Source: Gammaproteobacteria bacterium Milos-ODIII6
GTDB lineage: Bacteria > Pseudomonadota > Gammaproteobacteria > Chromatiales > Chromatiaceae
Assembly (NCBI GenBank): GCA_029228645.1
Contig: JAPTHR010000001.1
Coordinates: 439,601-484,979 of the forward strand
DNA length: 45,379 nt
Direction of reading: 5' to 3'
A program made the translations under genes and the position numbers. The notes under the pieces were generated by a model. The model made no database searches, was not told the DNA's origin, and was given only the letters and a program-made list of their open reading frames with translations. This document shows positions 1 to 45,379 of this stretch, in pieces. Every line of letters starts with the position of its first letter. The stretch's first letter is position 1.

Positions 1-384
1 CAGGGCGAGGCGGGCGACAACGTGGGCGTGCTGCTGCGTGGCACCAAGCGCGACGACGTGGAGCGTGGTCAGGTGCTGGCGAAGCCGGGCTCGATCAATC
101 CGCACACCCACTTCGAAGCCGAGGTGTACGTCCTGAGCAAGGACGAGGGTGGTCGTCACACGCCGTTCTTCAACGGCTACCGTCCGCAGTTCTACTTCCG
201 CACCACGGACGTGACCGGTGCGTGTGAGCTGCCGGAAGGCATCGAGATGGTGATGCCGGGCGACAACGTGCAGATGACGGTCAAGCTGATCGCGCCGATC
301 GCGATGGACGAGGGTCTGCGCTTCGCAATCCGCGAGGGTGGCCGTACCGTCGGCGCCGGCGTGGTTGCCAAGATTATCGAGTAA
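1..384 (+). CDS. tuf: Elongation factor Tu, C-terminal part (first tuf copy, cut by window edge)
   Basis: EF-Tu carries aminoacyl-tRNA to the ribosome as a GTP complex. The frame is open from base 1 and gives the last 127 residues: the end of domain 2 ([18 protein letters not shown]) and all of domain 3, ending [10 protein letters not shown]. The 384 bases match the last 384 bases of the complete tuf at 15801-16991 except at three synonymous positions (312, 339, 375), so the encoded residues are identical. It lies upstream of tRNA-Trp and secE, the tufB position of other gammaproteobacteria. A terminator follows it. The 5' part lies outside the window, so nothing can be said of its promoter or GTPase domain. 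Confidence 0.97.
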
Positions 385-405
385 TCGTTCGGAAATCAGC
401 GCAAG

Positions 406-451
406 CGACGAGCCGGTTCCCCTCCGGGTCCGGCTCGTCGTAATTTGTTTT
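406..451 (+). terminator. Rho-independent terminator after tuf
   Basis: A perfect 11-bp stem (CGACGAGCCGG at 406-416 with CCGGCTCGTCG at 430-440) has a 13-base loop and is followed by a T-rich tract (441-451). It lies 22 bases after the tuf stop and separates tuf from tRNA-Trp/secE, so the latter pair should have its own promoter in 452-535. I could not pick a convincing one there. Confidence 0.85.
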
Positions 452-535
452 CAACCGGCCTGGCAAGCCGCGCCTGGTCCGACAACCACTCTACCGGGGT
501 TGTTGGGATGGTGGCGGTGGGTCGGTTACTGTTTT

Positions 536-611
536 AGGCCAGTAGCTCAATTGGTAGAGCAGCGGTCTCCAAAACCGCAGGTTGGGGGTTCGAGTCCCTC
601 CTGGCCTGCCA
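536..611 (+). tRNA. trnW: tRNA-Trp (anticodon CCA)
   Basis: This is a 76-base cloverleaf. The acceptor arm AGGCCAG (536-542) pairs with CTGGCCT (601-607), followed by discriminator G608 and an encoded CCA (609-611). The anticodon stem GCGGT/ACCGC encloses loop CTCCAAA, with CCA at 569-571. The T loop sequence GTTCGAGTC is present. The tRNA stands 13 bases before secE, so the two are probably cotranscribed and the tRNA cut out by processing. Confidence 0.98.
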
Positions 612-624
612 ATTTCGGCAGAGC

Positions 625-1002
625 ATGAGCACAGATATCAACAACGAGGGCGGGTCGGTCGTCGACACCCTGAAACTGCTGGTGGCCCTCGCCATCGTGG
701 TTGCGGGGATGGTCGGTTTTTACCAGTTAGAGGATCAGGCCGCCTGGGTGCGCCTGATCGGGCTGCTTGCCGCCATCGGGGTCGCTGGATTCGTGGTTGT
801 GCAGACGGCGGTCGGCCGGGGTCTGTGGCGGTTTGCCGTCGATTCCCGCACCGAGGTGCGCAAAGTGGTCTGGCCGTCTCGCCAGGAGACGCTGCAGACC
901 CTCCTGATCATCGTGATATTCGTACTGATCATGGCGCTGTTTTTATGGGCAGTGGATTCGATCCTGTTCATGATCGTGCGCTACGCAACGGGGCAGGGTT
1001 GA
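625..1002 (+). CDS. secE: Preprotein translocase subunit SecE
   Basis: SecE clamps SecY in the SecYEG protein-conducting channel of the inner membrane. The 125-residue protein has three membrane segments (about residues 14-34, 41-61 and 92-115), as in the long enterobacterial form. The conserved cytoplasmic amphipathic motif [13 protein letters not shown] is at 77-89, just before the essential third helix. The ATG at 625 follows only weak purine-rich sequence. The gene lies directly after tRNA-Trp and one base before nusG, the usual secE-nusG pair. Confidence 0.96.
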
Positions 1003-1003
1003 T

Positions 1004-1537
1004 ATGACTAAGCGCTGGTATGTCGTTCATGCGTACTCCGGCTTCGAGTCGACGGTGAAGCGTTCCTTGCAGGAGCGAATCGAGCGCGCCGGCATGCAGG
1101 ACCAGTTCGGCGAAATCATGGTGCCGACCGAAGAAGTGGTCGAGATGCGTGGCGGTACCCAGCGCCGCAGTGAGCGCAAGTTCTTTCCCGGCTACGTGTT
1201 GGTCCAGATGGAGATGACCGACGATGCGTGGCACCTGGTCAAGGACGTGCCGAAGGTGATGGGCTTTATCGGAGGCACTGGAGATCGTCCTGCCCCGATT
1301 ACGGATAAAGAGGCCGATGCGATCCTGCAGCGCATGCAGGAAGGCGTCGAGAAGCCGAAGCCCAAGGTGCTGTTCGAGCCCGGCGAAGTCGTTCGGGTAA
1401 CCGACGGGCCCTTCAACGACTTCAACGGCGTGGTTGAAGAGGTCGACTATGACAAGAGTCGACTCAAGGTCTCGGTGCTCATCTTTGGGCGCTCCACGCC
1501 TGTTGATCTGGAATTCGGTCAGGTCGAGAAGACCTGA
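1004..1537 (+). CDS. nusG: Transcription termination/antitermination factor NusG
   Basis: NusG binds the RNA polymerase clamp, suppresses pausing, and links polymerase to Rho or to ribosomal protein S10. The 177-residue length is typical. The NGN domain covers about 4-110 ([11 protein letters not shown], then [11 protein letters not shown]). The C-terminal KOW domain starts at [14 protein letters not shown] (about 124) and ends in LEFGQVEK. The start lies 1 base after the secE stop. The gene is a direct neighbour of rplK, as in most proteobacteria. Confidence 0.97.
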
Positions 1538-1542
1538 CATCC

Positions 1543-1590
1543 GGCCCCTTGGGGGCCAAAACCCGGGGAGGTCGGGTGAGAGTCCCGACC
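1543..1590 (+). promoter_or_regulatory. Two hairpins in the rplK leader, possible L1 binding site
   Basis: Between nusG and rplK there are two strong hairpins: GGCCCC/GGGGCC (1543-1548 with 1552-1557) and GGTCGGG/CCCGACC (1570-1576 with 1584-1590) with loop TGAGAGT. In E. coli, L1 represses the rplK-rplA message by binding near the rplK start. The second hairpin lies 24 bases before the rplK ATG and has the right position, but I have not matched it to the L1 consensus. No T-tract follows either stem, so they are unlikely to be terminators. Confidence 0.4.
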
Positions 1591-1614
1591 GTTTGAACCC
1601 GTAAGAGGTGCTTT

Positions 1615-2049
1615 ATGGCAAAGAAAATCGACGCTTATATCAAGCTCCAGGTGCCGGCGCAGTCGGCCAATCCCAGTCCGCCTGTTGGGCCGGCCCTCGG
1701 TCAGCGTGGCGTCAATATCATGGAATTCTGCAAGGCGTTCAACGCGCAGAGCCAGGGTATCGAGAAGGACATGCCCGTTCCGGTGGTGATCACCGTTTAC
1801 AGCGACAAGTCCTTCACCTTCATCATGAAGACGCCGCCGGCGTCGATCCTGTTGAAGAAGGCCGCCGGGCTGAAGTCGGGTTCCGGCCGTCCGAACACCG
1901 AGAAGGTCGGAACCGTGACCCGGGCCCAGCTCGAGGAAATCGCCAAGACGAAGGAGCCCGACCTTACCGCTGCCGATCTGGACGCGGCCGTGCGTACCAT
2001 CGCGGGCTCTGCTCGAAGCATGGGTTTGAATGTTGAGGGGGTGGAGTGA
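1615..2049 (+). CDS. rplK: 50S ribosomal protein L11
   Basis: L11 forms the GTPase-associated centre with 23S rRNA helices 43-44 and is needed for RelA-dependent stringent signalling. The protein has 144 residues (usual 141-144). It shows the N-terminal signature [20 protein letters not shown] and the rRNA-binding C-terminal half with PPAS and VGTVTRAQ. The ATG at 1615 has the SD-like sequence AAGAGG upstream. The stop overlaps the rplA start (ATGA), indicating translational coupling. Confidence 0.97.
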
Positions 2050-2747
2050 TGGCAAAGCTTAGCAAGCGGCAGAAGGCGATCCGCGAGAAGGTGGATGTCG
2101 AAAAGCAATATCCCATCGATGAGGCCTTTGCGCTGCTCAACGAACTCTCCAGTGTCAAGTTCAAGGAGAGTGTCGATGTGTCGGTGAACCTGGGTGTCGA
2201 TCCGCGTAAATCCGACCAGGTTGTGCGTGGATCCGCGATTCTCCCTGCCGGTTCCGGCAAGGACGTGCGTGTCGCGGTATTTACTCAGGGGCCCGCTGCG
2301 GATGCGGCCAAAGAGGCAGGTGCGGACGTGGTTGGCATGGAAGACCTGGCGGAAGAAGTCAAAAAGGGCAACCTGGACTTTGATGTCGTGATCGCCTCCC
2401 CGGATGCCATGCGGGTGGTCGGTCAACTGGGCCAGATCCTCGGTCCGCGCGGCCTGATGCCAAACCCCAAGGTGGGCACGGTCACCCCGGATGTCGCGAC
2501 TGCAGTGCAGAACGCGAAGTCGGGCCAGGCGCGTTTCCGGACCGACAAGGCGGGTATCGTGCATGCCTCCATCGGCAAGGTTGGGTTCGAGCCGGCAGCG
2601 CTCATGCAGAACCTCGAGGCGCTGCTCAACGAGATCAGGAAGCTCAAGCCCGCCTCTGCGAAAGGTATTTATCTGAAGAAGATCACCGTGTCCTCGACCA
2701 TGGGTCCCGGGCTGGCGGTGGATCAGGCTTCGCTCAAGATCAACTGA
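2049..2747 (+). CDS. rplA: 50S ribosomal protein L1
   Basis: L1 forms the mobile L1 stalk that helps release E-site tRNA, and in E. coli it represses its own rplK-rplA mRNA. The protein has 232 residues. The start is taken as the ATG at 2049 overlapping the rplK TGA; the GTG three bases earlier would add one Met. The conserved region [19 protein letters not shown] is present and unaltered. The L10 leader follows the gene. Confidence 0.97.
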
Positions 2748-2799
2748 TTTCCGGGCGCTTCGCGTCCGACCCTGCTTTGGAGCAACGGCTCGCGCCGGT

Positions 2800-2945
2800 T
2801 GCTGTCAAAGACCGCAGGTGCCTTCTCCGGAGGGCTTAATTTCCTGCGCAGATGGCGCTCCGTCATCGGATCACTTTCCGGTAACGGTGCACCGCTTCGT
2901 GTGAAGCCCCTGGGGCTTCACGGTGTTTAACGGGACTCAGTCCCA
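2800..2945 (+). promoter_or_regulatory. L10 (rplJ) mRNA leader, autoregulatory element
   Basis: The rplA-rplJ gap contains the conserved core of the gammaproteobacterial L10 leader, which binds the L10(L12)4 complex and represses translation of rplJL. CGCAGG (2813-2818) pairs with CCTGCG (2843-2848). They enclose a small hairpin (2821-2834) and an unpaired CTTAATTT, giving an asymmetric kink-turn-like loop. The strings AAGACCGCAGGTG and CTTAATT..CCTGCG match the E. coli leader as I remember it. The outer limits of the element are estimated. Confidence 0.8.
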
Positions 2946-2968
2946 ATCGTTGTCGGGAGGTGACGACT

Positions 2969-3496
2969 TTGGCACTCAATTTTGAGCAGAAGAAGGCCAT
3001 CGTCGCCGAAGTTGCTGAAGTGGCAGGTAGTGCCTTTTCCGCTGTGGCGGCCGAGTACCGGGGCCTGACCGTTCAGGAGATGACCGAATTGCGCTCTCAG
3101 GCGCGCAATAACGGCGTTTACCTGCGTGTGGTCAAGAATACCCTGGCTCGTCGCGCGGTGGAGGGAACCGAGTTCGAATGTCTTACCGAAGGGCTTACCG
3201 GTCCGCTGGTTCTGGCGTTCTCTCAGGAAGACCCGGGCGCTGCTGGTCGCGTAATCAAGGACTTCGCCAAGGATCACGACAATCTCAAGGTGACCATGCT
3301 TGCCATCGGCGGCAAGCAGCTGGATGCCTCGCAGATTGACGTGCTGGCGAAGATGCCGACCTACGATCAGGCGATCTCCATGTTGATGTCGGTGATGAAA
3401 GCACCGGTCACCAAGTTGGCGCAGACCCTGAACGAGGTGCCGGGCAAGCTTGTGCGCACCGTTGCAGCAATTCGCGACGCTAAGGACGCCGCCTGA
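2969..3496 (+). CDS. rplJ: 50S ribosomal protein L10
   Basis: L10 is the base of the L7/L12 stalk and the translational repressor of its own operon. I choose the TTG at 2969, giving 175 residues starting MALNFEQKKAIVAEVAEV, because E. coli L10 starts MALNLQDKQAIVAEV and a GGGAGG ribosome site (2955-2960) stands 8 bases upstream. The GTG at 2960 would overlap that site and add three residues. The rRNA-binding region VVKNTLARRAVEGT is present. rplL follows after 52 bases. Confidence 0.95.
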   Translation: MALNFEQKKAIVAEVAEVAGSAFSAVAAEYRGLTVQEMTELRSQARNNGVYLRVVKNTLARRAVEGTEFECLTEGLTGPLVLAFSQEDPGAAGRVIKDFAKDHDNLKVTMLAIGGKQLDASQIDVLAKMPTYDQAISMLMSVMKAPVTKLAQTLNEVPGKLVRTVAAIRDAKDAA

Positions 3497-3548
3497 GCCG
3501 CTGGCCAGGTGACGTTTCGAGCAACCTTTTTATTTATTGGAGTTTACG

Positions 3549-3920
3549 ATGTCTAAAGAAGATGTCCTGGAAGCGATTGCCAACATGTCCGTAATGGAAG
3601 TTGTTGAGCTGATCGAGGCAATGGAAGAGAAGTTCGGTGTGACCGCTGCGGCTGCTGTTGCAGTCGCGGGTCCTGCTGCCGGTGGCGAAGCTGCGGCCGC
3701 GGAAGAGCAGACCGAGTTTGACGTGGTCATGGCCAGCTTCGGCGACAACAAAGTCGCCGTCATCAAGGCCGTGCGCGGTCTCACCGGCCTTGGCCTGAAA
3801 GAGGCCAAAGAGGCCGTCGAAGGCGCGCCGACCACCGTCAAGGAAGGCGTCTCCAAGGAAGAGGCCGAAGAGGCCAAGAAGACCTTGGAAGAGGCCGGGG
3901 CTACCGTCGAAGTCAAGTAA
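3549..3920 (+). CDS. rplL: 50S ribosomal protein L7/L12
   Basis: L7/L12 forms the multicopy flexible stalk that recruits translation GTPases. The 123-residue acidic protein has an N-terminal dimerisation domain (1-33), an Ala/Gly-rich hinge (about 35-56) and a C-terminal domain with KIAVIKAVR-like and [15 protein letters not shown] motifs. The ATG at 3549 has TGGAG 7 bases upstream. Codons are strongly biased, as expected for a very highly expressed gene. Confidence 0.97.
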
Positions 3921-3952
3921 GACTTGGTGGTACCCATTGCCAAAGGGGATCA

Positions 3953-3982
3953 GGCTGGTGGCCAGCAGGCCGCCGGCCTTTT
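3953..3982 (+). terminator. Attenuator-like terminator between rplL and rpoB
   Basis: An 11-bp stem (3953-3963 with 3968-3978, two G-U pairs) has an AGCA loop and is followed by TTTT. It lies 32 bases after rplL and about 107 before rpoB. E. coli has a partial terminator at this place that lets only a fraction of polymerases into rpoBC. Position and shape suggest the same role; the short T-tract fits partial readthrough. Confidence 0.75.
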
Positions 3983-4089
3983 CCTGTTTGGGGCTTAAAA
4001 GGGGATCGCGCGCAAGCGCCTCCCCAGCCGCTGTCGCGCAAGTGCGGGCAACGGTGAAATGCAGCGTCTAACGATGAGGGAAGGCAAGC

Positions 4090-7000
4090 ATGGCCTATTC
4101 GTTCACTGAGAAAAAGCGTCTCCGCAAAGACTTCGGCAAGCGTTCGAGCATCCTGGAGGTGCCGTTCCTGCTGGCGACCCAGATCGAGTCTTATCGCGAC
4201 TTTCTGCAGGCCGACACCGCGCCCGGTGCGCGTGACAATCAAGGCCTGCACGCGGCCTTCCAGTCGGTCTTCCCCATCGTGAGCTACTCCGGTAATGCCG
4301 CACTCGAGTACGTGCATTACCGGCTCGGCGAGCCCGTCTTCGACGAGCGCGAGTGCCACCTGCGCGGTGCGACTTTCGCTGCTCCGTTGCGTGTGCTCGT
4401 GCGCCTGGTGATCTACGACAAAGACGCACCGGCTGGGGCCAAACAGGTCAAGGACATCAAGGAGCAGGAAATCTACATGGGCGAATTGCCGCTCATGACG
4501 GACAACGGCACCTTCATCATCAACGGTACCGAGCGGGTCATCGTCTCCCAGCTGCACCGTTCGCCTGGCGTGTTCTTCGACCATGACAAGGGCAAGACCC
4601 ATTCCTCCGGAAAGCTGCTGTTTTCCGCCCGGGTGATTCCCTACCGTGGCTCCTGGCTGGACTTCGAGTTCGATCCCAAGGACATGGTGTACGTGCGTAT
4701 CGATCGGCGTCGCAAACTGCCGGCGACCATCCTGCTGCGCGCTTTGGGTTACGGGACCGAGGAAATCCTCGACGCCTTCTTCGATCGCGACTCATTCACC
4801 CTGGGCGGCGAAACGGTCGGGCTGGACCTGGTGCCTTCGCGCCTGCGCGGCGAGACGGCGACTTTTGACATCACCGATGGCAAGGAGGTCATCGTCGAGG
4901 GTGGCAAGCGGATCACCGCGAAGCACATCCGTGACCTCGAAAACGCGGGCGTCAAAAAACTCAAGGTGCCGGCCGATTTCCTGATCGGCAAGACCCTGGC
5001 GCACGACGTGGTTGACGGCGAGACCGGCGAGCTGATTGCCTCGGCCAACGATGAGTTGACCGAAGAGCTGGTTGCCACCTTGGCGGAAAAGAAGGTCAAG
5101 CGCATCCAGACCCTGTTTACCAACGACCTGGACCACGGGCCGTTCATCTCCGAGACCCTGCGCGTCGACCCGACCACCAACGCCCTGGAGGCGATGGTCG
5201 AGATCTACCGCATGATGCGCCCCGGCGAGCCGCCGACCAAGGAGGCCGCGCAGAACCTGTTCCACAACCTGTTCTTCACCGAAGACCGCTATGACCTCTC
5301 GGCGGTCGGCCGGATGAAGTTCAACCGGCGGCTCGGCCGCGAAGAGGCCGAGGGTGTCGGCGTGTTGTATGACGCCAAGTATTTCGGCGCTCGCGATGAC
5401 GAGGCGGCCAAGGCGCTGGTGGCGCAGTTGGCGGAAAGCTCGGACATCGTGGATGTGCTCAAGACGCTGGTGGACATCCGCAACGGCAACGGCGTGGTCG
5501 ACGATATCGACCACCTGGGCAACCGCCGTGTGCGTTGCGTTGGCGAAATGGCGGAAAACCAGTTCCGAGTGGGTCTGGTGCGCGTCGAGCGCGCGGTCAA
5601 GGAGCGTCTCAGCCTGGCGGAGTCCGAAGGGCTGATGCCGCAGGAGATGATCAACGCCAAGCCGGTCTCCGCGGCAATCAAGGAATTCTTCGGGTCCTCG
5701 CAGCTGTCGCAGTTCATGGACCAGAACAATCCTCTCTCCGAGGTGACCCACAAGCGGCGCGTCTCCGCGCTCGGCCCGGGCGGTCTCGCGCGCGAGCGGG
5801 CTGGCTTCGAGGTGCGGGACGTGCACCCGACGCACTACGGCCGGGTATGCCCGATCGAGACCCCGGAAGGTCCGAACATCGGTCTGATCAACTCGCTCGC
5901 GGTCTACGCGCGCACCAACCGCTACGGTTTCCTCGAAACCCCCTACCGCAAGGTCGAGAACGGCAAGGTCACCGAGCAGGTCGATTACCTGTCGGCGATC
6001 GAGGAAGGTCGTTTCGTGATCGCACAGGCGAACGCCAACCTGGACGAGAACGGCGCTCTTACCGACGAGCTGGTCTCCTGTCGTCACCAGAACGAGTTCA
6101 CCCTGTCGGCGCCGGCGGACATCGAATACATGGATGTGTCGCCGAAGCAGATCGTGTCGGTGGCGGCGTCCATCATCCCCTTCCTTGAGCACGACGATGC
6201 CAACCGTGCGCTCATGGGGGCCAACATGCAGCGCCAGGCCGTGCCGACCCTGCGCGCGGAAAAGCCACTGGTCGGTACCGGCATGGAGCGTACCGTCGCG
6301 ATCGACTCCGGGGTTACCGTGATCGCCAAGCGTGGCGGCGAGATCGAGTCCGTTGACGCCGCACGTATCGTGGTGCGGGTAAACGACGACGAGACGGTCG
6401 CCGGCGAACCCGGCGTGGACATCTACAACCTCACCAAGTACACCCGTTCGAACCAGAACACCTGCATCAATCAGCGTCCGCTGGTGATGGTGGGTGACGA
6501 GGTGCGGCGTGGCGACGTGATGGCGGACGGCCCCTCCACCGACATGGGCGAGCTGGCCCTGGGTCAGAACCTGCGGGTCGCGTTCATGCCCTGGAACGGC
6601 TACAACTTCGAGGACTCCATCCTCATCTCCGAGCAGGTCGTCAAAGAGGATCGCTTCACCACGATCCATATCGAGGAGATCACCTGCATGGCCCGCGATA
6701 CCAAGCTGGGTCCGGAGGAGATCACCGCGGATATTCCGAACGTCGGCGAAGCCGCTCTGGCCAAGCTGGACGAGTCCGGCATCGTGTATGTCGGTGCGGA
6801 AGTCCACGAGGGCGACATCCTGGTCGGTAAGGTCACCCCGAAGGGCGAGACCCAGCTGACTCCGGAAGAAAAGCTGTTGCGCGCGATCTTCGGTGAGAAG
6901 GCGTCCGATGTGAAGGACACCTCGACGCGGGTCTCCTCCAGTACCGCGGGGACGGTCATCGACGTGCGCGTGTTCACCCGCGATGGTGTGGAAAAAGACG

Positions 7001-8231
7001 CGCGTGCGCTGCAGATCGAAGAGGCCGAGCTCAAGGGCGTCCGCAAGGACCTCGACGACCAGCTGCGCATCATGGAAGAGGATACCTTTGCGCGGGTCGA
7101 GAAAATGCTGCTCGGCAAGGTATCTGAAGGCGGCCCGAACAAGCTCAAGGCGGGTTCCAAGGTCACCAAGGGTTACCTCGGTGAGCTGGATCGGGACCAG
7201 TGGCTGCAGATTCGACTCAAGAACGAAGAGGCAGCCGCGCAACTGGAGGCGATCGCCAAGCAGGTTGAAAACCTGCGGGAAGAGTTCCGCAAGCGCTACG
7301 AGGAAAAGAAGCGCAAGCTGACGGCAGGTGACGACCTGGCCCCGGGCGTGCTCAAGATGGTCAAGGTCTACGTAGCGGTCAAGCGGCGCATCCAGCCGGG
7401 TGACAAGATGGCCGGCCGTCACGGTAACAAGGGTGTCATCTCACGCATCGTGCCGGTCGAGGACATGCCCTTCGACGAGAACGGGCGCCCGGTCGACATC
7501 GTGCTGAACCCGCTCGGGGTTCCCTCACGGATGAATATCGGACAGGTCCTGGAAACCCATCTCGGCTTTGCCGCGAAGGGCGTTGGTGAGCGTATCGGGC
7601 GCATGCTGGATGCGCAGGTGCAGGCCGAAGAGCTGCGTGGCTTCCTTGAAAAGGTCTACAACACCAGTGGCCGCCAGGAGGACCTCGGCAGCCTGTCGGA
7701 TGACGAACTGATGGGCATGGCTGACAATCTGCGTGGCGGTGTGCCGATGGCGACGCCGGTGTTCGACGGAGCCAACGAGGACGAGATCCGGCACATGTTG
7801 GAGCTGGCCGAAGAGGACATCGATGGCCAGACGCAGCTGTACGACGGCCGAACCGGCGAGGCTTTCGAGCGCCGTGTCACCGTCGGTTACATGTACATGA
7901 TCAAGCTCAACCACCTCGTGGATGACAAGATGCACGCGCGCTCCACCGGGCCGTACAGCCTGGTCACCCAGCAGCCGCTGGGTGGTAAGGCGCAGTTTGG
8001 TGGTCAGCGCTTCGGTGAGATGGAGGTCTGGGCGCTCGAGGCCTACGGCGCCGCCTACACACTGCAGGAAATGCTGACGGTCAAGTCGGACGATGTGAAC
8101 GGGCGTACCCGCATGTACAAGAACATCGTCGATGGAGATCACCGCATGGAGGCGGGGATGCCGGAGTCGTTCAACGTGCTGGTCAAGGAGATCCGCTCGT
8201 TGGGTATCAACATTGAACTGGAGCAGGATTA

Positions 8232-8232
<1 letters not shown>
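4090..8232 (+). CDS. rpoB: DNA-directed RNA polymerase beta subunit
   Basis: RpoB is the beta subunit of RNA polymerase and holds the rifampicin site. The protein has 1380 residues, against 1342 in E. coli. The rifampicin region starts at about residue 538 ([20 protein letters not shown], then VSALGPGGL) and shows the usual drug-sensitive residues at the D516, H526 and S531 equivalents. C-terminal motifs include [12 protein letters not shown] and [20 protein letters not shown]. The ATG at 4090 follows GGGAAGG. The last base of its TAA is the first base of the rpoC ATG. Long open frames on the opposite strand are composition shadows. Confidence 0.99.
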
Positions 8233-12434
<4,202 letters not shown>

Positions 12435-12446
12435 GTCGGGTTTAAT

Positions 12447-12487
12447 CCACCGCCCCTGTTGACAGGGGCGGTGGACAGACCTAGAAT
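12447..12487 (+). promoter_or_regulatory. str operon promoter with its -35 box in a hairpin loop
   Basis: TTGACA (12459-12464), a 17-base spacer, then TAGAAT (12482-12487) gives a near-consensus sigma-70 promoter 198 bases before rpsL. The G+C-rich discriminator TCGCGG suggests ppGpp control. The -35 box spans the TTGA loop and first arm bases of a perfect 12-bp inverted repeat (CCACCGCCCCTG at 12447-12458, CAGGGGCGGTGG at 12463-12474). No T-tract follows this repeat, so it is not a classical terminator. Confidence 0.8.
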
Positions 12488-12503
12488 TCGCGGTCTTCGA
12501 AAT

Positions 12504-12532
12504 AGGTCGGCTAGTTTGGCCGGCCTGTTTTT
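12504..12532 (+). terminator. Terminator/attenuator hairpin in the rpsL leader
   Basis: Ten base pairs (12504-12513 with 12517-12526, two G-U pairs) with a 3-base loop are followed by GTTTTT (12527-12532). The predicted str transcript would begin near 12494, so this hairpin lies at about +10 to +38. It could end readthrough from rpoBC, attenuate the str transcript, or both. A smaller stem GCGAC/GTCGC follows at 12535-12550. Confidence 0.65.
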
Positions 12533-12684
12533 CTGCGACGAAAAAGTCGCTTGGACGAGGTTTTCCGAATCCATACGAGCGAACCGGCAGCGCCGGTGCC
12601 TTGGGCATCCGGCATAAGGTCCGATTCCCTTGAAATTTTGTTCCCCAAGGCGGGGTTTAGAGCCCATAAGGCGGAAAGATTCAG

Positions 12685-13059
12685 ATGGCGACGATCAACC
12701 AACTTGTACGTAAGCCGCGCCAGCGCAAGCCCGAGAAGAGCAATGTGCCGGCGCTCGAGGCCTGCCCGCAGAAGCGTGGTGTGTGCACTCGCGTGTATAC
12801 GACTACCCCCAAGAAGCCGAACTCGGCGCTGCGTAAGGTTGCGCGTGTTCGTCTCACCAACGGATTCGAGGTCTCGAGCTACATCGGTGGCGAGGGGCAC
12901 AACCTGCAGGAGCACTCGGTGGTGCTGATCCGCGGTGGCCGGGTCAAGGACCTGCCGGGCGTGCGTTACCACGTCGTGCGCGGCGCACTCGATACCTCCG
13001 GCGTGGACAAGCGTCGCCAGGGTCGTTCCAAGTACGGTGCCAAGCGGCCGAAGGGCTGA
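12685..13059 (+). CDS. rpsL: 30S ribosomal protein S12
   Basis: S12 lies at the decoding centre and is the streptomycin-resistance protein. The protein has 124 residues. [17 protein letters not shown] carries the lysine changed in classical resistant mutants (K43 equivalent) in wild-type form, and [13 protein letters not shown] carries the K88 and D89 equivalents. It is the first gene of the str operon, with a leader of about 190 bases. GGCGGAAAG precedes the ATG. Confidence 0.98.
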
Positions 13060-13118
13060 TCGGGTAACCGGTTTATCCAAAGTATCTCCGGCAATATGCC
13101 GAGGAAGAGAGAAGTTAA

Positions 13119-13592
<474 letters not shown>

Positions 13593-13635
13593 TTTCTGGC
13601 GCCCCTTGGGGTGTCTTATAGACAGGATGTGAAAA

Positions 13636-15732
13636 GTGGCGCGCAGCACGCCCATTGAGCGTTATCGCAACATCGGCATCATGGCCCATATTGATGCCGG
13701 CAAGACGACAACGACAGAGCGTGTGCTGTATTACACCGGAGTCTCGCACAAGATCGGCGAGGTTCACGATGGCGCCGCAACCATGGACTGGATGGAGCAG
13801 GAGCAGGAGAGGGGTATCACGATTACCTCCGCTGCAACGACCTGTTTCTGGTCCGGGATGGCGCGGCAGTTCGACCAGCACCGTATCAATATCATTGATA
13901 CGCCGGGGCACGTCGATTTCACCATCGAGGTGGAGCGCTCGCTGAGGGTCCTGGATGGCGCGGTTTTTGTTTTGTGTGCCGTTGGCGGGGTAGAGCCCCA
14001 GTCGGAAACGGTCTGGCGGCAGGCGAACAAATATCATGTCCCGCGGCTGGCGTTCGTCAACAAGATGGACCGCATGGGGGCAGACTTTTTCAGGGTCGTT
14101 GAGCAGTTGCGTCAGCGGCTCGGAGCCGAGCCGGTGCCATTGCAGGTTCCGGTAGGCGCGGAAGAAGGTTTTGCCGGGGTGATCGACCTCATCAAAATGA
14201 AGGCGATCGTCTGGGAAGAGGAAAACATGGGGGTCGGTTTCAGCTACCAGGAGATTCCTGAAGAGCTGAAAGCGCAGTGCGACGACCATCATGAGCGCCT
14301 GGTCGAGGCCGCGGCAGAAGCTGATGAGCAGCTGATGGATGCCTACCTCGAGGACGGGGCGCTGACCGAGGAGCAGATCCTCGAGGGTCTGCGTCTGCGT
14401 ACCCTGGCGCTGGAGATTGTCCCTGTATGCCTGGGATCGGCATTCAAGAACAAGGGCGTGCAGGCTTTGTTGGACAAGGTGGTTGAGTTGTTGCCTTCGC
14501 CGGTCGAGGTGCCTCCGATTCAGGGGCTTCTGAGTGACGGCGAGTCGACAGCGGAGCGCCACGCGACGGACGACGAGCCGTTTTCGGCTTTGGCGTTCAA
14601 GATTGCCACCGACCCCTACGTGGGAACGCTGACGTTCCTGCGCTGTTACTCAGGGGTGTTGAAGTCCGGGGATTCGGTCTTCAATCCGGTGAAAAGCAAG
14701 AAGGAGCGGATTGGGCGGCTACTGCAAATGCATGCCAACCACCGCGAAGAGATCAAAGAGGTTCGCGCGGGTGACATCGCGGCGGCGGTTGGTCTCAAGG
14801 ATGTCACCACGGGTGACACCCTGTGTGATGCGAACAAAGTGATCACGCTGGAGCGCATGGAGTTTCCCGAGCCGGTTATCTCGGTGGCGGTGGAGCCCAG
14901 GACGAAGGCGGATCAGGAAAAGATGGGTGTGGCCCTGGGCAAGCTAGCGCAGGAGGACCCCTCCTTCCGCGTCCGTACGGACGAGGAGTCGGGGCAAACC
15001 ATCATTTCCGGGATGGGTGAACTCCATCTCGACATCATCGTCGACCGCATGAAGCGGGAGTTTGGGGTGGAGGCCAATGTCGGCGCGCCTCAGGTGGCCT
15101 ACCGCGAGACCATTCGCAAGGCGGTGGAGGCGGAAGGCAAGTTTATTCGCCAGTCAGGCGGTCGGGGTCAATACGGCCACGTGCTGCTCAAGCTGGAACC
15201 CTTGCGCGGAAGCGACAAGGTTTTCGAGTTCGAAAACGCCATCGTGGGTGGCGTGGTCCCGCGGGAGTTTATCCCCGCGGTGGCAAAAGGCGTCGGCGAC
15301 GCGATGGAAGGCGGGGTGCTGGCCGGGTATCCATTGGTGGATATCAAGGCGACTCTCTACGACGGGTCGTACCATGACGTCGACTCGAACGAGCAGGCCT
15401 TCCGCATTGCCGGTTCCATGGCCCTGCGCAACGGGGCCCTGAGTGCGGATCCGGTGTTGTTGGAGCCGGTAATGAAGGTCGAGGTATCGACGCCGGAGGA
15501 GTACATGGGCGACGTGATGGGCGATTTGAACGCTCGTCGCGGGATGATCTCCGGAATGGAGGATGCCCCCGCCGGCAAAGTCGTCCGCGCGGTGGTGCCG
15601 TTGGCGCAGATGTTCGGGTATGCAACCGACCTGCGCAGCGCGACCCAGGGGCGAGCCAGTTACAGCATGGAATTTGCCAAGTATCAGGAGGTACCGGCGG
15701 CCATCGCCGAAGGGATCATCAACAGATACTAG
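13636..15732 (+). CDS. fusA: Elongation factor G
   Basis: EF-G is the GTPase that drives translocation and, with RRF, ribosome recycling. The protein has 698 residues and a GTG start. The P-loop AHIDAGKT is at 17-24, followed by switch regions with QERGITIT and DTPGHVDFT, and NKMDRMGA. Domain IV includes [10 protein letters not shown]. Order and motifs are those of the canonical housekeeping EF-G. Codon choice is less optimised than in neighbouring rpsG and tuf: several AGG arginines (one at 13810-13812), a terminal AGA and a TAG stop. Confidence 0.98.
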
Positions 15733-15800
15733 CGGGCTACAACAATTTGGTAATTCACTCCGCAAAGATTTGTAAGCAAATCAGTTAAGGGGCAGGAAAG

Positions 15801-16991
<1,191 letters not shown>

Positions 16992-17026
16992 TTTCGGTCG
17001 ATTAATCTACTGAGTGATTTAGTGAA

Positions 17027-17338
17027 ATGACCAATCAACGCATTCGAATCCGTCTGAAGTCGTTCGATCATCGACTGATCGACCAGTCTGCCAGCGAGAT
17101 CGTCGAGACCGCCAAGCGCACCGGTGCGCAGGTGCTCGGTCCGATTCCGCTGCCGACCAAGAAGGAGCACTACACCGTGCTGGTCTCACCGCACGTCAAC
17201 AAGGACGCGCGTGACCAGTACGAGATCCGCACCCACAAGCGTCTGATGGATATCGTCGACCCGACCGACAAGACCGTCGATGCGCTGATGAAGCTCGACC
17301 TGGCGGCCGGTGTGGACGTTCAGATCAAGCTGAACTGA
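17027..17338 (+). CDS. rpsJ: 30S ribosomal protein S10
   Basis: S10 binds the 30S head and, as NusE, pairs with NusB and NusG in antitermination. The protein has 103 residues, begins [19 protein letters not shown] and contains [15 protein letters not shown] and [12 protein letters not shown], all typical. It follows tuf by 35 bases. The long S10 leader that mediates L4 control in E. coli is absent, so that mode of regulation is unlikely here. Confidence 0.97.
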
Positions 17339-17348
17339 GGTTATAGAA

Positions 17349-17999
17349 ATGGCGATTGGAATCGTAGGACGTAAAGCTGGCATGACCCGAATCTTCACCG
17401 AAGATGGGGCCTCCACGCCTGTTACCGTCATCGAGGTCGAGCCGAATCGCGTGACCCAGGTGCGCACTGTCGATAACGACGGTTACAGCGCGGTTCAGGT
17501 CACCACCGGCTCGAAAAAAGCCTCCCGCGTCACCAAGCCTGCCGCCGGGCACTTCGCCAAGGCGGGTGCCGAGGCTGGACGCGGGCTGTGGGAATTCCGC
17601 CTGGGCGACCAGGACGGCGATGCCCCGGAGGTTGGCGGCAACGTGGATGTCAGCATCTTCGAAGCAGGCCAGAAGGTCGATGTACGCGGTCTCTCCAAGG
17701 GCAAGGGTTTTCAGGGTGGCGTGAAGCGTCACAACTTCCGCACCCAGGATGCCACTCACGGTAACTCCCTGTCGCACCGTGCCCCCGGCTCCATCGGTCA
17801 ATGCCAGACGCCCGGGCGCGTCTTCAAGGGCAAGAAGATGGCCGGCCAAATGGGTAACGCGCGGGTCTGTACGCAGAACCTCGAGGTCGTGCGTGTGGAT
17901 GCAGAACGCAATCTTCTCCTGGTCAAAGGCGCCGTGCCCGGTGCCCGTGGTGGCGATGTCATCGTTACGCCGGCGATCAAGCAACGGAACAAGGGGTAA
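17349..17999 (+). CDS. rplC: 50S ribosomal protein L3
   Basis: L3 is an early-assembly protein whose loop reaches the peptidyl-transferase centre. The protein has 216 residues. It shows [14 protein letters not shown] at the N terminus and the central signature [14 protein letters not shown], with [18 protein letters not shown] near the active-site loop; the glutamine in GQCQ corresponds to the residue methylated by PrmB in E. coli. It lies 10 bases after rpsJ in the S10 operon. Confidence 0.97.
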
Positions 18000-18002
18000 G
18001 AC

Positions 18003-18605
18003 ATGGATCTGAACGTAAAGGGTGGCGAAAGCATCCAGGTGTCCGACGCCGTGTTCGGGGCCGACTACAAGGAGTCGCTGATTCACCAGGTGGTGACCGC
18101 CTACATGAATGCGGCGCGCTCGGGTACCAAGGCGCAGAAAAACCGTGCCGCCGTTGCCGGTGGCGGGATCAAGCCGTGGCGTCAGAAGGGTACCGGTCGT
18201 GCCCGCGCCGGCACCATTCGGAGCCCGATCTTCCGTACGGGTGGTGTGACCTTTGCCGCGCAGCCTCGCAGCTATGCGCAAAAGGTGAACCGCAAAATGT
18301 ATCGCGGCGCGCTGCGCTCGATTCTGTCCGAGCTGGTACGCCAGGATCGTCTCATGGTGGTCGGCGACTTTGCGGTCGAGGCGCCCAAGACCAAGCAACT
18401 GGTGGCCAAGCTCTCGGAGATGGGTATCGGTAGCGCGCTGATCGTTACCGAGCAGCTGGACGCTAATCTGCTCCTGGCAGCACGCAACCTCTATAACGTC
18501 GATATCTGCCCGGTTCAGGATGTCGGTCCGGTCGGCCTGATCGGTTTCGAGAAAGTCATCATGACTTCCGGTGCACTCAAAGCGCTGGAGGAGAAACTGG
18601 CATGA
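18003..18605 (+). CDS. rplD: 50S ribosomal protein L4
   Basis: L4 lines the peptide exit tunnel and in E. coli represses the S10 operon. The protein has 200 residues. The tunnel-loop region [19 protein letters not shown] is intact and [20 protein letters not shown] follows. The stop overlaps the rplW start (ATGA). Since the S10 leader is missing, L4 control, if any, must act elsewhere. Confidence 0.97.
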
Positions 18606-18898
18606 ACAAAGAACGTCTCTTGAAAGTACTGCTGGCACCGATTGTCTCAGAGAAGAGCGTAAGCGCTGCAGACCAGGGCAACCAGGTCGCGTTCAAGGTC
18701 AGCACCGATGCCTCCAAGCCCGAAATCAAGGCGGCCGTGGAGATGCTTTTTGAGGTCGATGTTGAGCAGGTGCGTACCCTCAATGTGAAGGGGAAGACCA
18801 AGCGCTTCGGTCAGCGCATGGGCAAGCGTGCCGGCTGGAAAAAGGCATACGTTCGTCTCAAGGCGGGCCAGGACATCAATTTTGCCGAGGGCGCGTAA
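18602..18898 (+). CDS. rplW: 50S ribosomal protein L23
   Basis: L23 sits at the tunnel exit and is the main docking site for trigger factor and SRP. The protein has 98 residues. It has [11 protein letters not shown] near the N terminus, with the trigger-factor glutamate in the usual place before SEK..., and [14 protein letters not shown] in the extended loop. The ATG overlaps the rplD TGA by four bases. Confidence 0.97.
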
Positions 18899-18930
18899 GC
18901 GTCCCGCAATTCAGCTAAGCGGAAAAGATT

Positions 18931-19758
18931 ATGGCGATAGCTAAATCAAAACCCACTTCTCCCGGTCAGCGCCACGTTGTCCGAGTCAAGCGTGAAGGTC
19001 TGCACAAGGGTGGGCCGATGCGCTCGCTCGTGGACAAGAAGAGCAAGTCCGGTGGGCGTAACGGAGGCGGACGCATTACCACCCGGCACAAGGGCGGTGG
19101 CCACAAGCAACGTTACCGCATGATCGACTTCAAGCGCGACAAGGACGGCATCGTCGGTACCGTCGAGCGGATCGAATACGATCCCAACCGGACCGCCAAC
19201 ATCGCGCTGCTCAAGTACGAGGACGGCGAGCACCGCTACATCATCGCCCCGGCAGGCCTCAAGGCGGGCGACCAGGTGCAGTCCGGAGAGGATGCGCCAA
19301 TTGCGAAGGGTAACTGCATGTCCCTGCGCAACCTGCCGATTGGTAGCCTGGTGCACTGCATCGAACTGAAGATCGGCAAGGGCGCACAGCTGGCACGCAG
19401 TGCCGGTACTTCCGCGCAGCTTGTCGCTCGGGAAGGTGACTATGCCACCCTGCGTCTGCGCTCCGGCGAGATGCGCAAGATCCACGCCGACTGCCGTGCG
19501 ACTTTGGGCGAGGTCAGCAACTCCGAGCACAGCCTGCGCAAGCTCGGCAAGGCGGGCGCGACGCGCTGGCGCGGCACGCGTCCCACGGTGCGGGGTGTCG
19601 CGATGAACCCGGTCGACCACCCGCATGGTGGTGGCGAGGGACGCACCTCGGGTGGACGTCATCCGGTCAGCCCCTGGGGCGTGCCGACCAAGGGTCACAA
19701 GACGCGCTCCAACAAGCGTACTGACAAGTTCATTGTTCGCGACCGTCGTCGCAAATAA
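18931..19758 (+). CDS. rplB: 50S ribosomal protein L2
   Basis: L2 is needed for peptidyl transfer and subunit joining. The protein has 275 residues. The C-terminal signature [20 protein letters not shown] contains the conserved histidine linked to peptidyl-transferase function. The N-terminal [20 protein letters not shown] is also typical. It follows rplW by 32 bases within the S10 operon. Confidence 0.98.
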
Positions 19759-19776
19759 CAGGTGGAGTAGAAGGGT

Positions 19777-20055
19777 ATGCCACGTTCCATTCGAAAAGGT
19801 CCTTTTATCGATCTCCATCTGCAGAAGAAGGTGGAGACCGCACGTGCCAGCAACGATCGTAAACCGATCAAGACCTGGTCGCGCCGCTCCATGGTCAGCC
19901 CCGACATGGTCGGCCTGACTATCGCGGTCTATAACGGCAAGCAGCATGTTCCGGTTCTGGTAACCGAGAACATGGTCGGCCATAAACTCGGTGAGTTCGC
20001 ACTGACCCGCAACTATCGCGGTCACGATGCGGACAAGAAGACCAAGAAACGGTAA
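19777..20055 (+). CDS. rpsS: 30S ribosomal protein S19
   Basis: S19 binds 16S rRNA with S13 in the 30S head. The protein has 92 residues, begins [19 protein letters not shown] and contains [20 protein letters not shown] and [16 protein letters not shown], the standard family signatures. GGTGGAG lies 12 bases before the ATG. Confidence 0.97.
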
Positions 20056-20066
20056 GGAGAGAAGCG

Positions 20067-20399
20067 ATGCAAGCTCTAGCAAAACTCCGCTTTGCGCGCC
20101 TCTCGGCTCAGAAAGGCCGTCTGGTTGCTGACCAGATCCGGGGGCTTCCTGTGGAGCAGGCGCTCAACACCCTTGCGTTCAGCAAGAAGAAGGGTGCGGT
20201 GCTGATGAAGAAGGTGCTCGACTCCGCCATTGCCAACGCTGAAAACAACGAAGGCGCTGACGTGGACGAGCTGAAAGTCAAGGCTGTATGCGTGGACGAG
20301 GGTCCGACCATGAAGAGGATGCGCGCACGCGCCAAAGGTCGCGGCACCCGTATCCTGAAGCGCACCAGTCACATTACCGTCACTGTGGCGGATGAATAA
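20067..20399 (+). CDS. rplV: 50S ribosomal protein L22
   Basis: L22 lines the exit tunnel near L4; its loop is a site of macrolide resistance. The protein has 110 residues. It has [20 protein letters not shown] and the tunnel loop [19 protein letters not shown], with no deletion in the MKR motif that changes in resistant mutants. AAGGAGAG precedes the ATG. Confidence 0.97.
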
Positions 20400-20411
20400 G
20401 CGGGCATAGAT

Positions 20412-21104
20412 ATGGGTCAAAAAGTACATCCGAATGGTATCCGTCTCGGCATCGTGTCGGACTGGACGTCGAAGTGGTACGCCGACAGCAAAGATTATGC
20501 TGATCTGCTGAACACCGACCTGGAAGTCCGCGATTTCCTGAAAAAGCGCCTCAAGCAGGCCTCGGTCAGCCGTATTCAGATCGATCGTCCGGCGAAGAAC
20601 GCACACATCACTGTGCACACTGCGCGTCCCGGCCTGGTTATCGGGCAGAAGGGCAAGGACATCGACGAATTGCGCCAGGAAGTGGCCAAGCGCATGGGTA
20701 TCCCGGTGCACATCAGCATCGAGGAGATCCGTAAGCCGGAACTGGATGCGCAGCTGGTTTCCGAGAGCATTGCGCAACAGCTGGAGCGCCGCATCATGTT
20801 CCGGCGTGCCATGAAGCGCGCGGTGCAGAACTCGATGCGCCTCGGTGCCCAGGGCGTGAAGATCAACATTGCCGGGCGCCTCAACGGAGCGGAGATCGCG
20901 CGCAGCGAATGGTATCGCGAGGGTCGCGTGCCGCTGCATACGCTGCGTGCCGACATCGATTATGGCTTCGCCGAAGCGCTCACGACCTACGGGATCATCG
21001 GTATCAAGACCTGGATCTTCAAAGGTGAGGTTTACGGGGATCAGCGGCACGAAGCCGATACCTCGGAACAGTCCAAGGGCAAGCCTGCAGGCGGCCGGGG
21101 GTAA
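20412..21104 (+). CDS. rpsC: 30S ribosomal protein S3
   Basis: S3 lines the mRNA entry tunnel and has mRNA helicase activity with S4 and S5. The protein has 230 residues. It shows [14 protein letters not shown], a KH domain with [18 protein letters not shown], and a C-terminal domain with [20 protein letters not shown]. The tail is short and charged. The next gene, rplP, starts 3 bases after the stop. Confidence 0.97.
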
Positions 21105-21107
21105 GAC

Positions 21108-21521
21108 ATGCTGCAGCCGAAACGTACAAAATTCCGCAAACAACACAAGGGGCGCAACCGCGGCCTCGCCCAGAGTGGCAACAAGGTCAGCTTTGGCGAG
21201 TTTGGGTTGAAGGCGACCGGGCGCGGTCGACTCACAGCGCGACAGATTGAGGCAGCCCGCCGTACCATCACCCGTAAGGTCAAGCGTGGCGGAAAGCTTT
21301 GGATCCGGGTCTTCCCGGACAAGCCGATCTCGAAGAAGCCGCTCGAAGTCCGGATGGGTAAGGGCAAGGGTAACGTCGAGTACTGGGTGGCCCAGGTGCA
21401 GCCAGGCAGGATGCTCTACGAAATCGAGGGTGTATCCGAGGAGCTGGCGCGCGAGGCCTTCGAGCTGGCGTCCGCCAAGCTGCCGGTCGGCACCACTTTT
21501 GTTAAACGGATGATTCTCTGA
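21108..21521 (+). CDS. rplP: 50S ribosomal protein L16
   Basis: L16 helps shape the A-site region of the 50S subunit. The protein has 137 residues, begins [19 protein letters not shown] and contains [34 protein letters not shown] includes the arginine hydroxylated by RoxA (YcfD) in E. coli. Its TGA overlaps the rpmC ATG by one base. Confidence 0.97.
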
Positions 21522-21721
21522 TGAAAGCGAGTGAACTTCGTGACAAGTCTCAGGCGGAACTGCGTGAGGCCCTGAACGACCTGTTGAAAGAACAGTTTAA
21601 CCTTCGCATGCAGCGTGGCACGGGGCAGTTGGCCCGTCCCCATCTGATGAAGGAAGTGCGCCGTAACATCGCGCGCGTCAAGACGGTGATGAACGTAAAG
21701 CGTCAGGCAGGTGAAGCATGA
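21521..21721 (+). CDS. rpmC: 50S ribosomal protein L29
   Basis: L29 sits next to L23 at the tunnel exit. The protein has 66 residues: [18 protein letters not shown] followed by [17 protein letters not shown] and a basic C-terminal helix ([11 protein letters not shown]). It overlaps rplP by one base and rpsQ by four bases, so all three are probably translationally coupled. Confidence 0.96.
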
Positions 21722-21978
21722 ACGAACAGGCAGCAGATAACCGCACCCTGCAGGGACGAGTGGTCAGCGACAAGATGGACAAGACGGTAACGGTAGTCGT
21801 CGAGCGCCGGGTGAAACACCCGCTCTACGGCAAGTTCGTGCGTCGCTCCTCCAAGGTTCACGCCCACGACGAGAACAACGAATGCCGGATTGGTGACGTG
21901 GTGGTGGTTGAGCAGTGTCGGCCGCTTTCCAAGACCAAGTCCTGGCGTTTCGTGAAGTTGGTCGAAAGGCCGAACTGA
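21718..21978 (+). CDS. rpsQ: 30S ribosomal protein S17
   Basis: S17 is a primary 16S rRNA-binding protein with an OB fold. The protein has 86 residues: [20 protein letters not shown], then [19 protein letters not shown] and a C-terminal [15 protein letters not shown]. The start overlaps the rpmC stop (ATGA). It is the last gene of the S10 operon; rplN follows after 35 bases. Confidence 0.97.
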
Positions 21979-22013
21979 GACAACGATATCTAACTGATTT
22001 TTGGGGTAGTGAC

Positions 22014-22382
22014 ATGATCCAGATGCAAACCGTGCTGGACGTTGCAGACAACAGCGGTGCCAAGCGAGTCCAGTGCATTAAAGTGCTGGGCGGCTCACAT
22101 CGCCGTTATGCCGGAATAGGCGACATCATCAAGGTGTCGGTTAAAGACGCTATTCCGCGCGGCAAGGTGAAGAAAGGCGACGTATTCAACGCCGTCGTCG
22201 TGCGCACCCGCAAGGGCGTGCGTCGCTCGGATGGTTCAGTCATTCGCTTCGACGGGAACGCGGCTGTTCTGCTTAACAACGCACTGGCGCCCATCGGCAC
22301 CCGTATTTTTGGCCCGGTAACGCGCGAACTGCGCAGTGAGCGATTCATGAAAATCGTTTCGCTTGCACCGGAAGTACTCTGA
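22014..22382 (+). CDS. rplN: 50S ribosomal protein L14
   Basis: L14 forms part of the 50S side of an intersubunit bridge and binds the silencing factor RsfS. The protein has 122 residues and starts at the ATG at 22014 ([19 protein letters not shown]), with TTGGGGTAG upstream. The frame is open for 33 more codons upstream but these run through rps[19 protein letters not shown] and [16 protein letters not shown] are typical. It is the first gene of spc. Confidence 0.97.
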
Positions 22383-22392
22383 GGAACTCGCC

Positions 22393-22710
22393 ATGGCACG
22401 ACGTATTCGTAAAGGCGACGATGTCATCGTTCTGACCGGAAAAGACAAAGGCAAGCGCGGTACCGTGCTGTCTGTCTCCGGCGAGCGGGTGCTCGTTGAA
22501 AATATCAACATCGCCAAGAAACACACCAAGCCAAACCCGAACCGGGGAGAGCCTGGGGGTATTGTGGACAAGGAGATGCCATTGCACATTTCCAACGTGG
22601 CTTTGTTCAATCCCGCCACCAACAAGGGCGATCGCGTGGGTTTTAAGATTCTCGACGACGGCCGCAAGGTGCGCACATTCAAGTCCAACGGCGAAGTCGT
22701 GGACGTCTGA
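22393..22710 (+). CDS. rplX: 50S ribosomal protein L24
   Basis: L24 is an assembly-initiator protein near the tunnel exit. The protein has 105 residues, starting at the ATG at 22393. It has a KOW motif ([20 protein letters not shown]) and [29 protein letters not shown] precedes the start. In E. coli, S8 represses the spc mRNA at the rplX-rplE junction; I did not find a clear S8 site in the 10-base gap here. Confidence 0.96.
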
Positions 22711-22720
22711 GGCATTAGTG

Positions 22721-23257
22721 ATGACACGTTTACAGGATCATTACAAAGAGACGGTGGTTCCGGCGCTGGTCGAGAAGTTCGGCTACAAAAGCGTGATGGA
22801 AGTGCCGCGTATCGAAAAGATCACCCTGAACATGGGCGTCGGTGAAGCCGTCGGTGACAAAAAGAACATGGAGTTCGCGGTTAACGACATGACGGCTATC
22901 GCCGGTCAGCAGCCGATCGTGACCAAGGCGCGCAAGTCGGTGGCTGGATTCAAGATCCGCGACGGTTGGCCCATCGGTTGCAAAGTGACCCTGCGCCGTG
23001 ACCGGATGTACGAGTTCCTCGACCGCCTGATCAACATCGCAATGCCGCGTATCCGTGACTTCCGCGGAGTGAGTGGCAAGTCCTTTGATGGACGCGGCAA
23101 CTACAGCATGGGCGTCAAGGAACAGATCATTTTCCCGGAAGTGGAATACGACAAGGTGGATACCCTGCGCGGCATGGATATCACCATTACGACCACCGCA
23201 CGTACCGACGAAGAGGGCCGCGCCCTGCTCGACGGTTTCAATTTCCCGTTTAAATAA
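22721..23257 (+). CDS. rplE: 50S ribosomal protein L5
   Basis: L5 binds 5S rRNA and contacts the P-site tRNA. The protein has 178 residues and starts at the ATG at 22721 ([20 protein letters not shown]); a GTG sits one codon upstream. [16 protein letters not shown] and [20 protein letters not shown] are standard. rpsN follows after 13 bases. Confidence 0.97.
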
Positions 23258-23270
23258 ACGAGCGTAAGAC

Positions 23271-23576
23271 ATGGCAAAAAAGAGCATGTGGGCCCGTGAA
23301 CTGAAGCGCCAGAAGACCGCCGCCCGTTTTGCGGCCAAGCGCGCCGAGTTGAAGGCCATCATCAACGACCGCAGCAAGTCCGTGGAAGAGATCGACGTCG
23401 CCGTCGCTGGCCTGCAGAAACTTCCGCGCGACGCCAGCCCGTCCCGGCAGCAACGACGCTGTCGCGTTACCGGGCGCCCGCACGCGGTCTACCGTAAATT
23501 CGGCCTGTGCCGCAACAAGCTGCGTGAGGCAGCCATGCGCGGCGAGGTTCCCGGCTTGAAGAAGTCCAGCTGGTAA
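23271..23576 (+). CDS. rpsN: 30S ribosomal protein S14 (zinc-free form)
   Basis: S14 binds the 30S head. At 101 residues it is the long form without zinc-binding CxxC pairs: [20 protein letters not shown], then [19 protein letters not shown] and [17 protein letters not shown]. After it the operon is interrupted by 241 non-coding bases before rpsH, the longest gap inside the S10-spc-alpha block. Confidence 0.97.
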
Positions 23577-23628
23577 AGCGGGGACCGTCGGGCGGGAGTC
23601 CGGCTTTCCCTGGCAAGACGACGCATTC

Positions 23629-23757
23629 CGGGAATACCCGCTTTGCCGAAAAGTGCCCAGGCGGCGCAGATCAGGTGAGGCGGGATTTTTCCGCCTCGAA
23701 GGGCTGGATGTCGTCGCGGTTTTGTTCTAGAATGCGCGGCTCTCTGAAAAGGGAGCC
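23629..23757 (+). promoter_or_regulatory. Internal spc promoter with hairpins, between rpsN and rpsH
   Basis: The 241-base gap holds TAGAAT (23728-23733) followed by the discriminator GCGCGG, matching the str promoter style. The best -35 with a 17-base spacer (TGGATG, 23705-23710) is weak. Just after it, GGCTCTCT (23738-23745) pairs with AGGGAGCC (23750-23757) around a GAAA tetraloop, close to the expected transcript start. Upstream are stems CGGG/CCCG (23629-23640) and GAGGCGG/CCGCCTC (23677-23697, T5 in the loop). Neither has a following T-tract. Confidence 0.55.
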
Positions 23758-23817
23758 GTATTCTGTATACCCGGGTATCGCATCGCATGACGGTGGCTGA
23801 CCCCAAGGAGACTCAGC

Positions 23818-24213
23818 ATGAGTATGTCGGATCCGATTGCGGATATGCTTACCCGCATCCGCAACGGCCAGTCTGCCGCAAAGGCGTCTGTGCAAATGCC
23901 TGCTTCCAAGAGGAAGCTGGCCATCGCCAAGGTCCTCAAGGACGAAGGCTACATCATAGATTTCAATGCCGCTGAAGCCGAGGGCAAGCCTCTCTTGGAA
24001 ATACAGCTCAAGTATTTCCATGGTGCGCCCGTGATCGAGTTCATCAAGCGAGTCAGCAAGCCGGGGCTTCGTATCTACAAGAGTCGGGACGAACTGCCGC
24101 GTGTGCGCGGCGGGCTGGGAGTTGCCATCGTCTCGACCTCCAAGGGCGTTATGACCGACCGCGAGGCCCGTAAACAGGGCCACGGGGGCGAGGTCATCGC
24201 CTACGTCGCATAA
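23818..24213 (+). CDS. rpsH: 30S ribosomal protein S8
   Basis: S8 is a primary 16S rRNA-binding protein and the repressor of the spc operon in E. coli. The protein has 131 residues: [17 protein letters not shown], then [18 protein letters not shown] and the C-terminal [20 protein letters not shown] that binds rRNA helix 21. AAGGAG lies 7 bases before the ATG at 23818. The gap upstream carries a likely internal promoter, so S8 and the genes after it may be expressed separately from rplN-rpsN. Confidence 0.97.
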
Positions 24214-24225
24214 CGGGGGCTGATC

Positions 24226-24762
24226 ATGTCACGTATCGCAAAATCACCGATCACGGTTCCCTCCGGCGTCGATGTCAAAATCGACGGGCAGCACGTGGTC
24301 GTCAAGGGCGGCAAGGGCCAGATGGAGTTGGATCTGCATCCCGATGTTTCCGTTTCCCTGGATGATGGGGTCGTCTCGGTCGGGTCGCGGGTGGAGACGA
24401 GCAAAGAAGGCTGGGCGATGGCCGGCACCATGCGCGCGCTCCTCAACAACCTCGTGCTTGGCACTTCCGAAGGCTTCCAGAAGAAACTGCAGCTCGTCGG
24501 CGTTGGCTACCGTGCCCAGTCCAAGGGCAAGGTGCTGAGCCTGAGCCTCGGCTTCTCGCACCCGGTGGAGTATACGGTGCCTGAGGGCATCACGATCGAG
24601 GCACCGTCCCAGACTGAAGTCGTGGTGTCGGGAATCGACAAGCAGCAGGTCGGCCAGGTCGCGGCCGAGATTCGCGGCTTCCGGCCGCCCGAGCCCTACA
24701 AGGGCAAGGGTGTTCGCTATGCGGATGAGCGTGTCCTCCGCAAAGAAGCGAAGAAGAAATAA
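24226..24762 (+). CDS. rplF: 50S ribosomal protein L6
   Basis: L6 sits near the sarcin-ricin loop and is important in 50S assembly. The protein has 178 residues with two similar domains: [20 protein letters not shown] in the first, and the signature [14 protein letters not shown] near the C terminus. It lies 12 bases after rpsH. The tail KEAKKK is typical. Confidence 0.97.
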
Positions 24763-24775
24763 GGGGTCTATTACG

Positions 24776-25132
24776 ATGGATAAGAAAGCTTCACGTTTGC
24801 GCCGCGCCACCAGGGCGCGCGCCAAGATCCGCGAACTCGGTGTGCATCGTCTGACCGTGCATCGCACCCCGCGCCACATCTACGCCCAGATCATCACCCC
24901 GGCCGGGCACGAAGTGGTTGCGGCCGCTTCCACCCTCGACAAGGGGGTGGCTGGCGCCGTCGAGGGAAGCACTGGCAATGTCGCGGCGGCAGCCGCAGTG
25001 GGCAAGGCGATCGCCGAGCGCGCCAAGGAGAAGGGTGTCGCGCGGGTCGCGTTCGATCGCTCTGGTTTTCGTTTTCACGGCCGCGTAAAGGCCCTGGCCG
25101 ATGCCGCGCGTGAAGCCGGCCTCGAATTCTGA
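24776..25132 (+). CDS. rplR: 50S ribosomal protein L18
   Basis: L18 binds 5S rRNA together with L5 and L25. The protein has 118 residues from the ATG at 24776 ([18 protein letters not shown]). AAGGGG precedes it. [16 protein letters not shown] and a C-terminal [20 protein letters not shown] are the family signatures. The open frame runs upstream into rplF, but the homologous start is here. Confidence 0.97.
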
Positions 25133-25144
25133 GGAGTCTGAAAG

Positions 25145-25651
25145 ATGGCACATTACGAAAGCAAGCCGGCTGGTGACGACCTCATCGAGAAGCTGATCGG
25201 GGTCAACCGGGTCGCAAAGGTCGTCAAAGGCGGCCGGATCTTCGGTTTCGGCGCCCTCGTGGTGGTCGGTGATGGCAACGGGCGAGTCGGTTTTGGCACC
25301 GGCAAGTCGAAGGAGGTGCCGCTGGCCATCCAGAAAGCCATGGAAGCAGCGCGCCGCAACATGATCAGCGTCAAGCTGAAAGACGGCACCCTGCAGTATC
25401 CCCTGATGGGGCGCCACGGTGCTGCACGCGTGCACATGCAACCCGCCTCCGAAGGTACCGGCATCATCGCTGGCGGCGCCATGCGCGCGATCTTCGAAGT
25501 CGTCGGTGTACACAACGTGCTGGCAAAGTGCATCGGCACCAACAACCCGATGAACGTGGTGCGCGCCACCCTCAACGGTTTGGCCAACATGGATGATGCC
25601 GAGTACGTTGCGGCCAAGCGTGGCAAGACCGTCGAAGAGATCCTGGGGTAA
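25145..25651 (+). CDS. rpsE: 30S ribosomal protein S5
   Basis: S5 affects translational accuracy and is the target of spectinomycin-resistance changes. The protein has 168 residues. The N-terminal loop [20 protein letters not shown], whose V-K-G region carries the classical resistance sites, looks wild type. [18 protein letters not shown] and the C-terminal [13 protein letters not shown] are standard. GAGGAGTCTGAAAG precedes the ATG. Confidence 0.97.
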
Positions 25652-25656
25652 GTGCC

Positions 25657-25848
25657 ATGGCTGACAAGAAAATGATGAAAGTGAAGCTGGTGCGCAGCAT
25701 GCACGGACGGGTCAAGGGGCACAAAGAATGTGTTCATGGGCTCGGTTTGCGTCGCATGCACCAGGTCGTTGAGGTAGAAGACACACCGTCCACTCGTGGC
25801 ATGGTTAACAAGGTCTACTACATGGTTCAGATCGTAGAGGAAGCCTGA
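25657..25848 (+). CDS. rpmD: 50S ribosomal protein L30
   Basis: L30 is a small 50S protein. The protein has 63 residues, a little longer than E. coli (59) because of an N-terminal [26 protein letters not shown] and [21 protein letters not shown] match the family. It lies 5 bases after rpsE and 2 before rplO. Confidence 0.95.
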
Positions 25849-25850
25849 AG

Positions 25851-26300
25851 ATGGGTTCTGAAAACATGCGCCTGAATACGCTGAAGCCGGCTCCCAACAG
25901 CAAGCCCTCGGGCAAGCGCGTGGGTCGTGGCATCGGAAGCGGTCTGGGTAAGACCTGCGGACGTGGCCACAAGGGTCAAAAGTCCCGTTCCGGTGGCCGC
26001 GTGCAACTCGGTTTCGAGGGCGGCCAGATGCCTTTGCAGCGGCGCCTGCCAAAAGTTGGATTCCGTTCGCGTCTTGCTCGTGTGACTGCCGAGCTGCGCC
26101 TGCACGAAATCGCCAAGGTCGAAGGTGACGTGGTGGACATGGATGCGTTGTACGCAGCCGACATCCTGCCTATGAGCGTTACCCGCGCCAAAGTGATCCT
26201 CTCCGGCGAGATTACTCGTCCCGTTACCGTCAAGGGCCTGCGCGTGACCAAGGGTGCACGCGCTGCGATCGAGGCGGCTGGCGGCAAGGTCGAGGATTAA
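25851..26300 (+). CDS. rplO: 50S ribosomal protein L15
   Basis: L15 is a 50S assembly protein. From the ATG at 25851 it has 149 residues; the ATG at 25866 would give 144 residues starting [13 protein letters not shown], which is how E. coli L15 begins. I keep 25851 because AGAGGA stands 9 bases upstream, while 25866 has no clear ribosome site. [20 protein letters not shown] and the C-terminal [18 protein letters not shown] are typical. Confidence 0.95.
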
Positions 26301-26309
26301 GGCAAGAAG

Positions 26310-27647
26310 ATGGCGAAGAACCCGGCCAGCGGCGTCTCGATGGGGCAACTCGGTGAGTTGCGCCGTAGGCTGTTGTTCGTCCTTGGCGCGATCATCGTGT
26401 ATCGCATCGGTACGTTCATTCCGGTGCCCGGGATTGATCCCTCGGCTCTTGCGGCGCTGTTCGAACAGCAGAAAGGCACCATTCTGGACATGTTCAACAT
26501 GTTCTCGGGTGGCGCGCTGAGTCGCGCCAGTCTGTTCGCGCTCGGAATCATGCCGTATATCTCGGCTTCGATCATCGTGCAGCTGATGACGGCGGTGGTG
26601 CCCAAGCTGGAGCAGCTCAAGAAAGAAGGTGAAGCGGGGCGTCGCAAGATCACCCAGTACACCCGCTACGGCACGCTGGCTCTTGGCACCTTCCAGGCAA
26701 TCGGCATCTCGATGGCATTGCAGGGGCAGTTCGGTCAGGGGCTCGTCGTGCAAACCGGTCCGGCCTTCGTGTTCACCGCCACCGTTTCACTGGTGACCGG
26801 CACGATGTTCCTGATGTGGCTCGGCGAGCAGATCACCGAGCGTGGTCTGGGTAACGGTATTTCCTTGATCATCTTTGCCGGCATCGTGGCGGGGCTTCCA
26901 TCCGCCTTCGGCGCGGTGGTCGAGTTGATCAGCAACGGTGAGATGAATGCGCTGTTCGGGCTGTTCCTCTTCATCATGGTGATTATCGTCACCGGCTTCG
27001 TGGTGTTCGTCGAGCGTGGCCAGCGCCGCATAACGGTGAACTACGCCAAGCGCCAGCAGGGTCGCAAGATGTTTGCTGCGCAGAGCAGTCACCTGCCGCT
27101 GAAGCTGAACATGTCGGGGGTCATTCCGCCGATATTTGCATCAAGCATCATCCTGTTTCCGACCACGCTCGCGCAGTGGGCCGGGAGCACAGAGGACATG
27201 CGTTGGTTGCAGGACATCATCGCGATGGTGTCACCGGGCGAGCCCCTGTACATGGCGGCGTATGCGGCGGGGATCATTTTCTTCTGCTTCTTTTACACCG
27301 CGCTGGTCTTCAATTCGAAGGAGACCGCGGACAATCTGAAGCGCTCCGGCGCCTTCATTCCGGGTATTCGTCCGGGTGATCAAACCGCCAGCTACATCGA
27401 CAAGGTGATGTCCCGTCTGACCCTGGCTGGCGCGCTCTATATCACTGCGGTTTGTCTGCTGCCCGAGTTCATGAACGTGGGCTTCAATGTGCCGTTTTAC
27501 TTCGGCGGCACCTCGCTTCTGATCGTCGTGGTCGTTGTGATGGACTTCATGGCCCAGGTGCAGGCGCATGTCATGTCTCACCAGTACGAAGGCCTGATGA
27601 AGAAGGCGAATTTGAAGAATATCGGCGGCGCCGGCTCCTTGCGCTGA
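26310..27647 (+). CDS. secY: Preprotein translocase subunit SecY
   Basis: SecY is the channel of the SecYEG translocon, with ten membrane helices. The protein has 445 residues. It shows [19 protein letters not shown] (helix 1) and [15 protein letters not shown] (helix 2b), the cytoplasmic loop [16 protein letters not shown] and a C-terminal [10 protein letters not shown]. It sits between rplO and rpmJ at the end of spc, the universal gammaproteobacterial place, 9 bases after rplO. Confidence 0.98.
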
Positions 27648-27671
27648 GCGTCGCTCACAGGAGAAACCAAA

Positions 27672-27785
27672 ATGAAAGTCAGAGCATCTGTAAAAAAGTT
27701 GTGCCGCAACTGCAAGATCATCAAACGCCACGGGGTGGTGCGCGTGATCTGTTCGGACCCGCGCCACAAGCAACGGCAGGGCTGA
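27672..27785 (+). CDS. rpmJ: 50S ribosomal protein L36 (zinc-binding form)
   Basis: L36 is a 37-residue protein, short enough to be missed easily: [20 protein letters not shown], then [17 protein letters not shown]. The zinc ligands C11, C14, C27 and H32 are all present, so this is the C+ form. CAGGAG stands 11 bases before the ATG. It is the last gene of spc; the alpha promoter follows. Confidence 0.97.
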
Positions 27786-27802
27786 TTACGGCCGCTCAGG
27801 CA

Positions 27803-27849
27803 TTGATGGCGGCCTAGAAATTTGTTAGAGTTGCGCGCTTTCGCGCGAC
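27803..27849 (+). promoter_or_regulatory. alpha operon promoter with start-site hairpin
   Basis: TTGATG (27803-27808), 17 bases, then TAGAGT (27826-27831) and a G+C-rich discriminator TGCGCGC, the same design as the str and rpsH promoters. GTTGCGCG (27830-27837) pairs with CGCGCGAC (27842-27849) around CTTT over the expected start. The remaining leader to rpsM is only about 35-45 bases, too short for the full S4 pseudoknot of the E. coli alpha mRNA. Confidence 0.7.
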
Positions 27850-27881
27850 AAATGCCGAAAACGTATTCAGGAGAATAAAGC

Positions 27882-28238
27882 ATGGCACGTATAGCAGGTG
27901 TCAACATTCCGGATCGCAAACATACGGTGATTGCACTGACCGCGATCTATGGCGTCGGCCTGACCCGGGCGAAGGCGATCTGCGAGGCGGCCGGTGTGGC
28001 GCCGGAGCGCAAGATCATCGAACTGGGCGAGGACGAGCTGGAGGCCCTGCGTACCGAGGTCAGCAAGTTCGCGGTGGAAGGCGACCTGCGTCGCGAGGTG
28101 TCGATGAACATCAAGCGTCTCATGGACCTGGGTTGCAACCGTGGTATCCGTCACCGTCGCGGGCTGCCTCTGCGTGGTCAGCGTACCAAGACAAACGCGC
28201 GTACTCGCAAGGGTCCGCGTAAACCGATCAAGCGTTAA
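27882..28238 (+). CDS. rpsM: 30S ribosomal protein S13
   Basis: S13 forms intersubunit bridges in the 30S head and contacts P-site tRNA with its C-terminal tail. The protein has 118 residues: [20 protein letters not shown], then [17 protein letters not shown] and the basic tail [26 protein letters not shown] precedes the ATG. It is the first gene of the alpha operon. Confidence 0.97.
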
Positions 28239-28268
28239 TCGATAGCGTAGCTTTCAGGAATCAGGCAG

Positions 28269-28652
28269 ATGGCCAAGAGTACCACCCGTAAAAAGGTCAA
28301 CAAGGTCGTTACCGACGGCGTAGCGCATGTGCACGCGTCGTTCAACAACACGATCATCACCATCACCGATCGTCAGGGCAACGCCCTGTGCTGGACCACC
28401 TCGGGTGGTTCCGGTTTCCGTGGCTCTCGCAAGAGCACGCCATTCGCGGCCCAGGTGGCTGCCGACCGCTGCGGTCAGATGGCGAAGGAGTACGGTGTGA
28501 AGAACCTCGACGTCAACGTCAAGGGTCCCGGTCCGGGTCGAGAGTCCGCTGTGCGGGCACTCAATAATGCAGGCTTCAAGATCACCAGCATCTCTGACGT
28601 CACCCCTATTCCTCATAACGGCTGTCGTCCGCCGAAAAAGCGCCGCGTGTAA
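28269..28652 (+). CDS. rpsK: 30S ribosomal protein S11
   Basis: S11 lines the platform near the mRNA exit. The protein has 127 residues: [19 protein letters not shown], with [16 protein letters not shown] and the terminal [12 protein letters not shown]. The N-G pair in PHNGCRPPK matches the isoaspartate site known in E. coli S11. It lies 30 bases after rpsM. Confidence 0.97.
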
Positions 28653-28666
28653 CTGGAGTTTCGATC

Positions 28667-29287
28667 ATGGCACGTTATCTTGGACCCAAATGCAAGCTGA
28701 TGCGTCGCGAGGGCACCGACCTGTTCCTCAAGAGCAGGGTGCGCTCCGTTGACACCAAATGCAACATGGAGAAGGTACCCGGGCAATCGGGCGACCGTCG
28801 CCGCCGCCTCTCGGACTATGGTGTCCAGTTGCGTGAAAAACAGAAAGTACGCCGCCTGTATGGGATTCTGGAGCGTCAGTTCCGGAACTACTACAAGGAA
28901 GCGGACCGGGTGAAGGGGCCTACCGGTGAGAACCTGTTGCGCCTGCTCGAATGCCGCCTGGACAATGTCGCTTACCGCATGGGCTTTGGCAGCACCCGTA
29001 ACGAGGCGCGCCAGCTCGTCAGCCACAAGGCCATCGAGGTCAATGGCAAGCCGGTCAACGTACCGTCTTACCGTGTGAAGCCGGAAGATGTGGTTTCGAT
29101 CCGTGACAAGAGCAAGCAGCAAGATCGCATCAAGAGCTCGCTCAGCCTCGCCGAACAGTACGGCATGCCGGAGTGGGTCGAGGTGGACAGCAACGCCATG
29201 AAGGGCGTATTCAAACGCTACCCTGATCGCGCCGAGCTGCCGGCCGAGATCAACGAACAACTGATCGTGGAACTCTACTCCAAGTAG
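28667..29287 (+). CDS. rpsD: 30S ribosomal protein S4
   Basis: S4 starts 30S assembly and in E. coli represses the alpha operon. The protein has 206 residues: [40 protein letters not shown], and an S4 RNA-binding domain with [20 protein letters not shown]. It has cysteines at 9 and 32 but lacks the four-cysteine zinc cluster, so it is the C- form. GGAGTTTCGATC precedes the ATG. Confidence 0.97.
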
Positions 29288-29326
29288 TCCGGTTGTTCAG
29301 GAAACGAGATCAGAAGAGGATAATCC

Positions 29327-30334
29327 ATGTCGGGGTCTGTCACTGAGTTTCTCACGCCACGCATCGTGAACGTGGAGACGATCAACGAGCGTCATGCCAG
29401 GGTTTCATTGGAGCCGCTCGAGCGCGGCTTCGGCCATACGCTCGGAAACGCGCTGCGACGGATACTGCTTTCCTCGATGCCTGGCTGCGCCATCACCGAG
29501 GCGGAGATCGACGGCGTGTTGCACGAATACAGCGCCATCGAGGGCGTCCAGGAAGACGTCCTGGAGATCCTGCTAAACCTCAAGGACGTGGCCCTCGTGA
29601 TGGAAGATCGCGAGGAGGCCTCCCTGGCGCTCAACGCCAAGGGTCCGGCGACCATCACCGCGGGCGACCTGCAATTGTCGCACGGCGTGGAAATCTCCAA
29701 TCCCGATCTGATCATTGCGCATCTCACCGACAAGGGTGAGCTGAACATGAACATCAGGGTCGAGCGTGGCCGTGGCTACGAGCCGGCGGCGACGCGCGAA
29801 GGGGCGGCGGGCGAAGACCGGCCGATTGGGCGTCTGCAGCTGGACGCATCGTTCAGTCCGATTATCCGGGTTGCTTACCAGGTCGAGGCGGCCCGTGTTG
29901 AGCAGCGCACAGACCTCGATCGCCTGGTTCTGGACATTGAGACGGATGGCACGATCGATCCGGAAGAGGCGATTCGCCACTCCGCGACCATCATGCGCGA
30001 CCAGCTTTCGGCCTTCGCCAACCTGTCCGAGACGACCACGCAGGATCTCGGTGGTGTTGGCCCTGAAGACGGTCCGCCGATCGATCCGATCCTGCTGCGT
30101 CCGGTCGACGACCTGGAGCTGACCGTACGTTCAGCAAACTGCCTCAAGGCGGAAAACATCTTCCTGATCGGCGACCTGATTCAACGCACCGAGGTGGAGC
30201 TGCTCAAGACGCCGAACCTGGGCAAGAAGTCGCTGACCGAGATCAAGGACGTGCTTGCCACCCGTGGGCTGTCCCTGGGCGCGCGCCTGGAAAATTGGCC
30301 ACCGGAAAACCTGGAGGAGCTGATGGCGCGTTGA
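29327..30334 (+). CDS. rpoA: DNA-directed RNA polymerase alpha subunit
   Basis: RpoA nucleates polymerase assembly through its N-terminal domain and binds UP elements and activators through its C-terminal domain. The protein has 335 residues. The N-terminal dimer motif is [20 protein letters not shown]. The C-terminal domain has [20 protein letters not shown], holding the DNA-contacting arginine (R265 in E. coli), and [19 protein letters not shown]. It lies between rpsD and rplQ, as in E. coli. Confidence 0.98.
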
Positions 30335-30388
30335 TTCGACGCGTCTCTCAGCCCCGTCTAATAACATCGTTTTATAGGAAGTCGACCC

Positions 30389-30796
30389 ATGCGTCATCGC
30401 AAAGCCGGACGGCAACTGAACCGTAACAGTTCGCATCGCAAGGCGATGTATCGAAATATGGCCAGCTCGCTGTTTGAACACGAACTGATCAAGACCACCC
30501 TGCCCAAGGCGAAGGAACTCCGCCGCGTGGCCGAGCCCCTGATCACGATGGCCAAAGAGGACAGCGTCGCGAAGCGTCGTCTGGCCTTCTCGCGCCTGCG
30601 CGACCAGGCGGCGGTAGCCAAGCTTTTTAGCGAGCTGGGTCCGCGTTACAAGGCCCGCCCCGGTGGTTACCTGCGCATTCTCAAGGCGGGCTACCGCCCC
30701 GGCGACAAAGCCCCCATGGCCTTTGTCGAGCTGGTCGATCGCCCCATCCCGGAAGTCTCTGAAGAGGAAATCGAAGAGGCAGCCGAGACCGAGTAG
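30389..30796 (+). CDS. rplQ: 50S ribosomal protein L17
   Basis: L17 is a 50S protein near the tunnel exit. The protein has 135 residues: [20 protein letters not shown] and [21 protein letters not shown], then an acidic tail ([14 protein letters not shown]). It is the last gene of the alpha operon and is followed by a strong terminator. Confidence 0.97.
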
Positions 30797-30812
30797 ACCG
30801 ACTCGCCAGCAC

Positions 30813-30850
30813 GCACAGAAAAAGCCGGTCTCGCACCGGCTTTTTTGTGC
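30813..30850 (+). terminator. Rho-independent terminator after rplQ
   Basis: Core stem GCCGGT (30824-30829) and ACCGGC (30835-30840) with loop CTCGC, flanked by an A-tract and T6 (30841-30846), and extended by GCACA/TGTGC (30813-30817 with 30846-30850). The A and T tracts suggest it works in both directions. It closes the ribosomal block 17 bases after rplQ. Confidence 0.95.
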
Positions 30851-30887
30851 CTGGGGTATGCTCTCGTGCCAGTCCCCGGGAGGTGTC

Positions 30888-31625
30888 ATGAGCGAATCGG
30901 CTATCGTACTTTTTACCGACTACGGCTTGCACAGTCCCTACGTCGGTCTGCTGCACGCTGTGATCCGAAAGCGGCTTTCCGATTGCCCGATCATCGATCT
31001 GCAGCATGACCTGCCGCCGTTCCGACCGCGCGGGGCTGGGCTGTTGTTGCGCAGCCAGCTCGCATGGCTGCCGCCGTCCTCGATCATCGTGGCGGTCGTA
31101 GACCCGGGTGTCGGGACCCAGCGGCGCGGCCTGATCGTCCGCTGGGGTGGGTTCACTTTGATCGCGCCGGACAACGGCCTGCTGGCGCCCTTCCTGAGCG
31201 GCGCCGCAAGCGTGCATGCCATCGATACGCCGCCAAAGGGCAGCTGCATGACCTTTCATGGCCGCGATTGGTTTGCGCCGGTGGCGGCAGGCCTGGTTGC
31301 CGGGGAGTCGGTTGCGATGCATCCGGTGGATGTCGGCTCCTGTGTCGGTCATGACTGGCCGCCGATCCTGGATGAGGTGATCTATGTGGATCGGTTTGGC
31401 AATCTGATGCTTGGTCGGGGTGGCGAAAACCTTCCGGAGGAGCAGCTTATCGCTGTTGCCGGACATCAGCTGCGCTACGCTGAAACCTTCGCGCAGGTGC
31501 CGCCGGGCCAGGCTTTCTGGCATATCAATTCCCTGGGCCTGGTGGAACTGGCAGTGAACCAGGGCAGCGCGGCCGCCGTGCTCGGCCTGGCGGTGGGTGA
31601 CCGGGTGGATTTTCCGGGGATCTGA
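30888..31625 (+). CDS. SAM hydroxide adenosyltransferase (DUF62 family)
   Basis: This family, related to fluorinase and chlorinase, hydrolyses S-adenosylmethionine to adenosine and methionine; its physiological role is unsettled. The protein has 245 residues from the ATG at 30888, 5 bases after GGGAGG. Family motifs: FTDYGLHSPYVG at the N terminus, VVDPGVGTQRRG, IAPDNGLLAPF, MTFHGRDWFAPVAA and VDRFGNLML. There is no signal peptide, so it is cytosolic. It stands alone on the + strand after the rplQ terminator and converges on uvrA. The family assignment is firm, the exact activity inferred. Confidence 0.88.
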   Translation: MSESAIVLFTDYGLHSPYVGLLHAVIRKRLSDCPIIDLQHDLPPFRPRGAGLLLRSQLAWLPPSSIIVAVVDPGVGTQRRGLIVRWGGFTLIAPDNGLLAPFLSGAASVHAIDTPPKGSCMTFHGRDWFAPVAAGLVAGESVAMHPVDVGSCVGHDWPPILDEVIYVDRFGNLMLGRGGENLPEEQLIAVAGHQLRYAETFAQVPPGQAFWHINSLGLVELAVNQGSAAAVLGLAVGDRVDFPGI

Positions 31626-31663
31626 TCCGCGGCCAGCCCCGTTCCTGCAAAACAGGCTGGAAC

Positions 31664-31759
31664 CGTAGAAGCGAGCTTGCTCGCGAAGAGATGTCCATTC
31701 GCGGCCAAGGCCGCTCCTACAAAATTGCTAGGGATCGTAGGAGCGAGCTTGCTCGCGAA
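31664..31759. repeat. Cluster of three REP-like palindromes
   Basis: Three related units lie between convergent DUF62 and uvrA. Direct copies are at 31664-31687 and 31736-31759 (each CGTAG(A/G)AGCGAGCTTGCTCG followed by CGAA). An inverted, diverged copy is at 31698-31720 (TTCGCGGCC..GGCCGCTCCTAC). The core GCGAGCTTGCTCGC is a palindrome. The head-to-tail arrangement resembles the BIME clusters of pseudomonads. Just upstream, CCAGCC/GGCTGG (31633-31660) could form a weak stem after DUF62. Confidence 0.75.
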
Positions 31760-31795
31760 TCGTTATCCTGCGCGTATCCCTGCTCCACTCCCTGA

Positions 31796-31818
31796 CCCTC
31801 CCCACAAGTGGGGCGGGG
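31796..31818. repeat. Single copy of the CCCTCCCCAC palindrome family
   Basis: CCCTCCCCACAAGTGGGGCG followed by GGG is a near-perfect inverted repeat around AA. The same core occurs in the tandem array at 37790-38035, most clearly in its last unit, so this is a dispersed repeat family. It lies 48 bases beyond the uvrA stop and could form a stem on the uvrA transcript. Confidence 0.6.
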
Positions 31819-31865
31819 ATCTGTCCGCACCGATGCGGGCTTCCGATCTTGGAAGGGTCGCGGTT

Positions 31866-34688
<2,823 letters not shown>

Positions 34689-34806
34689 GGGTACATCATG
34701 TAAGGAGCAACCCGCCATTCTACGGGACCGGGCAGGGAACAGGAATCCGGATGCCGGCCCGGTGTAAGATAGCGGGCTTCGCCCGCAGCGAAAGAGGCGC
34801 GTATTC

Positions 34807-36180
34807 GTGGTCGCAAAAATGGGGATGACATCGTCGGAACGGCGCACCGCGCTGGGACTGGCCGGGGTATATGGCTTCCGCATGCTGGGCCTGTTCCTGA
34901 TCCTGCCGGTGTTCGCCCTGTTCGCCGAGACACTGCCCGGCGCGACGCCCCTGCTCACCGGGGTGGCAATCGGCATCTACGGACTCACCCAGGCCCTGCT
35001 GCAGATCCCTTTCGGGATGTTGTCCGACCGCATCGGCCGCAAGCCGGTGATCCTGGGCGGCCTGCTGCTGTTCGCGCTCGGCAGCGCGGTGGCGGCCTAC
35101 GCAAGCACCATCGAGTGGATCATCGTCGGGCGGGCGCTGCAGGGCAGCGGCGCGATTGCGGCCGCGGTCATGGCGCTGGCCGCGGACCTCACCCGCGAGG
35201 AGATACGCACCCGGGTAATGGCGGTGATCGGCATGACCATCGGGGTCTCTTTCATGCTCGCCATGATCGCCGGGCCGGCGCTGGACGCCTGGTTCGGCGT
35301 GTCGGGCATCTTCTGGATCACCGCCGGGCTGGCAATGCTGGGCATGGCCCTGATCGCCTGGGTGGTCCCGACCCCGCAGGACAGCCGCGTGCACCGGGAT
35401 GCCGAGCCCGTGCCCGCGCTGTTTGGCAGTGTGCTGAGGAATACCGAGCTGCTGCGGCTCGACTGGGGGATCTTCTCGCTGCACCTGGTCCTGACCGCGC
35501 TGTTCCTGGGTGTACCGTTGCAGCTGCGCGCCGTCGGCATCGCGCCCGGCGACCATGCGCTGGTCTACCTGCCGATCATGCTGGTCGCCATCGTGGGCAT
35601 GGTGCCGTTCATCATCCTGGCGGAGAAAGGCGGCCGCATGAGGCCGGTCTTCCTCGGCGCCATCGCCGCGCTGGCGCTGGCGCAGGTCCTGCTGTGGCTT
35701 TATGGCGCCGCCTTCTGGCCGCTGCTCGGCAGCGTGGCGCTGTTCTTCCTCGCCTTCAACCTGCTCGAGGCGATGCTGCCCTCGCTGGTGTCCAAGACCT
35801 CACCGGCAGACGCCAAGGGCACCGCCATGGGGGTCTACACCACCTCGCAGTTTGCCGGCGCCTTCTTCGGCGGGGTGCTCGGTGGTTGGGCGCATCAGCA
35901 GGGGGGCGTGATGGCGGTGTTCCTGTTCGGCGCGATTGTCACGGCGGTCTGGTTGCTGCTTGCATCCGGCATGCGACCGCCGGCGCGGCACGCCAACGAA
36001 CTGGTGCGCCTGGCCGGCCTGGACCCCGCGGAAGAGGCGCAACTGGGCGGCCGCCTGCGCGCCCTGCCGGGGGTCCTCGAGGTGGTCATCGTGGCGGAGG
36101 AGGAGATGGCCTATCTCAAGGTCGACCGCGCCCGTTTCGACCGCGCCGAGGTGGATGCAATTATCGGCGTGCCCGCGTAA
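34807..36180 (+). CDS. yajR: MFS transporter, YajR type with C-terminal YAM domain
   Basis: An inner-membrane major facilitator protein of 457 residues. The 12-helix part starts at [20 protein letters not shown] and contains the MFS loop motif [16 protein letters not shown], then [20 protein letters not shown] and [16 protein letters not shown]. Residues about 400-457 form a cytoplasmic ferredoxin-like domain ([26 protein letters not shown] pattern), as in E. coli YajR. The substrate of this family is not established. GTG at 34807 follows AGAGG; an ATG four codons later is possible. It stands between divergent uvrA and codirectional ssb. A GCGGGC/GCCCGC hairpin lies at 34772-34786. Confidence 0.9.
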
Positions 36181-36237
36181 CATCCTTTTTCTTTCGAACA
36201 AACGACGGCCCAGGGAAGGGCCTGAACAGGAGGCGAC

Positions 36238-36708
36238 ATGGCCAGCAGAGGCGTCAACAAAGTCATTCTCATCGGTAACCTCGGGCAGGACCCGGAGCTG
36301 CGCTACATGCCCAATGGTGGCGCTGTGGCGAACGTGACCGTGGCCACTTCCGAGAGCTGGAAGGACAAGAACACCGGCGAGCAGCAGGAAAAGACCGAAT
36401 GGCACCGGGTGGTGATGTTCCGCCGCCTTGCCGAGATCGCCGGCGAGTACCTCAAGAAGGGCTCCAAGGTCTTCATCGAGGGGCGCCTGCAGACACGCAA
36501 GTGGCAGGACCAGCAGGGCAACGACCGCTATACCACCGAGATCGTGGCCGACAACATGCAGATGCTCGACTCGCGTGGCGGTGGCAGCGCTGACTACGCC
36601 TCGGGGGCAGGAGCGCCGGCACAGGGCGCGCAGCGCTCGCAGCCACAGTCGGCCCCCCAGGCCGCCCCGCAGGGCGATACCACTTACGACGACGACATCC
36701 CTTTCTAG
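36238..36708 (+). CDS. ssb: Single-stranded DNA-binding protein
   Basis: SSB coats single-stranded DNA and recruits repair proteins through its tail. The protein has 156 residues: an OB fold over about 1-110 ([58 protein letters not shown]), a Gly/Gln/Ala-rich linker and the acidic tip DDDIPF. GGAGGCGAC precedes the ATG. It follows the MFS gene by 57 bases and is near uvrA, a common gammaproteobacterial grouping. No LexA box is visible upstream. Confidence 0.97.
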
Positions 36709-36738
36709 CTGACGCGAACACGGCCGGATAGCCTCCTA

Positions 36739-36765
36739 AACCCTGCCCCAGCGGCAGGGTTTTTT
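36739..36765 (+). terminator. Rho-independent terminator after ssb
   Basis: AACCCTGCC (36739-36747) pairs with GGCAGGGTT (36753-36761) around CCAGC and runs into T6 (36760-36765). It lies 30 bases after the ssb stop. Confidence 0.95.
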
Positions 36766-36860
36766 ACGCCCGGGTGGCCAAACAATTCCGAATATTAGAA
36801 GTAAACCAAATATAAATGCTTGTTGTAAAAGGAAAATAGGGCCACTAGATTAGATAGTCA

Positions 36861-37706
36861 TTGCCTCCTGATGAGAGAAGGTCTCTGGCATTTCCAGTAG
36901 AAAAGCAGTCTTGCGCGGGGGTCCGGTGGTGCCGGGCCCTGTTCGTGCTGCCGCTTCTGCTCTTCCCCCTGCTACTGCATGCCGGCACCTCGACCTGGCA
37001 GGACAAGCGCTACATCGAGCGCAGCTTCTACGATATCGCCCTGAATGCCGAATACCGCTCCGAGCGGGTGCCGGAGGTGGTCAAACGCTGGAATCGCCCG
37101 ATACGCGTCTGGATGCACAGTGGTGCCGGCGACAGCGAGCGGCAGCGGGAACTGCTGGAGGGCCATCTCCAGACCCTGGGCGAGATTGCCCGCCTGTCGG
37201 TGCGACTGGTCGACAATCGCCGCGACGCCAACGTGCGTATCTTTTTCGCCTCCGAGGCGGAGCTCAGGCCACTGGTGCGCCGCGAGATGTCCGCCACTGC
37301 GCTGAGGCAGCTCAAGCACAGCCAGTGCCTCGGCAGCATCCGCTTCAACCGCGAAGCCGAGATCATCGCGGGGACCGTGGTCATCCCGGTCGAGCGCGCG
37401 CTCGCCGCGGACAAGCTCGAACCGTGCATCGTGGAAGAGGTGACCCAGATGCTGGGCCTGATCAACGATTCCCGCTTTGCGCGTAACACGGTCTTCAGCG
37501 ACAACACCGAGAATGAAAGCCTGACCGGGCTGGACTACCTTCTGATCAAGCTGCTCTATTCCCCACAGCTGGAGCCCGGCATGAGCCTGCGCGAGGCGAT
37601 GCCGCTGGTGCGACGTCAATTGGACATCTGGGAGCAGGTGGGCCTGATCCAGCGTGCACCGCAGCTGCTCGCGGACAAAATCCCCGAATCGGGAACGGAT
37701 GGCTGA
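36861..37706 (+). CDS. DUF2927 family exported protein
   Basis: The function is not known. The frame gives up to 281 residues. A hydrophobic stretch, ALFVLPLLLFPLLLHAG (about 26-42), looks like a signal peptide cut near HAG. The C-terminal half has the DUF2927 signature, CIVEEVTQMLGLINDSRF, then TVFSDNTENESLTGLDYLLI and SPQLEPGMSLREAM. The EE..Q pattern suggests a degenerate metallopeptidase fold, an inference only. The start is uncertain: the only usual initiator after the upstream in-frame stop and before the signal peptide is TTG at 36861, with no clear ribosome site. The upstream 85 bases are A+T-rich and probably hold its promoter. Confidence 0.75.
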   Translation: MPPDERRSLAFPVEKQSCAGVRWCRALFVLPLLLFPLLLHAGTSTWQDKRYIERSFYDIALNAEYRSERVPEVVKRWNRPIRVWMHSGAGDSERQRELLEGHLQTLGEIARLSVRLVDNRRDANVRIFFASEAELRPLVRREMSATALRQLKHSQCLGSIRFNREAEIIAGTVVIPVERALAADKLEPCIVEEVTQMLGLINDSRFARNTVFSDNTENESLTGLDYLLIKLLYSPQLEPGMSLREAMPLVRRQLDIWEQVGLIQRAPQLLADKIPESGTDG

Positions 37707-38140
37707 AACAGCCGCTTGATGGTGGGAACACTCCACCGGCCGTAGCCGCATAGATTTCGGCTCGATGCCGGATCGTAGGCCATGTGCAGCCTTCCGATCC
37801 CCCACTTGTGGTCAGGCTCGGAGGATTATCCCCTCCCCACCTGCGGGCAGCCTCAAGCGACTATCCCCTCCCCACGTGTGGGCAGCCTCAAGCGACTATC
37901 CCCTCCCCACGTGTGGGCAGTCTCAAGCAACTATCCCCTCCCCACGAGTGGGCAGAGTCGGCCGATTATTCCCTCCCCACCTGCGGGCAAGCCGCAAGCA
38001 ACTATCCCCTCCCCACTTGTGGGGAGGGCTAGGGTGGGGAGCCAGGGTGGGGAGAAGCTTCCTGTTCGCAACCCCCCAAAAGCCACTTCAAGAAAATCCA
38101 CCCCAGATGCCCGCCCCAAGGGCGGGGCAACAGCAAGGAC
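37707..38140. other. 434-base gene-free stretch dominated by a repeat array
   Basis: Between the DUF2927 gene and the Spy-like gene there is no convincing coding sequence. 37707-37789 shows nothing I can name. 37790-38055 is the tandem repeat array and its G-rich tail. 38056-38140 contains a GCCCGCCCC/GGGGCGGGC-like palindrome (about 38109-38129), which may end transcription of the minus-strand gene. Long open frames here exist only because the repeat lacks stop codons. Confidence 0.75.
37790..38035. repeat. 35-bp tandem repeat array, six units plus a degenerate one
   Basis: Units start at 37825, 37860, 37895, 37930, 37965 and 38001. They are 35 bases long, except the fifth (36). Each begins A(C/T)TAT(C/T)CCCTCCCCAC, followed by a G-rich half (GTGGGCAG or similar) and a variable CTCAAGC end. 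A degenerate unit precedes at about 37790. The last unit keeps a perfect 10-bp palindrome, CCCTCCCCAC / GTGGGGAGGG (38007-38016 with 38019-38028); in the others the right arm has decayed. There are no unique spacers, so it is not a CRISPR. Confidence 0.9.
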
Positions 38141-38569
38141 TTACCTGCTACGGCTGGCCAGGTAACGACCAACGACCGCCTTGTACTGCTCCGGGGTCAG
38201 CGTGCTGTGCAGCATACGGGCGCACAGGCTGCGGATCTCGATCAGGCGGGTGTCCTTGTAGGCCATCTCGCGCTTGAGATGCTCGCGCGCGATCCGTGGC
38301 GCCCGGTAGAGAAGCGCTTCACGCAGCTTTGCACGCACCTCGCAGGCCTCGGCCTCCATGGCGTTGCGGCGGGCGGGCGCTTCTGCCAGCCAGGCGTCGA
38401 TCACCTGGCTCTGCTGCTCGCTGAGCCCGAGCTCGGCCCGCATTGCCTGCAAGTGGGGCATCAGATTGATCACCGGTTCACCCAGATCGCATTGCTCTGC
38501 CGTCGCGGCAAAAGGCGAGGCCAGCACCAGGGCCAGCACAGAGCCGGCGGCAAGTTGGCGAAGTTTCAT
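38141..38569 (-). CDS. Small periplasmic protein, Spy/CpxP (LTxxQ)-like
   Basis: A 142-residue exported protein from the ATG at 38569, preceded by TTGGAG. The signal peptide MKLRQLAAGSVLALVLASPF is followed by a likely cut after ATA (about residue 24). The mature part is helical and charged, with LGLSEQQSQVI near its start and STLTPEQYKAVVGRYL near its end. The two LTxxQ-like motifs are typical of Spy/CpxP-type periplasmic chaperones or metal-resistance proteins. Cysteines stand near residues 27, 80 and 121. The family is inferred from pattern, not a search. It lies downstream of rsmA on the same strand but 264 bases away. Confidence 0.7.
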   Translation of the reverse strand: MKLRQLAAGSVLALVLASPFAATAEQCDLGEPVINLMPHLQAMRAELGLSEQQSQVIDAWLAEAPARRNAMEAEACEVRAKLREALLYRAPRIAREHLKREMAYKDTRLIEIRSLCARMLHSTLTPEQYKAVVGRYLASRSR

Positions 38570-38833
38570 AAAATATTCTCCAAAGTTTGTGTAAAGGGAT
38601 TCTCTCGGCTGCAAAGCTACTGCAGCGGTCGCTGTCAGCCCGTGTCCGGGTGGATCTCGGTGAAGGCCCAATGGGTGGGTGACAAGGTTCGGATCGGTGT
38701 TCCGACTGGGATTGTCGTGCCTGAGGCGCAGGTATGCCGACCTGAATTCTTGCGCAGTCTAGCAAGTCGAGGGGGCTGCGCATTGATAAAGCGCAATCGG
38801 CCCGTTGATCTGAAAGGTTTCGATCGAGGCGTT

Positions 38834-39607
38834 TCAGAGACCGGCTGCCAATAGCTTGAAATCGGCCACGCTCAAGGTCTCCGGGCGCACACCCGGATCG
38901 ATTCCCAACGCCGAGATCTGCTCTCCATCCATAAGGGGCTTGAGATTGTTGCGCAGGGTCTTGCGGCGCTGCGCAAAGGCCAGACGCACCAGCTTGGCGA
39001 AGCCCTCGGGATCATCGATTGCCACTTCCTCATCCGGTCGCGGCACGAGCCGGACGATGCTGGAATCGACCTTGGGTGGCGGATTGAAAGCACCCGGGCC
39101 GATGTCGAACAGCCGGGTCACCTCGCACCAGGCCTGCAACATCACCGACAGGCGCCCATAGATCTTGCTGCCCGGCCCGGCCGCCATCCGCTCGACCACC
39201 TCCTTCTGCAGCATGAAATGCATGTCCGCGATCACCTCGCGCGATTGCAGCAGGTGAAACAGGATCGGGGTGGAGATGTTGTAGGGCAGGTTACCGACTA
39301 CCCGCAGCGCCCGGTCGTCGGTCTTGAGTGAGCGGAAGTCGAACTTGAGCGCATCCACATTGTGCAAACTCAGCTCGCCGTAGGGCGCGCAGCGTTCCTG
39401 CACGACCGGAACCAGGTCGCGGTCGATCTCTATCGCCTCCATACGCCCGACCCTCTCGAGCAACGGAATCGTCAGTGCCGCCTGACCCGGCCCGATCTCG
39501 ACCAGGTGATCGCCCGGCTGCGGATCGATCGCGTCCACGATCTTACGGATAACGATCGGGTCATGCAGGAAGTTCTGGCCGAACCTTTTCCTGGGACGGT
39601 GGCTCAA
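38834..39607 (-). CDS. rsmA: 16S rRNA (adenine1518/1519-N6)-dimethyltransferase RsmA/KsgA
   Basis: RsmA dimethylates two adjacent adenines in helix 45 of 16S rRNA, a late step of 30S assembly; its loss gives kasugamycin resistance. The protein has 257 residues. Motifs: KRFGQNFL at 8-14, SAM-binding VEIGPGQAALT at 36-46 and catalytic NLPYNIS at 106-112. The second glycine of the usual GxGxG pattern is alanine here. The first available initiator is TTG at 39607, with GGAAGG 9 bases upstream; no ATG or GTG fits the homologous N terminus. It is not next to pdxA, apaG or surA within the window. Confidence 0.95.
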   Translation of the reverse strand: MSHRPRKRFGQNFLHDPIVIRKIVDAIDPQPGDHLVEIGPGQAALTIPLLERVGRMEAIEIDRDLVPVVQERCAPYGELSLHNVDALKFDFRSLKTDDRALRVVGNLPYNISTPILFHLLQSREVIADMHFMLQKEVVERMAAGPGSKIYGRLSVMLQAWCEVTRLFDIGPGAFNPPPKVDSSIVRLVPRPDEEVAIDDPEGFAKLVRLAFAQRRKTLRNNLKPLMDGEQISALGIDPGVRPETLSVADFKLLAAGL

Positions 39608-39957
39608 TGGGATAGCCTTCCAAAAGTGCGAGAAATGAATGCGTTAAGTTTCGGGCAAAACCAAAGGTCTGCGCAAATCAGGAGGGTAGAAGTATGCGTG
39701 AGGAGAGAGTGGGTCGCTTCGATTTTCGCGGCGGTTGAGATTGTGAAGACGCATCAATTGGCAAGCTTATGTGACCGAATTGCCCGGTAGTTACCTGCAG
39801 GGTTTTCGGCGGCCAGGTCCGGTCCGGTAGTTACCTATTAGTTTGAATGACGGCTCAACCGGTCGGTACCGCTGTCGCGGCCAGGGGCTGTCGTCTAAAT
39901 CGGCGACAGCCTGGCCGCAGTCAGCGAAACCGATCGCTCGAACGGTGGCTTTTTGCT
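39608..39957. other. 350-base gene-free stretch with a long inverted repeat
   Basis: Between rsmA and the small exported gene I see no credible coding sequence. It must hold the rsmA promoter (minus strand). A 13-bp direct repeat CCGGTAGTTACCT occurs at 39784-39796 and 39824-39836. An imperfect inverted repeat spans 39870-39926 (arms CGCTG, GCGGCCAGG and CTGTCG paired with CGACAG, CCTGGCCGC and CAGCG, with small bulges). It lies just past the stop of the minus-strand exported gene and may act as its terminator, although no T-tract follows. Confidence 0.65.
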
Positions 39958-40251
39958 TCAATCGCAGTCGTTGTCTGCATATACCTCGCCTGTTTCGGTC
40001 GTGTACCTTGTGCCGACGAACATCATGTTCTGCACCCGGTCGAATTGCGTGTCCATTGCGCGGTCGACGGTCTCTTCGTGCAGGCCGTCGTAGATATGCA
40101 CCCGGCCCTGGCGCTCCATGCGTTCCTCGGCTGCCGTCGGCGCCAGCAGTCGGCGTTCCTGGAATCCCTCGGCCGAGGCCGATTGCGCCTGGAGCAACGG
40201 GAGCATCAGGAACAGCGAAGCACGGCAGCGGGTTTTGGACTGGATATTCAT
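39958..40251 (-). CDS. Small exported protein, partner of the divergent winged-helix regulator
   Basis: I do not recognise a named family. The 97-residue protein starts at the ATG at 40251 after AGGAGA. Residues 1-27 are a signal peptide (basic start, LFLMLPLLQAQSASA). The mature part is acidic and polar: EGFQERRLLAPTAAEERMER, then GRVHIYDGLHEETVDRAMDT and QFDRVQNMMFV, ending NDCD with its only mature cysteine. It is divergent from a CadC-like regulator across 240 bases. The broken ORF at 43124-43261 shares its RLLAPT motif and divergent arrangement, which supports it as a real conserved gene. Role unknown; a ligand, cofactor or target of the regulator are all possible. Confidence 0.75.
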   Translation of the reverse strand: MNIQSKTRCRASLFLMLPLLQAQSASAEGFQERRLLAPTAAEERMERQGRVHIYDGLHEETVDRAMDTQFDRVQNMMFVGTRYTTETGEVYADNDCD

Positions 40252-40379
40252 GATCGTTCTCCTATCTTTTTTGAATGGCTTTCGTGGCTGGGAGACTGCG
40301 TGGAAACCGGTGTCTCGCCGTGCCATGGTGGTTTTCTAGCGGTGCCGGCGACAGAAGTCCGGACGGAAAGCGGACTGGA

Positions 40380-40403
40380 GAACTAAGAAAGGACGACGAC
40401 AAT
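40380..40403. promoter_or_regulatory. 24-bp element shared with the second module copy (site 1)
   Basis: A purine-rich element beginning GAACTAAGAAAGGACGACG. It matches 18 of 24 bases at 43388-43411, without gaps. It lies 112 bases before the regulator start here and 116 bases in the second copy. Downstream it runs into an A+T-rich stretch (AATAAAAATAACAAAAAC), and a GGGGCGCCCC palindrome sits at 40441-40450. It could be an operator or core-promoter element of the divergent pair. Confidence 0.45.
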
Positions 40404-40491
40404 AAAAATAACAAAAACAGTGTGTTACAAACTAAACTACGGGGCGCCCCGGCGATGTGGCGACCTACGGAACGCCTGCAGGGAGGGGGAG

Positions 40492-42186
40492 ATGGACATT
40501 CGGGAGGCGAAGAGCTTTGATGTCGGCGGGTGGCGGGTAACGCCCGATGAGGACGTGGTCAGCCGGGATGGCCGTAGCGAGCGTCTCGAGCCACTGGCGA
40601 TGCAGGTACTCGTCTACCTCGCCTCGCGCGCGGGCGAGGTCGTGTCGCGCTCGGATCTGGAAGAAGCGGTCTGGAAGGGCGGCGTGGTCAGCTATGATTC
40701 GGTAACGAGTACCGTGATCAAGCTGCGCAAGGCGTTAGGGGACGACGCCCGCAAGCCAACCTACATAACCACTATCCCCAAGCGCGGGTACCAGTTGATC
40801 GCGCCGGTCTCGCTGGTGGTCGACGAACCGCCGGCACAAGCGGCATCCCCGGAATCCGTCGCCCCAGTCCCTTCGGCCAGGGCAGATCGTCGTAAGGTCG
40901 CCACGCTGGTCGCGGTCCTGATCACGGCCGCCGCAGCGATCTTGGGCGTGCTGACACAATTGACGCCGTCCGCGGTCGAATCCGACGGCCAACCCGTGAG
41001 TTCGCCGCCGTCTATCGTGGTGCTGCCATTTCAGAACCTCAGTGACGACCCGTCACAGGAGCGGTTCGCAGACGGGATCACCGAAGACATCATCACCGAT
41101 CTGTCCGGGATAACCGGCGTGCGGGTTATCGCGAGCAATACCTCTTTCTCTTACAAGGGCCGGCAGGTTTCGGCCCAGGAGATCGGAGACGAACTCCATA
41201 TACATTACGTACTCGAGGGAAGCGTACGCCGGCGAGGGGATTCGATACGCGTCAACGCCCAGCTGGTCGATGTTCGAACGGCGTTTCAGGTCTGGGCGCA
41301 CCGTTATGACCGTGCCGCCCAGGAGACATTCGCGGTTCAGGACGAGCTGACGAACCAGATCGTCGAGACGCTCGCAGTCCAACTCAGCCCGCAGGAAAGG
41401 GAGCGCCTGGCGCGCCAACCGACGAACAACCTGGCGGCGTATGACCATTTCCAGGAGGGCCAGCGCCTCGGAAAGATCAACACGAAAGACAGCAACATCG
41501 AGGCGCAGCACGCGTACCGCAAAGCCATTGAGACCGACCCGACGTACGGAAGGGCCTATGGGGCGCTTGCCTATACCCTGGCCTATAACTTTCTCCGCGG
41601 CTGGAACGATGCGCCAATGCAGACGATCGACCGGGCACTCGAACTGGCCCAGCGGGGCGTCGAGCTGGATGCCTCGATTCCCCAGAGCTTCTGGTCACTC
41701 GGCTATGTGCACCTGATGCGCAAGGAGTTTGCACTCGCGGAACAGGCGGTGGAAACGTCGCTCAGCATCGCCCCCAACTATGCCGACGGCTTTGGCCTGC
41801 TGGCGCTGATCAATAACAGTCTGGGCAATGCGAAAGCTGCGATCGCCAATATCCAAAAAGGGATGCAACTGAACCCTTACTATACCTGGGACTACCCTTA
41901 CAACCTTGGCCGCGCCTATTACGTGCTCGGCGAATATGACAGGGCGATTCCTGAACTCGAAAGCGCGAAAACTCGCAATCCCAATGCCATGCCTGTACGG
42001 CTTATGTTGGCAGCCTGCTACGTTCGTACCGGTCGCGCAGCTGATGCGGAGTGGGAAATCGAGGAGGCGCAGGCAATCAACCCTCACGAAACCCTGTCCC
42101 ACCTTGCGAATACATTTGCAACCAACGATGCGGAATTGCTTCAACGGTTCCTCCATGACCTGCGTGAAGCCGGCTTGCCTGAATAG
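40492..42186 (+). CDS. CadC/ToxR-like membrane regulator: winged helix, TM, TolB-N-like domain, TPRs
   Basis: The protein has 564 residues from the ATG at 40492, after GGGAGGGGGAG. Residues about 10-104 form an OmpR/PhoB-type DNA-binding winged helix (GGWRVTPDEDVV, LEPLAMQVLVYLASRAGEVV, TVIKLRKALGDD, TIPKRGYQLIAPV). About 135-157 is one membrane helix. The periplasmic part starts with SIVVLPFQNLSDDPSQERFA and VLEGSVRRRGDSIRVNAQLV, a TolB-N/FlgO-like domain, followed from about 320 by TPR-like helices. It lacks a response-regulator receiver domain, so it is a one-component membrane regulator that probably senses a periplasmic partner. The divergent exported gene is the obvious candidate target or ligand. 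Confidence 0.88.
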   Translation: MDIREAKSFDVGGWRVTPDEDVVSRDGRSERLEPLAMQVLVYLASRAGEVVSRSDLEEAVWKGGVVSYDSVTSTVIKLRKALGDDARKPTYITTIPKRGYQLIAPVSLVVDEPPAQAASPESVAPVPSARADRRKVATLVAVLITAAAAILGVLTQLTPSAVESDGQPVSSPPSIVVLPFQNLSDDPSQERFADGITEDIITDLSGITGVRVIASNTSFSYKGRQVSAQEIGDELHIHYVLEGSVRRRGDSIRVNAQLVDVRTAFQVWAHRYDRAAQETFAVQDELTNQIVETLAVQLSPQERERLARQPTNNLAAYDHFQEGQRLGKINTKDSNIEAQHAYRKAIETDPTYGRAYGALAYTLAYNFLRGWNDAPMQTIDRALELAQRGVELDASIPQSFWSLGYVHLMRKEFALAEQAVETSLSIAPNYADGFGLLALINNSLGNAKAAIANIQKGMQLNPYYTWDYPYNLGRAYYVLGEYDRAIPELESAKTRNPNAMPVRLMLAACYVRTGRAADAEWEIEEAQAINPHETLSHLANTFATNDAELLQRFLHDLREAGLPE

Positions 42187-42218
42187 CGAGTTCCCTGGCC
42201 GACCACGATCCGATCGTG

Positions 42219-42590
42219 TGAACTGACCCCCTCGAAAGCTGCACAGACTATAGTGCGGCGAGGAGGGACAGATGAGCGAGCCAGAAATTGAGATCAAGCG
42301 CTGGACGGCGAAGCGCAAAACGCAGGTTGTACTGGACATTCTGAAGGGCAAGACAACAGTCGCTGAGGTTGCCCGGCAGCATGACCTGACGCCTGGGGAG
42401 ATTGAGCGCTGGGTGGATGAAGGCATCAGTGGCATGGAGAACAACTTCCGTGCGCGCCCACGCGATATCCGCGAGCAGTATGAGCGCAAGCTGGAAGAAG
42501 CCCATGCGGCCCTGGGTGAGAAGGAGTTGGAGCTCAAAGCGCTAAAAAAGTGGCAGCGCCTGCTCGACGAGGAAGAGAATTCGTAAGGTC
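42219..42590 (+). mobile_element. Remnant of an IS3-type insertion sequence
   Basis: The left end appears to be TGAACTGACCCCCTCGAAAG (from 42219), of the style found at IS3-family termini, followed by an orfA. No orfB integrase and no matching right end are present before the next gene, so only about 370 bases remain. It inserted 33 bases after the stop of the regulator, which it does not damage. Confidence 0.65.
42272..42586 (+). CDS. IS3-type transposase OrfA (helix-turn-helix subunit)
   Basis: The protein has 104 residues: EIKRWTAKRKTQVVLDILKG and TTVAEVARQHDLTPGEIERW form a helix-turn-helix, followed by a coiled-coil-like helix (REQYERKLEEAHAALGEKEL) ending LLDEEENS. This is the N-terminal DNA-binding protein of an IS3-like element whose catalytic OrfB is missing, so it cannot transpose by itself. 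AGGAGGG precedes the ATG. Confidence 0.75.
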   Translation: MSEPEIEIKRWTAKRKTQVVLDILKGKTTVAEVARQHDLTPGEIERWVDEGISGMENNFRARPRDIREQYERKLEEAHAALGEKELELKALKKWQRLLDEEENS

Positions 42591-42713
42591 GTTGCAGGCG
42601 CAACTGGCGGCAGACTATTGGCCTTAAAGTCGTAACTGCTACCTTTGCGGCCATTCCAGAAACTAAAAGCCCCACCGAAGTGAGGCTTCCATAGATATGA
42701 GGTTGAATCAGGC

Positions 42714-43118
42714 TTACAGCTGGTTACCATCAACGATGTTAGATAATTTCACATATTCTTTATCTTTCCACTTTCCTGATGTGCCTGTCCCTTTATATGT
42801 GCCATCGCCCATATCTTTCATTTTATTGCAATAATCTCTATTAGATGTATGGCACAACTCGCCCTCATCACTCATACTTATAATTTTTCGTTCTTTAGTC
42901 TTTCCGGCCTTTTTTCCTGTCAGAAAATGAATTGTATTGGTTTTACACTCAGAGTCGATATGTATTTTGAAGGTCGTGCCAGAAATTAAGTTTTCACCAT
43001 CAAAAGTTTTTCCGCAAAACGTAGCTTGACGCTGTTCTTTAGTCATAAACTCTTCAGCATAAGATATAGGAGATGCCACAATAAGTGCTATTGCCGTATT
43101 CAATAAAATTTTTCGCAT
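42714..43118 (-). CDS. A+T-rich gene for a small exported cysteine-containing protein
   Basis: No named family recognised. The protein has 134 residues from the ATG at 43118, after AAGGAG. Signal peptide MRKILLNTAIALIVASPISYA is cut before EEF. The mature part begins EEFMTKEQRQATFCGKTFDG and has four cysteines (35, 58, 88, 96), enough for two disulfides. GDGTYKGTGTSGKWKDKEYV near the end looks like a beta-rich domain. Two 60-base lines I counted (42781-42900) are 37-38% G+C, far below the surroundings, so it was probably acquired. It occupies the place where the C-terminal part of the truncated exported paralogue (43124-43261) should be. Confidence 0.75.
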   Translation of the reverse strand: MRKILLNTAIALIVASPISYAEEFMTKEQRQATFCGKTFDGENLISGTTFKIHIDSECKTNTIHFLTGKKAGKTKERKIISMSDEGELCHTSNRDYCNKMKDMGDGTYKGTGTSGKWKDKEYVKLSNIVDGNQL

Positions 43119-43123
43119 GATTA

Positions 43124-43261
43124 TCACTCCTTGAAAGCCGGTGTCGGTGCCAGTAGTCGCTCTTTCTGCCAATCGTCATCCGCTGCCGTTGCGTGACCCG
43201 TGCTGCTTAATGCTGTGGCAAAGACGACGGTCAAAAATCGGTCACATTTCTTGATTCCCAT
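43124..43261 (-). pseudogene. Truncated paralogue of the exported partner protein
   Basis: A 45-codon frame from the ATG at 43261 (after GGAGAACTCGC): MGIKKCDRFLTVVFATALSS and a signal peptide end (GHATA), then DDDWQKERLLAPTPAFKE and a stop. WQKERLLAPTPA aligns with FQERRLLAPTAA of the intact protein at 39958-40251, at the same distance after the signal peptide. The rest of the gene is missing: the sequence switches at about 43130 to the A+T-rich gene, whose ribosome site AAGGAG forms the last codons here. The start is 242 bases from a divergent winged-helix stub, matching the 240 bases of the intact module. Confidence 0.7.
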
Positions 43262-43387
43262 TGCGAGTTCTCCCGAGTTTGTTTGATGATCGGAGTTCGG
43301 CCGTCGCTGAATCTCGGTGATTTCGTCACGGCTGCCGGATTCTTGGAGCGGAGTTTTGACCGCTCCGGAGTTGTTGTCTCGACGGAA

Positions 43388-43411
43388 GAACGAAGGAAAA
43401 ACGACGGAAAT
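43388..43411. promoter_or_regulatory. 24-bp element shared with the first module copy (site 2)
   Basis: Begins GAACGAAGGAAAAACGACGG and matches the element at 40380-40403 in 18 of 24 positions, 116 bases before the regulator stub. A+T-rich sequence follows (ATATTTTAGGATATATAAAT). Upstream in the same spacer is an inverted repeat GGAGCGG/CCGCTCC (43345-43351 with 43360-43366), a possible operator not obviously conserved in the first copy. Confidence 0.45.
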
Positions 43412-43503
43412 GCGACGATATTTTAGGATATATAAATCAATTGCTTACGACTCCGTCGTCGTGTTACGAACGAGAGCGAAATCTCTTGTGAAGGCTGGTA
43501 AGA

Positions 43504-43668
43504 ATGGATGAATCGGTGTTTTTCGTCGGCGGATGGGAGGTCAACCCGCAGGCCGGGATCATTACCGACGGCCCAAAAACCTCCCGCCTGGAACCGAGGG
43601 CGATGGAGGTCTTGGTCTATCTGGCATCCAAGCCGGATACGGTTGTGTCCCGAGAGAAGCTAGAACGG
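43504..43668 (+). pseudogene. Truncated winged-helix regulator (second module copy)
   Basis: 55 codons from the ATG at 43504: ESVFFVGGWEVNPQAGIITD and SRLEPRAMEVLVYLASKPDT, then VVSREKLER. They align with residues 6-57 of the intact regulator (FDVGGWRVTP, RLEPLAMQVLVYLASRAGEV, VSRSDLEE). The frame then enters a MITE-like element at 43669 and the recognition helix, membrane segment and sensor are lost. The stub cannot bind DNA as a normal winged helix. It is a decayed paralogue, not a new short gene. Confidence 0.85.
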
Positions 43669-43815
43669 AATCAAACGGGTCAGTTTCGATTGATCCACCG
43701 AGCCCGGGATCACAAAATGAGGAGGTCTCGGCATATCGCATCCTTGCAATCATTGGCCAAACCGTGAGGCTATCCCCTAGCGTGGCGAGATCAATCGAAA
43801 CTGACCCGTTTGATT
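43669..43815. mobile_element. MITE-like element with perfect 27-bp terminal inverted repeats
   Basis: The left end (43669-43695, starting AATCAAACGGGTCAGTTTCG) is the exact reverse complement of the right end (43789-43815). The interior is 93 bases with no meaningful coding. The total length is 147 bases. The bases outside the ends (GAACGG on the left, TTACTG on the right) do not form a target duplication, and the flanks belong to two different genes: a regulator stub and a permease C-terminal half. This fits recombination between two copies of the element with loss of what lay between. Confidence 0.85.
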
Positions 43816-44580
43816 TTACTGGAGATGGCCGGGCTGCTGATTGTGATCTGGGTCGGTTCTTCGGCCGTCGAGCAGGTGCCGCGTGTGTGGTCGGAGGCGC
43901 CGTCGCTGCTGTCCCCCGGCGTCGCCGAAGGGGTCGTTGTCGGCGCATTCCTGGCCTTTTATGCCTTCATCGGTTTCGAGGATATGGTCAATGTCGCCGA
44001 AGAGGTGCGCGAGCCTGAACGTAACCTGCCGCGGGCCATACTGAGGGCGATCGCGCTGTCGACGCTGCTTTACTTCGCGGTCTCGCTGGTCGCCGTCGTC
44101 AACGTACCGATAGCCCAACTGGGCCAATCCGACGCGCCCCTGGCGTTGATCTATCAACAGGCAACCGGGCGTGAACCTGTGGTGATCACGACGATCGGGA
44201 TGCTGGCCGTCATCAACGGGGCGCTGATTCAGATGATCATGGCGTCGCGCGTAATCTATGGCATGGCAAACAGAGGCTGGCTGCCGGGAGTGCTTTCACG
44301 GGTCAATTCGAGAACCCGTACGCCGATTGCAGCGACTGTGCTGATCGCGACCCTGGTGCTCGCTTTTGCCCTGTGGGGGGCGATAGAGACGCTGGCAAAG
44401 GCGACCAGCTTTTTGCTGCTGCTGGTCTTTGCGTTGGCGAACCTGGCGCTATGGCGGCTCAAATACTGGCAACAGCAGCCTGCCGGGATCATCAACGTGC
44501 CGATCTGGGTGCCCGCCAGTGGCTTCGTTGCCTCGGTCGCCGTCGTCGTGATTCAGGCGCTGATCGAACTCCTTGGTTGA
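43816..44580 (+). pseudogene. Amino-acid permease (APC family), C-terminal part only
   Basis: The frame from 43816 gives about 254 residues: LLEMAGLLIVIWVG, then AFLAFYAFIGFEDMVNVAEE and VREPERNLPRAILRAIALST, and several further membrane helices to LIELLG. APC amino-acid transporters have about 12 helices in 430-500 residues; the first four or five are missing, cut exactly at the MITE end. It has no start site of its own and is very unlikely to transport. The substrate of the original protein cannot be told. Confidence 0.8.
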
Positions 44581-44601
44581 CGTGAAAATTGTTCTCTGAC
44601 C

Positions 44602-45379
44602 CGAATGGCACTTACTTAAGCGTAAGATTTTGAGACGATTGTAGAAATGACCGGCATGGCGTTAGGCTTCAAATCGCCAAACCATCCACCCAACCCCAGG
44701 GGCCGGTCCCATGCATCATACCTCCAGTGCCATTCGTGCCCAACAGCGATTTATCCAAGCTCAGCGAGATGAAAGTCATTGCTTGAGCACGTTCAATCTG
44801 CTCACCAGCGACATCTTGTTTGATGAAGTGGAGAGGCTTCTTCCTCCTCATCGGGAAAGACTTTTTCCGCCGACAGAAACACTCGCCATGTTTGTCACAC
44901 AGGCCTTGAGTGCCGATCGTTCCTGTCAGCATGTGGTTAACCAGGCCGCCGTACAACGCTTGGTCACCGGCCTTTCCGTGTGTAGCACGCACACAGGGGG
45001 GTATTGCCGAGCAAGGCAACGACTGCCGGTGGAAATGGTGACCGGCTTGGCTCGCTATATCGGCCAGCAGATCGATGAGCAGTTACCGAGCAAATGGCGC
45101 TGGAATGGCCGCCGTGTGCGGTTGGTCGATGGCACCACCGTCACCATGCCGGATACCACTGATAATCAAGCGGCCTATCCACAGCAAGGTGGACAGAAGC
45201 CGGGGCTGGGTTTTCCCATATGCCGGGTAGTTGGCATAACCTGCCTTTCGAGTGGTGCCTTGCTCAATGCGGCTGTTGGCCGTTTCAATGGCAAAGGTGG
45301 AGATGAACATACGCTGTTCCGTTCCATCCAGGACACCCTCGAATACGGCGACATACTGCTTGGTGATGCGTTCTTCCCC
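44602..45379 (+). mobile_element. IS4-type insertion sequence, left part (runs off the window)
   Basis: A likely left end lies near 44602-44625 (AATGGCACTTACTTAAGCG), about 22 bases after the permease stop, followed by a transposase frame open to the window edge. The right end and any target duplication are outside the window, so limits are approximate. Confidence 0.75.
44711..45379 (+). CDS. IS4-type DDE transposase, N-terminal 223 residues
   Basis: The frame from the ATG at 44711 has no stop to base 45379 and reads MHHTSSAIRAQQRFIQAQRD, LSTFNLLTSDILFDEVERLL, ETLAMFVTQALSADRSCQHV. LVDGTTVTMPDTTDNQAAYP holds the first catalytic aspartate of the DDE triad, and YGDILLGDAFFP, at the edge, the second. 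The rest, including the YREK-type region and glutamate, lies beyond the window. Nothing in the visible part is broken, so the element may be intact. Confidence 0.88.
   Translation, partial: MHHTSSAIRAQQRFIQAQRDESHCLSTFNLLTSDILFDEVERLLPPHRERLFPPTETLAMFVTQALSADRSCQHVVNQAAVQRLVTGLSVCSTHTGGYCRARQRLPVEMVTGLARYIGQQIDEQLPSKWRWNGRRVRLVDGTTVTMPDTTDNQAAYPQQGGQKPGLGFPICRVVGITCLSSGALLNAAVGRFNGKGGDEHTLFRSIQDTLEYGDILLGDAFFP

Follow-up and report, generated by a model that had tools for sequence, protein, structure and literature searches.

The window, the whole stretch of 45,379 nucleotides that was analysed, comes from a relative of the purple sulfur bacteria and contains two divergent gene pairs with a similar arrangement. 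In pair 1, a gene for a 97-residue protein with a signal-peptide-like start (SP; 39958-40251, minus strand) and a gene for a CadC-type regulator (40492-42186, plus strand) lie back to back across 240 bases. Pair 2 is decayed and consists of an exported-protein stub (43124-43261, minus strand) and the winged-helix stub of a second regulator (43504-43668, plus strand), which are 242 bases apart. Coordinates, strands, lengths and both gaps agree with the original prediction. Tandem 11-bp repeats, which that prediction did not mention, are present in both gaps as presumed operators: a degenerate array at 40361-40404 in pair 1 and a clear one at 43380-43423 in pair 2. Three units of each were scored (40361-40393 and 43380-43412), while the fourth was recognized by eye. 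A rough estimate gave no more than chance for the word GTGTTACRAAC, also seen by eye in both gaps, which was discarded.

The regulator shows three features of the CadC/ToxR-like class. Its N-terminal OmpR-type winged helix (residues 1 to about 110; PF00486, E 9.7e-16) matches that of CadC (5ju7, E 7.2e-22 over residues 10-106). A single hydrophobic segment at about 136-154, the transmembrane helix, follows; mean hydropathy is above 1.6 in no 19-residue windows other than those that start at 134-142. The remainder (158-564) is a CadC-type periplasmic α/β and TPR domain. The structure model of this sensor (pLDDT 91.4) matches the CadC structures 3ly7, 3ly8, 3ly9 and 3lya over 334-351 columns, and superposes on 3lya with a TM-score of 0.71 by target length (E 5.6e-8), with plain TPR proteins coming first by E-value. 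The regulator scores 131.9 bits against the cut-off of 400 of the CadC equivalog NF007540, and no receiver domain is found by Response_reg at E 1.

Both members of pair 2 are broken. The second regulator is severed at 43668/43669 by a 147-bp MITE-like element (43669-43815) with perfect 27-bp inverted ends, and the remainder of its gene was not found in its own genome at E 0.001. The second exported gene ends after 45 codons, where an AT-rich ORF adjoins. The homology of both members across the pairs, as originally proposed, is borne out: by two-sequence BLASTP, the winged-helix stub is identical to the intact winged helix at 26 of 49 residues (E 4e-15) and the exported stub to SP at only 9 of 18 (E 1e-4), while the SP family HMM matches the exported stub over 25 residues (E 1.3e-6, single comparison). 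The description of a duplicated module holds as far as two related pairs of like arrangement are concerned. “Duplicated” is nevertheless too strong, because the winged-helix stub shares 62% identity with a regulator of another genome (L181) but 53% with its neighbour in the window, which also rules against a fresh duplication; the pairs are diverged relatives. Pair 2 would be a dead module whose operator survives.

The family of SP is undescribed, and its members share an invariant cysteine close to the C-terminus. SP has no match in Pfam at E 1 or in NCBIfam or PHROGs at E 0.1, and no relative by sequence in the PDB (best E 1.5). Its predicted structure is an α/β fold of 70 residues (pLDDT 89.1), which matches nothing in the PDB at E 0.001 (best 0.94). 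In viral contigs, seven stretches matched a pattern, none of them encoding a relative. An initial single-sequence search, covering 398 genomes of the phylum, gave five matches in other genomes (E 0.0046-0.0061), which were taken for chance and omitted, as was one match at E 0.0025 (G420) from a separate search. Collapsing rows with the same core reduced 111 HMM rows to 93, in which L119, a single SP gene interrupted by an internal stop, counts twice. Five of the 93 lack upstream sequence, so linkage was counted over 88; the SP tree also has 88 rows, five with short cores being left out, and labels as linked one locus (L097) with its regulator 738 bp away.

A regulator of this type is divergent from SP at 10 of the 88 loci (10 of 93 overall), and every linked case is divergent. 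This is far above the roughly 0.1 that we estimate for three such regulators per genome and, together with the export of SP and the periplasmic location of the sensor domain, could suggest a place for SP in a sensor complex with the regulator, as a periplasmic ligand, adaptor or co-sensor, in the manner of ToxS with ToxR. Such a role is quite improbable. A majority of SP homologues without a winged-helix neighbour, which the original prediction had named as evidence against a partnership, is literally what is found, since 78 of the 88 loci have no winged-helix/TPR gene within 500 bp. SP also adjoins genes of Crp-type (11 of 93), LuxR-type response regulator (4) and AraC (1) proteins, and Crp-type proteins have no periplasmic part. 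FNR/CRP-like palindromes upstream of SP at the Crp-linked loci (1/11 and 0/11, at most two mismatches) show no excess over elsewhere. Conversely, among 61 close regulator loci the SP HMM matches just two, those of the window and of G931, to which L209 adds a remote relative joined to SP by blastp; others of the close regulators face unrelated exported proteins. SP as a dedicated partner of the regulator, as a rule, was rejected on this count, and the proposed pairing of a periplasmic signal or adaptor with its receptor is left unsupported.

Although SP itself is rare opposite these regulators, exported proteins are not. Under a simple signal-peptide rule of our own (cut 1.8; the window's SP, at 1.78, falls just under it), 25 of 39 divergent genes pass. 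Without SP the count is 23 of 37, against 23 of 227 controls (Fisher 1.8e-11, a test that ignores relatedness and whose set retains doubtful short ORFs). The window's own pair is missing from this set because the simple gene caller picked an overlapping ORF.

At the close loci, where the exported genes are unrelated, the constant element is the intergenic DNA, which carries at least three head-to-tail 11-bp repeats (about CGACGGAAAAA) at 91-108 bp before the regulator start. At lag 11, the self-similarity of 12 close loci has z 8.0 and that of 44 loci below 48% identity z 7.3, compared with z -4.6 for the 160 divergent regions that served as controls. A repeat model was trained on 10 close loci with the window excluded. 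Eight of these score 29.8-36.4 bits, all at 95-108 bp before the regulator start; the motif is absent from the other two (L180, which is SP-linked, and L217). In the 160 controls, the 99th percentile is 11.0 bits and the maximum 19.5. The held-out repeats of pair 2 score 37.6 bits at 91 bp before the regulator (0/1000 shuffles as high), fit the pattern with no mismatch and are assigned period 11 by TRF. Those of pair 1, the one pair in the window that is intact, are weak (19.0 bits at 98 bp, 3/1000 shuffles as high), below the eight motif-bearing relatives and inside the control range. Eight of 50 further loci lie above the 99th percentile of the controls, and two of these eight nearly duplicate training loci. 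Among the 11 SP loci that have this regulator, only three score above 11 bits, and the SP-linked subset also has an excess at lags 12 and 13; most distant SP-linked regulators therefore use another sequence or none. Rfam gave no match at gathering scores, and promoter-like sites number 2 against 1.8 expected. The arrays resemble a PhoB-type tandem operator in having at least two direct repeats with a step of 11 bp, located between the presumed controlled genes or in front of them.

With up to three mismatches, the pattern has three matches at two places in the 3.5-Mb genome of the window, pair 2 and just before a sister regulator on C19. Eleven relatives have 15 matches at 10 places, eight of them directly before a regulator; three of these genomes have no match, and a reversed control pattern gave seven. 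That the repeats are a site for some other DNA-binding protein, or a DNA structure, unrelated to the regulator, is very unlikely. The weakness of the repeats in pair 1 and the putative status of regulator binding would permit it, but 10 of the 12 places in the 12 genomes stand before such a regulator (pair 2, with its stub, included), and the 11-bp step is typical of this winged-helix class in the available text of PMC4832192.

The repeats might instead serve only the promoter of the regulator itself, with the exported neighbour constitutive or otherwise controlled. The steady distance from motif to regulator start (91-108 bp), while the opposite gene changes, is in keeping with such autocontrol, which is nevertheless unlikely, since it does not by itself explain the enrichment of exported proteins opposite the regulator. 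The retained order also speaks against it: five exported families, not joined by blastp (in a comparison of 35 divergent genes hand-picked from the neighbour set), are present at the eight motif-bearing training loci, and the divergent order persists across at least five.

The position and period of the repeats and their near-absence elsewhere were computed directly, as were the domain architecture and the exported neighbours. The originally proposed functional link between the neighbours gains support, and of the two readings offered, “a regulator and its single target” is the one in agreement with the data, because the common repeat sits between the genes and nearly nowhere else in the 12 genomes, and the opposite gene is often exported. 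Regulator binding to the repeats, the direction of control, the signal and the role of SP are inferences.

E. coli CadC and the ToxR-like regulators have the same winged helix, single transmembrane helix and periplasmic α/β and TPR sensor. CadC controls cadBA, which encodes a decarboxylase and an inner-membrane antiporter, while the presumed target of the window regulator is an exported protein. CadC sites are AT-rich TTAxxxxT elements placed head-to-head, in the part of PMC5430869 available, whereas the window repeats run head-to-tail with an 11-bp step. PhoB/PhoP-type regulators resemble the window in their direct repeats of 11-bp step, but they have a receiver domain, which the window regulator lacks, being membrane-bound with its own sensor. 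The pho box consists of direct repeats with an 11-bp step. In M. tuberculosis PhoP, excerpts of PMC4832192 describe direct repeats of 7-bp motifs with a 4-bp spacer, again an 11-bp step. The ToxR/ToxS and VtrA/VtrC systems, in the portion of PMC9214523 available, likewise combine a membrane winged-helix regulator with a fast-changing partner acting outside the cytoplasm; in those systems the partner gene lies in the regulator's operon and its product has a lipocalin-like periplasmic fold, while SP is divergently encoded and has a signal-peptide-like start and another predicted fold. The available main text of PMC10269533, on transmembrane regulators, contains none of the words TPR, tetratricopeptide, divergent and adjacent.

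Probably, a one-component regulator in the membrane acts on its divergent exported gene through a private operator, and the intact pair would form a self-contained module. The CadC-type regulator would sit in the inner membrane, its periplasmic α/β-TPR domain sensing some envelope condition, while its cytoplasmic winged helix would bind the head-to-tail repeats between the genes. It would thereby control the gene of the small exported protein and probably its own, and activation is more likely than repression by analogy with CadC and PhoB. The repeats would be private in that each regulator of the clade has one array next door and hardly any elsewhere. The exported protein may have a feedback role. 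During evolution, the regulator and the operator type would persist while the exported gene is exchanged; in related bacteria the sensor and site are kept and the exported protein is often a different one. As a tentative and rather doubtful extension, these may be exchangeable one-gene envelope control loops, in which a conserved membrane sensor acts, through a private tandem operator of 11-bp units, on any exported gene placed opposite; the sensor would read a state that the gene's product changes, or perhaps that product. One cargo of this kind would be SP with its invariant C-terminal-region cysteine, which has also come to be placed under Crp-type and LuxR-type regulators.

Most of what is known of CadC-type membrane winged-helix regulators comes from a few enteric systems, and the sites of these regulators are difficult to recognize. 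With a recognizable, position-fixed and nearly private putative operator, a poorly described group of regulators becomes a set of regulator-target pairs open to direct testing, and many uncharacterised exported proteins stand out as likely products of envelope responses.

The two divergent pairs lie in the window where the original prediction had placed them. In pair 1, an intact gene for a 97-residue protein with a signal-peptide-like start (SP; 39958-40251, - strand) faces an intact gene for a 564-residue regulator (40492-42186, + strand) across a gap of 240 bases. In pair 2, an exported stub of 45 codons (43124-43261, - strand) faces a winged-helix stub (43504-43668, + strand) across 242 bases. 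The homology proposed between the pairs is clear for the winged helices (E 4e-15 by direct comparison), while that of the exported proteins (E 1e-4) covers 18 residues only; against the SP family HMM the exported stub scores E 1.3e-6. Pair 2 is no recent duplicate of pair 1, because the winged helix of its stub is closer to that of another regulator locus, L181 (62% identity), than to the intact regulator of the window (53%).

Pair 2 is a ruined module. Its regulator is interrupted by a MITE-like element of 147 bp (43669-43815) with perfect 27-bp inverted ends and no visible target duplication, and a search of the genome at E 0.001 did not recover the rest of that gene. After the element comes an amino acid permease without its N-terminal part. 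The element is flanked by two truncated genes, regulator and permease, as might result from recombination between two copies; contigs C25, C20 and C19 and other stretches of C1 carry partial copies. An AT-rich ORF (42717-43118, - strand), whose apparently exported product has no family match, separates a transposase ORF (42272-42586, PF01527) from the exported stub. A tandem array at 37800-38023 has 6.4 copies of a 35-bp (or 70-bp) unit with 81% matches.

SP is a genuine protein family, and an undescribed one, with no match in Pfam, NCBIfam or PHROGs. Its consensus, RRLF.P....L..E..GRI.IYDGL....V..AMD..F.RI..MMFVRT, is followed by an acidic tail, in which a cysteine at or close to the C-terminal end is invariant. 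The mature protein is predicted to form a small alpha/beta fold (pLDDT 89.1) without a match in the PDB at E 0.001. With the profile, SP is detected in 38 of the 210 genomes from the same family and in 15 of 369 from the class; both counts include the genome of the window, which has three copies. Scanning genome_contigs yielded 28 loci, among which are Thiocapsa, Thiohalocapsa, Halochromatium, Sedimenticola and a record with the label Thiobacillus.

The neighbourhood of SP was compared in 93 distinct rows, 88 with upstream sequence, with Pfam run on 30 chosen neighbour proteins. A wHTH-TPR regulator lies within 500 bp in 10 of the 88, always divergent. Chance alone would give about 0.1 in 88, with three such regulators per 3.5 Mb and an assumed one gene per kb, and the linkage is therefore real, yet not the rule. 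A Crp-type gene is near SP in 11 of the 93 rows (nine upstream, two downstream), a divergent LuxR-type response regulator in four and a divergent AraC in one; 67 rows have none of these neighbours. In an SP tree built from 88 rows and poorly resolved, with 40 of its 85 inner branches open, eight changes are required for the wHTH label, at least two of them forced by the starred branches, so SP has probably switched regulators more than once. The label is somewhat clustered, an equally low count arising in 6 of 500 shuffles. Of the other SP copies in the genome, L018 (G000:C2:13664) sits behind a Crp-type gene and L019 (G000:C12:210803) opposite a LuxR-type response regulator. Elsewhere, a single Crp-type gene is flanked by two SP genes (L159), two convergent SP genes are about 3.6 kb apart (L085), and one contig carries two successive regulator/exported-gene modules, one with SP and the other with a 298-residue exported protein (L086).

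Seen from the regulator, the partner varies. In 61 regulator loci, comprising those of the best search matches and two sisters in the same genome, the SP HMM matches only the locus of the window and that of genome G931. Opposite the relative with the highest identity (G604, 64%) lies a shorter protein joined to SP by blastp, and the remaining readable relatives face different exported proteins; 35 hand-picked divergent genes form 19 groups. Among them are a small family with the motif EIGDIGP, a probable alpha/beta hydrolase (L211-L214; best NCBIfam match far under cut-off) and, named by eye, proteins with twin-arginine-like starts, cupin-like proteins and ankyrin-like proteins. A simple signal-peptide rule is positive for 25 of 39 genes divergent to the regulator; without SP the figure is 23 of 37, against 23 of 227 control genes (Fisher 1.8e-11, computed without correction for relatedness).

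Side-by-side reading of the gaps in close regulator loci revealed tandem units near CGACGGAAAAA, the presumed operator. Self-similarity across 62 loci is greatest at lag 11 (z 10.9; lag 12, z 4.2), holds in close (z 8.0, n=12) and distant loci (z 7.3, n=44) and is missing in 160 control divergent regions (z -4.6). A three-unit model, started from L254 and trained on ten close loci with the window held out, gives 29.8-36.4 bits in eight of the ten, with the site always 95-108 bp ahead of the start of the regulator, and fails in L180 and L217. For held-out pair 2 it gives 37.6 bits at 91 bp before the regulator stub, and TRF detects this repeat unprompted. An earlier model seeded with the repeat agreed, but for pair 2 it is circular, and no conclusion rests on it. 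Intact pair 1 holds a weaker copy (19.0 bits, 98 bp before the regulator; control maximum 19.5), the main soft spot of the proposed mechanism. Allowing up to three mismatches, the only places in the whole genome with the pattern are pair 2 and the stretch immediately before the sister regulator on C19; the reversed control pattern is absent. Among 11 relatives, the pattern occupies ten places, eight of them immediately before a regulator, with 8 of these 11 genomes containing it; the reversed pattern has seven matches. Upstream of SP it is absent from genes linked to Crp-type (0/11) or LuxR-type genes (0/4) and occurs once among the 63 that have no labelled neighbour; only 3 of 11 SP genes linked to a wHTH-TPR regulator exceed 11 bits.

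The architecture of the regulator, like the repeats and the neighbour statistics, is a computed fact. Its winged helix matches that of CadC (5ju7, E 7.2e-22), and it has a single TM segment. For its predicted periplasmic part (pLDDT 91.4), alignments to the CadC sensor span 334-351 columns with a TM-score, by target length, of 0.68-0.71; by E-value, however, TPR proteins rank above that sensor. The regulator is thus alike in build to CadC but falls under the NCBIfam cut-off for CadC proper. PMC5430869 describes CadC sites as head-to-head, whereas the presumed sites of the regulator are head-to-tail, as are those of PhoB-type proteins. The likeliest reading is that the regulator responds to an envelope condition and acts through the adjacent tandem site, by which it would control both the divergent exported gene and its own gene; binding to the repeats, the sign of control, the signal and the function of SP are what we infer beyond the computed facts. 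Such regulator/exported-gene modules offer an operator open to testing and an undescribed family of exported proteins.
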